From positions 1 to 64,000 of the forward strand of contig NZ_JAJVKW010000014.1 of assembly GCF_024198255.1 (NCBI RefSeq): DNA of 64,000 bases, written 5' to 3'. A program made the position numbers and the translations under genes. The DNA is from Myxococcus guangdongensis (GTDB taxonomy: Bacteria; Myxococcota; Myxococcia; Myxococcales; Myxococcaceae). This document shows, in pieces, positions 1 through 64,000 of this stretch. The notes below the pieces were generated by a model that was not told where the DNA came from, searched no databases, and saw nothing but the letters and a program-made list of their open reading frames with translations. Each line of letters starts with the position of its first letter. Within the stretch, counting starts at the first letter, position 1.

Positions 1-58
1 CCGCCGACCCGCCCCCATCGCCCCCCGCCGACCCGCCCCCATCGCCCCCACCGACCCG
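1..58. repeat. 24-bp tandem repeat at window edge
   Basis: A GC-rich unit beginning GCCGACCCGCCCCCATCG starts at about 3 and 27. A third, diverged start lies at about 50, so the spacing is 24 then 23 bp. The array probably continues left of the window. No gene is seen in it. Confidence 0.7.
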
Positions 59-149
59 CGTCATCCCCCGCGGCGCGTGGCCATAGCATCCGCCGTGCCG
101 TCCTTCGGAAACCTCACGAAGCCAATGACTTCGAATGGTTACGAAGAAG

Positions 150-166
150 GCCCCGTCCCACGGGGC
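150..166. other. Short perfect hairpin upstream of the first lipoprotein gene
   Basis: GCCCCGT (150-156) and ACGGGGC (160-166) form a 7-bp stem with a CCC loop. There is no T-run. It could be a leader hairpin of the gene starting at 257 or the terminator of a gene left of the window. The rest of 59-256 holds no convincing gene. Confidence 0.35.
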
Positions 167-256
167 GGCCTGGGGGACCGAAACCGGAAAAATCTCCGGA
201 CCTCCGGGGAGGGCGTCCTAACGTGCGCGGCTTCGCAGACGAAGGGGAGGAGCGCC

Positions 257-1408
257 TTGCGCCTGACAGCCATCGCCACCGCCGTGCTCGTGCTCGGCGG
301 GTGTTCGCGAACGACGGAGGGGCCCACGCCCGCCGTGGAGAGGGTCGTCAACCCGCGAGCCCGCGTGGGTGAGCTCACCCGACTGTGCAACGCCCAGGGC
401 GGGGCCACGGGCTGGAGGCTGGAGCTCCAGGGCCGGCGCTTCTCACCCGTGCCAGGCGAGGTGCTCACCGACACGCCCACGGTGGAGCTGCCGGAAGTCA
501 CGCTGCGCGGCCCGTCCACGTACACGCTGACGCGCGAGCAGGTCTTCTATGTGCGGCCGGAGCTGCTGGTGCTCGACGTGCCCACGCGCGACAGCACCCC
601 TCCCGTGGAGCTCTCGCCGGGAAGCTACGCGGTGGAGGTGGCCAATCCCCTGGGCGGCACGGGCCGGCTGCCGGACGCGCTGCTGGTGGTGGAGCCGCCC
701 TCGGTGACGCGGGTGGTGCCGCCCTCGGGCGGCTATTCGGCCGCGGACTCCAACCCCATCGTCGTCGAGGGCCAGGGCTTCCAGCCGGGCACCAACCCGC
801 TGCTCTCCCTGCGCCGCGAGGGCGTGGAGGACCAGCCGCTCTTCTTCGTCACCGTCGTCTCGCCCACGCGCGTGGAGTCCGAGCTGCCGCCGGGCACGCC
901 CGAGGGTGTCTACAGCCTGGTCCTCGCGCATGGAGACGGGTGCGAGGCCGTCGCGACGGGCGCCCTCGACGTGCGCTACCCGCGCCTGGGCACCCTCACC
1001 GTGTCACCTCGCTCCGGCGCCGAGCGCGGCGACACCACCGTCCTCATCCGCAACACGCCCACCGGCGCCCAGCGCGCGTTCAGCGCCGTGCCCGAGGTCT
1101 TCATCGTGGCCCCCGTGAAGTCGGCGCCATCCCAGACGCAGCGAATCCCCCTGCGCTCGGTGGAGCTGGTGTCGCCCCAGGAGCTGCGCGCGGTGGTGCC
1201 CACGTGCTCGGGGTTCGAGGAGCCTGGAGGCGACCCCACCTGCCCTCACGGAATCATCGTGGGCGGCCCTTATGCGCTGGAGGTCCTGGACCCCGCCGGC
1301 GCGCTGGGCGCGGTGCCCGCGGCGGAGGGCTTCACGGTGGTGGCCGCGCCTGGATTCACCTTGGAAGAGGCCGCGCCCCTCGACGTCCCTGGAGCCGTGC
1401 AGCCATGA
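257..1408 (+). CDS. IPT/TIG-like secreted lipoprotein
   Basis: A 383-residue protein starting at TTG 257, chosen because GGGGAGG (244-250) lies just upstream and the start gives a clean lipoprotein signal: a short basic N terminus, a hydrophobic run and the lipobox LGGC (Cys16). Longer in-frame starts upstream would spoil this signal. The mature part resembles repeated immunoglobulin-like IPT/TIG segments, with recurring phrases such as VTRVVPPSGG, VVEGQGFQPG and LTVSPRSGAERGD, each opening a beta-sandwich repeat. Such proteins sit on the outer membrane or cell surface. The stop overlaps the start of the next gene (ATGA at 1405-1408), so the two are probably translationally coupled and act together at the envelope. 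The molecular role is unknown. Confidence 0.85.
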   Translation: MRLTAIATAVLVLGGCSRTTEGPTPAVERVVNPRARVGELTRLCNAQGGATGWRLELQGRRFSPVPGEVLTDTPTVELPEVTLRGPSTYTLTREQVFYVRPELLVLDVPTRDSTPPVELSPGSYAVEVANPLGGTGRLPDALLVVEPPSVTRVVPPSGGYSAADSNPIVVEGQGFQPGTNPLLSLRREGVEDQPLFFVTVVSPTRVESELPPGTPEGVYSLVLAHGDGCEAVATGALDVRYPRLGTLTVSPRSGAERGDTTVLIRNTPTGAQRAFSAVPEVFIVAPVKSAPSQTQRIPLRSVELVSPQELRAVVPTCSGFEEPGGDPTCPHGIIVGGPYALEVLDPAGALGAVPAAEGFTVVAAPGFTLEEAAPLDVPGAVQP

Positions 1409-2016
1409 ATGCCCTCGTGCTCGTCGCGCTCGCGGCGCTCACCTCCGGCGCGAAGCCCGCCCCCTCGGAGGGAGGCAACGTGCTGCTCGCGCCCAAGGTG
1501 GGCTTCTTCAAGTCCACCACGTCACTGGGCGGAGACCTCTACCTGGGGCTGGAGCTGGGCTACGTCACGCCCTTCCTCGAGCGGCGGTTGGCCGTGACGC
1601 TGGAGGTGAGCTACCACCGCCCGCAGACGTCCGGCGTGCTCACGGACCCGCAGCTGGGAGGCTTCGGCGCGCCGCCACCGGATGGCCGCTACACGCTCGC
1701 GGTGCGCGAGGTGGCCTTCCTGCTGTCGGCCGTCTATCGCTTCGAGCGGGCCTTCGGCTCGCTGACGCCGTACGTGGGCGGAGGCCCTGGTTTGTACCTG
1801 CACCGCGCCACGTCCGACCTCTTCGGCGCCACGGCGTCGGAGAGCGGCGGCGGACTGGGGCTGCAGGCCCTGCTCGGCGTGGAGCTGCCGCTGGGCCCCG
1901 GGGGGCTCTTCCTGGAGGCGCACTACCACCTGGCGCCGCTCGACTTCGTCACCACGGGCGACGTGAACATCGGCGGGCTCCTCGCGGGCGGACTGGGCTA
2001 CCGGCTGCGCCTGTGA
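1405..2016 (+). CDS. Outer-membrane beta-barrel protein (OMP_b-brl-like)
   Basis: 203 residues with an N-terminal signal peptide (MNALVLVALAALTSGAKPA). It continues as alternating hydrophobic/polar strands typical of a small barrel, for example LAPKVGFFKSTTSLGGDLYL, VAFLLSAVYRFERAFGSLT and LTPYVGGGPGLYLHRATS, and it ends in strand residues (GGLGYRLRL). The start codon lies inside the stop of the preceding lipoprotein gene (ATGA), which fixes the start and implies coupled translation. By analogy with other lipoprotein/barrel pairs the two may form an envelope complex, but that is inference. No catalytic residues are seen. Confidence 0.85.
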   Translation: MNALVLVALAALTSGAKPAPSEGGNVLLAPKVGFFKSTTSLGGDLYLGLELGYVTPFLERRLAVTLEVSYHRPQTSGVLTDPQLGGFGAPPPDGRYTLAVREVAFLLSAVYRFERAFGSLTPYVGGGPGLYLHRATSDLFGATASESGGGLGLQALLGVELPLGPGGLFLEAHYHLAPLDFVTTGDVNIGGLLAGGLGYRLRL

Positions 2017-2023
2017 TGGGCGC

Positions 2024-2437
2024 TCAGGCCCGCCCCACCGGCGTGCGCAGGACGCGCAGCAAATCCTGGGCGACCAGCTCGCGCACCGCCGTGCGCAGCG
2101 ACTCCAGGAGCTGATGGAGGGACTCGGCGGACTCACCGGGCGCGTCCACGACGCGCTCGCGGGTGCCATCGAGGATGCGCATCCGACCGGGAACCAGGGC
2201 GATGACGGGCAGCGTGGGGTAGCGCTTGCGCAGAAGCCCCAGGAAGAGCGGGTGGTCCTCGTCCTGTCGGCGCAGGTCCACCACCACGAGCGCGGGCGGC
2301 GAGGACGCGATGGCGGCGAGCGCGTCGTCGGTGTCGCCCGTGGCGGAGATGGAGAGGCTCTCGTCGCCGACGGCGAGCACGCGGCGGAGCAGCTCCCGCG
2401 AGGCGGCATGGGGACTGGCGATGAGGACGCGACGCAT
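2024..2437 (-). CDS. Receiver-like protein lacking the acidic pocket
   Basis: 137 residues with the fold pattern of a response-regulator receiver and nothing else. Beta-1 reads RRVLIAS followed by PH, where a normal receiver has an Asp pair. Beta-3 ends VVVDLRRQDED with a possible phospho-acceptor Asp, and beta-4 is PVIALVP. The conserved Lys of beta-5 is not obvious. This is probably a pseudo-receiver that binds partners without classic phosphorylation. It follows the small transporter gene (12 bp gap, same strand), so the two are likely one transcript. It ends 7 bp from the convergent barrel gene. Confidence 0.75.
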   Translation of the reverse strand: MRRVLIASPHAASRELLRRVLAVGDESLSISATGDTDDALAAIASSPPALVVVDLRRQDEDHPLFLGLLRKRYPTLPVIALVPGRMRILDGTRERVVDAPGESAESLHQLLESLRTAVRELVAQDLLRVLRTPVGRA

Positions 2438-2449
2438 CTGAATGGAAAG

Positions 2450-2899
2450 CTAACCCTTCCAGACCGCGATGGCCGCACCCGCGAAGGCGACCGCCGAGCC
2501 CAACACCCGGGCAGTCGTCGCCGGGCGACCTTCCACCATGGCATCCCAGATGAGGCTGGTGACGAGCTGGGCGGCCATGAGCAGCAGCACGGACTGCACC
2601 GCGCCCAGACGACCGATGGCCCACGGCATGCCCACGACGATGACCACGCCGCACAGGCCGGGCAGCAGGTGCCAGGGGGTGAAGCCGGAGAAGCGCCCCT
2701 CGGCGGCGCCGGCCTCGGGCCAGAGGCCGGGCACGGTGCGCGCCACCGCGTACACGGCGAAGGTGGCCACCGTCGCCACCACCATGTTCATGAGGACGGC
2801 GCTCAGCAGGCCCCACTGGCCGGCGAAGCGCTTGTTGAGACCACCTTGGGCGACGACCGCCAGCCCACACAGCAGGGGAACGAGCGAGACAAAACGCAT
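2450..2899 (-). CDS. DMT-superfamily inner-membrane protein, YdcZ (DUF606) type
   Basis: 149 residues from ATG 2899, with about five hydrophobic helices and little loop: MRFVSLVPLLCGLAVVAQGG, VLMNMVVATVATFAVYAVA, LLPGLCGVVIVVGMPWAIG, VLLLMAAQLVTSLIWDAM and VLGSAVAFAGAAIAVWKG. The motif NKRFAGQWG after helix 1 and the GRLGAVQS turn are typical of the small half-size YdcZ/DUF606 transporters, which usually work as pairs of five-helix units. The substrate is unknown. An upstream in-frame ATG at 2938 would add 13 polar residues before helix 1 and is less likely. The gene is divergent from the helicase. Confidence 0.85.
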   Translation of the reverse strand: MRFVSLVPLLCGLAVVAQGGLNKRFAGQWGLLSAVLMNMVVATVATFAVYAVARTVPGLWPEAGAAEGRFSGFTPWHLLPGLCGVVIVVGMPWAIGRLGAVQSVLLLMAAQLVTSLIWDAMVEGRPATTARVLGSAVAFAGAAIAVWKG

Positions 2900-3024
2900 G
2901 GGCGCGGGTGGGTAACCCGAACGCCGGGCCGGCCGCAAGGTGGCACGCCTGGAGCCGGCGACGCTCTCGTCTTCTCAAGAGGCTGGCGAAAGGGGAATCG
3001 ACCGGCTACGTCCAACGCTCGCCC

Positions 3025-4407
3025 ATGATGGATGCCCCCCTCGAGCTCCACTTCGACTGCGGCACCCTGGTGGCCCCGACGCTGCCGGACGATGCGCGGC
3101 TGAGCGCCCTCTTCCAGAAGGACGGGCGCACGGGGGTGTACCGCGCCGCCGCCCGGCACTACCGCGAGGTGGTGCTGAGGCTGAGGGAGCTGGGGGTGGC
3201 GTACGAGGACCGCGCGAAGCGCTTCGAGCCGCTCGAGGCGGAGCTGACGGTGCCCATCCAACCGTTCCCCCACCAGCGCGCGGCGCTCGATGCCTGGACG
3301 CGCGCGGGAGGCCAGGGGCTGGTGGAGCTGCCGACGGGCGCGGGCAAGACGCTGCTCGCGGTGCTGGCCATCGCGCACGTGAAGCGGCCCACGTTGGTGG
3401 TGGTGCCCACGCTGGACCTGATGACGCAGTGGCAGGGCGTGCTGGCGCGCCACTTCTCCACGCCGGTGGGGATGCTGGGCGGCGGGGTGAACGACCGGCA
3501 ACCGCTGACGGTGACGACGTACGACTCGGCGGCGATGCAGACGGAGTTCCACGGCAACCGCTTCGGGTTGCTCGTGTGTGACGAGTGTCATCATCTGCCG
3601 GCGCCCAGCTATCGGTTCATCGCGGAGGGCTCACTGGCGCCGTACCGGTTGGGGCTCACCGCGACGCTGGAGCGCACGGACGGCGGCGAGCGGGTGTGCG
3701 AGGAGCTCCTGGGGCCGCTGGTGCACCGCACCGACATCCGCGAGCTCCAGGGGGAGTACCTGGCGCCCTATGAAGTGAAGCGCGTGGAGGTGCCGCTGAC
3801 GTCGGCGGAGAAGGCGCGCTACGACGAGGCCCGGGCGTTGTACCTGGGCTTCGTGCGCAAGCTGGGCGTGCGGCTGTCGGCGCCGGAGGGCTGGGCGCGC
3901 TTCCTGGCGCAGAGCCAGCGCAGCGACGAGGGCCGAGCAGCGTACCGCGCCTATCGCGAGCAGCGCCGCATCGCGCTCACCTCCAGCGGCAAGCAGGAGG
4001 TGCTGTGGAGAATCCTGCTGGAGCACCGCGAGGACCGGGTGCTCGTCTTCACGGACGACAACGAGACGGTGTACACGCTGGCGCGCCGGCTGCTGCTGCC
4101 CGCGCTCACGCACCACACGCCGATACCGGAGCGCAAGGCGCTGCTGGCGGCGTTCGCCTCGGGGGAGCTGCCGGTGCTGCTCACCTCGCGCGTGTTGAAC
4201 GAGGGCGTCGACGTTCCGGAGGCGCGAGTGGGAGTGGTGCTCAGCGGCAGCGGGAGCGTGCGCGAGCACGTGCAGCGGCTGGGGCGAATCCTCCGCAAGC
4301 GCCCCGGGAAGCGGGCGATGTTGTACGAGGTCTGCTCCGCGCAGACGGCGGAGAGCGGCATCAGCGAGCGACGCAGGCAGCACGACGCCTACCTGGAGGA
4401 GGGCTGA
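3025..4407 (+). CDS. XPB/Rad25-like superfamily 2 DNA helicase
   Basis: 460 residues if started at ATG 3025. A GTG at 2908 is in frame, but it would overlap the divergent transporter start region and adds basic, non-conserved sequence. Visible helicase motifs include the Q-like segment FPHQRAALDAW (about 81-91), Walker A PTGAGKT (103-109), Walker B/motif II DECH (186-189), motif III LGLTATLER, and in the second RecA domain VLLTSRVLNEGVDVP and the arginine-finger motif HVQRLGRILRKRPGKR. DECH with a GRILRK-type motif VI and a small N-terminal damage-recognition-like domain is the bacterial/archaeal XPB pattern. The next gene on the strand is a DUF790/Bax1 homologue, the known nuclease partner of archaeal XPB. 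Together they probably unwind and incise damaged DNA. Confidence 0.88.
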   Translation: MMDAPLELHFDCGTLVAPTLPDDARLSALFQKDGRTGVYRAAARHYREVVLRLRELGVAYEDRAKRFEPLEAELTVPIQPFPHQRAALDAWTRAGGQGLVELPTGAGKTLLAVLAIAHVKRPTLVVVPTLDLMTQWQGVLARHFSTPVGMLGGGVNDRQPLTVTTYDSAAMQTEFHGNRFGLLVCDECHHLPAPSYRFIAEGSLAPYRLGLTATLERTDGGERVCEELLGPLVHRTDIRELQGEYLAPYEVKRVEVPLTSAEKARYDEARALYLGFVRKLGVRLSAPEGWARFLAQSQRSDEGRAAYRAYREQRRIALTSSGKQEVLWRILLEHREDRVLVFTDDNETVYTLARRLLLPALTHHTPIPERKALLAAFASGELPVLLTSRVLNEGVDVPEARVGVVLSGSGSVREHVQRLGRILRKRPGKRAMLYEVCSAQTAESGISERRRQHDAYLEEG

Positions 4408-4658
4408 GATGCGACGCCCGCGCCACGACGGCATGTGCCCGGCCGCCACGGCAGGACGCTGGGGCGATGATGTGCGACCCGGGGCCATCCCCCACGCAAG
4501 CACGACCGAAATCCTTCGCCCGGCGGCCATGCGCAGACTCCCGAGCGATAACGCGCGTCCCAGGGCATCCACGTGTGGACGCCCGCGACACGCGGGCCAC
4601 CGCCACCCCGTTCGTCGATGGGCATCCATTTCCCCAGGCGCTCCGCGCAGGGCGCGCC
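4408..4658. other. Helicase-to-repeat spacer, no convincing gene
   Basis: This stretch follows the helicase stop directly (TGAGATG at 4405-4411). An open frame from ATG 4409 runs through to 4966 in frame with two of the repeat copies, but it is Arg/Pro-rich, looks like chance coding in GC-rich DNA and has no family resemblance. It may be older, unrecognisable repeat copies. The spacer separates two genes that would be expected to abut. Confidence 0.5.
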
Positions 4659-5138
4659 GTGCGGCTCCGGAAGGTGCTCGCGCACCGAGCGCAGAAGCGC
4701 ATCCTCCGTCCTGCGTTCGTGAAGCGCGGCGTCTCCGCGCTCCTCGCGCGCTCCACACAAGTCGCGCCGTGCGGACCCGGCTCGCATGCCGCATGCAGAA
4801 GGGCATCCTCCATCTCGCACTCCTGAAGCAGGACACCCCTCGCGCTCACCACGAGAGGTGCGCCATGCGGACCCGGCTCGCGCACTGCGTTCAGAAGAGC
4901 ATCCTCGGTCCTGCGTTCGTGAAGCGGGACGTCCCCACGCTCGCCAAGAGAGGCGCGCCATGCTGACGCGGGAGCTGCTCGCGTACCGCACGCAGAAGGG
5001 CATCCTTCGTCCCGCGTTCGTGAAGCGCGACGACCCCACGCTCGCCAAGCGAGGCGCGCCATGCTGACGCGGGAGCTGCTCGCGTACCGCACGCAGAAGG
5101 GCATCCTTCGTCCCGCGTTCGTGAAGCGCGACGACCCG
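4659..5138 (+). repeat. Five tandem ~100-bp copies of the Bax1 gene start
   Basis: The first ~80 bp of the Bax1 gene (5061 onward) is repeated upstream. The anchor CAGAAG occurs at 4692, 4796, 4892, 4993 and 5094, a spacing of 104, 96, 101 and 101 bp. The last two copies are almost identical from about 4952 and 5053, including the ribosome-site region, start codon and codons 1-25. The three upstream copies are increasingly diverged but still encode QKxIL..AFVKR-like residues. This is a graded tandem duplication with the intact gene at its downstream end. Confidence 0.9.
4960..5067 (+). pseudogene. Truncated duplicate of the Bax1 N terminus (35 codons)
   Basis: ATG 4960 opens a frame that reproduces Bax1 residues 1-26 exactly (MLTRELLAYR, then TQKGILRPAFVKRDDP) before diverging to TLAKRGAPC. 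It stops at TGA 5065-5067, within the start of the real gene (ATGCTGA, start at 5061). The copy before it does the same: ATG 4865 reads 33 codons and stops at 4964-4966, overlapping ATG 4960. These are probably non-functional duplication remnants, but the overlapping stop/start chain could couple translation into the real gene. Confidence 0.6.
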
Positions 5139-6278
5139 GCGCTCCTCGCACTCGCGACGGAGTTGCTCGCCTCCATCGAGGCCTCGCGAGGCGCCATCTG
5201 TGACGACGTGGAAGAAGCCCTCGGTCTGCTCGCGGGCGCGTGGTCTCGTCCGAAAATCGCGCGCGGTCTGGTGAAGCTGCTCGTCGACCGGCTCACCTTC
5301 GAGGAGCCCGCGCCCGACGTCTCCGAGACACGCTGGGCCCGACTGAAGACCGCCGCCCAGGTGCTGCGCGCGCTGACGCCCGACACCACCGTCGAAGCCT
5401 ACGAGGCCCGGCTGGAGCAGGCCCTCGGCACGCCGCTGCCGCACGCACGCCAGGCGCTGTACGCGGACCTGCCCGGAAACCGGAAGCTGCTCGGCTGGGA
5501 CGGCGAGCCCCCCACGGCGCAGACGCTGGTCGACCGCTACAACCTCGCCCTCGCACAGGGGCCCCTCCTCTCCGCGCGGCGGCTGACGCTGCGAGCCCGC
5601 TCACCGGAGCTCTTGCGCGTGCGCAAGGTGCTGCGCTGGTTGAAGTTCTGCCGGCTCGTCGCCGAGGTCCGACGCGATGGCCCCGACTGGGAGCTGGAGG
5701 TCGAGGGCCCCGGCGCCATGCTCGCGCTGCAGAAGAAGTACGGCCTGCAGCTCGCCTCGTTCCTGTCCGTGGTGCCGGTGCTGGAGCGCTGGGAACTCAA
5801 GGCCACGGTGGAGCCCTCGCGCCGCCAGGCCACGCTGATGTTGAGCGACAAGGACCCGCTCGTCTCTCCCCTACCCGCCGCGTTGGGTCATGTCCCCGAG
5901 GAGGTCGCCTCCTTGTCCTCCAGCTTCGAGGATGACGCGTGGGAGCTGGACCTGACGCCGCTGCCCCGCCACGTGGGCGCCGCCAGCCTGTGCGTGCCGG
6001 ACCTCACCTTCCGCCACCGCGACTCGCGTCAGGAATTCGCCCTGGAGCTGTTCCACGCCTGGCACGCGAGCGCCCTCACCCGCAGGCTCGCCGAGCTGCG
6101 CACCCGGCCCGACGCGGGGCTGCTCCTGGGCGTCGACCGGGCCCTCCTGGCCAAGGAACCCGGCGAGCGACAGACGCTGGAGGCCCATCCCCAGGTCGTG
6201 CTCTTCCACGGCTTCCCCTCCGCGAAGAAGCTCAAGGACCGGCTGTCGAAGCTCTCCGCCGCGCGCCCCCGGAAGTAA
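5061..6278 (+). CDS. Bax1-like (DUF790) nuclease, XPB partner
   Basis: 405 residues. The N terminus (MLTRELLAYRTQKGILRPAF) is the characteristic opening of DUF790/Bax1 proteins, which supports start 5061 over the truncated upstream copies. The middle is mostly helical. The C-terminal part contains VPDLTFRH (about residue 312) followed by EFALELFHAWH (about 326), matching the Asp/Glu positions of the Bax1 nuclease fold. In archaea Bax1 binds XPB and supplies the nuclease of a helicase-nuclease repair pair. The XPB-like helicase lies directly upstream on the same strand, so the same role is inferred here. The spacing is unusual because of the tandem duplication of its own 5' end. It is convergent with the XRE gene, with a 15 bp gap. 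Confidence 0.87.
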   Translation: MLTRELLAYRTQKGILRPAFVKRDDPALLALATELLASIEASRGAICDDVEEALGLLAGAWSRPKIARGLVKLLVDRLTFEEPAPDVSETRWARLKTAAQVLRALTPDTTVEAYEARLEQALGTPLPHARQALYADLPGNRKLLGWDGEPPTAQTLVDRYNLALAQGPLLSARRLTLRARSPELLRVRKVLRWLKFCRLVAEVRRDGPDWELEVEGPGAMLALQKKYGLQLASFLSVVPVLERWELKATVEPSRRQATLMLSDKDPLVSPLPAALGHVPEEVASLSSSFEDDAWELDLTPLPRHVGAASLCVPDLTFRHRDSRQEFALELFHAWHASALTRRLAELRTRPDAGLLLGVDRALLAKEPGERQTLEAHPQVVLFHGFPSAKKLKDRLSKLSAARPRK

Positions 6279-6293
6279 CCGGACGCGCCGCGC

Positions 6294-6662
6294 TCAGGTG
6301 CCCTTGGGCTTGAACTGCGCGGCCAGCACGCTCAACAGGCGGATGGCGCTGCGGTCCAGCTGCTTGGCCCGGCGCAACAGCCGGCGCAGCTCACCCGACT
6401 CGCCATACTCGCTGGGAGGCTCCGCGGCCCACTTCACCTCCTGCGAGGGCTTGAGGCCCAACGCCTCGTCCGCGGAGATGGAGAGCACCACGCACAGCCG
6501 CCGGAAGGTCTGGATGCTCGGCAACATGTGGCCGCGCTCCAGCCGCCCGTAGACTTCGCTCGCGATACCGATGCGCTCCGCGACGTCGGCCTGCGTCAGG
6601 TTCAGCCGGGTGCGGGCCAGGCGCGCAGCTCCTCCGAGGCGGGATGCGAGGGTCTTTTCCAT
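6294..6662 (-). CDS. XRE-family HTH transcription regulator
   Basis: 122 residues from ATG 6662; a longer version from 6719 is possible. The N-terminal helix-turn-helix spans about residues 12-65: AARLARTRLNLTQADVAERI, then GIASEVYGRLERGHMLPSI, with the classic TQxDVAxxxG...VYxRLERG pattern. The C terminus is a short charged/helical tail (ELRRLLRRAKQLDRSAIRLL) that may dimerise or sense a ligand. It is divergent from a receiver-like gene. A CGTTA-ACC-TAACG inverted repeat lies right next to its start and could be an autoregulatory operator. If 6719 is the true start, that repeat would be coding. Confidence 0.88.
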   Translation of the reverse strand: MEKTLASRLGGAARLARTRLNLTQADVAERIGIASEVYGRLERGHMLPSIQTFRRLCVVLSISADEALGLKPSQEVKWAAEPPSEYGESGELRRLLRRAKQLDRSAIRLLSVLAAQFKPKGT

Positions 6663-6665
6663 GTT

Positions 6666-6678
6666 CGTTAACCTAACG
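6666..6678. promoter_or_regulatory. Candidate operator between divergent XRE and receiver-like genes
   Basis: CGTTA (6666-6670) and TAACG (6674-6678) form an inverted repeat around ACC, four bases upstream of the XRE start at 6662. It lies in a 92-bp divergent gap and is a plausible binding site for the XRE protein itself. No experiment supports this. Confidence 0.35.
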
Positions 6679-6754
6679 GGTTCGTCCATGTCGATATGAC
6701 TTGAGAGGTTGGCATCCAAGAACTTCCCAGGTAGTCTTATGGGAAGCGGACCTG

Positions 6755-7162
6755 ATGCGTCACCTCACCCGCCACGTCGAAGCCATGTGCAAGCAGCCCT
6801 TCGTCACCTTCCTGTTCGTGGATGAAGACCCCCTCGCGCTCGCGGCGTGGCGTCGGCTCGTCCGGGACCTCCCCGGAGCCAAGCGCTTCGCGCGAGACAT
6901 GGCCGAGGCCCTCGCGCTCGTGCACGAGCAGCCCCCGCGCGTGGTCGTCTGCGGAGACCTGCTGCCGGACGGAGACGGGCTGCACCTGCTCGAAGCCGTG
7001 CGCGCACGCCACCCGCACACCGCCTGCGCGCTCCACGCGGTGCGCCCACCTCCCAGGTCCTGTCCGCGCGAAATCACCTGGGTGGACCGCGCCGCACATC
7101 CCCAGGAGCTCCACTCCCGGCTTCGCGTCCTGGGACAGGCCACCGGACACCCCTGCGCCTGA
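6755..7162 (+). CDS. Response-regulator receiver-like protein
   Basis: 135 residues from ATG 6755, with GGGAAG about ten bases upstream; ATG 6785 is an alternative. It has receiver features: beta-1 with acidic residues (FLFVDEDPLAL), beta-3 with an Asp-containing VVVCGDLLPDGDGLHLL resembling the phospho-acceptor segment, and helix 3 LLEAVRARHPHTAC. Instead of a clear beta-5 Lys, the C terminus drifts (RPPPRSCPREITWVDRA), so it may be a diverged stand-alone receiver with no output domain. It is divergent from the XRE regulator and 48 bp upstream of a phosphoesterase on the same strand. Confidence 0.72.
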   Translation: MRHLTRHVEAMCKQPFVTFLFVDEDPLALAAWRRLVRDLPGAKRFARDMAEALALVHEQPPRVVVCGDLLPDGDGLHLLEAVRARHPHTACALHAVRPPPRSCPREITWVDRAAHPQELHSRLRVLGQATGHPCA

Positions 7163-7210
7163 GCCGTGGCGGCGCCTGCCCTCCGGGCACGTTAAGGTGC
7201 CGCCGCGCCC

Positions 7211-8044
7211 ATGAAGCTCTACGCCATCAGTGACTTGCACCTGCGTCACGCCGACAACAAGCAGGCCCTGCAGACCCTGCCCGCCTTCCCGGACGACTGG
7301 CTCATCGTCGCCGGGGACGTGGGCGAGACGCTGTCCGAGATGGACTTCATGCTGCGCACGCTGACGGCGCGCTTCCGCCAGGTCATCTGGGTGCCGGGCA
7401 ACCACGAGCTGTGGACCATGCCCTCCGAGCAGCCCTCCCTGCGCGGTGACGCGCGCTACCAACGGCTGGTGGCGCTGTGCCGTGGCCACGGCGCGCTCAC
7501 GCCGGAGGACCCCTACCCGCGCTGGCCCGGCGAGGGCCCCCACCGCGTCATCGTCCCCATGTTCCTCGGCTACGACTACTCGTTCCGCCCGGACCACGTG
7601 CCGGAGGACAAGGCGCTGGAGTGGGCGTTCGAGGACGACCTCTTGTGCACCGACGAGGTGCTCCTGCATCCGGACCCGTACCCCAGCCGCTCCGCGTGGT
7701 GCGCCGCGCGCGTGGAGTCCACCCGGGCCCGGCTCGACGCGCTGCCTCCGGGCTGCAGCACCATCCTCGTCAACCACTACCCGCTCCGACACGAGCACGT
7801 GCGGCTGCCGCGCATCCCGCGCTTCTCCATCTGGTGCGGCACCAAGCGCACCGAGGACTGGCACGCGCGCTACCGCGCGGAAGTCGTCGTGACGGGCCAC
7901 CTCCACATCCCGCTCACGCAGTGGCGCGACGGGGTGCGCTTCGAGGAGGTGTCGCTGGGCTACCCCATGCAGTGGAAGCACCGGGGCGGCATCGAGCGGT
8001 GCCTGCGCGAAATCCTCCCCGGGCCGGCCACCCGCCCGCTCTGA
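7211..8044 (+). CDS. Calcineurin-like metallophosphoesterase
   Basis: 277 residues. The five metal-binding blocks of the family are visible: SDLHLRH near the start (residues 7-13), AGDVGET (about 34), PGNHELW (about 63), VNHYP (about 190) and TGHLHIP (about 233). These hold two divalent metals that hydrolyse phosphoesters. The protein is cytoplasmic, with no signal peptide. The substrate cannot be read from the sequence; relatives act on cyclic nucleotides, nucleotides or phosphoproteins. A pair of hairpins follows it and separates it from the convergent protease gene. Confidence 0.9.
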   Translation: MKLYAISDLHLRHADNKQALQTLPAFPDDWLIVAGDVGETLSEMDFMLRTLTARFRQVIWVPGNHELWTMPSEQPSLRGDARYQRLVALCRGHGALTPEDPYPRWPGEGPHRVIVPMFLGYDYSFRPDHVPEDKALEWAFEDDLLCTDEVLLHPDPYPSRSAWCAARVESTRARLDALPPGCSTILVNHYPLRHEHVRLPRIPRFSIWCGTKRTEDWHARYRAEVVVTGHLHIPLTQWRDGVRFEEVSLGYPMQWKHRGGIERCLREILPGPATRPL

Positions 8045-8075
8045 AGACTCCGCGGCCCCGCTGGAAATGAATCAG

Positions 8076-8109
8076 CCCCGGACGTCCGTGAGGAAACGGA
8101 CGACCGGGG
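8076..8109. terminator. Bidirectional hairpin between phosphoesterase and protease genes
   Basis: CCCCGGACGTCCGT (8076-8089) pairs with ACGGACGACCGGGG (8096-8109) with one mismatch, around a GAGGAA loop. There is no T-run, as is common in high-GC genomes. It lies between convergent genes. Confidence 0.6.
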
Positions 8110-8118
8110 CCTTGGAGC

Positions 8119-8140
8119 GGCGCGGCGGTGAGGCCGCGCC
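8119..8140. terminator. Second hairpin between convergent genes
   Basis: GGCGCGGC (8119-8126) and GCCGCGCC (8133-8140) form a perfect 8-bp stem with a GGTGAG loop. It is just downstream of the protease stop and probably helps terminate its transcript. Confidence 0.5.
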
Positions 8141-8155
8141 GTCTACATCAGGTGA

Positions 8156-10378
8156 TTACTTGTGCGACGCGATGAACGCGATGCCCTGGTAGCCACCCTT
8201 CGCGCCGTAGATCTCGATGTAGTACTTGCCGGCCGGCACGTTGATGAGGTTGCACACCTCGGACTGGTGCTCCTTCACGCTGCGGCAGTCGTAGTCGAAC
8301 TTCGTCGGCGCCGAGCCCAGCTTCACGTAGATGTCCGGGTTGCCCTCGCCCTCGCCCGTCTGGATGTACAGGCTGTTGATGCCGGAGCCAGGCTTACGCT
8401 CCGGAACCTCGATGGTGTACACGTTCGAGGAGCCCGCCGCGCCGGAGAGGTTCTTCAGCGCGATGCCGGACTGCACGGGCACGTAGCCACCCTTCCAGGT
8501 CACCGTCAGCGTCACGCCCGAGAAGGTGCTGTAGGCGTTGAGCATGATGACCCAGCGGCCGTTGGCCGGCGTGGCGAACGCGCAGGACTCGGCGTTGCCA
8601 GCGCGGTACGGACGGCAGTCGTACAGGCTGGTGGTGGGGACGTTGTTGTAGCGAACGTACAGGTCCGCGTCGCCCGTGCCGCCGGCGATGGAGACGTTCA
8701 GGTCGTACGCGCCCTCGGGCAGGTTGAACTCGTAGTACTTCTTCTGGCCGCTGGTGGAGCCGATGCCGGTGATGGGCACGTCCTTCTGCACGGGGGTCGT
8801 GTCCACGATGATGGGCACGCCCACGCCCACGGCCTTCCAGGCGTTGGTCACCGAGGCGATCTCAGCCGCGGTGTAGCCGAGCTGCGCGGCGGCCTGCTCG
8901 GTGGCGATCTTCGCGTCGTCGAACGTCGCGTCCGCCTCGAGGATCTCGTTGTTGGCCTTGTAGAAGATCTGCCCGGCCTTCTCGATGCCGATGCCCGTCA
9001 CGACGGTGGTGGTCTTGCCCGTCGGGTGCGTGCCACCCTGCGACAGCAGGTAGAACGCCAGGTTGGAGATACCCGAGCTGTAGTGCACGTCCACGCTGTC
9101 GTCGTAGTCGTGGAAGTAGTCGAGCGAGTCCCCGTCCTGCGTGGGGTTCGCCATGTAGCGCAGGGCGTCGTTCGGGATGTTCGGCGTCCACACGTCGTCA
9201 CCGACCAGCCACGTGCGCGCGCTGACGACGTTGCCGTCGCCGTACCACTCGCACACCGCGCCGAAGATGTCGGAGAAGGACTCGTTCAGACCACCCGACT
9301 GGTCGTCGTAGATGAGGTCGGAGGAGTACTCCGTCACGGCGTGCGTCAGCTCGTGCGCCGTCACGTCCAGCGAGTTGGCCAGGTTGCTGGCGTTCACGCC
9401 GTCGCCATCGCCGTACACCATCTGGGTGCCGTTCCAGAAGGCGTTCACGTACGCGACGCGGTGGTGGACCGTGCTGACCAGCGTGGCGCCGGCGTCGTCG
9501 AACGAGTCACGACCGAACAGCTCGCTGTAGCAGTCGTACACCGTGCCCAGGTGGTCGTAGTTCGTGTTGACGACCGGGTCGGCGACCTCGGGCTGACCCT
9601 CGGTGCGAACGACCGCGCCGGGGAGCGTCGTGGTGTTGTTGCCGTTGTGCATCCGGCGGGCCAGGCCCTCCTTGATCTGCGGGTGGCGGGCAATCACGTC
9701 GCCGTTGGTCGCGTTGACCAGGACGACATCGCGCACCGGCGTCCCGTCGCGGCGCTCACCCGTCTGGATGAGCTTGTAGACGAGCACCAGCTCGTCGCCG
9801 TCACGGAAGTAGACCAGCTCGTGGCCTTCCTCGATCTTCAGGCCGTCGAACGTGGAGCGGTCCGCCTGGAGGGCGTCCTTCGCCACCGACACGTCCACGC
9901 TCGCCTTGGCCGCGGCCTTCAGGTCGCTGCGGGTGTTGGTGGACGCCGCGATGACCTTGCCACCGCGCGTGGTCAGGCGCAGCTGGCCGTACAGCACGGG
10001 GATGTTGTTGACCTTCACGCCGTAGATGACGTGGCCGTCACCCTGGCGGTCCGTGAACGTCTTCTTCAGGACCAGGTCCGCCGCGTTCAGGTTCAGCTGG
10101 GGCGCGATGAGCGCCGCCACCGGAGCCAGATCCGCCTGACCGAGGGCCTTGAAGCCCGCGGCCGCCTGCGGTGCGGGGCCGAGGTCGCCGGTGATGAACC
10201 TGGCGACACCGGAGGAATCCGTAGCAACAACCTTCTTCCCGGTCAGCTGCAGGGCCGCCGCGCTCTTCGTCGCGGTGTCCTGGGGCTTGGCCTCGGGAGC
10301 AGGGGTGGACTCGTTGCAACCAACGAGGAAGGACAGCGCCGCTACACCAAGAACACCGCGTACTCGCTGATTCACCAT
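8156..10378 (-). CDS. M4-family (thermolysin-like) metalloprotease lipoprotein with two C-terminal PPC-like domains
   Basis: 740 residues. The start is fixed by a strong AGGAGG a few bases upstream (10385-10390) and a lipoprotein signal with lipobox LVGC (Cys21). Residues about 40-240 form an FTP/PepSY-type inhibitory propeptide. The catalytic domain carries the zinc motif HELTH (342-346, the HEXXH box) and the third ligand in GGLNESFSD (Glu366). After the catalytic domain (to about 525) come two beta-rich repeats of about 100 residues, each with a YDCR and SxxC pattern (YDCRPYRAGNAESC and YDCRSVKEHQSEVC), resembling pre-peptidase C-terminal domains that are often trimmed during secretion. 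The role is extracellular proteolysis, fitting a predatory or scavenging life. No partner genes are adjacent. Confidence 0.95.
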   Translation of the reverse strand: MVNQRVRGVLGVAALSFLVGCNESTPAPEAKPQDTATKSAAALQLTGKKVVATDSSGVARFITGDLGPAPQAAAGFKALGQADLAPVAALIAPQLNLNAADLVLKKTFTDRQGDGHVIYGVKVNNIPVLYGQLRLTTRGGKVIAASTNTRSDLKAAAKASVDVSVAKDALQADRSTFDGLKIEEGHELVYFRDGDELVLVYKLIQTGERRDGTPVRDVVLVNATNGDVIARHPQIKEGLARRMHNGNNTTTLPGAVVRTEGQPEVADPVVNTNYDHLGTVYDCYSELFGRDSFDDAGATLVSTVHHRVAYVNAFWNGTQMVYGDGDGVNASNLANSLDVTAHELTHAVTEYSSDLIYDDQSGGLNESFSDIFGAVCEWYGDGNVVSARTWLVGDDVWTPNIPNDALRYMANPTQDGDSLDYFHDYDDSVDVHYSSGISNLAFYLLSQGGTHPTGKTTTVVTGIGIEKAGQIFYKANNEILEADATFDDAKIATEQAAAQLGYTAAEIASVTNAWKAVGVGVPIIVDTTPVQKDVPITGIGSTSGQKKYYEFNLPEGAYDLNVSIAGGTGDADLYVRYNNVPTTSLYDCRPYRAGNAESCAFATPANGRWVIMLNAYSTFSGVTLTVTWKGGYVPVQSGIALKNLSGAAGSSNVYTIEVPERKPGSGINSLYIQTGEGEGNPDIYVKLGSAPTKFDYDCRSVKEHQSEVCNLINVPAGKYYIEIYGAKGGYQGIAFIASHK

Positions 10379-10680
10379 GTAATCCTCCTAAACGGAAAGA
10401 TTAGGAAGCACAGTGTCACAGGATGGTTGTGTATTTCAAGGTTGCGCGATAATTTTAGTAAGTCACTTATTCTTAAATTCCGAGCTTGAGCCAAAAGCCC
10501 CAGCCATTTCGGGAACTTATTGGAGCCCTACCCACGGCTTTTCCGGAACCGTACGACGTAGTGGGTAACCCCGGTGTGAACAGAATTCCGGAAAAAGTCG
10601 TGGCCAAAGTGGCCCTCACGAGGTCCGCGCGCGGAGCGCATTTCTCGCGGCATTTCCTGGGAATTTAGGGAGAGGAAATC
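10379..10680. other. AT-richer intergenic region with a long inverted repeat
   Basis: No gene is seen. The first ~100 bp is unusually AT-rich for this window and must hold the protease promoter. CACGGCTTTTCCGGAA (10533-10548) pairs with TTCCGGAAAAAGTCGTG (10586-10602) almost perfectly across a ~37-nt loop. TACCCAC and GTGGGTA lie nearby as a second inverted pair. The region could be a terminator, a structured RNA or the remnant of a small element beside the tRNA pieces. Confidence 0.45.
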
Positions 10681-10710
10681 CAGCGTCCGAGTGGCGCGGC
10701 CATGGTTTTC

Positions 10711-10789
10711 AGGCTCGTGCTCTACCGCTGAGCTATCTCCCGATTGAAGTCGGGAGAGCTGGACTCGAACCAGCGACCCCAAGCACCCA
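10711..10789 (-). tRNA. tRNA-Pro(TGG)-like sequence with halves in permuted order
   Basis: On the minus strand the 3' half comes first. It has anticodon-stem strand GCTTG (10784-10780), variable GGGTC, T arm GCTGG-TTCGAGT-CCAGC (10774-10758), acceptor strand TCTCCCG and A73 (10750). After a CTTCAAT spacer comes the 5' half: CGGGAGA (10742-10736), TA, D arm GCTC-AGCGGTA-GAGC, A26 and CGAGC (10717-10713). Joined in the normal order these give a 7/7 acceptor stem, a 5/5 T stem, a 4/4 D stem and an anticodon stem with one G-U pair. The loop CT + TGGGT gives anticodon TGG. C1-G72, A73, G35 and G36 agree with bacterial proline identity. It may be a permuted gene or the inner halves of two lost tandem tRNAs. 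Confidence 0.45.
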
Positions 10790-10934
10790 AGTGCGTGTCG
10801 GGCCACACCGGACGGACGCCGGAAATCCTCACGGTGGACGCGGCCTTCGGGACGAAGCTGACAGCGCTCCTCGCACCGAGTCGCTTTGCGGAAGCGGACG
10901 GGTGCGCGAGGCTGCCGTCCTGGGAGGAAGGCAC

Positions 10935-11912
10935 ATGCGCGCACTTCAGCTGCAGCGACTGGACGGACCCGACGGGCTGGCGTTGGTGGAGCTTGCCGAG
11001 CCCGAGGCGCAGGACGCGGTGCTCATCGACGTGGTGGCGGCGGGGGTGAGCTTCCCCGACCTGCTCCTGACGAAGGGGCAGTACCAGTTGAAGCCGCCGC
11101 TGCCCTTCGTGCCGGGCGTGGAGGTCGCGGGCGTGGTGCGCTCGGCGCCCGAGGGCGCGTCGGTGAAGGCGGGGGAGCGGGTGATGGCCTTCAGCTTCGG
11201 GCTGGGAGGCTTCGCGGAGGTGGCGGCGATTCCCGCCGAGATGGTGTTCCGAATCCCTCAGCGCTGGAGCTTCGAGGCGGCCGCGGGCGTGGTGATGAAC
11301 TACCACACGGCGCACTTCGCGCTGCACCGCCGGGGCCGGCTGAAGGCGGGCGAGACGGTGGTGGTGCACGGCGCCGCGGGTGGCGTGGGCACGGCGTCCA
11401 TCCAGGTGGCGCGCGGTGCGGGCGCGCGCGTGGTGGCGGTGGTGAGCGACGAGCGCAAGGCGGAGGTGGCCCGCAAGGCGGGAGCGCACGAGGTGCTGCT
11501 GTCCTCGGGGCCCTGGCTCACGCAGCTCAAGGAGCTGACGGACGGCCTGGGCGCCAACGTGGTGCTGGACCCGGTGGGTGGGGACATCTTCGACAAGAGC
11601 CTCAAGGCGCTGGCGCCCGAGGGACGGCTGCTGGTGGTGGGCTTCGCCGCGGGCCGCATCCCCGAGGTGGCGGTGAACAAGCTGCTCCTGCGCAACATCG
11701 ACGTCGTGGGCGTGGCGTGGGGCGGCTTCCTGCTCCATGAGCCGTCGCTGACGCCCACCATCGCCAAGGACTTGGAGGCGATGGCGGACCAGGGCGTGCT
11801 CGAGCCCGTCGTCGGCCCCGTCTTCCCCCTGGAGCAGGGCGCGCAGGCGCTGCGCGAGTTGGATGCCCGGCGCGCGACCGGCAAGGTCGTCCTGCGCATG
11901 CGCGAAGGCTGA
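10935..11912 (+). CDS. Zinc-independent NADPH:quinone oxidoreductase-like MDR protein
   Basis: 325 residues from ATG 10935, with GGGAGGAAG just upstream. The N-terminal GroES-like domain contains GVSFPDLLLTKGQYQ and PFVPGVEVAGVV, and the Rossmann domain has the nucleotide motif VHGAAGGVGTASIQVA (about residues 143-158). The catalytic-zinc Cys/His ligands of alcohol dehydrogenases are absent, which points to the quinone oxidoreductase branch. It probably reduces quinones or enones with NADPH in the cytoplasm. Two hairpins follow the gene, so it is likely monocistronic. Confidence 0.92.
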   Translation: MRALQLQRLDGPDGLALVELAEPEAQDAVLIDVVAAGVSFPDLLLTKGQYQLKPPLPFVPGVEVAGVVRSAPEGASVKAGERVMAFSFGLGGFAEVAAIPAEMVFRIPQRWSFEAAAGVVMNYHTAHFALHRRGRLKAGETVVVHGAAGGVGTASIQVARGAGARVVAVVSDERKAEVARKAGAHEVLLSSGPWLTQLKELTDGLGANVVLDPVGGDIFDKSLKALAPEGRLLVVGFAAGRIPEVAVNKLLLRNIDVVGVAWGGFLLHEPSLTPTIAKDLEAMADQGVLEPVVGPVFPLEQGAQALRELDARRATGKVVLRMREG

Positions 11913-11926
11913 CATCGCCCCCGTGT

Positions 11927-11963
11927 CTCGGAGGGAGGCGGCGCGCTCCGGCCGCCCTCCGAG
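11927..11963 (+). terminator. Hairpin terminator after quinone oxidoreductase
   Basis: CTCGGAGGG (11927-11935) pairs perfectly with CCCTCCGAG (11955-11963), with further G/C pairing inside. It lies 15 bp after the stop. Confidence 0.6.
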
Positions 11964-11984
11964 CATGCGGGCCGCCGGGCCCTG

Positions 11985-12004
11985 ACGCCGCTTCGCTGCG
12001 GCGT
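11985..12004 (+). terminator. Second hairpin after quinone oxidoreductase
   Basis: ACGCCGC (11985-11991) and GCGGCGT (11998-12004) are separated by a TTCGCT loop. It is a stable stem upstream of the next small gene. Confidence 0.45.
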
Positions 12005-12047
12005 TCGTCCACCGTCCGCAGGTTTGGAGCCAGGAGGTGACGGCGCC

Positions 12048-12320
12048 ATGGCGGATGACTCCATCCTCGAACGACAGCACCAACGGGAGCGCGAGCAGGA
12101 GCGGCAACGGCTCCGCGAACAGGAGCAGCGGGACCTGGAGGTGGAGGCCCACCGGGGTCCCCGGCCACTGGAGGGTTACGCCGGCGGACACACCACCTGG
12201 GCCAGCGCCCAGGATGACGCGGAGGCCGCCGTCGTCCACGCGAACGACGCGGAGGAGTCGTGGGAGGCCAGCCAGCGCCAGGCACGCCTGGAGCCGGAGC
12301 CCGAGGACTCGCGCGACTGA
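12048..12320 (+). CDS. Small, highly charged protein of unknown function
   Basis: 90 residues from ATG 12048, preceded by an almost ideal ribosome site AGGAGGTGA (12032-12040). The first half is a long Glu/Arg/Gln helix with QREREQERQRLREQEQRDLE, likely a coiled coil or single alpha-helix. The second half has HTTWASAQDDAEAAVV, then HANDAEESWEASQRQ. There are no membrane or signal segments and no recognised family. The strong ribosome site argues that it is a real gene. Confidence 0.7.
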   Translation: MADDSILERQHQREREQERQRLREQEQRDLEVEAHRGPRPLEGYAGGHTTWASAQDDAEAAVVHANDAEESWEASQRQARLEPEPEDSRD

Positions 12321-12350
12321 CGCGGGGCCCGTGGCCCACGGATGAGCCAT

Positions 12351-12385
12351 GGGGTTACACGAGCAAGGGGGTTACACGGTACAGT
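12351..12385 (+). promoter_or_regulatory. Direct repeat / possible promoter just upstream of the 12393 gene
   Basis: GGGGTTACAC occurs at 12351 and 12368, a 17-bp period. A TTACAC (12355) with TACAGT (12380) could form a promoter with a 19-base spacer, which would put the transcript start almost at the ATG, giving a leaderless mRNA. The repeat could instead be a regulator site. Confidence 0.3.
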
Positions 12386-12392
12386 CGGGGCC

Positions 12393-12956
12393 ATGTCCGC
12401 CTCGCCTTTCCGTGCCGACCTCCGCGTGTTCGTCGAGCAGCGCTGGGTGGGGCTCGCGGACCTCCAGGGCCTGGAGCGGGAGTACCTCGACGAGGTCCTC
12501 CAGCAGCCCCGCGTGAGCTGCTGCAGCTTCGTGGGAGGCTTCTTCATCGACGTGGGCGGCGTGGCCTTCAGCGACGAGGACTCGGTCGACGAGTTCTGGA
12601 TGACGTGGAGCTGGTTCTTCGCGCTGGACACGCTGCTCGACGGCGCCGACGAGGCGCAGGCCGGCCCCTGGGAGGAGTCCGCCCTGAGGCTCTGGCGCCT
12701 GGGGGACGTGCTGGCCATGGAGGACCGGAGCGCGAGCGGCGCGCCCACCACCCCACGCGTGCAGGTGGCGCTGCATCCGTTCGCCCGGAGCCTGGCGCGA
12801 CAGGGGCTCGAGTTCCTCGCGCTGGGGGAGCGGCTGCTCGCGCAGTTCGACGCGCGCTCGCCTCCCGTCCCGGCGCCCGTGCGCCTGGAGTTCGAACGGG
12901 CCCTTCGCCTGCCCCGGGACATCGTGGAGCGCGTCGCCGCGAAATCCGGCGCGTGA
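12393..12956 (+). CDS. Hypothetical cytoplasmic protein
   Basis: 187 residues from ATG 12393. No ribosome site is visible. The sequence is helical and acidic, with Trp-rich stretches (DSVDEFWMTWSWFFALDTLL and GPWEESALRLWRLGD). There is no signal peptide and no known motif or family that I recognise. It lies 49 bp before the next gene on the same strand and could be co-transcribed with it. Direct GGGGTTACAC repeats lie immediately upstream. Confidence 0.7.
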   Translation: MSASPFRADLRVFVEQRWVGLADLQGLEREYLDEVLQQPRVSCCSFVGGFFIDVGGVAFSDEDSVDEFWMTWSWFFALDTLLDGADEAQAGPWEESALRLWRLGDVLAMEDRSASGAPTTPRVQVALHPFARSLARQGLEFLALGERLLAQFDARSPPVPAPVRLEFERALRLPRDIVERVAAKSGA

Positions 12957-13005
12957 GGACACACGGCGTCCGGCAAGCGGCCGTGGCGACGTTAGAGTCC
13001 ACCCC

Positions 13006-14187
13006 GTGCCCTCGCATCCTCCCGCCACCGTGCTTCCGCCGGACGAGGCTCGACGCTTCCTCGTCGCGCACCTCGGGCTCTCGCGTCCCTTCCCGCTTCA
13101 AGGCGCCCGGGGTGCCCGCGCGCTCCTGAAGTCCCTGCGCTGCATCCAATTGGACCCGCTGGACGTCATCGGCACCAACGCGGACCTGGTGGCGCTCGCG
13201 CGCGTGGACGGGCTGGCGCGCGGTGACGTGTACCGGCACCTGCTGCCGGGGCATGCCTTCGAGCACTTCGCCAAGGAGCGCTGCCTGCTGCCGACCAGCG
13301 CGTTCCCCTACTACCGCGAGCGCGCGGCCCAGGCTCCGTGGTGGCGACTGGAGGAGCGACTCAAGCGGGTGCCGGAGGCGGTGCTGCACGCGGTGCTCGA
13401 CGAGGTGACATCGCGCGGACGCTCCTCGTCACGCGAGCTGAAGGACCATGGCGCGGTGGTGCCCATCGACTGGAGTGGTTGGAAGGGCACCGCTCGCGCC
13501 ACGGCGATGGCGCTGGAAATCCTGTGGACGCGCTGCCAGGTGGTGGTGTGTGGCCGAGGCCCGGGCGGCAAGCTGTACGACGTCCCGCACCGCGCCCTGC
13601 CCCGGATGGCCGAGGCCCGGGTGAAGACGACGTTCGAACGCTGGGGGCTGACCGAGCGCGTGGAGGCCTCCGGCCTGCTCAGCCGCGCGAGCGGTCCGCA
13701 CTGGTCCACCCTGACGGAGGTGCGCACCTCCTCGCTCCCCGACACGTTGGTCGACGAGGGTGTGCTGGAGGCGGTCAGCATCCCCGGCTCGCCCCGGCGG
13801 TACCTGGCGCCCAGGGGCTTCCGGAAGCGGGAGCAGCCGGAGCCCGACGCGAGGATGCGCATCCTCGGACCCCTGGACCCGGTGCTGTGGGACCGCGAGC
13901 TGGTGCGCGTGGCGTTCGGCTTCGACTACACGTGGGAGGTCTACAAGCCCGCCGCGCAGCGCGAGTGGGGGTGGTACGTCTGTCCGCTGCTCCACCGGGG
14001 GAAGCTGGTGGGACGGCTGGAGGCGCGCGTGCGCGAGGGCGTGCTCCAGGTGGACAACCTGTGGCGGGAGAAGGGCGTGAAGCTGGACGATGCCGCGCTC
14101 GACGAGGCGCTCGCGCGTCATGCGGCCGCGTGCGGCGCCGACGTCGTGCGCAGGCCCCGGGCGCGCGTCACGGGTCGGGCCTCCTGA
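13006..14187 (+). CDS. Winged-helix DNA glycosylase-like protein (AZL/YcaQ, HTH_42 family)
   Basis: 393 residues, GTG start. It belongs by appearance to the HTH_42 (DUF1006) family that includes AlkZ and YcaQ, DNA glycosylases for crosslinks and bulky alkyl lesions. The key catalytic segment is visible as CIQLDPLDVI (about residues 45-54), a QxD motif as in the YcaQ branch. Family traits include FAKERCLLPTSAFPYYRER and the conserved C-terminal block GPLDPVLWDRELVRVAFGF, then DYTWEVY. It probably excises damaged bases in cytoplasmic DNA. Family members often accept substrates opened by other repair enzymes. The 3' end almost meets the convergent 14194 gene. Confidence 0.82.
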   Translation: MPSHPPATVLPPDEARRFLVAHLGLSRPFPLQGARGARALLKSLRCIQLDPLDVIGTNADLVALARVDGLARGDVYRHLLPGHAFEHFAKERCLLPTSAFPYYRERAAQAPWWRLEERLKRVPEAVLHAVLDEVTSRGRSSSRELKDHGAVVPIDWSGWKGTARATAMALEILWTRCQVVVCGRGPGGKLYDVPHRALPRMAEARVKTTFERWGLTERVEASGLLSRASGPHWSTLTEVRTSSLPDTLVDEGVLEAVSIPGSPRRYLAPRGFRKREQPEPDARMRILGPLDPVLWDRELVRVAFGFDYTWEVYKPAAQREWGWYVCPLLHRGKLVGRLEARVREGVLQVDNLWREKGVKLDDAALDEALARHAAACGADVVRRPRARVTGRAS

Positions 14188-14193
14188 GTCGAC

Positions 14194-14634
14194 TCAGGGC
14201 TGGGGCTTGGGCAGCTCGCGCTCCAGCGCGTCGGCGGCGCCGGCGTCCTTCTGGACCCCGAAGCGCTGGCGCGAGCACATGAGCAACTGGCCCGCGTAGA
14301 CGGTGTCCGAGAGGGCGCCCACGAAGTCACCGTGCTCGGCGAGCGTGCGTGCCCGCTCGTCCATCAGGTGGGCGAGGATGCGCGCCTGCTCGGCGTGCCC
14401 GAACAGCCGCACGACGGAGCGCGCGTCGAACAGCGTGAGGGTCTCCAGCTCCATGCCGAGCGTCGTCTGGCAGGCCTCGCTCAGGCTGCGCAGGCTGTCC
14501 TCCAACGAGAGGTTGGCGCGGACGCGGGCGAGGTCTGGAGCCAGTCGACCGAGCTCGCGCAGGGCTTGGAGCGCGTAGGCCTGACGCAGGATGGGCATGC
14601 GAGAGCCAAGTACAGCCTGAGACAGGGGAATCAT
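14194..14634 (-). CDS. Hypothetical helical protein
   Basis: 146 residues. The start ATG 14634 is preferred because GGGGGGAC lies at good spacing upstream; ATG 14598 is in frame. It is mostly amphipathic helix: LRQAYALQALRELGRLAPDL, then SLEDSLRSLSEACQTTLGME, then GHAEQARILAHLMDERARTL. The C terminus is disordered (VQKDAGAADALERELPKPQP). No signal, membrane segment or recognised family. It is convergent with the glycosylase gene and divergent from the membrane protein gene. Confidence 0.7.
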   Translation of the reverse strand: MIPLSQAVLGSRMPILRQAYALQALRELGRLAPDLARVRANLSLEDSLRSLSEACQTTLGMELETLTLFDARSVVRLFGHAEQARILAHLMDERARTLAEHGDFVGALSDTVYAGQLLMCSRQRFGVQKDAGAADALERELPKPQP

Positions 14635-14731
14635 CCAGTCCCCCCGGTGATTCCTTCGCGCCCGCCCGAGGCGCCGGGTCACACTCCGTGAACTGTACGG
14701 AGACCCCGGGAGGCTGCGAGACTCGCCGGCG

Positions 14732-16150
14732 GTGGCAGAATCCCCTCCCCTCGCCTCGGACGCGCCCGCGATGCCCGACGCCCGTGTCGCGAGCCGACGC
14801 GAGCGGGGCTTCGTCTTCGCCGTGTCATTCCTGTTCCTGCTCGTGCTGGAGGCAGGGCTGCGCCGACTCACCGCGGACGGGCTGCGCTTCCAGGCGTGGA
14901 GCTCCGAGCGGATGATGCAGACGCTGTCGCTGCGCGAGCTGCGCGACGAGCCGCTGCGCTCCCTCTGGTATCTGCACATCCAGCCGCCCCTGCTGGATGT
15001 GCTCCGCGCCACGCTGGCCGGGCTCCAGGGCTCGCTCGATGGACTGGCCCTGGTCGACGCCGTGGACCGGTGGACCTACGTCGTCTGGGCGCTCGTGTTC
15101 GCCGGCACGGTGGCGCTCGTGCATGCCTGGGTCTTCCAGGTGGCGGGGCGGCGCTTCGCCCGCGTCGCCGCGGTGGTGATGGCGCTGCATCCGGGCACCC
15201 TCGCCTTCGCGACCCTGCTCGACAGCACCGCCGCCAGCGCCCTCGCCTTCCTGTGGTTCTGCTTCGAGCTGTGGCGCTTCCCTCGAGAGGACGGCTCCAT
15301 CGCCCGGCTCGCGGCCGCGTCGCTCGTCCTGTTCTTCCTGCGCTCCATCTTCCAGTGGCCGTTCTTCCCACTGGTGGCCGTGTGCCTCGCGCTGCGCGGG
15401 GCCTCGGCTCGGAGCGTGGGTCGCTATCTCGTCGTCGTCACGCTCTTCGCGGGCCCCTACGTCGCCAAGCAGCTCGCGCTGTTCAACACGTCCATGACGT
15501 CCAGCTTCGACGGGCTCAACTTCTGTCGGGCCATTGGGATGGGCGAGCCCGACCTCGGCTCGGTGCGGCTGCCCGACAACGTGCTGCCCAGGTCCCTGCC
15601 GCCACCGTCCAGCGCGGCGGTGCTGCGCACGGACGAGAAGCTCGGGGGTTACTACAACTACAACCACCTGGATGCCCTGCGGTACTCGGTGGGTCTGAAG
15701 TACGTGTGTCGTCGCGCCCTCCTCGAACGCCCCCTCTCCGCGACGCTCGCTTCGTTCGCGCAGAACGCGGTGATGTACGGCGCGCCGTCCAGCCGCTACC
15801 AGCCCAACGTCCTGGTGGACCGGCTGCCGTGGCGTGAGCCGCTCGACTTCGTCTTCTCGTCGCCCGTGCTCTGGGTGCTGGTGTTGCTCGCGGGCGCGCG
15901 GGCCGTGCGCGCGCTGAAGCGCCGTGTGGACTGGCTCCAGGTGGCGGGGCTGGTGTTGCCGGTGCTCTTCGTCGTCTCGGTGAGCGTGCTCTTCGAGAAG
16001 GGCGAGAACATGCGGTTCAAGTACTTCATCGAGCCGGTGCTCCTCGTGTTCTTCTGCGCGCAGGCCGCGCGACTCACCGCGAGAGCCCCTGCCCGGTCGC
16101 CAACAGACGCGGTGCCCGCCGGGCCCGGTGACGGTTCCGTGGCGAGCTGA
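14732..16150 (+). CDS. Polytopic membrane protein, GT-C glycosyltransferase-like
   Basis: 472 residues from GTG 14732; ATG 14771 is an alternative. About nine to eleven hydrophobic helices are visible, for example FVFAVSFLFLLVLEAGL, YVVWALVFAGTVALVHAW, LAAASLVLFFLRSIFQ, YLVVVTLFAGPYVA, LWVLVLLAGARAV and VAGLVLPVLFVVSVSVLF. After helix 1 comes LHIQPPLLD (about 81-89), reminiscent of the HPPL-type motif of dolichol/undecaprenyl-linked GT-C enzymes. The final part, GENMRFKYFIEPVLLVFF, is also seen in such proteins (an N..R.K..EP motif). It may transfer a sugar from a lipid carrier in the inner membrane, but the acceptor is unknown. Confidence 0.75.
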   Translation: MAESPPLASDAPAMPDARVASRRERGFVFAVSFLFLLVLEAGLRRLTADGLRFQAWSSERMMQTLSLRELRDEPLRSLWYLHIQPPLLDVLRATLAGLQGSLDGLALVDAVDRWTYVVWALVFAGTVALVHAWVFQVAGRRFARVAAVVMALHPGTLAFATLLDSTAASALAFLWFCFELWRFPREDGSIARLAAASLVLFFLRSIFQWPFFPLVAVCLALRGASARSVGRYLVVVTLFAGPYVAKQLALFNTSMTSSFDGLNFCRAIGMGEPDLGSVRLPDNVLPRSLPPPSSAAVLRTDEKLGGYYNYNHLDALRYSVGLKYVCRRALLERPLSATLASFAQNAVMYGAPSSRYQPNVLVDRLPWREPLDFVFSSPVLWVLVLLAGARAVRALKRRVDWLQVAGLVLPVLFVVSVSVLFEKGENMRFKYFIEPVLLVFFCAQAARLTARAPARSPTDAVPAGPGDGSVAS

Positions 16151-16182
16151 CGTCAGCGGGCGTCTGCTAGGCTTGGCTCCGC

Positions 16183-17295
16183 ATGAAGGACCTGGATGCC
16201 ATCCTCCGCGCTCGCGCGCGCTCCCGTGGGCCCTGGGTGCTGGCCACGGTGGTCGCCGTGTCGGGTTCATCGTACCGCAAGCCCGGCGCCCGGATGTTGA
16301 TGGGCGAGGACGGATGGCTCGCGGGAGGTGTGAGCGGCGGGTGTCTGGAGGCGGACATCGTCCGCAAGGCGTTCTTCTGGACGAGCACCGGTCCGCGCGT
16401 GCTCCGGTACGACTCCACGGGTGAGGGCATCGAGGACGAGGGGAGCCTGTCCTTCGCGCTCGGCTGCAATGGCGTCGTGGATGTGTTGCTGGAGCGCTGC
16501 GAGTCCGGCCCGGCCGACGCGCTGGTGTTCGCGGACGAGGCCCGGAACCAGGGACGTCGCGCCGTCGTCGCCACCGTGTACCAGGGGCCCGCGCAGGCCG
16601 TGGGGACTCGGTGGATGGTGCGCGACGATGGCGTGGAGGCGGGCCACATTCCAGGCGCACTGGGTGAGGCCGTCCGCGAGGCGGCTCGCGAGGCGATGGA
16701 GCAGGGCCGCACGTGGAGCGGACCGTGCGGAGGCGCGGACGTGCTGGTGGAGGTGGTGGAGCCTCCCCACGAGCTGGTGCTCTTCGGCAGTGGGTTCGAC
16801 GTCGCGCCCGTGGTGACGCAGGCCGCGAGCCTGGGCTGGCGTGTCACGGTGGTCGCGGACCGGCCCACGCAGACGCTGCGACGGAGATTCCCTCTCGCGC
16901 ATACGGTGGTCTCGGTGAAGGCGAGTGAGGCGGCGACGTCCGTTGCGCTGTCACCTCGTGCGTTGGTGGTGTTGATGACGCACAGCCTGCCGCAGGACCA
17001 GGAGCTGCTCGCCGGGCTTCTCCCTCGGCCACTGCGCTATCTGGGCGTGTTGGGTCCACGCTCCCGCACGGAGAGGTTGCTCGCGGGGCTCGCCACCGCG
17101 CCGAGCGCGATGATGCTGGAGAAGCTGCATGCTCCGGTGGGGCTGGACCTCGGCGCGGAGGGCGCGGAGGAGATCGCCCTGTCCGTCGTCGCCGAGTTGC
17201 AGGCCGTGGTGTCCGAACGAGACGGCGGCAAGCTGCGCGAGCGCCGCGCGCCCATCCACACGGTGGCGCCGCCTCCCGTACGGAAGCTCGCGTGA
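16183..17295 (+). CDS. XdhC/CoxF-family molybdenum-enzyme maturation protein
   Basis: 370 residues. The N-terminal XdhC_CoxI domain shows GSSYRKPGARMLM, the family hallmark GGVSGGCLEADI (about 48-59) and GCNGVVDVLLER. The C-terminal Rossmann-like domain has ELVLFGSGFDVAPVV and YLGVLGPRSRTERLL. XdhC proteins bind the molybdenum cofactor and load it, after sulfuration, into xanthine-dehydrogenase-type hydroxylases. A MocA-like nucleotidyltransferase follows on the same strand, the usual partner for converting the cofactor to its dinucleotide form. No hydroxylase structural gene is in the window. The intergenic DNA between the two is a tandem repeat that starts at this gene's stop codon. Confidence 0.9.
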   Translation: MKDLDAILRARARSRGPWVLATVVAVSGSSYRKPGARMLMGEDGWLAGGVSGGCLEADIVRKAFFWTSTGPRVLRYDSTGEGIEDEGSLSFALGCNGVVDVLLERCESGPADALVFADEARNQGRRAVVATVYQGPAQAVGTRWMVRDDGVEAGHIPGALGEAVREAAREAMEQGRTWSGPCGGADVLVEVVEPPHELVLFGSGFDVAPVVTQAASLGWRVTVVADRPTQTLRRRFPLAHTVVSVKASEAATSVALSPRALVVLMTHSLPQDQELLAGLLPRPLRYLGVLGPRSRTERLLAGLATAPSAMMLEKLHAPVGLDLGAEGAEEIALSVVAELQAVVSERDGGKLRERRAPIHTVAPPPVRKLA

Positions 17296-17600
17296 GGACC
17301 GAACGTGCGCTGGGTTCCAGGAAAGCACGGCATCGCTGGGCACTCCCGCGGAGGCGCTCGTGAAGACCGCGCGCGACCTGCGACGAGCACGAGCGGCGAG
17401 CGCCACCCCGTCGTCGAGTTCTCCTGCGGAAGCTGGCGTGAGGACCGAGCGTGACCTGAGCCCCAGGAACGCACGACGTGGCACGGCATCGCCAGGTTCT
17501 CCTGAGGAGGCTCGCGTGAGAACCGCGCGCGGTCTGCGACGAGCGCGCGTGGCGAGCTCCACGCTGTCGTCGTCGAGTGCTCCCGCGGAGGCCCGGCCAC
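17292..17600 (+). repeat. Four tandem units of 68-78 bp between XdhC and MocA genes
   Basis: Units beginning GTGAGGACCG-like start at 17292, 17360, 17438 and 17516. The first unit begins in the last codons of the XdhC gene (GCGTGA), and each later unit carries a matching GCGTGA or CTCGTGA. Units 1 and 3 resemble each other more closely (CCAGGAA.GCAC..GGCATCG), as do 2 and 4 (CCTGCGACGAGC...GCGAGC), so the array is a duplicated dimer of about 150 bp. The array accounts for nearly all of this 330-bp gap. No gene is seen. Confidence 0.85.
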
Positions 17601-17625
17601 GGCCCCCGCGCGAAATGGGGCGGGT

Positions 17626-18276
17626 GTGAACGAGCCACGCTCGCTCGGAAGCAAGTCCGGAGCTGAAACGCGGGTGGGCGTGGTGTTGCTCGCGGCGGGA
17701 GGCTCGTCGCGGCTCGGGCATCCCAAGCAGCTCGTCGTCCACGAGGGCAAGACGCTCATCCGACGCGCCGCGGAAGCGGCCCTGTCCCTCGGCGAAGGTC
17801 CCGTGCTCGTGGTCCTCGGCGCCCATCGGGACACCATCGTCTCCGAGCTCGTCGACCTCCCCTTGCGAGTCATCGAGCATCCCGAGTGGGCCCTCGGCCC
17901 CGGCGGCTCACTGACAACAGGCCTCTCGGCGATGCTCTCGGTGGCGCCATCAGATGCCCCCGACGTGGGCGCAGTGCTCTTCATGCTCTGTGACCAGGTC
18001 CGCGTCACCTCCGCACACCTCCGAGCCCTCGTGGACACCTGGCGGACCACAGGGGCGTCCATCGTGGCCTCCGGATACGACGGCACGCACGGCGTCCCCG
18101 CGCTGTTCTCCCGCGCCGTGTTCCCGGAACTGGAAGCCCTGACCGCAGCCCAGGGCGCACGCGGAGTGATTGCCCGCGAGCCGACCCGCGTCGCCACCGT
18201 GCCACTGCCTGGAGGCGGCGAGGACGTGGACACCCCCCTGGACCTGGCCCGGCTGAACCCTCGCCGGCCCGCGTAA
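17626..18276 (+). CDS. MocA-like molybdenum cofactor nucleotidyltransferase
   Basis: 216 residues, GTG start. The nucleotidyltransferase signature VVLLAAGGSSRLGHPKQL (about 17-34) is followed by a conserved Asp in FMLCDQVRV (about 125) and a C-terminal GEDVDTPLDL (the D-T/I-D-TP motif of MobA/MocA-type enzymes). It probably transfers CMP or GMP to the molybdenum cofactor for xanthine-dehydrogenase or CO-dehydrogenase-type enzymes. It works with the XdhC-type protein upstream. The 330-bp repeat array in between weakens the case for tight coupling. Confidence 0.88.
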   Translation: MNEPRSLGSKSGAETRVGVVLLAAGGSSRLGHPKQLVVHEGKTLIRRAAEAALSLGEGPVLVVLGAHRDTIVSELVDLPLRVIEHPEWALGPGGSLTTGLSAMLSVAPSDAPDVGAVLFMLCDQVRVTSAHLRALVDTWRTTGASIVASGYDGTHGVPALFSRAVFPELEALTAAQGARGVIAREPTRVATVPLPGGGEDVDTPLDLARLNPRRPA

Positions 18277-18343
18277 CCCCACTGACTCTCGATGACTCGA
18301 ACAACCCGGTGGCGACTCGGACCTCCATGGCCGGATTGCCCGC

Positions 18344-18430
18344 GTAACCGGTATGGAGCGCATCCGGGCCCTGTAACCGGTATGAAGCCCGACCGGCGCA
18401 TGTAACCGGTATGAGCCCGGAACACCGCCG
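18344..18430 (+). repeat. Three 29-bp tandem repeats with GTAACCGGTATG core
   Basis: GTAACCGGTATG occurs at 18344, 18373 and 18402, exactly 29 bp apart; the rest of each unit is GC-rich and diverged. The core contains the palindrome ACCGGT. The MocA gene itself ends CCCGCGTAACC, so the array again looks seeded by a gene end. It could be a multi-site operator for the gene at 18523. Confidence 0.75.
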
Positions 18431-18522
18431 CTCGGCCCGTCCCGCACTGTCAGTCGCCCCGCATCCCTCCTATGCTGAGGCACGCGCGGTCGCGTCAGGC
18501 GTTCCCAGGTCGGGGGATTCTC

Positions 18523-18927
18523 ATGGAGTCTCAGCAGCCCACCCTCATCCAGAAGGAGCAGGAGTCCCCTGACACGACAGGCGCGGATGAGCGCGAGTCC
18601 TCGTGGAGCACCGGCGAGGTCCTCGTCATCGGCGGCATCGGACTCCTGGTCGCCATCGCCGCCGTCGGCCTCTTCATCGGCGTGGCCAAGTGGCTCCTCA
18701 AGTACAGCCTGCTGGCCCTCGGCCTCTACGTCCTCTTCGCCCTGACGCGGCGCTGGCTGCGCGGCTCGAAACAGACCGCGCCATCGGTGCTCGAACAGCA
18801 CGCCGCACCCCAGAAGACCCGGGCCGAGCAGCGCCAGGAGATCGACCCCGAGCAGGCCCTGGCCCGCTTCAAGGCCGAGCACATGTCAGAGGCCCCGCCT
18901 CCCGCGCGGCCCCACCGCAAGCCGTGA
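18523..18927 (+). CDS. Small inner-membrane protein of unknown function
   Basis: 134 residues from ATG 18523, with CGGGGGA just upstream. A polar N terminus (about 30 residues) is followed by two membrane helices: GEVLVIGGIGLLVAIAAVGL, then KYSLLALGLYVLFALTRRWL. The C-terminal tail is basic and probably disordered or helical (QRQEIDPEQALARFKAEHM). I do not recognise a family. It lies 52 bp upstream of the AlgH-like gene and may form an operon with it. It is preceded by the 29-bp repeats. Confidence 0.75.
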   Translation: MESQQPTLIQKEQESPDTTGADERESSWSTGEVLVIGGIGLLVAIAAVGLFIGVAKWLLKYSLLALGLYVLFALTRRWLRGSKQTAPSVLEQHAAPQKTRAEQRQEIDPEQALARFKAEHMSEAPPPARPHRKP

Positions 18928-18979
18928 GCAACCCCCTCCCCCACCCGGCCAGGACCCGCTCACGTCCAGGCCGCGCGTC

Positions 18980-19558
18980 ATGAAGCGCCATTCGCGCTGG
19001 CACCTCGGCTGGGTGCTGATGTTCATCGCGGCCGCGCTGCTCGTGCTCTTCCCGCGCGCCATCGACGCACTCAAGTCCCTGGAGCAGCTGCCCGCTGCCC
19101 CACTCCGTGCGGGCTCACTGCTCGTCTCGCGTCCCGGCCGCGTCTCGGAGAACTTCGACGAAACCGTGGTGCTGCTCCTCGACGCGGGCGCCCAGCGCAG
19201 GACGTGGGGCGTGGTGCTCAATCGCGTGCGAAACCGTCAGGGTGAGCTGCTTCCGCAGGGCGTGGACCGCTGGGGCGGCCCGGTGAACCCCGCACTGCAC
19301 ATCACCCTCACGCTGCGCCGCCCGGCCCCCGAGGGAGCTCAGGCCGTCCTCGACGGCATCACCTGGTACGAAGGACGCCGCGAGGCGCACCTGCCCATCG
19401 GTGACTCCCTCACCTTCGAGGGCGTCTCCGCCTGGGCTCCCGGACAGCTCGAGGAGGAGGTGGCCCGAGGCGCCTGGTGGGTCCTCGAGGGCCAGCCCGC
19501 CGACGTGTTCACCGCGCCGGGCTCGCTCTGGGAGGAGCACGCCGTCCGCCACCTCTGA
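18980..19558 (+). CDS. YqgE/AlgH-family protein with N-terminal membrane anchor
   Basis: 192 residues. The YqgE/AlgH (UPF0301) pattern is clear after residue 40: LRAGSLLVSRPGRVSENFDE, TVVLLLDAG, WGVVLNRVR and the late motif VSAWAPGQLEEEVARGAWW. Ordinary family members are soluble cytoplasmic proteins that start directly at the GxLLVAxP motif. Here an extra segment HLGWVLMFIAAALLVLFP precedes it and should anchor the domain to the membrane. The domain function is not established, although AlgH was first linked to alginate regulation. It is near a small membrane protein gene that might be a partner. Confidence 0.85.
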   Translation: MKRHSRWHLGWVLMFIAAALLVLFPRAIDALKSLEQLPAAPLRAGSLLVSRPGRVSENFDETVVLLLDAGAQRRTWGVVLNRVRNRQGELLPQGVDRWGGPVNPALHITLTLRRPAPEGAQAVLDGITWYEGRREAHLPIGDSLTFEGVSAWAPGQLEEEVARGAWWVLEGQPADVFTAPGSLWEEHAVRHL

Positions 19559-19723
19559 GTCCACGGGCCCAGCAGCACGTCGCAGGGAGCACATGGGCTC
19601 CCTGCCCCCATCCATCCGTCGGGTTTCCGACAACGCCGCGATGGCGCGGGGCCGCCACGCCTGTGGAAGCGCCTGGGCAATGACTACCTCCCCAGGACCC
19701 CACGTCTTCCCGGCGGACTCCCC

Positions 19724-20989
19724 ATGCGACGACCCTCTGCTCCCCGCTCTTCTCACGCCCTTCGTGGGCTCGTGCTCGCCGTGGCGTTCACCTGCGCCTC
19801 CGCGAGCGCCCAGTCCACGCCGACTCCGCTGGAAGACAACCAGCGCATCACCGAGGGCTACATCGACATCGCCTACGAGCTGGGCGCGGTGCTGGACCCG
19901 GCCCTGCAACGCGGTGGCGCAAGCGCCGTGCGCCCCACGTGGTTCACCTTCGCGCCCAATGCCTCGCGCACCGGTGGCGAGGGGATGCTCGGCACCGCCA
20001 TCGCCAGGCGCATCATCGCCGCCGCGCGCGGACAGCCCTCGCTGTCGGTGCTCCACGCGCTCCAGCGCGTGGGGCTCGACCTCCAGCTGCTCGCCACGCC
20101 GGAGAAGCTGGGCCTGGAGCTGGTGCTGCGCGGCGTGCCCACCGACGCGGCGGCCTCGCTCGGCGCGCTCATCACCTCGCTCAACACCGCGGCGCTCCTG
20201 GACCTGCGCACGCTGAGCATCACCTCCGCGCGCCTCGCCGCGCTCTACCAGTCCTCGCCGGGGTTCTGGCCCCTCGACAAGGCGGAGAACCTGGTGCTGA
20301 CGCTGGAGCGCACCCTGCACGAGGGCAACCTCGCCATCTTCTCGGACATCGGCGGCTCGGGGCAGCTGTACCTGGCGTGGCGCCGGAGCGCCGTCGGCGC
20401 GGTGACACCCGCGCGCGTGCTCGCGGAGTTCACGCTGGTGGACGCGGTGCCCTCCCAGGCCGTGCAGGCCTACGACTACGCGCTGGCGCACGCGTTCGAC
20501 ACGCCGCGCCCCTACCAGTTCGACCAGCTCTTCCCCGGCATGCACTACAAGAGCCTGCTGGTCGCGGCCTTCGCCCTCTACGAGCAGGCCCGCCTGTCGA
20601 CGAGCCCCGCCACCCGTGACGCGCTCGTGGCCATGGCCAACAACTACATCGCCTGGCGCGAGCAGCACGACATGGCGCAGCCCGTCTTCTCGCCCGCATC
20701 GCCCCGCACGGACGAGGTGTCCCGCGTCGCGCTGCTCCGGGCCCTCACCCCGCTGCTGCGCACCGAGTTCGGCACCGTCGTCTGGAACTACGCCGACTAT
20801 GCGAACAGCCAGCCGGACCGCGACGGCAACCCGTTGACGTCGCCGCCCACCGAGTACAATTGGGCCGACTTCTGGGACCGCTGGAACGGCATCCTCTACG
20901 CCTTCGACCAGGCGTACCTGGACCCCACGGGAACGTGGGTCATGCCTGAACCCATCGTGGACCCGACCGCGCCGCCGGGCGGGTCCTGA
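19724..20989 (+). CDS. Secreted protein of unknown function
   Basis: 421 residues with a standard signal peptide (LRGLVLAVAFTCASASAQS; cleavage probably after ASA). The mature part begins with ITEGYIDIAYELGAVLDPAL and includes RPTWFTFAPNASRTGGEGM, FSDIGGSGQLYLAW and YQFDQLFPGMHYKSLLVAAF. It ends in a Pro-rich tail. There are no Cys pairs, lipobox or known catalytic motif. It is likely periplasmic or extracellular and looks conserved in length and composition, but I do not recognise the family. Confidence 0.8.
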   Translation: MRRPSAPRSSHALRGLVLAVAFTCASASAQSTPTPLEDNQRITEGYIDIAYELGAVLDPALQRGGASAVRPTWFTFAPNASRTGGEGMLGTAIARRIIAAARGQPSLSVLHALQRVGLDLQLLATPEKLGLELVLRGVPTDAAASLGALITSLNTAALLDLRTLSITSARLAALYQSSPGFWPLDKAENLVLTLERTLHEGNLAIFSDIGGSGQLYLAWRRSAVGAVTPARVLAEFTLVDAVPSQAVQAYDYALAHAFDTPRPYQFDQLFPGMHYKSLLVAAFALYEQARLSTSPATRDALVAMANNYIAWREQHDMAQPVFSPASPRTDEVSRVALLRALTPLLRTEFGTVVWNYADYANSQPDRDGNPLTSPPTEYNWADFWDRWNGILYAFDQAYLDPTGTWVMPEPIVDPTAPPGGS

Positions 20990-21147
20990 GTCGCATGTCC
21001 CGCCCTCGAGGCGGAGCCGGCCTGTGGAGGGGTCGAGGTCGGGGCTGGTGGATGTCCCGACGTGCGGACGCCGCGCCGCAGCGTGATTCCCCGGGCGGAG
21101 CGGATGACTTGACGCATTTGGAGGGCCAGGGGACGGTTCAGGTCTAC

Positions 21148-22695
21148 ATGAGCCCCTCGCAGACCGCCGTGTCCAGCCCCTCCACGGACACCCCTGTCAT
21201 CCCCACGGGAGCCATGCCCGCCGCGCCCGCCGACGAAGCCGGGCTGTCCTCCGAGGCGCGCCTGTGCGTGCTGCGGGAGATGATGAGCGAGGCGTTCCTC
21301 TGCCTGGATGCCCAGGGGCGCATCCGCGAGGTGAACGGCCGCGCCGCCGCGCTGCTCGGCGTGCCTGCGGAGGAGCTGTGCGGTCAGGAGCCGTGGACGG
21401 CCGAGCCGGCGCTCGCGGGCACCGTGCTGCACGAGCGCTTGATGGCCGCGCTCTCCACGCGCGAGGGTGGACGCTTCCTGGCGGAGCTGCCCTCGCGTGT
21501 CTGGCTGGACGTCAACGTGCGCGTGGTGGGCGAGGAGACGTGGGTGCTCGCCGCCGACATCACCCGGAGGCAGCGCGCGGAGAGCGAGGTGGCGAGGACC
21601 GAGGAGCGCTTCCGTCAGCTCGGCGAGCGCTTCCAGGTGGCGCTGGACTCCGCGCAGATGGCCGTCTGGGAGACCAACGTCGCCACCGGCCAGGTGTTCC
21701 GCTCGGAGGGACATGACCGTCTCTATGGCTATCCACATCCGCTGGCGGAGTGGACCCATGAGCGGTTCATCGAATCGCTCCACCCCGACGACCGCCCGGC
21801 CGTGCAGACGCAACTGGCGGACATCGCCGCGGGCAAGACGGATTCGTACGTCTCCACGTTCCGGACGCACTGGCCGGATGGCTCCTGGCACTGGCTCACC
21901 AGCCGCGCGCGGGTGCTGCGCGACGCGACGGGCAAGGTGATGGTGGTGCGCGGCGCGCTGTTGGACATCACCGCGCTGAAGGAGACGGAGTTCGCGCTGC
22001 AGGAGGCCGTGCGCACGCGCGACGACTTCCTCTCGCTGGCGAGCCACGAGCTGCGCACGCCGCTGACGTCCCTGCGTCTGCAGGCCCAGTTGCTGCGAAG
22101 ACTCGCCGAGGGCAACGCGCAGGAGACGCTCGGCGCGCCCAAGGTCCAGGCGAAGCTGGACGCCACCGAGCGACAGCTGCGCAGGCTGGGTGCGCTCGTG
22201 GACAACCTGCTCGACGTCAGCCGCATCCGCACGGGCAAGCTGGACTTCCACTTCTCCGATGGAGATCTGGCGGCCGTCGTGGCGGACCTGGTGGCGCGCT
22301 TCGGCGACGAGGCCCGGCACACCGGCGTGCCGCTGAGCGCGAAGGTGGACGGGCCGTTGGAGGGCCGCTTCGACCGGCTGCGCCTGGAGCAGGTGGTGAG
22401 CAACCTCGTGTCCAACGCCCTGCGCTACGGCGCGGGCAACCCGGTGTCGCTGTCCCTCACGCGGCACGGCGACAAGGCGAAGCTGACGGTGTGCGACAGC
22501 GGCCCGGGCGTGCCCGAGAAGGACCGCGAGCGCATCTTCGAGCGCTTCACCCAGGGCGACAACGCGCGGCGACAGGGCGGGATGGGCCTGGGCCTCTACA
22601 TCGTCCGGCAGATTGTCGAGGCGCACGGCGGCCACATCCACGTGGAGGACACGCCCGGCGGCGGCGCCACCTTCGCGGTGGAGCTGCCGCTCTAG
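21148..22695 (+). CDS. PAS-domain sensor histidine kinase (soluble)
   Basis: 515 residues from ATG 21148. Two PAS-like domains occupy about 33-140 and 155-280 (the second with LYGYPHPLAEWTHERFIESL, then HPDD and a PAC end GALLDITALKE). The transmitter follows: H box SHELRTPLTSLR with the phospho-accepting His at about 300, N box NLVSNALRYG, G1 DSGPGVP, F box ERIFERFTQG and G2 GGMGLGLYIV. No membrane helix is present, so it senses an internal signal. No cognate response regulator is adjacent. The stop overlaps by 4 bp the convergent ATPase gene on the other strand. Confidence 0.95.
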   Translation: MSPSQTAVSSPSTDTPVIPTGAMPAAPADEAGLSSEARLCVLREMMSEAFLCLDAQGRIREVNGRAAALLGVPAEELCGQEPWTAEPALAGTVLHERLMAALSTREGGRFLAELPSRVWLDVNVRVVGEETWVLAADITRRQRAESEVARTEERFRQLGERFQVALDSAQMAVWETNVATGQVFRSEGHDRLYGYPHPLAEWTHERFIESLHPDDRPAVQTQLADIAAGKTDSYVSTFRTHWPDGSWHWLTSRARVLRDATGKVMVVRGALLDITALKETEFALQEAVRTRDDFLSLASHELRTPLTSLRLQAQLLRRLAEGNAQETLGAPKVQAKLDATERQLRRLGALVDNLLDVSRIRTGKLDFHFSDGDLAAVVADLVARFGDEARHTGVPLSAKVDGPLEGRFDRLRLEQVVSNLVSNALRYGAGNPVSLSLTRHGDKAKLTVCDSGPGVPEKDRERIFERFTQGDNARRQGGMGLGLYIVRQIVEAHGGHIHVEDTPGGGATFAVELPL

Positions 22696-25358
22696 GACGC
22701 GCCGGGCTCGTCGCGCACGAAGGCGAAGCCCGGCGGCACCTCGAGGCGATAGCCCGGGTCCTCGAACACCAGCCGCGCGCCGGTGCCCTCCAGCATCTCC
22801 CGCAGGTGACGCACGTGCACGCGCAGCGCGTTGTCGTGCAGCCTCGGGTCATAGGCCGCTTCCCACATGGCCCGCACGCAGTCCTCCTTCGGCAGCGTGC
22901 GGCCCGGGCGTCGGGCCAGCGCATAGAGCAGCCGGCGAGGGAGCACTCGCTTCGCGAGCGAGACGGAGCGAGCCCCCGCGCGCAGCTCGTGATGGCGCGC
23001 GTCGAGCACCACCCCGTCCGACGCGGCGACGGGCGCCTCGACGGCCAGACGCGAGCCGGCGGAGGTCACCACCCGCAGCGAGGCGAGCGTGCGCGCCAGC
23101 TCTGGAATCAGCTCCGGGTCCGCCTCACCCTCCGCCGCGGAGCGCGCCGCGGCCTCCAGCGAGGCACGCGACTCCGCCGCGCGCTCGGCCAGCCGGTGCA
23201 GCAGCGCTCGCGACAGGTGCGCCAGCGCGCGCTCCAGGGCGAAGTCCTCGCCGCGCGCCAGGGGCTCCAGCGAGGCCAGCAGTCCCTCGGCGCGCACGCT
23301 GTCACCCGCCGTCGCCGAGGCCAACGCCGCCAGCGCCCGCTGCCGCGCCGCCATGCCCGGACGCACCTCGCGAGGCTCCACCACCGAGGGGCGCTCCACC
23401 TGCCTCAGCACGTCGGCGGCGCGGGCGGACTCGGCGGCGCGGGCCAGTCCCTCGGCGCCCCGGGCCCGTGCGTCCGCCGCGGCCTCGTCGAGCAACGCGA
23501 GCCCCTCGGCGCGCCGGCCCAGCTCCAGCAACATGCGACCGGCACAGACGCGGGAGAGATGGTGGATGAAGAGATAGCCGCCCTGCTGCGCGCGCGCCGA
23601 CGTCTCCCGCAGGCCCGCGAGCGAGGCCCTGCGCTCTCCGCGCTCCCCCCGGACGAGGGCGGCGATGCAGTCGAGCTCCAGCGCCAGCCTCGGCGCACCC
23701 AACTGGCCCAGCTTCTCCCGCGCGCCCGCGAGCGCTGCCTCCGCCTGAGCGAAGCGGCCGAGCCTGCTGAGGATGCCCGCGGACATGGCGGCCACCAGCG
23801 GACCGCGTGAGTTGAGCGGCGCGCCCTCCAGCAAGGACAGACACTGGTTGAGCGGCTCCTCCAGTCCGTCGTCCCGGCCTTCAATCCAACACATCAGCGC
23901 GCGGGCATAGGCGCCCCAGCCGAGCACGCGCCGGTCCTCGGACGCGGAGCACGCCGCGTCCAGCATCTCCAGGGACTCATCCAGTCGCCCCTGGAAGAAG
24001 CGCAGCGCGGCCCACGCCAGGAGCTGCTGGAGGAACACCTCCGCGTCGCGTGGCATGGGCATGGACTGCAGCGTCCGCTCGCACGCGTCCAGCTCCAGCG
24101 AGAAGAGCGCCACGCGCACGAGCACCGTGCCCACCTGCTCACGAAGGCCCGCATCCCCGTCCTCGCCGAGCGACGCGCGCAACACCGAGAGCTCTTCGTA
24201 GGCACGGCGCAGGTCCAACAGGCGCACCTGGGCGCGGGCCCGCGCCAGCCCCACCTCGGGCGTGAACAGCGCGGGCGGCAGCGAGCCCAGCAACGTGAGC
24301 AGCTCCCCGGCCGCGCCCTGTCGCACGAGCGCCTCCGCCTCCCCGACGATGAAGGCCCGACGCTCCTCGTGCCGTCCCAACGCCTGCAGGTGTCGGGACA
24401 TCGCGCGCACCCGCACCACCTCCGGCAGCGGCTCGCGGGACAGCAGCGTGAGCAGCGCCTCGTGCGCCGCGCGCGACTCCTCGGCGTCGAGCAGCGACTG
24501 GAACGCCTCGCGCACCAGGTCGTGCACGCCATGGCGGCCCCGCGCATCCGTCTCGACGAGGAGCCGGGCCGACAGTCGCCGCAGCGCCTCACCCGCGCCA
24601 CCGTCCGGCAGCACGTCGACGAGCGCGGAGGCGGGCAGCGGCAGCTCCGACAACGCGAGCACCGCGGCGACATGCCGCTCATCCGGCGGCAGCGACGAGA
24701 GCGCCGCGCGCACCGGCTCCTCCACGTCCGCGTCGTTCGCGTGCGCGCGGCGCAGCAGGAACGGCACGCCCCGGGAGCGGGCCCAGGCCGCCGCGAAGCC
24801 CTCGCGCGCGCCATACAGCGTGTCCAGCTGACGCCACAGCAGCCGCGCCGCGGACTCGGGCAGTCCATCCAATCGCAGCTCGATGCGGTCCGGGCTCGTG
24901 GCCTGGCGCGGGAGCTCCTCGCGAGAGGTGGCCAGCAGCGCGCCCTTTCGCAGCCGACCGCCGAGCCCCTCCACCAACGCCACGCGCTCCTCGCGCGCGA
25001 GCACGTGCAGGTCATCCAACACGAACAGCGCCCCGCGCGCGTCCAGCTCCCGGGCCAGGTCCTCCAGGCGCGCGTCGTCCGACAACGCCTGCGCCACGGG
25101 CGCCTCGCGCAAGAGCCGGCGCGCGTCGTCCACCACCGAGTCCAGCGCGTCCCCCGGAGCGATGCGTCGGTGGACCACCGGCCCCCGATGACGCGCCGCC
25201 ACCGCGGCCACCAGCGCGGACTTGCCCACCCCTGGCAGGCCGTAGACGACCCCCGTGCGCACGCGGCGCAGCAGACTGCTCAGCCGCTGGAGCTCCTGCT
25301 TGCGCCCGACGAAGACGGCGGGCGGCCCCAGTCCTCGCGGCGCGGACGTCCTCGTCAT
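22692..25358 (-). CDS. Large P-loop (AAA/STAND-like) transcription regulator with C-terminal winged helix
   Basis: 888 residues from ATG 25358. The N-terminal NTPase has Walker A GLPGVGKSALV (about 40-50) and Walker B ALFVLDDLHVL (about 113). A long helical TPR-like middle (about 300-780) is full of Leu/Ala/Arg repeats such as LGRRAEGLALLDEAAADARA. The C-terminal ~95 residues form an OmpR-type winged helix (VSLAKRVLPRRLLYALARRP, then GRTLPKEDCVRAMWEAAYDP, then LRVHVRHLREMLEGTGARLV). Such ATPases switch between states on nucleotide or ligand binding. The DNA-binding domain is usually N-terminal in SARP proteins and is of LuxR type in MalT, so the C-terminal OmpR-like position here is less common. 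It is convergent with, and slightly overlaps, the histidine kinase gene. Confidence 0.88.
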   Translation of the reverse strand: MTRTSAPRGLGPPAVFVGRKQELQRLSSLLRRVRTGVVYGLPGVGKSALVAAVAARHRGPVVHRRIAPGDALDSVVDDARRLLREAPVAQALSDDARLEDLARELDARGALFVLDDLHVLAREERVALVEGLGGRLRKGALLATSREELPRQATSPDRIELRLDGLPESAARLLWRQLDTLYGAREGFAAAWARSRGVPFLLRRAHANDADVEEPVRAALSSLPPDERHVAAVLALSELPLPASALVDVLPDGGAGEALRRLSARLLVETDARGRHGVHDLVREAFQSLLDAEESRAAHEALLTLLSREPLPEVVRVRAMSRHLQALGRHEERRAFIVGEAEALVRQGAAGELLTLLGSLPPALFTPEVGLARARAQVRLLDLRRAYEELSVLRASLGEDGDAGLREQVGTVLVRVALFSLELDACERTLQSMPMPRDAEVFLQQLLAWAALRFFQGRLDESLEMLDAACSASEDRRVLGWGAYARALMCWIEGRDDGLEEPLNQCLSLLEGAPLNSRGPLVAAMSAGILSRLGRFAQAEAALAGAREKLGQLGAPRLALELDCIAALVRGERGERRASLAGLRETSARAQQGGYLFIHHLSRVCAGRMLLELGRRAEGLALLDEAAADARARGAEGLARAAESARAADVLRQVERPSVVEPREVRPGMAARQRALAALASATAGDSVRAEGLLASLEPLARGEDFALERALAHLSRALLHRLAERAAESRASLEAAARSAAEGEADPELIPELARTLASLRVVTSAGSRLAVEAPVAASDGVVLDARHHELRAGARSVSLAKRVLPRRLLYALARRPGRTLPKEDCVRAMWEAAYDPRLHDNALRVHVRHLREMLEGTGARLVFEDPGYRLEVPPGFAFVRDEPGAS

Positions 25359-25851
25359 CGCCTCACGAGCCTCCCGCGTCCCACGCGAGGCCGTACCCTC
25401 CGCACGTCGACGACCACGAGGAGGAGGCGTCCTGCCGGCGCGCATGCTCACCTCGCCGAGCCGCGATGCGAGCCACCGGCCCAGGACGCTCGCCTCCCCT
25501 CACCCCATGTGAGAGGCGGCGGAAACAACGTCTCGAACTCCAGCGCGCGGCCAGGTCTCATGTGCCCCAGCCTGACACACCCTCCTGTCGCATTCGTATG
25601 TCCCAACCTGGACACCCGCGGTGTGCGCCCCGCGGGCGACTCACCTACCCGGTGCGTCACCGCCCGACATCGTGGGTTCCAATATCACTCCGATTTTTCA
25701 CAATTTGTCGCCCGTCGAGAAGGAATTGGCGCCCGGACGAAAACAACCGGAAGTGAAATCGCGCATCATTCCCCGGTTACCTGAGGGCCAGGGAGCAAGC
25801 AGCCGTACCCGGTCAGCGAGCCCACAGGTCTTACGTCCGGAGGGCGCTCCG
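25359..25851. other. Divergent intergenic region, no gene seen
   Basis: This 493-bp gap lies between the ATPase regulator (minus) and a small gene (plus). The left half contains an imperfect duplicated segment, ATGTGCCCCAGCCTGACAC (25560) and ATGTCCCAACCTGGACAC (25598). The right half (25675-25770) is AT-richer and probably carries the promoter of the plus-strand gene. No RNA gene is recognised. Confidence 0.5.
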
Positions 25852-26220
25852 ATGTGGATCGAGACCATCATCATGCCCCGGGAGGAGCGCGAGCCACGTC
25901 CGGCTCCGCCTCCCCGAGACAGGCGCGCCGCCCTCCATGCCGCGGGCGAGGAGAGTCGCGCCTTGCGGGATGACGTGATGCGGTTCCTGAGCGCGAACCA
26001 CCTGCTGGGCGCGGTGAAGTGGATGAGCGAGCCGGGCTTCTTGCCCCTCATCACCCTGCACTGCACCGAGCGAGCGCTGGAGAAGCTTCGAAGCGCCGCG
26101 GAGTTCGTCGTGGGGCGCGCGTCACCGGTGGATGCCTACCAGCCGCTGACCTCCACGGAGCCGGAGCTGTCCTCGGAGTCGGTGCCCATGGCCGCCTCCG
26201 CCTTCGCGCGCTACTCCTGA
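25852..26220 (+). CDS. Small hypothetical protein
   Basis: 122 residues from ATG 25852, with GGAGGG (25839-25844) upstream at good spacing. A charged Pro/Arg-rich stretch (PREEREPRPAPPPRDRRAAL) leads into a possible small folded region (LRDDVMRFLSANHLLGAVKW, then LPLITLHCTERALEKLRSAA) and a polar tail. No signal or membrane segment, and no recognised family. Its last 10 bp overlap the convergent gene. Confidence 0.68.
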   Translation: MWIETIIMPREEREPRPAPPPRDRRAALHAAGEESRALRDDVMRFLSANHLLGAVKWMSEPGFLPLITLHCTERALEKLRSAAEFVVGRASPVDAYQPLTSTEPELSSESVPMAASAFARYS

Positions 26221-27008
26221 CGCCACGCGGGCAGCTCCACCCTGGGCCAGTCCCGGGACATCGCCGCCTCGGACTCCAGGAGGAAGGCGCCCAGTTCCAG
26301 CAGGCGCTCGGCGATGCGGGCCGCGTCGTCGGTGGCGGTGATGAGCCCCCGAAGGGCCTCCTCGCCGGACTCCGCCTCGGCCACGCGTGACACCCACTCC
26401 GGGCAGCCCTCGTCCCCGGTGGCCGCGCACCAGTCCCGCGCGCCCTGGCGAAGCTGCTCCGCCTCCTCCGCCGTGAAGACGAGCACCGCCGTGTCGCCGT
26501 GCGCCGCGCACCGCGCATGCACCCGCCGCAGCGCGCGCACGAGCAGGTGGGCCACGCCCCTGAGCGTGACGTCGTAGACGTGGCGCTCGGGCGCGTCCAC
26601 CTCGCCCCGGATGCCCAGGACGACGTCGCCGAGCAGCAGCGTGTAGCGGAAGTCCTCCCGGCCCGTGCGAGCATCCTCGGTGAAGACGCTCAGCTCCCGG
26701 CCCCGTCCCGCCAGCCCCGTGGCGACACGCATCGGCTGGAGGCCACCCTGGCCGAGGAGCTGAGGGGACGACATGCGTCCCACGTCCTCGTTGGCGTCGA
26801 CATCCAGCCGCCATCCCCGCCAGCTCGCGCAGACGCCGGGCTCCAACACCTCCGCCGCGGCGCCCCCCTCGCCGCGCGCGAAGTCCTCCAGCACCGCCAA
26901 CATCTCCCGGGGGCCGCCGAGGACGCGAACGGTGCGAGCATCCAGCCTCCGAAACACGAGTGACGTCTCTTCCCGTGAGTCCCCAACACTGCGCCAGTCC
27001 CCGTGCAT
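26211..27008 (-). CDS. Hypothetical cytoplasmic protein
   Basis: 265 residues. It has a mixed alpha/beta composition with recognisable strands (RTVRVLGGPREMLAVLEDFA, FRYTLLLGDVVLGIRGEVDA) and a central helix (HLLVRALRRVHARCAAHGDT). No motif, signal peptide or family is recognised. It lies 87 bp downstream of the PARG gene on the same strand and could be co-transcribed with it. Confidence 0.72.
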   Translation of the reverse strand: MHGDWRSVGDSREETSLVFRRLDARTVRVLGGPREMLAVLEDFARGEGGAAAEVLEPGVCASWRGWRLDVDANEDVGRMSSPQLLGQGGLQPMRVATGLAGRGRELSVFTEDARTGREDFRYTLLLGDVVLGIRGEVDAPERHVYDVTLRGVAHLLVRALRRVHARCAAHGDTAVLVFTAEEAEQLRQGARDWCAATGDEGCPEWVSRVAEAESGEEALRGLITATDDAARIAERLLELGAFLLESEAAMSRDWPRVELPAWRQE

Positions 27009-27095
27009 CGGCTTCCCCCTCGAGCAAATGCTCCAGGGAGTTGTCGTCCAAATCGGGAGGGGCGTGGGATTAAACGGAGTTAAATCCGCGCGCCC

Positions 27096-27914
27096 TCAGC
27101 CGAAGTGCTCCTGGAAGGCGCGCAGGTTCGGCCCGTCCCCGCCCCGCTCGTACACGGCGAAGACCACGCGCGAGAAGGCGCCGTACAGCTGCGTCAGCGC
27201 GCTCGAGAAGGCCTGCGCCACCTCGGCCGGCTCGTTGCGGAAGACGCCGCAGCCCCACGCCCCCAGCACCAGGACCTCATGCCCCTGATGCGCGGCGACC
27301 TGGAGCACCTTCAGCGCGCGCGCCCGCAGCACCGCGTGGAGCTGGCGCCGCTGCCGCGGGTCCTCTCGCAGCACCACCCCCGCGTTGGGTCCGGGCGCGG
27401 TGAGAACCGAGAGCAGGAAGGGCCGCTCCAACAACTCCAACGAGTCGTCGCGGAAGAACGGCACGTCCGGCGAATAGATGAGGTGGTCCGTGTACAGCGC
27501 CGAGCGCTCCTCGCGGTTGGCGTCGTAGTACTCGCGCTGCGTGAGCAGGCAGGGATAGAGCGCCGAGCAGCGCGACAGGTCCTCCTCCTGCGCCTTGGCG
27601 CCACCCAGGAAGCCGCCACCCGGGTTCCTCGCGGAGGCGAAGTTGAGCGCCGCGACGCGCGTCAGCCCCTCCTCCTCCACCAGCCTCCGCGCCGCCTGCC
27701 CCGTCTTCTCGCCCGTCACCTCGATGCGCGGCGCCGTGCCGGCAGCCAGCCCCCGAGGCGTCAGTCCCGAGAAGTCCTCGGGGCGGTAGAGCACCGTCCC
27801 GCTGACCGCGCGCTCCACCAGGTCGCCCACCTGGACCACCCGGCCCGAGGGCGCCACGTACTGCCCCTGCTCCGTGATGCGCACCGTCTGGCGCGCAAGC
27901 TCCTTCAACGACAT
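27096..27914 (-). CDS. Bacterial-type poly(ADP-ribose) glycohydrolase (TIGR02452/DUF2263)
   Basis: 272 residues from ATG 27914, the usual start of the family; an in-frame ATG at 27953 would add 13 residues. The signature of bacterial PARGs is plain: ARNPGGGFLGGAKAQEEDLS, with the GGG loop at 99-101 and catalytic QEE at 109-111. Further conserved pieces are VAALNFAS and VLVLGAWGCGVFRNEP (the macrodomain phosphate loop). It hydrolyses poly(ADP-ribose) or related ADP-ribose linkages in the cytoplasm. No ADP-ribosyltransferase gene is adjacent, so its substrate may be host-encoded elsewhere or foreign. Confidence 0.93.
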   Translation of the reverse strand: MSLKELARQTVRITEQGQYVAPSGRVVQVGDLVERAVSGTVLYRPEDFSGLTPRGLAAGTAPRIEVTGEKTGQAARRLVEEEGLTRVAALNFASARNPGGGFLGGAKAQEEDLSRCSALYPCLLTQREYYDANREERSALYTDHLIYSPDVPFFRDDSLELLERPFLLSVLTAPGPNAGVVLREDPRQRRQLHAVLRARALKVLQVAAHQGHEVLVLGAWGCGVFRNEPAEVAQAFSSALTQLYGAFSRVVFAVYERGGDGPNLRAFQEHFG

Positions 27915-28052
27915 GACTCGCTGCCTTTCGAATGCCAGCCCCGTGGTGAGCACGAAGCTTCGTGTCCCGAAAACACGAAGATTCGCCCCTGGACCTGACA
28001 GGCGATGCGCGCGAGGGCTCCGGGCCCCGGGAGGGCCCGGAGGTGCGGGGTG

Positions 28053-28928
28053 CTACTCGCAGCCGATGCGACGGGTGCTGCTCACCGCCACGTTGTCGAT
28101 CCACGTCTCGGAGGCGGACGGCCCCTGCGGATGGACGAAGCCGTAGCCCACCATGAAGGTGTTGAACGAGCGCATGCCAATCTCGGTGAACTCATGCGCC
28201 TTGGCGCCGTCCACGTACACCGTGGTGGTGCCGTGCGTGCTGGACGCGTTGGGGCGGCGGACCTCCCACTCCAGACACACCCAGCGACCGGTGGACATGC
28301 CCAGGTTGACCGGCGGCCCCTGCCGGTTCCAGCCCTGTCCGTTGCGCGCGGACCAGTCATCCAGCGCGAAGCCCGTGTCCTGAATGACCTGCAGCTCGAA
28401 GCCGCCGAAGTCGTTGCCCGCGTCCGAGAAGAGGACGAAGAAGGTCCCCATCTGCCCGAAGTCTCCCGGCAGCGACGTCATGAACACGTGCGCGCGCACG
28501 AACAACTGCGTGCTGAACGTGGGGCTCAGGGAGCGAATCCACCGGGCGATGGCCTCGCCCTCGCCCTGCTTCTCGTCGATGCCGTCCTCCGTCACCACGT
28601 GCAGCGAACCCGAGCCGGTGTGCGGCCTGGTGCCGTCCGCGGTGATGGTGGCGTGCGTCTTCTGCTCCTCCCAGCTGCCCCGGCCGTTCTCGAACGTCTC
28701 GCAGAACAGCGCGTGGGACGGACACGACGCGGTGCCCGTGCCGCCATCACCGCCGCTCGGCGTACCGGAGTCGGGCGTACCGGAGTCGGGCGTGCCGGAG
28801 TCCTGGCCCCCCGCGTCGGGCGTGCCGCCAGCGTCGGGCTTGTTGTCGTCACCATCGCCGGAGCACGCCGGCGTCGCGCCCAGCGCCAGGAGGGCGAGGG
28901 GCAGCAGCAGAGTGGCTTTGAAGCGCAT
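28053..28928 (-). CDS. Secreted lipoprotein-like protein with LamG/polysaccharide-lyase-like domain
   Basis: 291 residues from ATG 28928 (GGAAGGACC upstream). The signal peptide MRFKATLLLPLALLALGATP ends at AC, so it is a likely lipoprotein, although the lipobox is imperfect. A low-complexity spacer follows (GGTPDAGGQDSGTPDSG), built partly from tandem 15-bp units. The folded domain (about 70-291) has a single-lectin-like look: LFCETFENGRGSWEEQKTHA, GSGSLHVVTEDG, TTVYVDGAKAHEFTEIGM and a final WIDNVAVSSTRRIGCE. This resembles concanavalin/LamG-type carbohydrate binding or polysaccharide lyase folds. No catalytic residues were identified. Confidence 0.85.
   Translation of the reverse strand: MRFKATLLLPLALLALGATPACSGDGDDNKPDAGGTPDAGGQDSGTPDSGTPDSGTPSGGDGGTGTASCPSHALFCETFENGRGSWEEQKTHATITADGTRPHTGSGSLHVVTEDGIDEKQGEGEAIARWIRSLSPTFSTQLFVRAHVFMTSLPGDFGQMGTFFVLFSDAGNDFGGFELQVIQDTGFALDDWSARNGQGWNRQGPPVNLGMSTGRWVCLEWEVRRPNASSTHGTTTVYVDGAKAHEFTEIGMRSFNTFMVGYGFVHPQGPSASETWIDNVAVSSTRRIGCE
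28759..28803 (-). repeat. Three 15-bp tandem repeats in lipoprotein spacer
   Basis: GGCGTACCGGAGTCG occurs at 28759 and 28774, with a third near-copy at 28789. It encodes three PDSGT-like pentapeptides in the flexible spacer. Copy number is likely to vary between strains. Confidence 0.8.
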
Positions 28929-29205
28929 AGGGTCCTTCCAGGCCGGGGGTGGACGCCGGCCATGTCTGTCTGACGGAGCGCGCGCGAGGCCGCAGCTTGC
29001 TCGGGGGTCAGGGAGGCAGAGACCTACCACCGCGCGCACGCCCCGGGCAGCGGGGCCCGGTGGACCCAGGAGCCCACGTCGTCACCCGAGCGACACCCGG
29101 CCGACCGGTGAGGCAGGCCGTGGGAGCACCACGGAAACGGTGGCATCCCACCTCGGGAAGGTGCACAACTGCGCGCCGCGAATCCCACACGCGAGGTCTT
29201 GCACC

Positions 29206-29814
29206 ATGAAGCTCTACTACACGAATGGCGCCTGTTCCCTGTCCCCGCACATCGTCCTGCGTGAGGCGGGCCTGAAGTTCGACGTCGAGAAGGTCGACCT
29301 GCGCTCCAAGAAGACGGAGACGGGCGCGGACTACCTCGCCGTCAACCCCAAGGGCTATGTCCCCGCGCTCGTGCTCGAGGACGGCAACGTGCTGACCGAG
29401 GGCCCCGCCATCGTCCAGTACATCGCGGACCAGGCGCCCCAGGCCAAGCTGGCCCCGGCCAACGGCACGCTGCCGCGCTACCAGCTCCAGGAGACGCTCA
29501 ACTTCATCTCCACCGAGCTGCACAAGGCCTTCAGCCCCCTGTTCAACCCGGCGTTCCCGGAGGAGGGCAAGGCCATCTACAAGGAGCGCATCGCGCAGCG
29601 CCTGAAGACGCTGGACGGCGTGCTGGCCAAGCAGTCGTTCCTCCTGGGTGAGCAGTTCACCGTCGCGGACGCGTACCTGTTCACCGTGCTGAACTGGGCG
29701 GCGCCCATGAAGGTGGACCTGGAGCCGTTCCCGGCCGTGCGCGCCTACCACGCCCGCGTCGCCGAGCGTCCCCACGTGCAGGCGGCCCTGGTGGCCGAAG
29801 GCCTCAAGAAGTGA
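29206..29814 (+). CDS. Glutathione S-transferase, GstA/beta-like
   Basis: 202 residues. The N-terminal thioredoxin-fold domain begins MKLYYTNGACSLSPHIVLRE, with the Tyr and Cys10/Ser positions of beta-class bacterial GSTs. NPKGYVPALVLEDGNVLTEG contains the cis-Pro and glutathione-binding EGPAIVQYIAD. The helical C-terminal domain ends with the N-capping motif FTVADAYLF. It probably conjugates glutathione to electrophiles or protects from oxidative stress in the cytoplasm. Its stop overlaps the GTG start of the glyoxalase-fold gene (GTGA at 29811), so the pair is translationally coupled. Confidence 0.94.
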   Translation: MKLYYTNGACSLSPHIVLREAGLKFDVEKVDLRSKKTETGADYLAVNPKGYVPALVLEDGNVLTEGPAIVQYIADQAPQAKLAPANGTLPRYQLQETLNFISTELHKAFSPLFNPAFPEEGKAIYKERIAQRLKTLDGVLAKQSFLLGEQFTVADAYLFTVLNWAAPMKVDLEPFPAVRAYHARVAERPHVQAALVAEGLKK

Positions 29815-30170
29815 ACACGGCGTTCGTCAAGCTGCTCGTCACGGACCTGCCGCGCTCGCTCGCGTTCTACGAGGCGCTCGGCTTCGAGCGCACCCAGTCC
29901 GAGCCTCCCTTCGTCCGCCTCCAGTGGGCGGGCGCGGCGGACCTCTACCTCGTCGCGCCGCCGGCGCAGCTCCAGCTGGAAGGACGACGGGGGATGGGCG
30001 TGCTCGTGGGCATCCGTGTCGAGGGCTCCGGTGCGCTGGACGAGCTGCTCCTGCGCGCCCAGGCCCAGGGGGCCGAGGTGGAAGGTCCCACCGTGCAGCC
30101 CTGGCACACCCGGGAGGTCGTCGTGACCGACCCGGACGGCTACCGGCTCAACTTCATCGAGCCCGCTTGA
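29811..30170 (+). CDS. VOC (glyoxalase/bleomycin-resistance) superfamily protein
   Basis: 119 residues, GTG start overlapping the GST stop. It has a single VOC fold: VKLLVTDLPRSLAFYEALGF (beta-alpha), FVRLQWAGAADLYLVA, and the closing VVVTDPDGYRLNFIEPA, where the late Glu is a typical metal-binding position. Such proteins are dimers that handle thiol adducts, dioxygenase substrates or antibiotics. Coupling with a GST suggests detoxification of an electrophile. Its last 17 bp overlap the convergent TetR gene. Confidence 0.9.
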   Translation: MNTAFVKLLVTDLPRSLAFYEALGFERTQSEPPFVRLQWAGAADLYLVAPPAQLQLEGRRGMGVLVGIRVEGSGALDELLLRAQAQGAEVEGPTVQPWHTREVVVTDPDGYRLNFIEPA

Positions 30171-30819
30171 GACCCGCTGGGCTGGAGGGCTTCGTGAGGC
30201 CCTCCAGCAACAGCTCCACCATCAGCTCCGCCGCGCGGGGCAGCGGGCGCAGGTCGACCCACGGGTCCTCCTGGGTCTTCACCAGGTGCAGGGCCACCAG
30301 CCCATGCATCCCGCCCCACACCACCTGGCTCACCAGCTCCACGTCCTGGTGCTCGGGCTTGAAGCAGCCCGCGTCCTTCGCCTCCTGCACCGTCTTGCGC
30401 AGGAAGGCATAGGCGTCCTGCTCCGGGTTGTCCTGCTCGAGCGACTCCTCGGACTTGGACCCCACCTCGGCGGGGAGGCGGTCCATGAAGAGCAGCCGGT
30501 AGGTGGTGGGGTGCTCGCGGGCGAACTCGATGTACGCCCGGCCCATCTTCCTGAGCCGCTCCAGCGGGTCCTTCACCCGGGCGACCTTGTTGAGCACCTC
30601 GGCGAAGCGCAGGAAGTCGTGCGTGCACAGCTCCCGCACGAGCGCGGCCTTGTCCTTGAAGTGGACGTAGATGGCGGTGGGGCTGTACTCGATGCGCTCG
30701 GCGACCCGGCGCATGGTCATCGCCTCGTAGCCCTCCTGGCCATAGAGCTCTCGCGCCGCGTCCAGGATGCGCTGCCGCGTCGCCTGCTTCTCCCGCTCTC
30801 GCCGCTCCTTGATGCCCAT
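30154..30819 (-). CDS. TetR-family regulator of the adjacent efflux operon
   Basis: 221 residues. The N-terminal HTH is ILDAARELYGQEGYEAMTMR, then RVAERIEYSPTAIYVHFKDK (about 18-57). The C-terminal ligand domain shows YRLLFMDRLP and a WGGMHGLVALHLV block, typical of the WHG subgroup. It is the last gene of the efflux operon: the stop of the RND gene lies 18 bp upstream of this start. It is therefore likely an autoregulated repressor, and a near-palindrome upstream of the operon (35169-35185) is a candidate operator. Confidence 0.93.
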   Translation of the reverse strand: MGIKERREREKQATRQRILDAARELYGQEGYEAMTMRRVAERIEYSPTAIYVHFKDKAALVRELCTHDFLRFAEVLNKVARVKDPLERLRKMGRAYIEFAREHPTTYRLLFMDRLPAEVGSKSEESLEQDNPEQDAYAFLRKTVQEAKDAGCFKPEHQDVELVSQVVWGGMHGLVALHLVKTQEDPWVDLRPLPRAAELMVELLLEGLTKPSSPAGLKRAR

Positions 30820-30837
30820 GATGCCTCGCTCGTGCCG

Positions 30838-33800
30838 CTACACCGCGCCTCCGGGGGACAGGACGCTACCGCCGGACACGGCCGGCTCGCGAGCCTCGGC
30901 TTCGGGCTCCACCTCCGGGGCCAACAGCTTGTACACCACGGGCGTCACCACGCGGGTGAGCACGGTGGAGGAAATCAACCCGCCGATGATGACCCACGCC
31001 AGGGGTGAGTAGAGGCTGCTGTTCTCCAGCGCCAGGGGCAGCAGTCCACCCAGCGCCGTGAGCGTGGTGAGCAGGATGGGCAAAAAGCGCGTCTCGCCCG
31101 CCTGCTCGATGGCCGCGTCCACCGACAGGCCCCGGGCCCTCAGCTGGTTCGTGAAGTCCACCAGCAGGATGCTGTTCTTCACCTCGATGCCCACCAGCGC
31201 GATGAAGCCGATGGAGGCGGTGAAGGACAGCGTGTTCCCGGTGAGCCACAGCGCGGCGATGCCGCCCACCAGGCCCAGCGGAATCACCGACGCCACGATG
31301 AGCGCGCCCCGGAACGTGCGGAACTCGAGCACCAGCACCGCCAGCACGCCGAACGCCGCGATGATGCCGGCGGCGGACACCCCGTCGAAGCTCTCCTGAC
31401 GGCTCTTCAGCTCGCCGGCCATCTCCAGGCGATAGCCCGCGGGCGGCTTCACCTCCGCGTCCACCCGGCGCATCACCTCCTGGATGACGTTGTCGTTGAT
31501 GAAGCCGGTGGCCACGCTGGCGGAGACGGTGACGGAGCGCTCGCCCTCGTGGTGGGTGATGCGATTGGGGCCCGCCTCCAGCCGCACCCGCGTCACCTGC
31601 CCGAGCGGCACCTGGGCGCCGGTGACGCTCGCCACGTGCAGCCGCTCCAGCGCGTCCAGCGCGGGCCAGGCGCCGGACTCCAGCGGCAGCCGCACGAGGA
31701 TGGGATGGTCGTCCCCCTCCTCGTCCCGGAAGGAGCCCGCGGGAAGCCCCGCCAGCCCGAAGCGCACCGCGCGCGCCACCTCCGCCGCGGGCACGCCCAG
31801 CCGCCCGGCCTTCTCCCGGTCCACCTCTACCTGGAGGTCCGTGCGGCGCGTCTGCACCGGGTTCTTCACGTAGAGGGTGCCCGGGGTGCTCTCCAGCACG
31901 CGCTGCGTCCGGTCCGCCAGTTCGCGCAGCGGCTCCAGCTCCGGCCCCATCAGCCGCACCGCCACCGGCGCCTCGATGGGCGGCCCCTGCTCGAACTCGC
32001 GCACCTCGATGCGCGCGCCCGGGTACGTGGACAGCTCCGCGCGCAGCAGGTCGAGCAGCGCGGGTGTCTCGCGTGCGTCGTATGCCTCGAGCTGGGCGAA
32101 GACCTCGCCCACGTTGGGGCGCTCGGGGCTGGGCTGGACGTTGTAGTAGACGGACGGCTGTCCCCGGCCCGAGTTGGCGGACACCGAGCGGACCTCCGGA
32201 CGGCGGCGCAGCACCTCCTCCACGAAGCGCACCGCGCGGTCCGTCTCCGTCAGGCTCGTGCCCTCGGGCGTCTCCACCTGGACGTAGAACATGGGCGCGC
32301 CGGCCTTGGGGAAGAGGCTGAAGCCCACCACGGGCACCAGCGCGAGGCTGCCCGCGAAGAGCGCCGCCGCCACCACCAGCGTCAGCACGGGGCGCGTCAG
32401 CGCGCGGTGGAGCACGGGCCGATACACCCGCTCGATTCCGTGGTGGAGCCAGCGCAGCACCCGGTTGCCCTCCGGGTGCTCGTCCTTCGAGAGGACCAGG
32501 CTCGAGAGCAGCGGAATCACGGTGAGAGACACCAGCAGCGACGCGAGGATGGTGAACACCACCGCCATGGGCAGGCCCCGGATGAACTGGCCGGAGGTGC
32601 CGGGCAGGAACACCAACGGCACGAAGGCCAGCACCAGCGTGGCGGTGCAGCCGAGCACGGCCAGGCCAATCTGGGAGGTCCCCTCGATGGCGGCCTGCAC
32701 CCGGGTGCGCCCCAGGCGCAGGAAGCGCGCGATGTTCTCCACCACCACGATGCTGTCATCCACCAGCAGGCCCAGCGCGATGACGAAGCCGACGATGGAG
32801 AGCTGGTTGAGCGTGAAGCCCGCGTGGTGCAGCGCGGCCAGTCCCAGGGCCAGGGACAACGGGATGGAGACCATGACGACGAGGCTGGCCCGGAACCCCA
32901 GCGGCAGGAGCGTCACCAGCACCAGCGCTAGCGCCAGCGCGAAGTCCACCGCGAAGCCGCCCAGCCGCCTGCGCACCTGGAGCGACTGGTCGAAGCCCGT
33001 CTCCAGCCGCATCCCTGGCGGCAGCTCCTCCGCCCACGCCCGGGCCACCTCCAACACCGCGTCGCGCACCGCGAACACGTTGCCGCCGTCCTTCTGCGTG
33101 ACGCCCACGAAGGCCGCGCGCTCCCCGTTGTAGCGGCCCAGGTGCACCGCGTCCTGGTCTCGGAACGACACCTCGGCCACGTCCGACACCCGGACCACAC
33201 CGGACGCACCGCCGGCCACCACCGTGGCGCGCACCTGCTCGAGCGAGGTGAATTCGCTGCCCGTCTTCACGTTGAAGCGGCGCGTGCCCACGTCCACGCT
33301 GCCCGCGGGGATGTTGAGGTTGGCGCCCGTGAGCGCCTGGAGCACCTGGTCCAGGGACACGCCCACGCGCGCCAGGCGCTCGGGGTCCAGGGACACGCGC
33401 ACCTCCTGCTTCGCCGCCGCGAAGACCTCCGCCTTCTTCACGCCGGCCACGCGCCCCAGCCGGTCCGAGAGGTCATCCGCGCGCCGCTCCAGCTCGCGCG
33501 CGGAGACGTGCGGGCCCACCAGCGCCAGTTGCACCACGCTCACGTTCGACGCGCTGTGGCGGATGACCTCCAGGCGCACCAGCCCCGCGGGGAGCTTGGG
33601 CCGCGTGGCGGTGACCTGCCGCAGCACCTCCGCGTGCTTGTCGTCCACGTCGGAAGACGACTCGAATTCAATCTCCACCTGCGCCAGCCCATCCTCCATC
33701 TGGCTGGAGACCTCCTTCACGTCGTCGAGCTCCTCGAACGCGTCCTCCAGCGGGTCCACCACGAGCTGCTCGAGGTCCGAGGGGCTCGCGCCGGGGTAGA

Positions 33801-33948
33801 CGGCGACGACGGTGAAGCTCGGCATCGGGAAGACGGGGTCCTCCGCGCGGGGAATGGAGAGCGCGCTGGAGACCCCCAGCGCCACCAACATCGCGAACAC
33901 CACCAGGGTGAGCTGGGGATTCTTCACGGCCGCCGTGGACAGCCTCAT
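30838..33948 (-). CDS. RND-family efflux pump, inner-membrane transporter subunit
   Basis: 1036 residues, the usual RND size. Two similar halves each have one plus five helices and a large periplasmic loop. The proton-relay Asp pair sits in helix 4 (GFVIALGLLVDDSIVVVENI). The first residues lack the PxxAW-type HAE1 opening, and the sequence fits the broader AcrB/CzcA-like HAE subgroup (MRLSTAAVKNPQLTLVVFAM). It exports organic compounds across the envelope in complex with a periplasmic adaptor (encoded just upstream, 4-bp overlap) and a TolC-type outer channel, which must come from elsewhere because none is present here. Confidence 0.96.
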   Translation of the reverse strand: MRLSTAAVKNPQLTLVVFAMLVALGVSSALSIPRAEDPVFPMPSFTVVAVYPGASPSDLEQLVVDPLEDAFEELDDVKEVSSQMEDGLAQVEIEFESSSDVDDKHAEVLRQVTATRPKLPAGLVRLEVIRHSASNVSVVQLALVGPHVSARELERRADDLSDRLGRVAGVKKAEVFAAAKQEVRVSLDPERLARVGVSLDQVLQALTGANLNIPAGSVDVGTRRFNVKTGSEFTSLEQVRATVVAGGASGVVRVSDVAEVSFRDQDAVHLGRYNGERAAFVGVTQKDGGNVFAVRDAVLEVARAWAEELPPGMRLETGFDQSLQVRRRLGGFAVDFALALALVLVTLLPLGFRASLVVMVSIPLSLALGLAALHHAGFTLNQLSIVGFVIALGLLVDDSIVVVENIARFLRLGRTRVQAAIEGTSQIGLAVLGCTATLVLAFVPLVFLPGTSGQFIRGLPMAVVFTILASLLVSLTVIPLLSSLVLSKDEHPEGNRVLRWLHHGIERVYRPVLHRALTRPVLTLVVAAALFAGSLALVPVVGFSLFPKAGAPMFYVQVETPEGTSLTETDRAVRFVEEVLRRRPEVRSVSANSGRGQPSVYYNVQPSPERPNVGEVFAQLEAYDARETPALLDLLRAELSTYPGARIEVREFEQGPPIEAPVAVRLMGPELEPLRELADRTQRVLESTPGTLYVKNPVQTRRTDLQVEVDREKAGRLGVPAAEVARAVRFGLAGLPAGSFRDEEGDDHPILVRLPLESGAWPALDALERLHVASVTGAQVPLGQVTRVRLEAGPNRITHHEGERSVTVSASVATGFINDNVIQEVMRRVDAEVKPPAGYRLEMAGELKSRQESFDGVSAAGIIAAFGVLAVLVLEFRTFRGALIVASVIPLGLVGGIAALWLTGNTLSFTASIGFIALVGIEVKNSILLVDFTNQLRARGLSVDAAIEQAGETRFLPILLTTLTALGGLLPLALENSSLYSPLAWVIIGGLISSTVLTRVVTPVVYKLLAPEVEPEAEAREPAVSGGSVLSPGGAV

Positions 33949-35090
33949 CGCGCCTCCACCACCGCCACCGGCTGGCCCTCGCGCAGGAAGGACACCCCAT
34001 CGGTGACGACCCGGGCGCCCGCCTCGACGCCCTCGGACAACGCCGCGCGGCCGTCCTCGGAGGAGAGGAACGCCACGCGCACCCGGCGCCGCGTCGCGCG
34101 CTGGCCGTCCTCGGCCAGGACGAAGACGCTCGCCGAGTCGCCGTCTCCCTCCAGCAACGCCTCCACGGGGACGAAGCGCAGCACCCGCCGCTCCGAGGGG
34201 AAGACGCGCGCCTTGGCGGAGAGCCCGGACAAGAGCCTCGGCGCGGCGTCGACGCGCGTCCCCTCGGTGGACTTGGCGCCCGGAGCTGTCGGAGACAGCA
34301 GCAGCTCCAGCTCCACCTCGGCCGTGCCCAGTCCCTGCGTGGCGGCGCTGGCCACCTCCCGCACCCGCGCCTGGAAGGTCCGCCCCGGATAGGCATCCAG
34401 GAACACCTCCGCGGAGTCCCCTTCCCTCACGCGCACCACGTCACGGTCCGCGAGCTCCACGCGGACGACCCAGCCGTCCTCCGCGCTGGCGAACACGAAG
34501 AGCGCCTGTCCGGGCGACACCACCTCGCCGGGCTCCACCATCCGCCGGAGGATGCGACCGGAGGCCGGCGCGACGAGGCTCGTCTGACGCTGCTGGAAGG
34601 TGGCGACCCGCAGCCCCGCCTCCGCGACCTCGAACGCGGTGGTGGCGTCCTGGAGCTGCACGCGGGTGGCGACCTCGGCCTCGAACAGGCTCCGCGCCCG
34701 CTCCAGGTCCCTCGCCGCCTTGTCTCGCGCCTCGCGCGCCTGCGCCACCTGCGGGCCCACCTCCGACGGGTCCAGCGCCGCCAGCACCTGACCGCGCGTC
34801 ACCGCGCGCCCCTCCTCCACGGCGACCTGCTGGACGATGCCTCCCAGCTTGAACGACAGCCGGGACTCCTGCTTCGCGGCCAGGGCGCCGCTGGCCCGCA
34901 CGGGTTGGACGACCTCCTCCTCCCGCACCACCACCGAGCGGACGCGCACCGGCGCCTCTCCACCGGAGGCGCGCTCCGGCGCCGCGGTGGCCGGAGGCGA
35001 ACACCCCGCCACCGTCTGCAGGCCCAACAGGAGGACCGCGAGACCGCTCACCCACGCGGCGCACACGCTCAACGACGGGGCACGAACCAT
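33945..35090 (-). CDS. RND efflux periplasmic adaptor (membrane fusion protein), lipoprotein
   Basis: 381 residues. The lipoprotein signal has a lipobox VAGC near residue 30. Barrel and lipoyl segments are visible (VRPVR-like VVQPVRASGALAAKQESRLS, GGIVQQVAVEEGRAVTRGQV), an alpha-hairpin (AQAREARDKAARDLERARSL), and the mirrored lipoyl half (SLVAPASGRILRRMVEPGEV, then VSPGQALFVFA). Such adaptors bridge the RND pump and the outer-membrane channel. It is the first gene of the operon (adaptor, pump, TetR), with a 4-bp ATGA overlap to the pump gene. Confidence 0.95.
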   Translation of the reverse strand: MVRAPSLSVCAAWVSGLAVLLLGLQTVAGCSPPATAAPERASGGEAPVRVRSVVVREEEVVQPVRASGALAAKQESRLSFKLGGIVQQVAVEEGRAVTRGQVLAALDPSEVGPQVAQAREARDKAARDLERARSLFEAEVATRVQLQDATTAFEVAEAGLRVATFQQRQTSLVAPASGRILRRMVEPGEVVSPGQALFVFASAEDGWVVRVELADRDVVRVREGDSAEVFLDAYPGRTFQARVREVASAATQGLGTAEVELELLLSPTAPGAKSTEGTRVDAAPRLLSGLSAKARVFPSERRVLRFVPVEALLEGDGDSASVFVLAEDGQRATRRRVRVAFLSSEDGRAALSEGVEAGARVVTDGVSFLREGQPVAVVEAR

Positions 35091-35168
35091 GACGCGACTC
35101 CCTCCCGCACCGGCTCGGGCGGACCAAGGACCGGCCCTCTCGTGGGCCCGGGTTTACATGGGCCCATC

Positions 35169-35185
35169 ACTTAACGCCGTTAACT
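35169..35185. promoter_or_regulatory. Candidate TetR operator upstream of the efflux operon
   Basis: ACTTAACG-C-CGTTAACT is a near-perfect inverted repeat (7 of 8 positions), about 80 bp upstream of the adaptor start. On the minus strand TTGTCA lies about 17 bases from AGTTAA at this site, so the operator would overlap the -10 box. The rest of the divergent gap 35091-35412 shows no gene. Confidence 0.5.
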
Positions 35186-35412
35186 CAACGAGACAAGTCA
35201 TCTGACAAAACTTCACAAACCCAGTGTTCCTCGTTCTGCTCCGGACCCCAGGAGCGCGACGCGGCGGTCCACGCCTGCTCGTCAGGACCGCCCGGGCGGC
35301 GGCCCACCCCACACCCAGGCACGGCGTGGCCGGCGTCACCAGTCCCCCACCCTCTCCAGCGGGGTGTACGGTGTCCCGTCCGGCGCCCGTGGTGCCGTGC
35401 ACCGTCCGCACC

Positions 35413-36468
35413 ATGTCTTCCCGCATCGCCTCGCTCCTCGACCACGTCCGCGCGCATGCCGAGAACCGGCCCGGCGTCTACCGGATGCTGGGCCCGTCGA
35501 GCGAGGTGCTGTACGTGGGCAAGTCCGTGCGCGTGCGCTCGCGGCTGCTCTCCTACTTCCGCGCGGAGCCGGGCGAGAAGGCCGCGGACATCATCGGCCA
35601 CGCGCATCACGTCGAGTGGGAGCACACGCCCAGCGAGTTCGCCGCGCTGCTGCGCGAGCTGCGCCTCATCAAGCAGCACCGCCCCCTCTACAACGTGGAG
35701 CACAAGCGCGACCGGGGGCACTGCTTCCTGCACCTCACGAAGGAGGCCGTCCCGCGCCTGCACGTGGTGGGACGCGTCAATGGCGCGAGCGGCGACTACT
35801 ACGGCCCCTTCCACGGCCCGGGCGCGGTGTCCGAGGTGGTCCGCGCGGTGAACGACCTGCTCGAGCTGCGCGACTGCGCCGCGGACACACCGATGCGCCT
35901 GGCGGACCAGGGCCAGCTCTTCCCGGTGAAGCTGGAGCCCCTGTGCATGCGCGGGCAGCTCTCGCGCTGCCTGTCGCCCTGCGCCGCGGGCTGCACACAG
36001 GCGGAGTACCACGCCCGCGTCACCCAGGCCCGGGCCTTCCTGGAGGGGACGTCCGACGCGCCGCTGGTGCTCCTGCGCGAGCGCATGGCCCTGGCCGCGC
36101 GCCGCCTCCAGTTCGAGTACGCCGCGGAGCTGAGGGACCGCGCGGAGCGGCTGGAGGCGCTGCGCGGGTGGATGGTCTCCCTGGGTCGGACGATGAAGCG
36201 CCTGTCCTTCGTGTACACCGTGCCGGGTTACGCCGGAGAGGACCGCGTCTACATCCTGCGACGTGGCAGCGTGCGCGATGAGCGCCCCGCGCCCCGCACA
36301 CCCGAGGAACACGCAGCGCTCGCCGCCCGCGCGCGGGAAGTCTTCGAGCGCCCCGAGCCCGAGACGCTCGGCCTCAAGGCCCACGAGGCGCAGGAGGTGA
36401 TGCTCATCGCGCGCTGGTTCCACCTGCACCCCGAACAGCTCGAGCACGGCGCCGCGCCTCCGGCGTGA
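35413..36468 (+). CDS. UvrC/Cho-like GIY-YIG endonuclease
   Basis: 351 residues from ATG 35413. The N-terminal GIY-YIG domain shows GVYRMLGPSSEVLYVGKSVR, then VRSRLLSYF, with the YVGKS and Arg positions of UvrC. A Cys-rich segment CMRGQLSRCLSPCAAGC (about 180-196) matches the UvrC/Cho Cys motif. A UVR-like helix follows (RRLQFEYAAELRDRAERLEA), which in UvrC contacts UvrB. The RNase-H-like 5' incision domain and the C-terminal helix-hairpin-helix of full UvrC are missing, so only the 3' incision activity is expected, as in Cho. It probably assists nucleotide excision repair. Confidence 0.88.
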   Translation: MSSRIASLLDHVRAHAENRPGVYRMLGPSSEVLYVGKSVRVRSRLLSYFRAEPGEKAADIIGHAHHVEWEHTPSEFAALLRELRLIKQHRPLYNVEHKRDRGHCFLHLTKEAVPRLHVVGRVNGASGDYYGPFHGPGAVSEVVRAVNDLLELRDCAADTPMRLADQGQLFPVKLEPLCMRGQLSRCLSPCAAGCTQAEYHARVTQARAFLEGTSDAPLVLLRERMALAARRLQFEYAAELRDRAERLEALRGWMVSLGRTMKRLSFVYTVPGYAGEDRVYILRRGSVRDERPAPRTPEEHAALAARAREVFERPEPETLGLKAHEAQEVMLIARWFHLHPEQLEHGAAPPA

Positions 36469-36624
36469 GCACCGCCCATCGCGCCACGTCGGTTCGTATG
36501 TCCCCGTAGGACTCCACTCGCGGGAGGGTGACCACCATCATCCCGGGTGTGGCGCTCACACGTCACGAGCACGCGTCAGGCCCAACGGCTATGACTGCGA
36601 CACTCCACACCCCTTGGGGGACTC

Positions 36625-36909
36625 ATGAAGGCCCGACTCTCGATGGCCACCCTCGTCGCCGGCTTGCTGGTGGCGTCCACCGCCTCGGCGGCCATCACCG
36701 TGCGCTACTCCAACCACGACTCGCGCGACTACACGTGGGGCGCCGTGTGCAGCGGCGTGAAGACCAGCGTGTCCTTCGGCAAGAGCCAGACCGCCTCCCT
36801 CACCATCCCGGGCTCTGGCCCCTGCACCGTCCAGACGGACAAGGGCAAGGTCGTCCTCAAGGGCGGGGAGGACCTGGACATCAAGGACGGGGGCATCGTC
36901 GTGAAGTAG
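36625..36909 (+). CDS. Small secreted protein
   Basis: 94 residues, with GGGGGAC just before the ATG. The signal peptide MKARLSMATLVAGLLVASTA ends at SAA. The mature ~70 residues are beta-rich (ITVRYSNHDSRDYTWGAVCS, VKTSVSFGKSQTASLTIPG, CTVQTDKGKVVLKGGEDLDI) with two Cys that could form one disulfide. No family is recognised. A short, AT-rich gap separates it from the ammonium transporter gene. Confidence 0.8.
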   Translation: MKARLSMATLVAGLLVASTASAAITVRYSNHDSRDYTWGAVCSGVKTSVSFGKSQTASLTIPGSGPCTVQTDKGKVVLKGGEDLDIKDGGIVVK

Positions 36910-36952
36910 CGGCTCCGCGCAAAGCCCCAGTTGGTTGATGTTTTAGCTCAAA

Positions 36953-36964
36953 AATATCGATATT
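36953..36964. promoter_or_regulatory. 12-bp palindrome in AT-rich leader of the ammonium transporter gene
   Basis: AATATCGATATT is a perfect palindrome, flanked on both sides by AGCTCA direct repeats (from about 36945 and 36965). It lies in the only AT-rich stretch near this promoter, about 100 bp upstream of the Amt start. It could be an operator. No sigma-54 (GG-N10-GC) box was recognised. Confidence 0.4.
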
Positions 36965-37059
36965 CAGCTCAAGGAACCTAGAATTAATCCCTGGGGAATT
37001 GAAATCAGCGCCCCGCCTACCCATACTGCATTGCGTCAGTCCTTGCTGGGGAGCGCGCG

Positions 37060-38451
37060 ATGAAGAAGTGGTTGGCAGTGGCCCTGCTGGTGGGTGTGGG
37101 CGTGGCGGGCATGCTGGTGACACCGGCGGCGCAGACCCGGCAAGGGGGGCCCATCAACCCGGCGGACACGGCGTGGATCCTCACCGCCACGGCGCTGGTG
37201 CTGTTGATGACGCCGGGGTTGTCGTTCTTCTACGGCGGGATGGTGCGGCTCAAGAACGTCGTGTCCACGCTGCTGCAGAGCTACATCGCCATGGCGGTCA
37301 TCAGCCTGCTCTGGGTGGTGGTGGGCTTCAGCCTCTGCTTCGGTGACAGCTTCCACGGCCTCATCGGCGACCCGCGCACCTTCTTCATGTTCAGCGGCGT
37401 GGGGGGCGAGACGCATCCGGACCTCGCGCCCACCATCCCCCTGCTGCTGTTCGCGTTGTTCCAGCTCAAGTTCGCCATCATCACCCCGGCGCTCATCACC
37501 GGCGCCTTCGCGGAGCGGGTGCGCTTCAAGGCGTACGTGCTCTTCATGGTGCTCTTCACGCTCTTCATCTACGCGCCGCTGGCGCACTGGACGTGGCACC
37601 CGGCGGGCTTCCTGCGCACGTGGGGGGTGTTGGACTTCGCGGGCGGCACGGTGGTGCACATGTCCGCGGGCTTCGCGGCGCTGGCGGGCGCGCTGGTGCT
37701 GGGCCGCCGGCACACGCATCGGGAGAACGCATCGCACACGCCGGCCAACCTGCCCTTCGTGATGCTGGGCACGGGCATGCTCTGGTTCGGCTGGTTCGGC
37801 TTCAACGCGGGCTCGGCGCTGTCGGCCTCGTCGCTCGCCACGCTCGCCTTCGCCACCACCAACACGGCGTCCGCGGCGGCGATGCTCGGATGGATTGCGT
37901 TCGACTGGCTGCGCGGCCGAAAGCCCAGCGCCATGGGCGCGTGCGTGGGCGCGGTGGTGGGCCTGGTGGCGGTGACGCCCGCCGCGGGCTTCATCACCGT
38001 GGGCCAGAGCATCATGGTGGGCCTGGTCTCCAGCTTCGTGAGCAACTGGGCGGTGCACTTCAAGAACCGCACCTCCATCGACGACACGCTGGACGTCTTC
38101 CCCTGCCACGGCCTGGGCGGCGTGGTGGGCATGGTGCTCACGGGCGTGCTGGCCAAGGATGTGGGGCTGGTGTACGGCGAGACGACGACGTTCCTCAAGC
38201 ACCTGGCCGCGCTGGTGCTGGTGTCCGTCTTCTCCTTCGTCGGCTCGTACCTGCTCTACAAGCTGGTGGACCGCATCGTCCCCCTGCGTGTGCCCCGTGA
38301 GCACGAGGAGCTGGGCCTGGACCTGAGCCAGCACGGCGAGACGATGGGCGAGTCCACCGGGTTCGCCGCGCCGCACGTCGCGCCCGCGAGCGCGCCGGCC
38401 GTCGTGGAGCCCGCGACGACCGAGGGCCCCACGCAGCCGCTGCCCGCCTGA
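37060..38451 (+). CDS. amt: Ammonium transporter, Amt family
   Basis: 463 residues. A signal-like first helix is followed by eleven membrane helices. Amt features include LMTPGLSFFYGGMVRLKNV near the start, the first pore His in GGTVVHMSAGFAALAGALV, the FGWFGFNAGSAL helix, and the second pore His in DVFPCHGLGGVVGMVLTGV. It conducts ammonium/ammonia into the cell as a trimer. The C-terminal tail beyond the last helix is about 60 residues, longer than usual and Ala/Pro/Glu-rich. The usual partner gene glnK is not adjacent. A strong terminator follows. Confidence 0.95.
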   Translation: MKKWLAVALLVGVGVAGMLVTPAAQTRQGGPINPADTAWILTATALVLLMTPGLSFFYGGMVRLKNVVSTLLQSYIAMAVISLLWVVVGFSLCFGDSFHGLIGDPRTFFMFSGVGGETHPDLAPTIPLLLFALFQLKFAIITPALITGAFAERVRFKAYVLFMVLFTLFIYAPLAHWTWHPAGFLRTWGVLDFAGGTVVHMSAGFAALAGALVLGRRHTHRENASHTPANLPFVMLGTGMLWFGWFGFNAGSALSASSLATLAFATTNTASAAAMLGWIAFDWLRGRKPSAMGACVGAVVGLVAVTPAAGFITVGQSIMVGLVSSFVSNWAVHFKNRTSIDDTLDVFPCHGLGGVVGMVLTGVLAKDVGLVYGETTTFLKHLAALVLVSVFSFVGSYLLYKLVDRIVPLRVPREHEELGLDLSQHGETMGESTGFAAPHVAPASAPAVVEPATTEGPTQPLPA

Positions 38452-38464
38452 CGACTCCCACCGA

Positions 38465-38490
38465 GGCACCGGGTCCTCGCGCCCGGTGCC
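38465..38490 (+). terminator. Terminator hairpin after the ammonium transporter gene
   Basis: GGCACCGGG (38465-38473) and CCCGGTGCC (38482-38490) form a perfect 9-bp stem with a TCCTCGCG loop. It lies 13 bp after the stop. Confidence 0.7.
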
Positions 38491-38672
38491 CGACGGGACT
38501 GTTGACCACCGGCTGCGCCGGCACGCGGGTGTCCACCGCCGACCACGCATCCGTGCGCTGTCCGACGCTCCCCTCGCCCGCCCCGCGATGGGCCAGGAGC
38601 GTCGCTCCTAGTCTCCCCGCCGTTCGCGCGCGCCCCTCGTGAGTCGGGAGCCGCCAGTCCCGGGGGGACACC

Positions 38673-41213
38673 ATGCGCCGAGGTATCGCGGTCCACGCCG
38701 CGCGAGTGCTGTTGCTCGTGGGGCTCATCACGAGTCCCTCGGGCGCGAGCGCCTCCGGTCCGCCGACGCGCGAGGAGTACTTCCGCTTCGTCCCGCTCTC
38801 CTACCCACGCATCGTCCGCCAGACGAACGCCAGTCATTCACTCGCGCTCTACGGCGACCCGGCGGCCCCGGGCTATCGCGACGAGGCGCCGCGCGACGGC
38901 ATCGATGACGAGCGCTTCCGGGTGCTCCAGGCGCTGGCGGTGCGCTTCGCGCCCATCCTGGTGAAGAACACGTACACCTTCCCCATGGACCACAAGGTGT
39001 TCCGGGACATGCCCGGCGGCCTCTTGCTGAGCCTGGACACGTGGGACCTCGCCAAGCCCGGCTCGGTGCTGATGCGCAGCGACTCCATCAACTTCTCCAC
39101 GCTCGGCCACCCGTGCCCCGAGGACGGCGCCCCCGAGAGCACCTTGAGGACGGAGGCCTCCGGCCGCGACGCGCGAGACGACTGCCGACTCATCGCGCTC
39201 CTGAAGGAGTTCCACCCGGACCACCCCACCATCCCCCGACTCCGCCAGGACGCGGTGGCCGCCGAGCAGGCGCCCTTCACCGTCATGTACCTGGACTTCC
39301 CCGGGTATGACCCGGACACGTGGCACGAGGCCTACGCGAGCCCGCAGCCGGGACAGATGGCGCGCCGCTACCTGGGCACGGAGAAGGTCTACGCCCACCC
39401 GTTCCTCGCGGAGGTCCGCGACGCGGAGCGCGGCCTGCTCGGCTACGAGCTGTTCATCCAGTATTGGTTCTTCTATCCGTTCAACGCGGGCGGCAACAAC
39501 CACGAGGGCGACTGGGAGCACGTGAGCGCCGTCATCACGCCGCTGTCCGCCGTGGAGCGCGTGCTCAGCGAGGAGGAGATGCAGCGCATCCTCTCGGGAG
39601 GCTGGCCGGCCGACGGCGCGGACCCGCTGGTGCTCAAGCGCACCGAATACTTCTTCCACCACAACGCGATGGTCTTCGACTTCGCCCGACCCAACGCCTA
39701 CCTGCCCCGCGAGCGCTGGCAGGAGCTGATGGATTTGCGCGGCGAGGACCGTCCCGGCGAGAAGAAGCTGCTGGCGCGGGTGCGCAGCTACGTCTGGGCG
39801 GACGAGGAGGAGACGCGCATCAACACGCACCCCATCGGCTACATCGGCGCGGACTCGAAGGGCCTGGAGCAGCTGCTCTCCTCGCCCGGTCCGCATGCGC
39901 GCGAGTCACACGCCACCTACCCCGTGCCCGGCGTGTTCAAGGGCGTGGGGCCCGCGGGCTCCACGGAGGCGGTGCCCAAGCGCTTCGACCACCAGGAGTA
40001 CCTGGCCGACCCGAAGCGGCCGCTCCCCGAGGGCGTGGTGCGCTACGACATGCCCGAGCGCATCGACCTGGTGCCGGACTGGGAGCGCGTCTACGACCTG
40101 GCCATCGAGGACCCCTCCGTGCGCCGCGAGTGGTCCTGGCTCATCCTGCCGCTGCGCTGGGGCTACCCGTCGGCGAAGTCCCCGCTGGCGGGAATCATCT
40201 CGCACTCGGACATGGGCAACCTGTCCATCACCGGCCCGGCCTTCAGCGAGGGCTGGAACCGGCCCGCGCCCAACGCGGGCTTCATCGGCTACGCGCCGGG
40301 AGAGCTGCCCTGGTTCTTCCCGCTCGACGTGCAGGACAACTTCTCCAACAACCTGGGCTTCCTCAACGGGCCGGTGGCCGTGCTCATCAGCCTGCCGCCG
40401 TTCGACTTCATCTACCGCGTGCTGGGGCTGCCCGTGCGCGCGCTGGTGGAGAAGCACGAGCCCGTCTACACGCCCCAGGCGAAGCTGCCCCGGCGGCGCG
40501 CGAGCGTGGAGGCCGGCGTCAGCGTGGGCCTGCTCGACAAGGACTTCGCGGGCCTGCTCCTCAATGACCGCCAGTTCGCCGAGTGGGCCCCGCAGCTGCT
40601 CGCCCTGGACCCGAGCATCGAGGGCGCGTCGTCCGACTTCATCAAGCCGGTGGTGGACACGGCCGTGTCCGCCACGCTGAAGGTGAGCTTCTATCTGGGA
40701 GACCGCTTCACGTCGGAGAACACGCTGTTGCACTCGCGCAGCACCCTGGGGCTCGACGTGCCGCTGGCGGACCGGCAGACGCTCTTCTCGCTGCGCTCCA
40801 AGCTGAACATGTGGGAGTACGCGGGCAGCATCCGCTACAACATCCTGCCCGGCGGCTTCCAGCCGTACGTCAAGCTGGGCTACGGGTTGACGTGGTACCG
40901 GCTGGAGGACGGCGCCATCAACGGCGAGCGGATGACGAACCCCAACTCCTACTGGGTCCGCCTGCCCGGCTTCTTCCGCAACCTGTGGCCCAACACGTTC
41001 CACCTGGGCGCGGGCCTGGACATCATCCTGGTGCGAGGCTTCTTCCCCGGGCTGCGAGGCCTCGACGGCGGCGTGCGCGCGGGCTACGTGCTGTCCCGCC
41101 ACGACCTGGGCATCCGGGACCTCACCGCCCCCGTCTCGCTCGCGGGCACCGTGAGCGAGCCCGTGCACGTGCTGCGCAACACCTTCGAGCTGCTCGGCAC
41201 GCTGAGCTTCTGA
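38673..41213 (+). CDS. Secreted protein with Vps62-like domain and C-terminal beta-barrel region
   Basis: 846 residues; GGGGGGACACC precedes the ATG. A signal peptide (RVLLLVGLITSPSGASAS) opens the protein. Residues about 80-400 contain the Vps62/DUF946-type core, including YELFIQYWFFYPFNAGGNNH, then EGDWEHVSAVITP, a clear family hallmark, and EYFFHHNAMVFDFARPNAYL. After a link (LPWFFPLDVQDNFSNNLG), the last ~260 residues are strand-rich with GY/YxL turns (SLRSKLNMWEYAGSIRYNIL, PYVKLGYGLTWYRLE, FHLGAGLDIILVR) and end in LLGTLSF, a barrel-like C terminus. It is probably an outer-membrane protein that exposes or encloses the Vps62-like domain. The role is unknown. Confidence 0.82.
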   Translation: MRRGIAVHAARVLLLVGLITSPSGASASGPPTREEYFRFVPLSYPRIVRQTNASHSLALYGDPAAPGYRDEAPRDGIDDERFRVLQALAVRFAPILVKNTYTFPMDHKVFRDMPGGLLLSLDTWDLAKPGSVLMRSDSINFSTLGHPCPEDGAPESTLRTEASGRDARDDCRLIALLKEFHPDHPTIPRLRQDAVAAEQAPFTVMYLDFPGYDPDTWHEAYASPQPGQMARRYLGTEKVYAHPFLAEVRDAERGLLGYELFIQYWFFYPFNAGGNNHEGDWEHVSAVITPLSAVERVLSEEEMQRILSGGWPADGADPLVLKRTEYFFHHNAMVFDFARPNAYLPRERWQELMDLRGEDRPGEKKLLARVRSYVWADEEETRINTHPIGYIGADSKGLEQLLSSPGPHARESHATYPVPGVFKGVGPAGSTEAVPKRFDHQEYLADPKRPLPEGVVRYDMPERIDLVPDWERVYDLAIEDPSVRREWSWLILPLRWGYPSAKSPLAGIISHSDMGNLSITGPAFSEGWNRPAPNAGFIGYAPGELPWFFPLDVQDNFSNNLGFLNGPVAVLISLPPFDFIYRVLGLPVRALVEKHEPVYTPQAKLPRRRASVEAGVSVGLLDKDFAGLLLNDRQFAEWAPQLLALDPSIEGASSDFIKPVVDTAVSATLKVSFYLGDRFTSENTLLHSRSTLGLDVPLADRQTLFSLRSKLNMWEYAGSIRYNILPGGFQPYVKLGYGLTWYRLEDGAINGERMTNPNSYWVRLPGFFRNLWPNTFHLGAGLDIILVRGFFPGLRGLDGGVRAGYVLSRHDLGIRDLTAPVSLAGTVSEPVHVLRNTFELLGTLSF

Positions 41214-41226
41214 CCGCCGCGCGCGC

Positions 41227-42648
41227 TCAAGGAACCTCGAGGTCCGAGTCGGGGCGCGTGGAGGTCTCATCGGTGTTGCGCCCGAGGCCCAGCGTGATGC
41301 CCACGATGAGGGTGGCGTGGAAGACGTGCACGCGCTGCGTCTCGCTCGGCGGGGGCAGGCCCGTCTGCGAAAGCAAATCCGAGAAGCGCTGCGTGGACTG
41401 ACGGCCCCACGCCAGGTCGGTGCCCACGGTGACGCGCGAGGTGCGCACGGGGAAATGCAGGCCGGTGGCCACGTGGTACAGGTCGCTGGTCGCCAGCAAG
41501 GTGCTGGTGTTGGGCAGGTTGATGGCGGCGCTGAAGTCGGTGTGGACGCTGAGGAAGACGCGCAGCCGGTCCCCCACGCGGTGCTCGGCCCCCAGCGCCG
41601 CGTTCACCAGCGGCTCGGAGCCATAGAAGACGTCGCTGCCGAGCACGCGCTCCGGCCCCGACACGGGGATGGGGTCGCTGTCGAGGAGGCGGAATATCGG
41701 CACGCGCGTGAACACCTCCATCGCCGCGTGCACCGTGGTGCCGCCGAGCACGACGTTGCCGCCGAAGCCCACCGACAACGGGCTCTGGAAGCGCGCGCGG
41801 ACGCTCGACTGGAAGTTGGAGATGCGCTCCGGGCCCTGGAAGGAGAAGCCTTGCTGGCTCAGCGCGCGCTCCAGCCCCACCTCGCCCTTGCCCAACAGGC
41901 CCAGTCCCGGTGTCGTCACCGTCAGCCCCAGGGCCCAGCGCTCGCGCTGGTAGCTCACGCCCACCTTGGCGAGCAGGCGCAGGTGCTGGACGCGATAGTC
42001 GCGGCTCACCGTGGCGAGCACGGAGCTGCCGTCCGCGCCGCTGCCCTGGGAGATGGCCAGGAAGTTCGCGTGCTGCTGACGCGCGGCGAGGAACGGCGTG
42101 ATTCCCACGCCCAACGTCTTGCTCAAGGGATAGGCCCAGCTCACGCCGGCCCACAGCTCCTTCACGCCGTGCTCCAACCGCACGTCGGAGGAGAGCTGCT
42201 CCAGGCCCTGGACGCCCAGGAGGTCCGCGCCGGAGAAGTCATCACGGCGCGTGAGCAGCGTCTCGAAGCCCTGCCGCGAGAGCAGCGCGTAGCCCATGCG
42301 CGCGCGCCCCAGCCACTTGAAGGGGAGGGGCCCCGCGATGAAGGCGGGCAGCGCGTCGAAGCGCGACGTCGTCAAATCCCGGCCGAGCCCCAGGCCGTTG
42401 ACCAGCGCCAGGCGCGAGTACTCGAAGACGTTCCCCGTCAGCTCCAGCTCCAGGGAGCCGACGAGCACCAGCGCGCCGGGGTTGTAGTAGACGGCGCTGA
42501 TGTCCGCGGGGTCTCCCAGCAGCGCGCCGCCGAGCAGCCACGCGCGGTTGCCGAACTGCCGCGTCCAGTAGTGCGCGTCCTGCGCCCACGCGGGGGCCGA
42601 GAGCAGCCAGGCGATGAGCAGCCACCCACCGCGCCATCGCGTCTTCAT
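41227..42648 (-). CDS. OmpP1/FadL-family-like outer-membrane transporter
   Basis: 473 residues from ATG 42648, chosen for its signal peptide (RGGWLLIAWLLSAPAWAQD). The FadL-type opening AQDAHYWTRQFGNRAWLLGG, then AVYYNPGAL (the conserved NPAxL-like turn), is followed by strand-rich sequence to the end (HVFHATLIVGITLGLGRN). Such proteins are 14-strand barrels that pass hydrophobic substrates such as fatty acids or aromatics across the outer membrane. The C-terminal residues after the last strand are a short polar tail. It is convergent with the Vps62-domain gene (13 bp gap). Confidence 0.82.
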   Translation of the reverse strand: MKTRWRGGWLLIAWLLSAPAWAQDAHYWTRQFGNRAWLLGGALLGDPADISAVYYNPGALVLVGSLELELTGNVFEYSRLALVNGLGLGRDLTTSRFDALPAFIAGPLPFKWLGRARMGYALLSRQGFETLLTRRDDFSGADLLGVQGLEQLSSDVRLEHGVKELWAGVSWAYPLSKTLGVGITPFLAARQQHANFLAISQGSGADGSSVLATVSRDYRVQHLRLLAKVGVSYQRERWALGLTVTTPGLGLLGKGEVGLERALSQQGFSFQGPERISNFQSSVRARFQSPLSVGFGGNVVLGGTTVHAAMEVFTRVPIFRLLDSDPIPVSGPERVLGSDVFYGSEPLVNAALGAEHRVGDRLRVFLSVHTDFSAAINLPNTSTLLATSDLYHVATGLHFPVRTSRVTVGTDLAWGRQSTQRFSDLLSQTGLPPPSETQRVHVFHATLIVGITLGLGRNTDETSTRPDSDLEVP

Positions 42649-42764
42649 CCGAGCACGCCCCGAGGTCCGCTCCCGCGAAGGGGAGACACGGCCCGCGAGC
42701 ATGCGGTCCACCTGGGCCCGGGCCCATGGCCCCCGGGTCCCACGGACCTGTCATCCAGCGGGGC

Positions 42765-43439
42765 TCAGCCCTTCTTCGCGGCGGCGCGGCCCTTCTTCGC
42801 GGCCCCACCGCGCGACGTCGTGGCGGCGGGCGCGGGACCGGTCGTGGGAGAGGTCGGCTCCTCGCCCTCCGCCGTCTTCACGCGCCGCTTGAGTCGGCGA
42901 GGAGGCAAGAGGTCCGGCTCCCCTGGCACCTTCTGCGCGAGGAAGATGGCGGCATCCAGCTTGTAGAACGAGCGGGCCCGGTACCACGCGAGCGCGGACT
43001 CGTTGTTCTCCGCCACCTCCAGCACCAGGTGCGTGCAGCCTCGCGTACGCGCCAGGTGCTGGAGTTGATCCAACATGAAGCTGCCCACGCCGCGGCCCTG
43101 GTAATCCGGGTGCACCGCGAGCTCCTCCACGAAGAGGGGTCGCATTCCGCGCTTCTCGAACCAGCGCGGGTTCACCCAGTTGTCGTCGCCGGTGGCCTCG
43201 AAGGCGCACTCGGAGTAGCCGACGATTTCCCCGTCCACCTCGTAGAGCAGCTGTTCGATCCACTCGGAGGTGTAGACCTCCATGAAGCGGCGCTTGGAGC
43301 GGGGACGCTGGTACTCGACCGTCTCGCGATTGACGTCGCGGAAGACGAGCTTCAGGAACTCCCAGGTCCGGTTGAGGTCACGGCGGTGGATGCGGCGGAC
43401 CCGGACCTCGAGCAACTGCGGGGGCGCGACTTTCGTCAT
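42765..43439 (-). CDS. GNAT-family N-acetyltransferase with basic C-terminal tail
   Basis: 224 residues. The start ATG 43439 is chosen from a strong ribosome site AAGGAGG nine bases upstream. The GNAT core shows VDGEIVGYSECAFEA, motif A VEELAVHPDYQGRGVGSFML (the Q/RxxGxG/A acetyl-CoA loop) and motif B HLVLEVAENNESALAWYRA. After about residue 175 comes a disordered tail ending GGAAKKGRAAAKKG, resembling the Lys/Ala tails of histone-like proteins, perhaps for DNA or RNA binding. The substrate is unknown. It is divergent from the Ser/Thr kinase gene. Confidence 0.9.
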   Translation of the reverse strand: MTKVAPPQLLEVRVRRIHRRDLNRTWEFLKLVFRDVNRETVEYQRPRSKRRFMEVYTSEWIEQLLYEVDGEIVGYSECAFEATGDDNWVNPRWFEKRGMRPLFVEELAVHPDYQGRGVGSFMLDQLQHLARTRGCTHLVLEVAENNESALAWYRARSFYKLDAAIFLAQKVPGEPDLLPPRRLKRRVKTAEGEEPTSPTTGPAPAATTSRGGAAKKGRAAAKKG

Positions 43440-43601
43440 ACAGGCTGCCTCCTTAGCAGGCTGGCGGAAAGCCACCAGGGGTTCTCATGGGCCGAGAGGC
43501 CCTCCGTCCGGAATCACGCCTCGGGAGGGTTGCCTCGCGGTGGGGTGGGAGGATGGAATGGGGAGGAACACCCCATTGAATCCCGTGCGAGCCACAACCT
43601 C

Positions 43602-45665
<2,064 letters not shown>

Positions 45666-45716
45666 CACACACGGCGCCGTCCAGGAGACGGCACCTTGAT
45701 TCCTGAGGTGAATTTC

Positions 45717-46529
45717 TTGAGAAACCTGGTCGCGGTATTCGTCACCACGCTCGTGCTGGGGTCCACCGCCAGCCTCGCGGCGTCCCCCGTGGAGGACGGC
45801 AAGGTGTTCGCCGGCCCCGAGGGCGAGGAGGTCGCCGTCGTTCCCCTCGCCCCCCGCTCCGCCAAGAAGTACCTGCTGCGCGTGCAGGGCACCGGCTCCG
45901 AGATTGACGGCAAGGTGCTGCCCTTCGAGCTGAACGACAGCAGCTCCATGAGCAGCGAGCAGCACAGCTACAAGACCCAGTGGCGCGGCCGTGGCTACAC
46001 GGTGCTGTACATGCGCAACTCCAAGTACGAGCTCTACGTCCCGGGCCGCGGCAAGGAGATTCGCGTCACCTTCGACGAGAAGCGCACCAAGGCGCTCGAC
46101 TCCGAGGACGTCTACAAGCAGCACCAGAAGCAGCAGAAGGACGGCACCCTCGCCAAGCTGATGGCGTTCGACCGCAAGGGTGAAATCGCCAAGCAGGAGA
46201 AGGACTACGTCGTCTCCGTGCAGGAGGCGAACACCGCGTGCGGCACGTCGCTGGCCGCCGCCATCGACTGGACGTCCATCAACGACGAGCAGCTCAAGGA
46301 GCTGAGCATCAGCAACTACTGTGAGGCGCCGCTCGCCTCGCTCAAGCAGCTGTGCACCGTCTCCAACGTCGCGAAGCAGACCGTCAAGGAGAAGCTCAAG
46401 CAGGTCAGCTGCCGCTTCGGCACCGCCCTGGAGCCGAAGGTGGAGGGCGACAAGCTCATCTGGACCACCTCGCGCGACGCGTCCAATCAGCAGGAATTCG
46501 CCACGAAGTTCTTCAAGACGAACCTTTAG
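45717..46529 (+). CDS. Secreted protein of unknown function in kinase operon
   Basis: 270 residues if started at TTG 45717 (SD-like GAGGTGA five bases upstream; signal peptide MRNLVAVFVTTLVLGSTASL). TTG 45696 with AGGAG upstream is an alternative. The mature protein has SKYELYVPGRGKEIRVTFDE, a Lys/Gln-rich helix (DVYKQHQKQQKDGTLAKLM) and a Cys-containing second half (NTACGTSLAAAIDW, NYCEAPLASLKQLC, QVSCRFG) that could form disulfides. No family is recognised. It lies between the kinase gene and another secreted-protein gene, 3 bp from the latter, so the three are probably one operon acting at the periplasm. Confidence 0.78.
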   Translation: MRNLVAVFVTTLVLGSTASLAASPVEDGKVFAGPEGEEVAVVPLAPRSAKKYLLRVQGTGSEIDGKVLPFELNDSSSMSSEQHSYKTQWRGRGYTVLYMRNSKYELYVPGRGKEIRVTFDEKRTKALDSEDVYKQHQKQQKDGTLAKLMAFDRKGEIAKQEKDYVVSVQEANTACGTSLAAAIDWTSINDEQLKELSISNYCEAPLASLKQLCTVSNVAKQTVKEKLKQVSCRFGTALEPKVEGDKLIWTTSRDASNQQEFATKFFKTNL

Positions 46530-46532
46530 TCC

Positions 46533-47366
46533 ATGAGATTTGAGATGAACTTCCAGCGTATCGCCGCCGTGGCGGTGTCCTTCGCCTGTAGCGCGTCCCT
46601 GGCCTCCGAGAGCATCCAGCCCCCCTGGGGCAAGGAGGAGAACCTGGGCCAGAAGATGGTCATGGAGTCCACCGCCGTCTGCACCGACGGCAAGGGCCAC
46701 TACATCGTCGTCACGCCCGAGGAGGAGCGCGGCGGAGACCAGCTCTTCTACGGCGACGGCAAGCAGTTCGTGCAAGTGCCGTCCATGCCCTGGACCTCGG
46801 GCACCAGCTTCGTGGACCCGCGCTTCTTCAACAAGTCCGCCAACCCGAACTTCCGCGGCCAGGACTGGCGCGTGGTGTCGGAGGTGGAGTTCGACCGCAA
46901 GGAGAAGAAGTGCACCATGCGGTGCGGTGAGAAGAACGTCCCGCTCACCGTGGTGGAGACGGCCCAGGGCGCGGACCTGCTGCGCAAGGCCGCCTACGCC
47001 CCCAACCCGCAGGAGTTCGCCCCGTACGCGCTCTTGCGCGACACCAAGGGCAACTACTACTTCGTCGACAAGGGCATCAAGTCGCCGGAGCAGAAGAACT
47101 ACCGCGTCTTCATCGGACCTCGCGGCGGCCTGAAGCCGCAGAAGATGACCAACGTCATCTCCGACTCCGAGGGTGAGATCTTCTCCACCAAGAAGGGCGA
47201 CCTCCGCCTGGTGCTCGACAAGGCGAAGGCGTCGGTGTGGATCGAGAACAAGAAGAAGTCGATGGATCTGCGCCAGGTGCCCGTCGAGGAGAACCTGCCG
47301 CTCATCTACAACGACCTGGGTGTGTACGAGGGCATCCGCCTGGGCACGCCCTGCGACGACCAGTAG
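46533..47366 (+). CDS. Secreted protein of unknown function in kinase operon
   Basis: 277 residues; ATG 46545 is an alternative start. A signal peptide (FQRIAAVAVSFACSASLAS) is followed by a soluble, beta-rich, charged protein: CTDGKGHYIVVTPEEERGGD, EVEFDRKEKKCTMRCGEKNV, YFVDKGIKSPEQKNYRVFIG, DLRLVLDKAKASVWIENKKK. It ends LGVYEGIRLGTPCDDQ. A few Cys could pair. No family or catalytic motif is recognised. It follows the previous secreted-protein gene by 3 bp, so translation is coupled. Either protein could be a ligand or partner of the kinase's outside domain. Confidence 0.78.
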   Translation: MRFEMNFQRIAAVAVSFACSASLASESIQPPWGKEENLGQKMVMESTAVCTDGKGHYIVVTPEEERGGDQLFYGDGKQFVQVPSMPWTSGTSFVDPRFFNKSANPNFRGQDWRVVSEVEFDRKEKKCTMRCGEKNVPLTVVETAQGADLLRKAAYAPNPQEFAPYALLRDTKGNYYFVDKGIKSPEQKNYRVFIGPRGGLKPQKMTNVISDSEGEIFSTKKGDLRLVLDKAKASVWIENKKKSMDLRQVPVEENLPLIYNDLGVYEGIRLGTPCDDQ

Positions 47367-47513
47367 TCGTGACTCGGGGCCTGGGCGCGTTGGAAGCCCA
47401 GGCTCCGGCAGCCTCTCGGGTCGAGCGGCGGACATCCCGCCATCCCCGAGGAACCGTGGCGCCCTGTCAGACGCGTCGTTAGGTTGCCGGCCCCGAACAG
47501 GAGGCCTGGCCCC

Positions 47514-47981
47514 ATGCGTCCGGACGAGATTCGATTCCTACAGCAGTCCATCGAAGCCGCGCGTCGCGCGAGCAGCCGGGGTGACCAGCCGTTCGGCGCG
47601 GTGCTGGTGGATTCGCAGGGACAGGTGTTGCTCGAGGGTGAGAACACCGTGATGAGTCAGCGCGACTGCACGGGCCACGCGGAGTCGAACCTCATGCGGG
47701 ACGCGACGAAGCGCTTCACGCCGGAGGTGCTCGCGGGCTGCACGATGTACGCGAGCACGGAGCCGTGCGCGATGTGCGCGGGCGCCATCTTCTGGGGCGG
47801 CGTGCGGCGGGTGGTGTTCTCGCTGTCGTCGGCGGCGTTCGCGCAGTTGGTGGGCACGGCGCGGGGCGGGCTGGCCATGTCGTGCCGCGAGGTGTTCGAG
47901 CGCGGCAGCAGCCCCACGCAGGTAGAGGGGCCCATCCACCTGCCGGAGGCTCGCGACGTGCACACGGCCTTCTGGCGCTGA
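47514..47981 (+). CDS. Cytidine/deoxycytidylate-deaminase-family nucleoside deaminase
   Basis: 155 residues from ATG 47514, with AGGAGG nine bases upstream. The deaminase zinc motifs are GHAESN (His/Glu, about 53-58) and STEPCAMCAG (the two Cys, about 83-92). The whole fits the CMP/dCMP or guanine deaminase group (RGDQPFGAVLVD at the start, ARDVHTAFWR at the end). It probably deaminates a free base or nucleoside rather than tRNA, but TadA-like activity is not excluded. It sits upstream of the WMxDF-tail protein. Confidence 0.92.
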   Translation: MRPDEIRFLQQSIEAARRASSRGDQPFGAVLVDSQGQVLLEGENTVMSQRDCTGHAESNLMRDATKRFTPEVLAGCTMYASTEPCAMCAGAIFWGGVRRVVFSLSSAAFAQLVGTARGGLAMSCREVFERGSSPTQVEGPIHLPEARDVHTAFWR

Positions 47982-47994
47982 GCCAGGGAGGCGC

Positions 47995-49338
47995 TTGCGT
48001 GGCTCGTGGGGTTTGCGCGAGCCTCACGCCACCCTCGTGATACTGCCCCGCTACTTCGTCCCCCATGCCGCCACGCCGCCGGTGCCCGTCCTGTCGGACG
48101 CGGCCTCGGTGGTCCACGTGGTGGACACGTTCCTGCTCGACTTCCACCACATGGCGCGGTCGGAGTGGGTGATCGGGCTCGACGCGCTGGGGGCGGTGCA
48201 CTTCATCCCCGCGAGCGAGCGGAGCCGGCTGCCCGCCTCGGCGCTCGCGCAGTTGGCGCACCACGAGGTCGCCACCGGCCGCACGCCCCACAGCATCGCG
48301 GCGTCGACGGTGTACTTCTTCGAGGTGGAGCTCATCGAGCACCCCGCCGACGCGGAGGGGTTCAACGACCCGGTATACCTCTACGGCCACCTGTCCGGTC
48401 CCTGGCCGAACACGTCGCCCAAGCGCGTGCCGGGGCAGCTCACGGTGACGCGTGGGGATGTGCTCGCGGGACTGACGCGGCAGGCGCCGTACGCCTTCGA
48501 GTACGTGCAGACGCCGGAGAGTTCCGCCGCGCCGCGTGGCTATCACGCGCTGTTGCCGGGGGACCGGCCGGAGGACCTCGAGGAGGGAGGCGGGGCGGTG
48601 CTCGCGTGGCCCGTGGTGCCGCCGGAGCTGCAGGTGGGCAACGCCTCCAACGGGCCCATGGTGGCGCGCATCCTCCATGACGTGCTCACGCAGTTGCAGG
48701 AGGACGCGGCGGCGAACGGCGGGCCCGCGGCGTTGGCGAAGCTGGAGCTGCCGGTGCCGAGTCGGGCCATGGCCATCGCGGAGCTGGAGCTGCGCGGGTA
48801 CGAGGTGAAGGGTGACGTGGCGGTGCTGCGCCGTCAGCACCCAGGGGTGCTCACGCGCATGGCCGAGTGGCTGCGCGCGGAGAAGGTTCGGATTCCTCCC
48901 GAGGCGGGCGCGCCCGAGTTCCTGGAGCTGGCGCGTCAGGCGCTGGCGGTGCTCCCTGGCTGGCCCACGAAGACGGAGCGCGTGCTGCGCTCACAGGTCA
49001 GCGCGGGGGACCGGCTGCCCCCAGTCTCCGCGCCGGTGCCGGTGGCGCCGGTGGCGCCCGCACGTCCCCTCCCCCCTCGGGCCCCGGCGACGCCCGCGCG
49101 TCCGGATGAGTGGATGCGGGACTTCCTGTCCGCGCATGCGGCGCAGAAGCCCCAGGCGGCGAAGCCTCGGCTGACGCGGCCCGTGGCGGCGCCGCCACCC
49201 GCGAGGTCCGGGACGCCTGCCTGGATGGAGGACTTCGGAGCTTCTCCGGCGCCCTCCGCCGCGCAAGGTTTGCGCGAGCCGGGCGAGCCCTCCGCGCCGA
49301 CGAAGAAGCCCGACTGGATGACCGATTTCGAGGACTGA
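47995..49338 (+). CDS. Conserved-looking protein with triple WMxDF tail, unknown function
   Basis: 447 residues from TTG 47995, which has GGGAGG close upstream; GTG 48037 is possible. The N-terminal ~240 residues look folded (YFVPHAATPPVPVLSD, HVVDTFLLDFHHMARSEWVI, TVYFFEVELIEHPADAEGFN). The C terminus is Pro/Ala-rich and disordered and carries three spaced copies of one short motif: DEWMRDF (49108), AWMEDF (49219) and DWMTDF (49312, near the end). Such repeated short motifs often bind a partner domain. It lies 72 bp upstream of two vWA genes on the same strand. I do not recognise the family. Confidence 0.75.
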   Translation: MRGSWGLREPHATLVILPRYFVPHAATPPVPVLSDAASVVHVVDTFLLDFHHMARSEWVIGLDALGAVHFIPASERSRLPASALAQLAHHEVATGRTPHSIAASTVYFFEVELIEHPADAEGFNDPVYLYGHLSGPWPNTSPKRVPGQLTVTRGDVLAGLTRQAPYAFEYVQTPESSAAPRGYHALLPGDRPEDLEEGGGAVLAWPVVPPELQVGNASNGPMVARILHDVLTQLQEDAAANGGPAALAKLELPVPSRAMAIAELELRGYEVKGDVAVLRRQHPGVLTRMAEWLRAEKVRIPPEAGAPEFLELARQALAVLPGWPTKTERVLRSQVSAGDRLPPVSAPVPVAPVAPARPLPPRAPATPARPDEWMRDFLSAHAAQKPQAAKPRLTRPVAAPPPARSGTPAWMEDFGASPAPSAAQGLREPGEPSAPTKKPDWMTDFED

Positions 49339-49410
49339 GGCCCCCGCTTGTGCTGGACCTTCCGGACCTTTGGAAGGTGATAGCGTTCAGCGCATCCAGC
49401 AGGGGGAACG

Positions 49411-50343
49411 ATGGGTCACGAGAAGCCGGTCGAGCCGTTTTCGGATCTCCACGTCGAAGAGGGGAAGGTCCGCGCGGTGTTGCTGCATGACCCGACGGTG
49501 GAGGGTCTGGACGTCGCCATCTACATGGACGCGTCCGGCAGCATGGAGGGCGAATACAAGTATGAGCGGCCCAAGCGCTCCTTCCTGGAGTGGCTGCAGG
49601 GCGCGCCGCTGAAGGACCCGGCCAACCAGGTGGAGCCGCAGGTGCGGTGGATGCTGGAGTACCTGGCCACGAAGGACCGCAACGGCCTGCTCCGCGTGGC
49701 CTATTGGGCGGCGGGGTCGTCGGGCAAGGACGTGGAGGTGGTGGGCGAGCTCAAGGGCGTGGACGTCCAGCAGTACAAGTTCCCGGGCGCGAAGAAGCCG
49801 GGTGGGCACACCTTCATGACGCCGGCGTTGAAGGACTATGTGCGCTACCTGCGCGAGCAGGTGCAGCACGGGGCGCGGCGAGGCTGCGCGGTCATCGTCA
49901 CGGACGGCAAGCTGCATGACGCCGAGGACGTGGAGCGCTTCTCCGCGCAGGTGGCGAAGGACATCGTCGCCGGGCGGCTGCCTCGGATGAACTTCGTGCT
50001 GGTGGGCGTGGGGGACGGCGTGGACGAGGAGCAGCTCGAGAAGATTGCCCATCTGGAGTACCCGGGCGTGGGGCACCTGTGGTGCCACCGCATCGCCGAG
50101 GAGATTGGCCAGGTCGCGGAGCTGGTCGCGGTGCTGGTGGACGAGAACATGACGGTGGCGGCGGGCGGCACGGTGTACGACGACAAGGGCCAGGTGCTGA
50201 AGACGTACGAGGGCCGGCTGCCAGCGGTGCTGGAGTTCGAGGTGCCGGAGGGCGCCGAGAGCTTCACGCTGGAGGTGAACGGCCAGCGCTTCACGCAGCC
50301 CTTGCCGGACGAGGACCACCACGAGGACGAGGACGACCACTAA
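49411..50343 (+). CDS. vWA-domain protein with acidic/His tail
   Basis: 310 residues. The vWA fold starts with HDPTVEGLDVAIYMDASGSM, whose DASGS fits the metal-ion-dependent adhesion site (DxSxS). The Thr and Asp MIDAS positions are plausible in GGHTFMTPALKDYV and RRGCAVIVTDGKLHDAEDVE. Further on, LPRMNFVLVGVGDGVDEEQL and PGVGHLWCHRIAEEI are shared with the next gene. The C terminus is a metal-binding-looking tail, DEDHHEDEDDH. The protein is cytoplasmic and may hold a divalent metal or a partner such as an ATPase. It overlaps its paralogue by one base (TAATG) and sits just upstream of a His-rich metal ATPase. Confidence 0.9.
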   Translation: MGHEKPVEPFSDLHVEEGKVRAVLLHDPTVEGLDVAIYMDASGSMEGEYKYERPKRSFLEWLQGAPLKDPANQVEPQVRWMLEYLATKDRNGLLRVAYWAAGSSGKDVEVVGELKGVDVQQYKFPGAKKPGGHTFMTPALKDYVRYLREQVQHGARRGCAVIVTDGKLHDAEDVERFSAQVAKDIVAGRLPRMNFVLVGVGDGVDEEQLEKIAHLEYPGVGHLWCHRIAEEIGQVAELVAVLVDENMTVAAGGTVYDDKGQVLKTYEGRLPAVLEFEVPEGAESFTLEVNGQRFTQPLPDEDHHEDEDDH

Positions 50344-51314
50344 TGGCCGGGCACGAGGTGGTGGTGCGTCCGTTCTCGGACGTGCATCGGATGGGGAACA
50401 AGGTGGTGGCCACGCTGCTGCATGACCCCACGGTGGAGGGGTTGGACGTGGCCCTCTACATGGATGGCTCGGCGAGCATGGAGGACGAGTACGGCCCTCG
50501 GGGCGTGCTGGCGAAGCTGGCGCCGGTGAAGAACCTGGTCGAGCCGCAGATGCGGTGGATGCTCGAGTACCTGGCGAGCAAGGACCGGGACGGCCAGGTG
50601 CGCGTGGCGTACTGGGCCACGGGGGACGGCAGCCAGTTGGAGGAGGTGGGGCTGCTGTCGGCGGTGCAGGCGAAGGACTTCCGCTTCCCGGGGCCTCGCT
50701 TCTACGGCAAGGCGACGGTGATGCTGCCGGTGTTGCGCGACTTCGTGGCGCACATGAAGCAGCAGGTGCCGCAGGGCGCGCGGCGGGGGCTGGCGGTCAT
50801 CATCACGGACTCGCAGCTGTCGGACGGAGCCGACGTGCGGGCGTATGCGACGCAGGTGGCGAAGGAGATCGCCGCGGGTCGCCTGCCGAGGATGAGCTTC
50901 GTCTTCGTCGGGGTGGGCGACCAGGTGGACGAGGAGCAGATGGAGGAGATCTCCCACGAGACATACCCAGGCGTGGGCCACCTGTGGTGTCACCGCATCG
51001 CGGACCGCATGGAGGAGATGGCGGAGCTGGTGGCGGTGCTGGTGGACGAGACGATGACAGTGGCCGCGGGCGGCACGGTGTACGACGAGCAGGGCCGCAC
51101 GCTGAAGTCGTACGAGGGAAGGCTGCCGGCGGTGCTCGAGTTCGAGGTACCGGCGGAGTGCAAGGCGTTCACCCTGGAGGTCGCGGGGCAGCGCTTCACA
51201 CAGCCGATTCTGGAGGAGCACGGGGACGAGGAGCACCACGAGGAGGCGGCGCCCGAGCCGGTGCGAGCGCCCGAGCCTGCTCCCCGACGCAAGCACGGTG
51301 GCCATCGTCACTAG
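50343..51314 (+). CDS. vWA-domain protein, tandem paralogue
   Basis: 323 residues. It shares with the preceding protein the whole plan: PFSDVH, HDPTVEGLDVALYMDGSASM (MIDAS DxSxS intact), MRWMLEYLASKD, LPRMSFVFVGVGDQVDEEQM and PGVGHLWCHRIAD. The tail is His/Glu/Pro-rich (EEHGDEEHHEEAAPEPV, then RRKHGGHRH). Start ATG 50343 overlaps the stop of its paralogue, so translation is coupled. The metal ATPase gene follows 48 bp later. A tandem duplication that kept both active sites suggests a heterodimer. A role in metal handling or assembly of a metal enzyme is inferred from context only. Confidence 0.9.
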   Translation: MAGHEVVVRPFSDVHRMGNKVVATLLHDPTVEGLDVALYMDGSASMEDEYGPRGVLAKLAPVKNLVEPQMRWMLEYLASKDRDGQVRVAYWATGDGSQLEEVGLLSAVQAKDFRFPGPRFYGKATVMLPVLRDFVAHMKQQVPQGARRGLAVIITDSQLSDGADVRAYATQVAKEIAAGRLPRMSFVFVGVGDQVDEEQMEEISHETYPGVGHLWCHRIADRMEEMAELVAVLVDETMTVAAGGTVYDEQGRTLKSYEGRLPAVLEFEVPAECKAFTLEVAGQRFTQPILEEHGDEEHHEEAAPEPVRAPEPAPRRKHGGHRH

Positions 51315-51362
51315 GGTTTCGAGCTTCAGGTTTCAGGATTCACGGTTCAGGAAGAACACGCC

Positions 51363-54263
51363 ATGTCCGAGCAGAAGAAGAGCGGTGAGCCAGGCGAGCA
51401 CGTCCACGGTCCGGGCTGCGAGCACGACGCCGGACATGGCGACGCACCGTCCCTCGCGGTGGGCAAGCCCGCCGCGAAGCCCGTGTTCAAGTCACTGAAG
51501 CTCGTGGGGACGAAGGACCCCGGGAAGCACGTCCACGGCCCCGGGTGTACGCATGACCACGGGAGTGCACACGCTCCCGCCCATGAACATGGCCCGGGGT
51601 GCACGCATGACCATGGCCACCAGCATGGGGCAGGCAGCCGGCACGTCGACGGTCCTGCGCATTCTCACGGGGACAAGCATCAGCACGGCCCCGCCTGCGA
51701 CCACGACCACGCTCACGGCGGAAGCAGCCACGCGCATGGCGATGGCCACGCACACGCGGACGGAGCCGCGTGCGGCCACGACCACGGTGACGGGCATCAT
51801 CATCACCACCACCCGAAGCCGAAGAAGATCCGCCCTCCGGGCTATCGCGCGGCGGAGGGTGGCGGCGTCGCGCTCCAACTCGACCTGGAGGGAGCGCTGC
51901 CAGGAGAGACGAACGACCACGGTCGCTTCCAGAAGCTGGAAGAGGCACTGGAAGCCCACCACGGCGTCCTCGACGTGCACATCCGTCGCGACCAGGGCTA
52001 CGCGGAGGTCTGTCTCCACTACAACCCGAAGTTGGTGAACTCGGCGGCGCTGCTCGCGACAGCGCAGCGCACGAGCGCGCAGGTGGCGAAGCGGTACAAG
52101 GACCACACCTGGTTCGTGCGAGGGATGAGTTCGGCGGACTCGGCTTCGGCCATCGAGCACGGACTCACGAAGGTGAAGGGCGTGCTGTCCGCAAACGTGG
52201 CGTACGCGAGCGAGCGGCTCGTCGTCGAGTACGACAGCGAAGAGGTCTCGCTGAGGGACATCGAGTCCCGCGCGAAGTCACTGGGATACACGCTGGAGGT
52301 CCCGAGCCACGGGCACGCGTGCTCGCACCACGCGCACGGAGGCGGACTCGCGCCACTCCTGGAGATGCCGCTGGTGGTGGCCTCGGGAGTGCTGCTGGTC
52401 GCGGGCTGGTTGCTCGGGCGCTTCGCCCCTGTGCCCGAGATGGTGCCGACGGTGCTGTGGGCACTGTCCATCCTGAGTGGCGGGTTCTTCGCCATCCGGG
52501 GCTCGGTGAAGTCGTTGCTCCAGCTGCGCATCGACATCGAGACGATGATGGTGGTGGCGGCGCTGGGAGCAGCGGTGCTGGGCTCCTGGTTCGAGGGAGC
52601 ATTCCTCCTCTTCCTCTTCAGTGCGGGCCACGCACTGGAGCACAGAGCGATGGACCGGGCGCGACGCTCCATCGAGTCACTCGGAGCCCTGCGTCCCGAA
52701 GTGGCGCGAGTGCGCCGAGGCGCGGAGCTGGTCGAGGTCCCCGTGGCGCAGGTGCAGCGAGGGGACCGCGTCGTGGTGCGCCCGGGAGACCGCGTGCCGC
52801 TGGACGGCATCATTCGGGAAGGGAAGAGCTCACTGGAGCAGGCCGCCATCACAGGCGAGTCGATGCCGGTCGCCAAGGTGCCAGGGGACGAGGTGTTCTC
52901 GGGGACGGTGAACTGCGAGGCCTTGCTGGAAGTAGAGGTCACCCGGCTGTCGTCGGAGTCGGTGCTCGCAAGAGTGGTGGACATGGTGGCGGAGGCCGAG
53001 GCGCAGAAGGGGCCGAACCAGCGCTTCGCACAGCGACTGGAGCGCACCGTCGCGCCGCTGGTGATGATTGGCGCGGTGGTGTTCCCGGTGGTGCTGGTGT
53101 TGTTGGGCACGCCGCTGAAGGAAGCCATCCTCCGCGCGGTGTCCTTGCTGGTCGCCGCATCGCCGTGTGCGTTGGCCATCTCGACACCGTCGGCGGTGCT
53201 GTCCGCGGTGGCGGCAGCGGCGCGAGGCGGTGTGCTCATCAAGGGAGGCATCTACCTGGAGCTGCTCGGCAAGGTGAACGCCATCGCCTTCGACAAGACG
53301 GGCACGCTGACGATGGGCAAGCCGAAGTTGCTGAGCACGGCGCCGGTGTCCGGAGTGACGGAGGAGGAGTTGCTCGGCACGGCGGCAGCGGTGGAGGCCC
53401 TCTCAGCGCATCCCCTGGCGCACGCCGTGGTGGAAGCGGCGGCTTCACGAGACATCAAGCCACCGGCCGGAAGTGACATGGAGGCCATCCACGGCAAGGG
53501 CTTGCGAGCGCGGATTGGCACGGCTTGGGTGGACGTGGGCAGCCTCGCGCTCTTCGCGGGAGACGCCGTGCCGGCCGAAATCCAGACGCTGGTGGACCGG
53601 CTGGAGGAGGCAGGCCAGACGACGATGGTCGTGCGCAAGGCAGAACGCTACATGGGAGTGCTCGGGGTGGCAGACACAGTGCGAGCCGGAGCGCGGCACG
53701 TCATCTCCACCCTCAAGCAGCAGGGCATCAGCCGCACGGTGATGCTGTCGGGAGACAACGCGACGGTGGCGAAGTCCATCGCGGAGCAAGTGGGGCTCGA
53801 CGAGGCGCGGGCGCCGCTGATGCCAGCTGACAAGGTGACAGCGGTCCGTGAACTCGGGCGCACAGGCTCCGTGGCGATGGTGGGCGACGGCGTCAACGAC
53901 GCGCCCGCACTCGCCGCAGCATCGGTGGGCGTGGCGATGGGAGGAGCAGGCTCGGACGCAGCGCTGGAAACAGCGGACGTGGTGCTGATGAGCGACGACC
54001 TGTCCCGCCTGCCCTTCGCACTGAGCCTCGCCCGTCAGGCGACCTCGGTGATGAAGCAGAACTTGGTCATCTCGCTGGGCATCAGCGCGGTGCTCATCGT
54101 CGCATCCATCTTCGGACTGACGAGCATCAGTTCCGCCGTGGTGCTGCACGAAGGCAGCACCCTGCTCGTCGTGGCGAATGGCCTCAGGCTGCTCGCCGTT
54201 CGCCCCAAGGTCCTGGGCTCCACACCCCTGCCCTCGATGGGCATCGAACCAGCGCCCCATTAA
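51363..54263 (+). CDS. P1B-type heavy-metal-transporting ATPase (P1B-4-like) with His-rich N terminus
   Basis: 966 residues, much longer than typical P1B-4 pumps because of a ~160-residue N terminus packed with His/Asp/Cys. It holds five copies of an HxHGPGCxHDHG-like unit, then HHHHHH. Two ferredoxin-like HMA-type folds without CxxC may follow (VLDVHIRRDQGYAEVCLHYN and VKGVLSANVAYASERLVVEY). The pump core has TGESMPV, the membrane SPC motif (AASPCALAISTP, about 599), phosphorylation site DKTGTLT (about 642), HPLAHA and GDGVNDAP (about 840). SPC together with the last-helix HEGSTLLVVANGLRLL marks the P1B-4 group (Co/Zn/Fe export). The His-rich part probably buffers or loads the metal. It follows two vWA genes on the strand. 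Confidence 0.95.
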   Translation: MSEQKKSGEPGEHVHGPGCEHDAGHGDAPSLAVGKPAAKPVFKSLKLVGTKDPGKHVHGPGCTHDHGSAHAPAHEHGPGCTHDHGHQHGAGSRHVDGPAHSHGDKHQHGPACDHDHAHGGSSHAHGDGHAHADGAACGHDHGDGHHHHHHPKPKKIRPPGYRAAEGGGVALQLDLEGALPGETNDHGRFQKLEEALEAHHGVLDVHIRRDQGYAEVCLHYNPKLVNSAALLATAQRTSAQVAKRYKDHTWFVRGMSSADSASAIEHGLTKVKGVLSANVAYASERLVVEYDSEEVSLRDIESRAKSLGYTLEVPSHGHACSHHAHGGGLAPLLEMPLVVASGVLLVAGWLLGRFAPVPEMVPTVLWALSILSGGFFAIRGSVKSLLQLRIDIETMMVVAALGAAVLGSWFEGAFLLFLFSAGHALEHRAMDRARRSIESLGALRPEVARVRRGAELVEVPVAQVQRGDRVVVRPGDRVPLDGIIREGKSSLEQAAITGESMPVAKVPGDEVFSGTVNCEALLEVEVTRLSSESVLARVVDMVAEAEAQKGPNQRFAQRLERTVAPLVMIGAVVFPVVLVLLGTPLKEAILRAVSLLVAASPCALAISTPSAVLSAVAAAARGGVLIKGGIYLELLGKVNAIAFDKTGTLTMGKPKLLSTAPVSGVTEEELLGTAAAVEALSAHPLAHAVVEAAASRDIKPPAGSDMEAIHGKGLRARIGTAWVDVGSLALFAGDAVPAEIQTLVDRLEEAGQTTMVVRKAERYMGVLGVADTVRAGARHVISTLKQQGISRTVMLSGDNATVAKSIAEQVGLDEARAPLMPADKVTAVRELGRTGSVAMVGDGVNDAPALAAASVGVAMGGAGSDAALETADVVLMSDDLSRLPFALSLARQATSVMKQNLVISLGISAVLIVASIFGLTSISSAVVLHEGSTLLVVANGLRLLAVRPKVLGSTPLPSMGIEPAPH

Positions 54264-54269
54264 GAACTC

Positions 54270-54335
54270 CTAACAAAACCGATTCTCCAGAAGCTACGTC
54301 CTCGGACGGGCTGGGCTCTTCGGCGGCTTTGTTAG
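54270..54335. repeat. Inverted repeat at the edge of the AT-rich cassette
   Basis: CTAACAAAACC (54270-54280) and GGCTTTGTTAG (54325-54335) are inverted with one mismatch and 44 bases apart. They lie between the ATPase stop and the first AT-richer gene. It may be a bidirectional terminator or a recombination remnant. It resembles integron attC ends only superficially. Confidence 0.45.
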
Positions 54336-54357
54336 TGTCTCCAAGGGCAAACAACTT

Positions 54358-54885
54358 CTATTTCTTCGCCATCTCCAATGGAATCAAAGAGCCATTCGGA
54401 TAGACGACTTGAGCCTCGCCACTCCGCACTCGCGCCGCCAAACTTTCCCCAACAAATATTGAGTGTCTCCCTCCCCCCACCAATGGACTCCCTTTCCTCA
54501 CGAACTCCCTAATCCCTCGCATCATCGATCGCAGCAGCTTCGAGTCCCCACCTTCAGGCTGCGTATCCAAATAGAACCGGCCAGGAATGATCCCGCTCTC
54601 CTCTTTTGCGCACCGTGTCCACTCGAGACACGCTCCACTTTTCGGAGAAACATGAAACTCCCCATGTCGCACCGCCACAGGAATCACCCTCGAGCAAACC
54701 AGCCCTAGCAATTCACGTGGAAACACAATCTGCTCAGTATCCACACACTCTCCAATAGGCAGGGCCCTCAACACGGCGCTCTCGAACAGCCGACCTACAC
54801 ACAGCGCATCCCAACGTTCCCGCAAGAACGCACACAGACGAGCCTCATCATGGGCATCAACTGCAAACTCGAACTGAATCCCCAT
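54358..54885 (-). CDS. Unrecognised protein, last gene of AT-richer cassette
   Basis: 175 residues from ATG 54885, with AGGGGA seven bases upstream; an in-frame ATG at 54987 would overlap the previous gene. It is soluble and alpha/beta with several Cys (CVGRLFESAVLRALPIGEC, EFHVSPKSGACLEWTRCAKE) and a Gly-rich loop RKGSPLVGGGRHSIFVGES. No signal peptide. Codon use is clearly less GC-biased than the neighbours on either side, suggesting recent acquisition. Its size and setting resemble immunity-type proteins of polymorphic-toxin loci, but this is only an analogy. Confidence 0.72.
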   Translation of the reverse strand: MGIQFEFAVDAHDEARLCAFLRERWDALCVGRLFESAVLRALPIGECVDTEQIVFPRELLGLVCSRVIPVAVRHGEFHVSPKSGACLEWTRCAKEESGIIPGRFYLDTQPEGGDSKLLRSMMRGIREFVRKGSPLVGGGRHSIFVGESLAARVRSGEAQVVYPNGSLIPLEMAKK

Positions 54886-54986
54886 CACTAATCCCCTATA
54901 TCTCCCCAGTCCGCATTCAGAGGCGGACTTACAACCGGAGGGCACCAGGGCTTGCATCCCCTCAAAGCAAAGCGCCGGAGGCAACA

Positions 54987-55361
54987 TCAGAAGAAGTCCA
55001 ACTCCTTGCCAAACTTCTCGTCGAAGACCTCAACGGTCACATGATGCATGACCGCTGGGTCACCGAGTTCGACACCTCGGGGAATCGTCTCAGGCTGCTC
55101 GATGACACTCGTATAGAAATCCCGCCCCTGGGCAACCACCCAGTACGCGATATCCATCAAGCCATCCTCTGAGACCTCCTGTCCCAACATCTGGTCGAAC
55201 GGCTCTCCGCGGAGCACAGAGGAAGTTCTGACGAATTCTTCATGGAATCGAGCGATATCCGATTCATCCATCTCCCAGAGGATCTCTCGCAACGCGCTCG
55301 CCTGACCATTTGCGCGCCGGATGATGTCCCAGAACCATGAGGAACCTTCATCCTCTCTCAC
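54987..55361 (-). CDS. DUF4240-like small protein
   Basis: 124 residues. The opening (SSWFWDIIRRANGQASALRE, then ILWEMDESDIARFHEEF) matches the FWxxI....L...L..L....I..F pattern of DUF4240 proteins, and YWVVAQGRDFYTSVIEQPET continues that family look. Its function is unknown; members occur beside toxins and in mobile regions. The start lies in a 4-bp overlap with the upstream gene (ATGA at 55358-55361), so the two are translationally coupled. Base composition is AT-richer than the surroundings. Confidence 0.78.
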   Translation of the reverse strand: MREDEGSSWFWDIIRRANGQASALREILWEMDESDIARFHEEFVRTSSVLRGEPFDQMLGQEVSEDGLMDIAYWVVAQGRDFYTSVIEQPETIPRGVELGDPAVMHHVTVEVFDEKFGKELDFF

Positions 55362-55744
55362 GATGACTCATCCTGGTCCCCGAGGAAGCCGTAGAAACTC
55401 TCGTCATGGTCTCCGATTGAGCCCGTCGCGAGCGCGACATCTCTACACTCCAGACGAAACCCCACGGAAGGGTCGAGTACCACCGTCGCCGCTGTCAGCC
55501 CACTTTCATCGCTGACATCGCCAACCTGGATCCTCAAATCGGAGGCGCGCCAGGACAAGGGCCCTTGGATGAACTGACAGCCCGCAGCGACCACGTAGAG
55601 GTCTTCCATCAAATCAGGCACTGACAGCCTGAGTGCCATGCGTCGGCAACTTGCATGGTACATCCAGACGACGACGTCTCCGCCACGCCACCGCGCGAGA
55701 GTTTCATCCTGGGCTTCGGGCTCCACAATTATCTTACGTCCCAA
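55358..55744 (-). CDS. Unrecognised small protein in AT-richer cassette
   Basis: 128 residues. It is beta-rich: RWRGGDVVVWMYHASCRRMA, LYVVAAGCQFIQGPLSWRAS, GLTAATVVLDPSVGFRLECR. It ends in an acidic/Ser tail. No signal or membrane helix, and no recognised family. It is coupled to the DUF4240-like gene by a 4-bp overlap and follows the Cys/His paralogue gene by 55 bp. The compact size and acidic character would fit an immunity protein, but nothing in the sequence proves it. Confidence 0.7.
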   Translation of the reverse strand: MGRKIIVEPEAQDETLARWRGGDVVVWMYHASCRRMALRLSVPDLMEDLYVVAAGCQFIQGPLSWRASDLRIQVGDVSDESGLTAATVVLDPSVGFRLECRDVALATGSIGDHDESFYGFLGDQDESS

Positions 55745-55799
55745 TGAAGTCCTCTTGTACCGAACCTTCCCTTCACTACCAGCCAGTACGAAAGAGGCT

Positions 55800-56132
55800 T
55801 CAGCGTTCTGGCCGCTGCCCTGTTCTCTTCCTGGTGGAACGGAGCAGTGCGTGCAAGTTCACCTTGTTCACCTTTCTCCCCCACTCCCAAAGATGTTCGA
55901 TGCACCCGAACGTCATTTCCACCGGGTAGACATTAATGGTCTCGGCTCTATGCTCCCTGACATGCTCATGCGCCACCACCAGACACGCTGCGCATAACAC
56001 ATAACCATCGCCTAGGTCGTCAAAAACGAAGCCAACCTCACATCGAGTGCTCTCCTTCAAGCTGCTCGCGATATGCAGACAGAATGGAGCAGCTTCTACC
56101 AACCCGTGAGATGAACAGTCACTCATGGGCAT
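55800..56132 (-). CDS. Cys/His-rich small protein, paralogue of the 57724 gene
   Basis: 110 residues from ATG 56132 (MPMSDC). It shares with the other copy the pattern DC..HGLVE...C.HI......CEVxFVFDDLGDGxVLC..C...A....REHR.ETI..YPV...GCIEHL.EWG...NKVxL. The spaced Cys and His residues (DCSSHG, FCLHIA, RCEV, LCAAC, GCIEH) suggest one or two zinc sites. No family is recognised. The two copies flank a 450-residue unknown protein on the same strand, so all three probably work together. Confidence 0.78.
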   Translation of the reverse strand: MPMSDCSSHGLVEAAPFCLHIASSLKESTRCEVGFVFDDLGDGYVLCAACLVVAHEHVREHRAETINVYPVEMTFGCIEHLWEWGRKVNKVNLHALLRSTRKRTGQRPER

Positions 56133-56269
56133 GACTGACTCCAACGATCCATTCTGCTGCATCAAAGATCGCGTCCAAGAGCACAGCGTGACTCTCGCCT
56201 CTGGTCGCACGCGCGCCAGTCCAATCCACGATACTGCCTGAGGTCATCTCAGCCACCATTGCCTCGCTC

Positions 56270-57622
56270 TCAAGCCTGCAGGACCCGAAGAATGGCCTCC
56301 CGCGAGCAGTGCGTATCGCATAGTTCGCGAAACGCGAACGGGGCGGGAACCGCGCGGACGTAAACCTCCTCGGCAACGGGGCTGAGGGTGTTGTACTGGG
56401 CGGAGAGAATCGTCGGCTCCACATCCGCGAGCAGGTCGCTCCCTCGCTTGAAGACTCGGATCTGGGGGACCTGACGGAAGCGGGCTTCCACGGTGGCATT
56501 GAGGAATCCCATCACCGCAATGGCCCTGGTCAGTCCTCGTGACTTGTCGAACTCGAGGGGCACCACACGGCGGGTGTCTGCCTGGATATCCGAATCCAAC
56601 ATCCACGTCTGGAGCCACTGTCGCGTGAGCGAGACCACAGGCAGGTCCACCTCGTGAGTGGCTTCCACGCCAAGCTCGTCCCTGGCGATGACATGGGCGC
56701 CCCGGAAGAGCTGCTCCATCCAGACCAGCTCATCCCACAACGATTCGTCCTTCTGTCCCTCGGGCAGGGCGCGTTGCACCGAGGCCAGGGCGTCCTCTCC
56801 AAGAGACTCCTCGAGGACCTGCCGAAGGAACCGGTAGGTCTCCGCACACCGCCGATAGTGCTCCGCCAGCGGTTCGATGGAGAGCCGCGGCGCCACACGC
56901 AGTGGCAGCGGCATCTGCCCCTGAACCGGAAGGCTCTCGACCTTCCTGAGTCGACTCTCGCGCTCCTGGACGGAGAGCCCCCGGAACTGCGATTCCAGGA
57001 CCGCGCGGTACTGTGGGCCCACGACGAGCCGCCCGGCCTCAGGGGGCCGCTCGGGGACCAACAGGGTCGCCAGCGCGTGGAGCTGATAGTCGGACACCGC
57101 GGCATGTGGCCCCGGGGTCGTATCGAGCCGCTCGTCGCGAATCCGCTGGATGACGTCGTCGATGAGAGACTTCCCCTCGGGAGGTTGCCTCTCTCCCTGG
57201 AGAGCCTTCACGAGACGCTCAGCCTCCGAGTCCGAGGGAGACAGTAGGTAGCGCTTCAAGCCCTGGACCCGACCATCTCCACCAGCCAGGGACTGCGTCC
57301 CTCTCCCCACAAGGGACTCCACCGTGGCCAGGAGTCCTTCATCGAAGGCCCTCGCCTTGACCGCGAACGCCTGTGCCGGCGCCCACGACCCTCGGTCCGG
57401 AATATCCGAGAGCTTCGCGTACAGCCGAGGCCCGAGGTGCGACGGCACCACGGAGATGGTGCCCAGGGACGGATCGGAGGGACTGACCGGAACCTGCTCG
57501 AGGTCCGTCCTCCCTCGCGCAGTGTGGAAGGACTCATGCTCGGCCACCTCGATTTCGAGCACCTGGGTCGAGAGGTCGACCTCCACCGAATTGGCGTGCC
57601 AGTCGAAGCGGTAGCGAGACAT
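56270..57622 (-). CDS. Unrecognised 450-residue protein between paralogous Cys/His genes
   Basis: 450 residues from ATG 57622 (AGGAG ten bases upstream); a GTG at 57682 could add 20 residues. It starts MSRYRFDWHANSVEVDLSTQ and continues with an early beta part (LEIEVAEHESFHTARGRTDL, LGTISVVPSHLGPRLYAKLS), then a helix-rich Glu/Arg/Leu part (DEGLLATVESLVGRGTQSL, EHYRRCAETYRFLRQVLEES) and a mixed C terminus (QIRVFKRGSDLLADVEPTIL, then SAQYNTLSPVAEEVYVRAVP). Only two Cys occur, near the end (CDTHCSREAI). No signal, membrane helix or known catalytic motif. Base composition is nearer to normal than in the genes downstream of it. Confidence 0.75.
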   Translation of the reverse strand: MSRYRFDWHANSVEVDLSTQVLEIEVAEHESFHTARGRTDLEQVPVSPSDPSLGTISVVPSHLGPRLYAKLSDIPDRGSWAPAQAFAVKARAFDEGLLATVESLVGRGTQSLAGGDGRVQGLKRYLLSPSDSEAERLVKALQGERQPPEGKSLIDDVIQRIRDERLDTTPGPHAAVSDYQLHALATLLVPERPPEAGRLVVGPQYRAVLESQFRGLSVQERESRLRKVESLPVQGQMPLPLRVAPRLSIEPLAEHYRRCAETYRFLRQVLEESLGEDALASVQRALPEGQKDESLWDELVWMEQLFRGAHVIARDELGVEATHEVDLPVVSLTRQWLQTWMLDSDIQADTRRVVPLEFDKSRGLTRAIAVMGFLNATVEARFRQVPQIRVFKRGSDLLADVEPTILSAQYNTLSPVAEEVYVRAVPAPFAFRELCDTHCSREAILRVLQA

Positions 57623-57723
57623 GTCGTAATGCTCCTGAATGTGACGCTCGACTCCCACCTGACCGTCGTCCGTCAGCAGCACAGCCTAGCCGGCGACAGT
57701 GTCTCTCGGGAAGCAGTCACAAC

Positions 57724-58074
57724 TCACGTCGGCGCTTTCAGGGGAGACTGGAAACGCCGCCTCGTTCTCCTTGCTGCCTCTGCAAGCAGCGCATTCAGGT
57801 CCACTTTGTTCAACTGCTCACCCCATTCCTGCAGATGCTCAATGCACCCTCCTGTGATTCGCACCGGGTATTCCTCGATGGTCTCGGAGCGGTGCTCCCT
57901 GACGTATTTTCGAGCCAACGTCAGACACTCCGCGCACAACACCGAGCCATCGCCCAAGTCATCGAAAACGAAGTCGACCTCGCACCCAACGCCCTCGTTC
58001 AGACAGGTCTCGATATGGGGGCAGTAGAACGCAACCTCCACCAACCCGTGTTCTGCACAGTCGACCATGGGCAT
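57724..58074 (-). CDS. Cys/His-rich small protein, first gene of the cassette
   Basis: 116 residues from ATG 58074 (MPMVDC); the same MPM start is conserved in its paralogue, which supports it over longer frames. It keeps all Cys/His of the pattern: DCAEHG, YCPHIETC, GCEVDFVFDDLGDGSVLCAE, then C, GCIEHLQEWGEQLNKVDL, with one extra Cys (IETC). A basic tail follows (AEAARRTRRRF). It is probably a small zinc-binding protein of unknown role. It is divergent from the T5orf172 gene across a palindrome at 58139-58164, and its cassette extends down to 54358. Confidence 0.78.
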   Translation of the reverse strand: MPMVDCAEHGLVEVAFYCPHIETCLNEGVGCEVDFVFDDLGDGSVLCAECLTLARKYVREHRSETIEEYPVRITGGCIEHLQEWGEQLNKVDLNALLAEAARRTRRRFQSPLKAPT

Positions 58075-58138
58075 GACGCACTCCGGGCCTCCGAATCCTG
58101 GGCAGCTTCTTGTAGCTGACCCGCCGCCATTCCGCCCC

Positions 58139-58164
58139 GGGAATACCACCCGGGTGTGATTCCC
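58139..58164. promoter_or_regulatory. 26-bp imperfect palindrome between divergent genes
   Basis: GGGAAT-ACC-ACCCGGGT-GTG-ATTCCC is palindromic except for the two 3-base spacers. It sits between the starts at 58074 (minus) and 58239 (plus), where it could control both. Confidence 0.45.
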
Positions 58165-58238
58165 CTGGCCGTCCCACAGGCGCACAGTGGGTCACCTCCG
58201 CGGTCCTTGGACGCGGGAATTTCACGGGGGAAACCTGC

Positions 58239-59735
58239 ATGCAGCCTGTCGTCTGGGTCCTGGCACTCTCGAGCCTGCTGTCGCTGGGGCTCCTGGTTCG
58301 AACCGCGCTGCGCCTGCGTGACCTCCAGGTGCGCTTCAAGCCCATTCTCGACGTGGAGGCTGAGCGCCAGCGAGTCCTCTCAGCCCTGGAGCGCACCAAG
58401 GCCGAGGCAGAGCACATGCTCGCCATCGAGCGGCCCCGCGTGGCGGCAGAGTTGGCCCGGGAGCGCGAGCTTGCGGACACCGCCATCCGTGAGGCCCGGG
58501 AGGAGGTGGAGCGCATCAAGTCCTCCACGAACCACGCCATCCGGCTGGAGCGCACACGCCTCGACGCCGAGGCCGCCCAGGTCCTCGAGGAGAAGGCCCG
58601 CATGGAGACCCTCATCGGCAAGCTGCGGTCCGAGCTGCAACCGCTCGAGGAAGAAGCCGTCCTGCGCTCCTACGGCCTCTACAAGCCCATCTACAACCTC
58701 TCCTCCTCGGAGAAGTACGAGCAGCGCCTCGACCGCCTCCGTGAGGAACAGAAGGTCCTGCTCAAGAACAAACAGGCCGCGTCCTGTCGAATCCAATGGG
58801 AGGTCAATGGCAGCAAGGCCGAAGGCAAGAAACAGACGGACCGCACCCTCAGGCTCATCCTGCGAGCCTTCAACGGCGAGGCCGACGCCTGTGTCGCCAA
58901 GGTCACCTACAAGAACATCAAGGCCATGGAGGCCCGCATCCAGAAATCCGCCGAGGCCATCAACGCCCTCACCGAGATTCAGCAGTGCTCCATCGCCGAG
59001 CCCTACGTGAAGCTGAAGCTCGAGGAACTCCGTCTCGCCCACGAATACGAGGAGAAGCGCCAGGAGGAGAAGGAGGAGCAGCGCCGCATCCGCGAGCAGA
59101 TGCGCGAGGAGGAAGCCGCCCAGCGCGACCTGGAGCGCGCCAAACTGGAGGCCGAACGCGAGGCCCTGCGCGACGAGGAGGCCCTGCGCAAGGCCCGGGA
59201 GGAGCTGGAGCAGAGCCAGGGCTCGGCGCAAGCGAAGCTCCTGGAGCGCATCGCCGAGCTGGAGCGACGCGTCGTCGAGGACCAGGAGCGCCAGCGCGCC
59301 ATCTCCCAGGCCCAGCTCACCCGCACCGGCCACGTCTACGTCATCTCCAACATCGGCTCCTTCGGCGAGGACATCTACAAGGTCGGCATGACTCGAAGAC
59401 TCGTCCCCCAGGACCGCATCGACGAGCTCGGCGACGCCTCCGTCCCCTTTGAGTTCGACGTCCACGCCATCATCCGCACCGCGGATGCGCCGTCGCTCGA
59501 AGCCGCCCTGCACAAGACCTTCGCCCAACGCCGCGTCAACCGGGTCAACGAGCGCAAGGAGTTCTTCCGCGCCACGCTCGACGAAATCGCCCAGGCCGTG
59601 CGCAAGCACCACGGCGACTTCGAGCTGACCCGCCTCGCCGAGGCCGCCGAGTACCGCAAGTCACTCGCCATGCACGAAGAGGAGCGCGGCGGTGAAGCCA
59701 CCGTCATCACCCTCCCCGACCGCTCCGTCGCCTGA
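58239..59735 (+). CDS. DUF4041/T5orf172 (GIY-YIG-like) protein with membrane anchor and coiled coil
   Basis: 498 residues. A hydrophobic N-terminal segment (VVWVLALSSLLSLGLLVRTA) leads into a long Glu/Arg coiled coil. A DUF4041-like block follows (LRSYGLYKPIYNLSSSEKYE, then QRLDRLREEQKVLLKNKQAA, with ASCRIQWEVNGSKAEGKKQT). A second coiled coil ends at about residue 360. The C-terminal T5orf172/MUG113-like domain shows GHVYVISNIGSFGEDIYKVG, then MTRRLVPQDRIDELG, and AALHKTFAQRRVNRVNERKE, then FFRA, the GIY-YIG-derived pattern of this family. Relatives are found in phages and in bacterial genomes near mobile or defence genes. Nuclease activity is suspected but the catalytic set is not certain. 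Confidence 0.9.
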   Translation: MQPVVWVLALSSLLSLGLLVRTALRLRDLQVRFKPILDVEAERQRVLSALERTKAEAEHMLAIERPRVAAELARERELADTAIREAREEVERIKSSTNHAIRLERTRLDAEAAQVLEEKARMETLIGKLRSELQPLEEEAVLRSYGLYKPIYNLSSSEKYEQRLDRLREEQKVLLKNKQAASCRIQWEVNGSKAEGKKQTDRTLRLILRAFNGEADACVAKVTYKNIKAMEARIQKSAEAINALTEIQQCSIAEPYVKLKLEELRLAHEYEEKRQEEKEEQRRIREQMREEEAAQRDLERAKLEAEREALRDEEALRKAREELEQSQGSAQAKLLERIAELERRVVEDQERQRAISQAQLTRTGHVYVISNIGSFGEDIYKVGMTRRLVPQDRIDELGDASVPFEFDVHAIIRTADAPSLEAALHKTFAQRRVNRVNERKEFFRATLDEIAQAVRKHHGDFELTRLAEAAEYRKSLAMHEEERGGEATVITLPDRSVA

Positions 59736-59969
59736 CGACCGACACAAAGGTTCCAGTCCCCCAGGAACACTCCGCCCCCACAGCCTCCACACAGCCCGCA
59801 GTCGCGACGCAGTGCGTCCTCCTCCATGACGCGCGTCATTCCACCGTGCATGCCTGCTCGGTGTCCCGACAACCCCGTGCTCCTTGGCACGCCAAGAAGT
59901 CACGCGGCTCACAGGGAACCGCGACGTCACGGTGGGACGGAAGTGGAAACGTGGCATGTTGCGCCCGCG

Positions 59970-61382
59970 ATGGCTGTCAGCGTCTTCGACCTCTTCAAGA
60001 TTGGTATCGGTCCCTCGAGCTCCCACACCGTGGGGCCCATGCGCGCCGCGCGCTCGTTCGTCGTGCGTCTGGCGGAGGGGGGCCATCTAGAAAAGCTCAC
60101 CCGCTTGAAGGTCGAGCTGTTCGGCTCGCTCGGCGCCACCGGCAAGGGCCACGGCAGCGACAAGGCCGTGGTGCTCGGCCTTCGCGGCGACACCCCCGAG
60201 GCCGTCGACGTCGAGGGCATCCCCGCCATCGTCGCCCGTTGGCGCACCGAGGGCCGCATCAGCGTGCTCGGCCAACGCGACATCACCTTCCGCGACGGCG
60301 AACACCTGGTCATGCACCGCCGCCGCACCCTTCCCTTCCACCCCAACGGCATGCGCTTCTCCGCGTTCGGCGCCGATGGCGTGGAGCTGGCCACGCGCGT
60401 CTACTACTCCGTCGGCGGCGGCTTCGTCGTCGACGAGACGGCCACCTCCGGCCAGGACCCCATCCGCCCGGACGCCACCCCGCTGCCCTTCCCCTTCCAG
60501 TCCGCCGCCACCCTGCTGGAATTGTGCGAGCGCGAGCGCATGCCCATCAGCGCCCTCATGATGGCCAACGAGAAGACCTGGCGCCCCGAGGCGGACATCC
60601 GCTCGGGCCTCCTGCGCGTCTGGGACGTCATGCAGGCCTGCGTGCGCCGAGGCTGCGCGTCCACCGGCATCCTCCCCGGAGGCCTCAAGGTCGAGCGCCG
60701 CGCGGGCTCCATGTACCAGCGCCTGCTCAGCCGCCCCGAGGCCGGGCTCACCAACCCGCTCACCGTGCTCGACTGGGTCAACCTCTACGCGCTCGCCGTC
60801 AACGAGGAGAACGCCGCCGGAGGCCGCGTCGTCACCGCCCCCACCAACGGCGCCGCCGGCATCATCCCCGCCGTGCTCCACTACTACTGGCGCTTCTCCC
60901 CCGGCGCGAACGAGGACGGCGTCGTGCGCTTCCTCCTCACCGCCGGCGCCATCGGCGTGCTCTACAAGGAGAACGCCTCCATCAGCGGCGCCGAGGTCGG
61001 CTGCCAGGGCGAGGTCGGCAGCGCCTGCTCCATGGCCGCCGGCGCCCTCACCGAGGTGCTCGGCGGCACCCCGCTCCAGGTCGAGAACGCCGCCGAAATC
61101 GCCATGGAGCACAACCTGGGCCTCACGTGCGACCCCATCGGCGGGCTCGTCCAGGTGCCCTGCATCGAGCGCAACGCCATGGCCTCCGTGAAGGCCATCA
61201 ACGCCGCGCGCATGGCCCTCTCCGGCGACGGCCGCCACTTCGTCAGCCTGGACAAGGTCATCAAGACCATGCGCGACACCGGCCGCGACATGAAGGACAA
61301 GTACAAGGAGACCGCCCGCGGCGGCCTCGCCGTCAACGTGCTCGAGGTCGCCAACCTCAGCGTCGGCCTCCCCGAGTGTTGA
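59970..61382 (+). CDS. sdaA: L-serine ammonia-lyase (serine deaminase), iron-sulfur type
   Basis: 470 residues from ATG 59970, matching the universal family start ([20 protein letters not shown], then VGPM). The N-terminal alpha/beta domain is followed by the catalytic domain with the conserved Cys of the [4Fe-4S] cluster: [20 protein letters not shown] and [20 protein letters not shown]. It converts L-serine to pyruvate and ammonia in the cytoplasm. Length and motifs are standard. Upstream in-frame ATGs give non-conserved residues. The gene appears monocistronic. Amino-acid breakdown of this kind fits a proteolytic organism. Confidence 0.96.
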
Positions 61383-61570
61383 TCCTCCACGCCCCCTGGT
61401 GAGGCCGAACATCGGCCTGATGTCTGCCGTCACCAGGGCGTGAGCCGCCCGCGCTCGCCTCTCCCAGCAACATCCAGGGTTTGCCCGTCGCCCTCCTCCC
61501 CCGAGGCGCTGGCACACGCGCTGCTATGGCCTCCCGGGTCGCCACACTCCTTCCCCCCGAGGCCTCCGCC

Positions 61571-62539
61571 ATGAGCATCGCGCCCCTGCAGAAGACCGCC
61601 GTGTCCGCCCCCCAGACCTCGTCGCTGCGCGGCGCGGAGACCGGCGGCTGCGTCCGCCCCACCACGCCGCAGCGGTGCGGCACGGGCGGCCCCGGGCTCC
61701 AGCAGGACGGCTTCGACCTGGGCTCCCCCGGCAAGGCCCACCTGGGCAAGCTGCTCGAGAGCACCCTCTCGGTGATGAACACGCTCGTCCAGGTCATGTC
61801 GCAGATCTCCACCCAGGGCGGCGCGCAGGCCCCCCAGGGCCTCCAGGGCACCAAGCCCGGCGCGTCCCCGTTCGACACCAGCGGCTTCGCCTCCGCCCCC
61901 GCGTCGAGCGGCCGTCCCCCGCTGGACCTCAACCCCACGCCCACGGGCGCCCCGTTCCTCCCCCCGCCGCCCCCCAGCATCGGCGGCGCGCCCTCGGCGC
62001 CTCCCAGCTTCGCCTCCAACCCGCTGGCCCCCACCACCCCCTCGGCGCCCACCGAGGGCACGGGCAAGCTCGGCGGCAACCTGCCCCCGGGCCTGGAGAA
62101 GTTCCGCAGCGCCATCGAGTCCGCCGCCGCCAAGACGGGCGTCCCCGCGGAGATGCTCGCCGCGCAGATCTGGCAGGAGTCGCGCGGTGACCTCGCCGCC
62201 GTCACCACCAACGGCGGCAACGGCCTGAAGGACACCGGCCTGATGCAGGTCAACCCCAACACCTTCCAGGAGCTGCAGGCGAAGCACCCGGAGCTGGCCG
62301 GCAAGGACCTCTCCGACCCCGCCACCAACATCCTCGCGGGCGCCTGCTACATGAAGGACATGAAGGAGCAGTTCGGCGGCTGGGACCTGGCGCTGCGCGC
62401 GTACAACTCCGGCCCCAACGGCGTGGACAAGAGCAACCCGGATGCAATCCCCGCCGGCACCGGTGACGCCACCTACGTGCGCAAGGTGAAGGATTTCATG
62501 AGCACCCTCGCCAGCGGCGAAGGCTCTCTGCCCGCCTGA
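61571..62539 (+). CDS. SLT-type lytic transglycosylase-like protein
   Basis: 322 residues from ATG 61571 (MSIAPLQKT). The first ~180 residues are Pro/Gly/Ser-rich and probably disordered. The C-terminal domain has the SLT goose-lysozyme-like motifs: MLAAQIWQESRGDLAAV with the catalytic Glu, GLKDTGLMQVNPNTFQEL, NILAGACYMKDM and ALRAYNSGPNGVD. No standard signal peptide is visible, so export may use another route, for example a specialised secretion system, or the protein may act inside a machine. It cleaves peptidoglycan glycan strands. A strong terminator follows. Confidence 0.9.
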   Translation: MSIAPLQKTAVSAPQTSSLRGAETGGCVRPTTPQRCGTGGPGLQQDGFDLGSPGKAHLGKLLESTLSVMNTLVQVMSQISTQGGAQAPQGLQGTKPGASPFDTSGFASAPASSGRPPLDLNPTPTGAPFLPPPPPSIGGAPSAPPSFASNPLAPTTPSAPTEGTGKLGGNLPPGLEKFRSAIESAAAKTGVPAEMLAAQIWQESRGDLAAVTTNGGNGLKDTGLMQVNPNTFQELQAKHPELAGKDLSDPATNILAGACYMKDMKEQFGGWDLALRAYNSGPNGVDKSNPDAIPAGTGDATYVRKVKDFMSTLASGEGSLPA

Positions 62540-62554
62540 TTCCAGGCGCTTCCC

Positions 62555-62583
62555 CGAGCGACCCGAGACACACGGGTCGCTCG
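62555..62583 (+). terminator. Terminator hairpin after the transglycosylase gene
   Basis: CGAGCGACCCG (62555-62565) and CGGGTCGCTCG (62573-62583) form a perfect 11-bp stem with loop AGACACA, 15 bp after the stop. The remaining gap to 62859 shows no gene; its last ~150 bp is AT-richer and presumably carries the next promoter. Confidence 0.8.
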
Positions 62584-62859
62584 TCACCATGTCGAGACAT
62601 GCCGTGGGGCGACTCGTTCTACCGCAGGCGTCTGACATGCCCTGAGACACCCACCTGGAGCACCCCGCACCTCCATTGTCCGACGTGGCTTCCCCTCTCA
62701 GCGCGCGCCCGATACATGGGAAAAGTTGCGCGAGATGGCAATGAATCGCGAACGCCCATTCAGTGACTTCAATTGGCAATGAGCACGATGTCTGGGTTAG
62801 ACATGGCGCCGCTGTGCCTGCCTTGCCCTGTCGTGCCATCCCCCCAAGGAGAAGTCCGA

Positions 62860-64000
62860 ATGACACCCCAGAAGTCACGACCCGCTCGGGTCGCGAGCGT
62901 GCCGCGTGTCCCCACGCTGGCGCTGCTCGCCGCGGTGCTGCTCGTGCTGCCCGCCGCCGCCCGAGCCCAGCCGACCTTCACCCTGTTCACGCCCGGCACC
63001 ACCCCCGCCGTCGCCTCCGTCACCAATGACTTCGCCGCCGTGGAGCTCGGCGTGAAGTTCCGCTCGGATGTCGAGGGAGACATCCTGGGCATCCGCTTCT
63101 ACAAGGGCGCCACCAACACCGGCACCCACGTGGGCAGCCTGTGGAGCGCCACCGGGACGCGGCTGGCCTTCGCCACCTTTACCAGCGAGACGGCCACCGG
63201 CTGGCAGCAGGTCCTCTTCTCCACGCCGGTGCGCATCAGCGCCAACACGACTTACGTCGCGTCCTACCACGCGCCCAATGGCGCCTACGCGTTCAACACC
63301 GGCGGACTGGCCGCGGGCCACGACGCGCCCCCGCTGCATGCGCTCGCCGGCCCCAGCAACGGCGGCAACGGCGTGTTCACCTACGGCGCCGCGGGCTCCT
63401 TCCCCATCACCGCCTTCGGCAACGGCAACTACTGGGTGGACGTGGTCTTCCGCCCGGCCGAGCCCGTCACCCTGTGGCCCTCCAACCCCACGCCTCCCGT
63501 CGCTTCCGTCACCAATGACTCCTCGGCGGTGGAGCTGGGTGTGAAGTTCAAGACGAACATCACGGGCAACGTGCTGGGCGTGCGATTCTACAAGGGCGCC
63601 ACCAACACCGGCACGCACGTGGGCAGCCTGTGGAGCGCCAACGGCCAGCGCCTGGCGTTCGCCACCTTCACCGGCGAGACGGCCACCGGCTGGCAGCAGG
63701 TCCTCTTCTCCACGCCGGTCACCATCGCCGCGGACACGACGTACATCGCGTCCTACCACGCGCCCGTGGGCGCCTATGCCTTCGAGCAGGGCGGCCTCTC
63801 CACCGGGCAGGACACCCCGCCCCTGTTCGCGCTGCCGGGCGCCACCAGCGGCGGCAACGGCATCTTCGCCTACGGCGCCGCGGGCACCTTCCCGGTCAAC
63901 AGCTTCGAGAACTCGAACTACTGGGTGGACGTCGTCTTCCAGGCCACCGGCGCGCCGCCCCCGACGCAGCCGCAGGACGACGCCTACCGCATCTTCCCGC
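62860..64000 (+). CDS. Secreted protein with tandem DUF4082-like repeats (partial)
   Basis: At least 380 residues, open to the window end. ATG 62860 has AAGGAG nine bases upstream. The signal peptide has a hydrophobic run (LALLAAVLLVLPAAARAQ). Two repeats of about 155 residues follow. Each starts near FTP/SNPTPPVASVTND with AVELGVKF, then LGIRFYKGATNTGTHVGSLW, TGWQQVLFSTPV, NTTYVASYHAP-like and a closing NYWVDVVF. This is the DUF4082 pattern, a beta-sandwich of secreted carbohydrate-linked proteins. The second repeat begins at about 63481 and matches the first closely at DNA level. The protein continues (PTQPQDDAYRIFP) outside the window, so any enzymatic domain is unseen. Confidence 0.9.
   Translation, partial: MTPQKSRPARVASVPRVPTLALLAAVLLVLPAAARAQPTFTLFTPGTTPAVASVTNDFAAVELGVKFRSDVEGDILGIRFYKGATNTGTHVGSLWSATGTRLAFATFTSETATGWQQVLFSTPVRISANTTYVASYHAPNGAYAFNTGGLAAGHDAPPLHALAGPSNGGNGVFTYGAAGSFPITAFGNGNYWVDVVFRPAEPVTLWPSNPTPPVASVTNDSSAVELGVKFKTNITGNVLGVRFYKGATNTGTHVGSLWSANGQRLAFATFTGETATGWQQVLFSTPVTIAADTTYIASYHAPVGAYAFEQGGLSTGQDTPPLFALPGATSGGNGIFAYGAAGTFPVNSFENSNYWVDVVFQATGAPPPTQPQDDAYRIFP

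What the first reader, a model, noticed from the sequence alone, without database searches (positions are those of the whole stretch)
10680..10830. tRNA-Pro(TGG) halves arranged in circularly permuted order
On the minus strand a 3' tRNA half (10784-10750) comes before a 5' half (10742-10713), separated by only seven bases. Joined in normal order they form every stem: acceptor 7/7, D 4/4, T 5/5, anticodon 5 pairs with one G-U. The loop CT + TGGGT reads proline TGG, and C1-G72, A73, G35 and G36 match proline identity. The flanks GCGTCCG...GTGGC (10819-10802) and GCCAC.CGGACGC (10695-10683) are also complementary, as expected if a precursor brings its ends together. Permuted tRNA genes are known in some algae and one archaeon; I know of no bacterial case and no bacterial splicing endonuclease for it. 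The plainer alternative is the inner halves of two decayed tandem tRNAs.
Basis: partly seen in the sequence, partly recalled or inferred. Interest (0 to 1): 0.75.

Follow-up and report, generated by a model that had tools for sequence, protein, structure and literature searches.

The report
Y-RNA-like tRNA mimic in Myxococcus
The back-to-front tRNA is probably not a gene for a working tRNA but part of a conserved small RNA that imitates a tRNA, most likely the partner of a myxobacterial relative of the human Ro60 autoantigen that the standard family searches miss.

Summary
On the minus strand (10820-10682) a 3' tRNA half precedes a 5' half, and the joined halves fold as tRNA-Pro(TGG). The structure is conserved and covaries in 18 genomes, outer stem included. 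The reading as a permuted tRNA gene is not supported: normal tRNA-Pro genes (TGG, GGG, CGG) exist, no EndA splicing endonuclease was found, and sister RNAs carry other anticodons, other cut points, uncut tRNAs or no tRNA at all. The constant part is a basal stem. RNAs with this stem lie on the same strand, usually within 1.3 kb upstream, of a 587-aa HEAT-like plus vWA protein whose predicted fold matches Ro60 over its full length, although Pfam TROVE and NCBIfam miss it. RNA and protein occur together in 74 of 195 Myxococcota genomes; only 3 have one without the other. In two related genomes the orthologous locus still holds a ro60-like gene directly behind this RNA; in Myxococcus that gene is gone. 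Best reading: a Y-RNA-like RNA (YrlA-like tRNA mimic) of a divergent Ro60 RNP, acting in trans with the ro60-like gene on contig C15. Rfam YrlA matches only below its cut-off (33 against 69 bits). Expression and binding are untested. New variant of a known kind.

The parts
10682..10820 (-). Whole Y-RNA-like RNA (P1 to P1'); CM R1 match spans 10672-10826
   Evidence: 165.1 bits; the locus is one of the model's own seed sequences
10813..10820 (-). P1 5' strand GGCGTCCG of the basal stem
   Evidence: covariation; coordinates
10682..10689 (-). P1 3' strand CGGACGCT
10801..10809 (-). P2 5' strand GGTGTGGCC, followed by the conserved CNACACGC segment
10693..10701 (-). P2 3' strand GGCCGCGCC, followed by the conserved CACTCGG segment
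10785..10800 (-). CGACACGCACTTGGGT: conserved CNACACGC plus the GGG-containing segment read as the 3' part of the anticodon loop
10750..10784 (-). 3' tRNA half: anticodon stem 3' strand, variable loop, T arm, acceptor 3' strand, A73
10743..10749 (-). 7-nt loop CTTCAAT that closes the acceptor stem
10713..10742 (-). 5' tRNA half: acceptor 5' strand, D arm, anticodon stem 5' strand
8156..10378 (-). M4 (thermolysin-like) metallopeptidase gene downstream of the RNA; in the related genomes G141 and G144 a ro60-like gene follows the RNA instead

Best explanation
The locus encodes a Y-RNA-like noncoding RNA of about 140 nt. Its 5' and 3' ends form a basal stem (P1, internal loop, P2, then CNACACGC) that I infer binds a ring-shaped, highly diverged Ro60 protein. 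Its other end is a tRNA-Pro-like module in circularly permuted order, acceptor stem capped by a 7-nt loop. The module imitates a tRNA; I infer that it does not decode. It probably acts as Y RNAs are proposed to: holding or gating the Ro60-like ring, and presenting a tRNA shape to a tRNA-binding partner (a nuclease, PNPase or a tRNA-modifying enzyme), as tether or decoy. This copy is an orphan: it lies at a locus that in related genomes still carries a ro60-like gene right behind the RNA, and here it would act in trans with the ro60-like gene at G000:C15:31715-33475. Shown: conservation, covariation, co-occurrence, synteny, predicted fold. Inferred: transcription, protein binding, function.
For: Conserved, covarying RNA (96.9% paired, 11 pairs changed on both sides, 0/500 shuffles). 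The basal stem alone covaries over 69 sequences (14 of 17 pairs with changes on both sides). CM R1, built from type I RNAs only, finds full-length copies upstream on the same strand at about 46 of 64 loci of the protein (my count from the list), up to 6 in a row (L155, L156). In Myxococcota 76 of 195 genomes have the protein and 75 the RNA; 74 have both, 2 protein only, 1 RNA only, with matching absences inside single genera. The protein's model has Ro60/TROVE structures as its 11 best Foldseek hits (E 1.7e-8 to 7.8e-7, nearly full length) and aligns at Z about 15 over 420-440 residues. Profile comparison with four canonical TROVE proteins: probability 97%, E 5e-11, residues 195-582. In G141 and G144, syntenic with the window, the type I RNA lies 70-90 bp upstream of a second ro60-like gene. 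RF02553 YrlA hits the window RNA at 33.3 bits; R1 in turn finds the YrlA beside a canonical Ro60 gene in G043.
Against: No expression or binding data. RF02553 is below its gathering score, and the basal stem differs from the YrlA consensus. RF02553 and R1 both give weak hits on tandem true tRNAs, so weak mutual hits are partly tRNA similarity. Pfam TROVE and vWA_Ro60 do not hit the protein; a single-sequence profile comparison was weak; the model's pTM is 0.57. About 16-18 of the 64 protein loci show no RNA upstream with this model. The window copy itself is not next to a ro60 gene.
Confidence: 0.85

Rival explanations
1. A true circularly permuted tRNA-Pro(TGG) gene: RNase P and RNase Z open the 7-nt loop, the anticodon-loop ends are joined, and a decoding tRNA results.
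For: Joined halves pass ARAGORN as tRNA-Pro(tgg); C1-G72, A73, G35 and G36 are kept in all 18 homologues and the best match is a tRNA-Pro each time. RtcB ligase genes exist in the genome.
Against: Normal tRNA-Pro TGG, GGG and CGG genes are present. No EndA found. Sister RNAs with the same basal stem have unrelated anticodons, another cut point, an uncut tRNA or none. Conserved non-tRNA bases lie between the half and P2. Presence follows a Ro60-like protein.
Confidence: 0.05
2. Inner halves of two decayed tandem tRNA genes that happen to pair.
For: Tandem tRNAs do give weak hits with the same models (37 bits at best, partial model).
Against: Conserved across genera with compensatory changes in all stems except the invariant D stem, including the flanking basal stem; full-length 155-position matches of 40-175 bits upstream of one protein family.
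Confidence: 0.01
3. A structured RNA of a vWA/HEAT protein that is only Ro60-like in shape: an independent RNP that converged on the tRNA-mimic design, with no common origin with Ro60 and YrlA.
For: No Pfam TROVE hit, divergent basal-stem sequence, RF02553 below threshold.
Against: Full-length Ro60 fold match ranks above all other vWA proteins in Foldseek; profile comparison spans part of the helical region as well as vWA; RNA upstream of the protein gene and a permuted tRNA domain are both features of known rsr-yrl loci, and G043 shows the canonical pair in the same order of bacteria.
Confidence: 0.09

Closest known systems
YrlA, bacterial Y RNA (Rfam RF02553; Salmonella and Deinococcus Rsr systems)
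   Same: Modular RNA with a long basal stem from both ends and a permuted tRNA-like domain with D, T and acceptor arms; encoded near a Ro60 gene in related genomes (PMC8394870, PMC7790460).
   Different: 33.3 bits against a gathering score of 69; other conserved basal-stem sequence (CNACACGC / CACUCGG); tRNA module closely resembles a particular tRNA (proline); related copies have another permutation point, normal order, or no tRNA; up to six copies in a row; this copy is far from the protein gene.
Ro60 / Rsr (TROVE-domain proteins; Xenopus Ro 1yvp, human Ro60 9nep, Thermus phage phiLo 9l5y)
   Same: Predicted full-length fold, helical repeats plus C-terminal vWA with a DxSxS motif.
   Different: 12-14% sequence identity; missed by Pfam TROVE and vWA_Ro60 and by NCBIfam Rsr.
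Circularly permuted tRNA genes of algae and Thermofilum (PMC3978253, PMC3218864)
   Same: 3' half precedes 5' half, short spacer, complementary flanks.
   Different: No EndA found, decoding tRNA present elsewhere, part of a larger conserved RNA tied to a Ro60-like protein.

Membership tests
YrlA (RF02553) | Score above the family's gathering cut-off (69 bits) | tested here: not met
   33.3 bits for the window RNA; best in the genus 46.8
YrlA (RF02553) | Permuted tRNA-like domain with acceptor, D and T arms | tested here: met
YrlA (RF02553) | Long basal stem pairing the 5' and 3' ends | tested here: met
   P1 and P2 covary
YrlA (RF02553) | Basal-stem sequence of the Rfam consensus (GGCGAAUGC type) | tested here: not met
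   non-standard pairs in the RF02553 alignment; different conserved motif
bacterial Y RNAs | Encoded near a Ro60 gene | tested here: met
   For the RNA class. For this copy only through orthologous loci in G141 and G144; here the ro60-like gene is on another contig
bacterial Y RNAs | Binds Ro60/Rsr; tRNA-like domain modified by DusA/TruB | not testable with these tools
   needs biochemistry
Ro60/TROVE | Pfam TROVE or vWA_Ro60, or NCBIfam Rsr, above cut-off | tested here: not met
Ro60/TROVE | Helical ring plus vWA fold over the full length | tested here: met
   AlphaFold model
Ro60/TROVE | Sequence profile similarity to canonical members | tested here: met
   hhalign probability 97%, E 5e-11 over residues 195-582, dominated by vWA; weak against one sequence
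Circularly permuted tRNA gene | Joined halves make a standard tRNA | tested here: met
Circularly permuted tRNA gene | Splicing endonuclease (EndA) present | tested here: not met
   PF01974 absent from the genome
Circularly permuted tRNA gene | Mature, ligated and charged tRNA made from it | not testable with these tools
   needs small-RNA sequencing

The most novel reading that the evidence does not exclude
Myxobacteria use one Ro60-binding RNA platform to display a set of tRNA look-alikes of different isotypes and topologies, as decoys or sensors for tRNA-cutting enzymes; the window RNA is the proline-type decoy, kept after its own ro60 gene was lost.
Probability: 0.3. Interest if true: 0.8.

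Novelty: new variant of a known kind. Interest (0 to 1): 0.62.

Why it matters
It extends the Ro60/Y RNA system, linked in other species to RNA quality control, stress survival and lupus autoimmunity, to myxobacteria, where standard family searches miss both protein and RNA. It shows a natural series in which one binding stem carries permuted, normal and absent tRNA modules, so the question of what the tRNA part of a Y RNA is for becomes directly testable. It also warns that a permuted tRNA in a bacterium may be a Y-RNA-type mimic.

Tried and rejected
Ordinary tRNA or Rfam family in the window at standard thresholds: none. Permuted tRNA gene: see rivals. Decayed tandem tRNAs: refuted by covariation. 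Riboswitch or leader of the downstream peptidase: not favoured, because the RNA lies before a ro60-like gene at the orthologous loci and its relatives sit at several unrelated places. Pfam TROVE search gave nothing in the genome, which at first suggested a Y RNA without Ro60; neighbouring genes then led to the diverged protein. A ro60 remnant in the first 22 kb of the window: none (tblastn best E 2.4). Sigma-70 promoter scan: no site; one weak terminator-like site at 10614-10602, near chance. Papers on myxobacterial Y RNA or Ro60: none found in the held library; Chen et al. 2014 and the Wolin reviews are not held, so prior description of the myxobacterial system cannot be excluded.

Full report
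OBSERVATION. The minus strand of the window holds, from 10820 to 10682, P1 GGCGTCCG, P2 GGTGTGGCC, a 3' tRNA half, a 7-nt loop, a 5' tRNA half, P2' GGCCGCGCC and P1' CGGACGCT. Neither ARAGORN nor Rfam calls a tRNA there, but the halves joined in normal order are called tRNA-Pro(tgg).

CONSERVATION. A 141-nt DNA search in 61 related genomes found close homologues in 18. Their alignment supports every helix: 38 pairs, 96.9% paired, 11 pairs with changes on both sides, none of 500 shuffles as good. P1 and P2, outside the tRNA, covary as well as the tRNA stems; the D stem does not vary. Decay of two tandem tRNAs cannot give this.

KIND OF RNA. Rfam's YrlA model (Y RNA-like, the tRNA mimic bound by Ro60) matches the window RNA at 33.3 bits and relatives at up to 46.8, below its cut-off of 69. 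It also gives weak hits in control genomes, so this is a lead only. One genome of the same order, G043, has a YrlA at 65.1 bits beside a gene that Pfam recognises as TROVE/Ro60. Pfam TROVE itself is absent from the window's genome.

THE PROTEIN. The other RNAs of the family pointed to a partner. In all 27 Myxococcus genomes a sister RNA (type II) lies about 150-300 nt upstream, on the same strand, of a 587-aa protein with a C-terminal vWA domain. Pfam sees only vWA. Its AlphaFold model (32-row alignment, pLDDT 80, pTM 0.57) has Ro60/TROVE structures as its eleven best Foldseek hits, nearly full length, and aligns with Ro60 at Z about 15 over 420-440 residues. Single vWA domains score as high in Z but cover only that domain. 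A profile of four canonical TROVE proteins matches at 97% probability; one sequence alone did not. I call it Ro60-like.

LINK BETWEEN RNA AND PROTEIN. A covariance model from the 18 type I RNAs was run over 64 named loci of the protein. About 46 have one to six copies, on the protein's strand and upstream; a simple motif scan gives 45. Across 195 Myxococcota genomes 76 have the protein, 75 the RNA and 74 both; Fisher p = 2e-50, a figure that ignores relatedness. Single genera also split in step: in g33, G141-G143 have both and G137-G140 neither.

THE CONSTANT PART IS THE BASAL STEM. Over 69 copies P1 and P2 show 14 of 17 pairs with changes on both sides. The motifs CNACA(C/A)GC and CACUCGG are nearly constant, while the inserted module varies: tRNA cut in the anticodon loop (type I, as here), tRNA cut in the variable loop with an intact anticodon arm of varying sequence (type II), tRNA in normal order (L165, L167), or no tRNA (L122, L124, L127). 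Neighbouring copies at one locus resemble different tRNAs (L155: Gly, Arg, Ser, Glu), judged by best alignment to this genome's tRNAs. The type I module is consistently proline-like (18 of 18). The window's genome has four full-length copies: this one, C15:33624-33774, C15:42218-42376 and C10:386283-386432.

HISTORY OF THIS LOCUS. In G141 and G144 the type I RNA sits 70-90 bp upstream of a second ro60-like gene, and genes of the window at 2.8-6.8 kb follow in the same order. In the window a thermolysin-like peptidase follows the RNA and no ro60 remnant was found. The simplest history is that the second ro60-like gene was lost and its RNA kept.

WHY NOT A tRNA GENE. Normal tRNA-Pro genes for TGG, GGG and CGG are present, EndA was not found, and the family as a whole does not keep an anticodon or a cut point. 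RtcB ligases are present, so ligation is not excluded, only unsupported.

MECHANISM. From known Y RNAs, the basal stem holds the Ro60 ring and the tRNA-like module tethers PNPase and is read by tRNA-modifying enzymes (PMC8394870), or has been proposed to compete for an anticodon nuclease (PMC7790460). The same division of labour fits here: constant stem for the protein, variable tRNA module for the other partner. Protein binding, transcription and function are inferences. Whether the myxobacterial system has been described before could not be settled, because the key Y RNA papers are not in the library.

Noticed in passing
L155:3745-4974 and L156:3906-4941: Five to six tandem Y-RNA-like genes upstream of a ro60-like gene, whose tRNA modules resemble different isotypes (Glu, Gly, Ser, Leu, Arg).
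   Followed up: partly
L165:4814-4959 and L167:341-482: The same basal stem carries what looks like a tRNA in normal, unpermuted order.
   Followed up: no
L124:4868-4976, L127:4874-4982: Archangium copies keep the basal stem but have no tRNA-like module.
   Followed up: no
L016, L023 (next to the type I RNA): A further Y-RNA-like copy in tandem upstream of the type I RNA; also in G009, G033, G141 and G144.
   Followed up: partly
G000:C15:45983-47197: One of five RtcB ligase genes of the genome lies about 12 kb from the ro60-like gene and 3.6 kb from another Y-RNA-like copy; unrelated genes lie between.
   Followed up: partly
   Followed up: no
L072:7353-8054: A calcineurin-like phosphatase gene lies between two Y-RNA-like copies upstream of ro60 in Myxococcus.
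   Followed up: no
G134:C23:130735-130896: This genome has both a canonical TROVE protein and the diverged Ro60-like protein.
   Followed up: no
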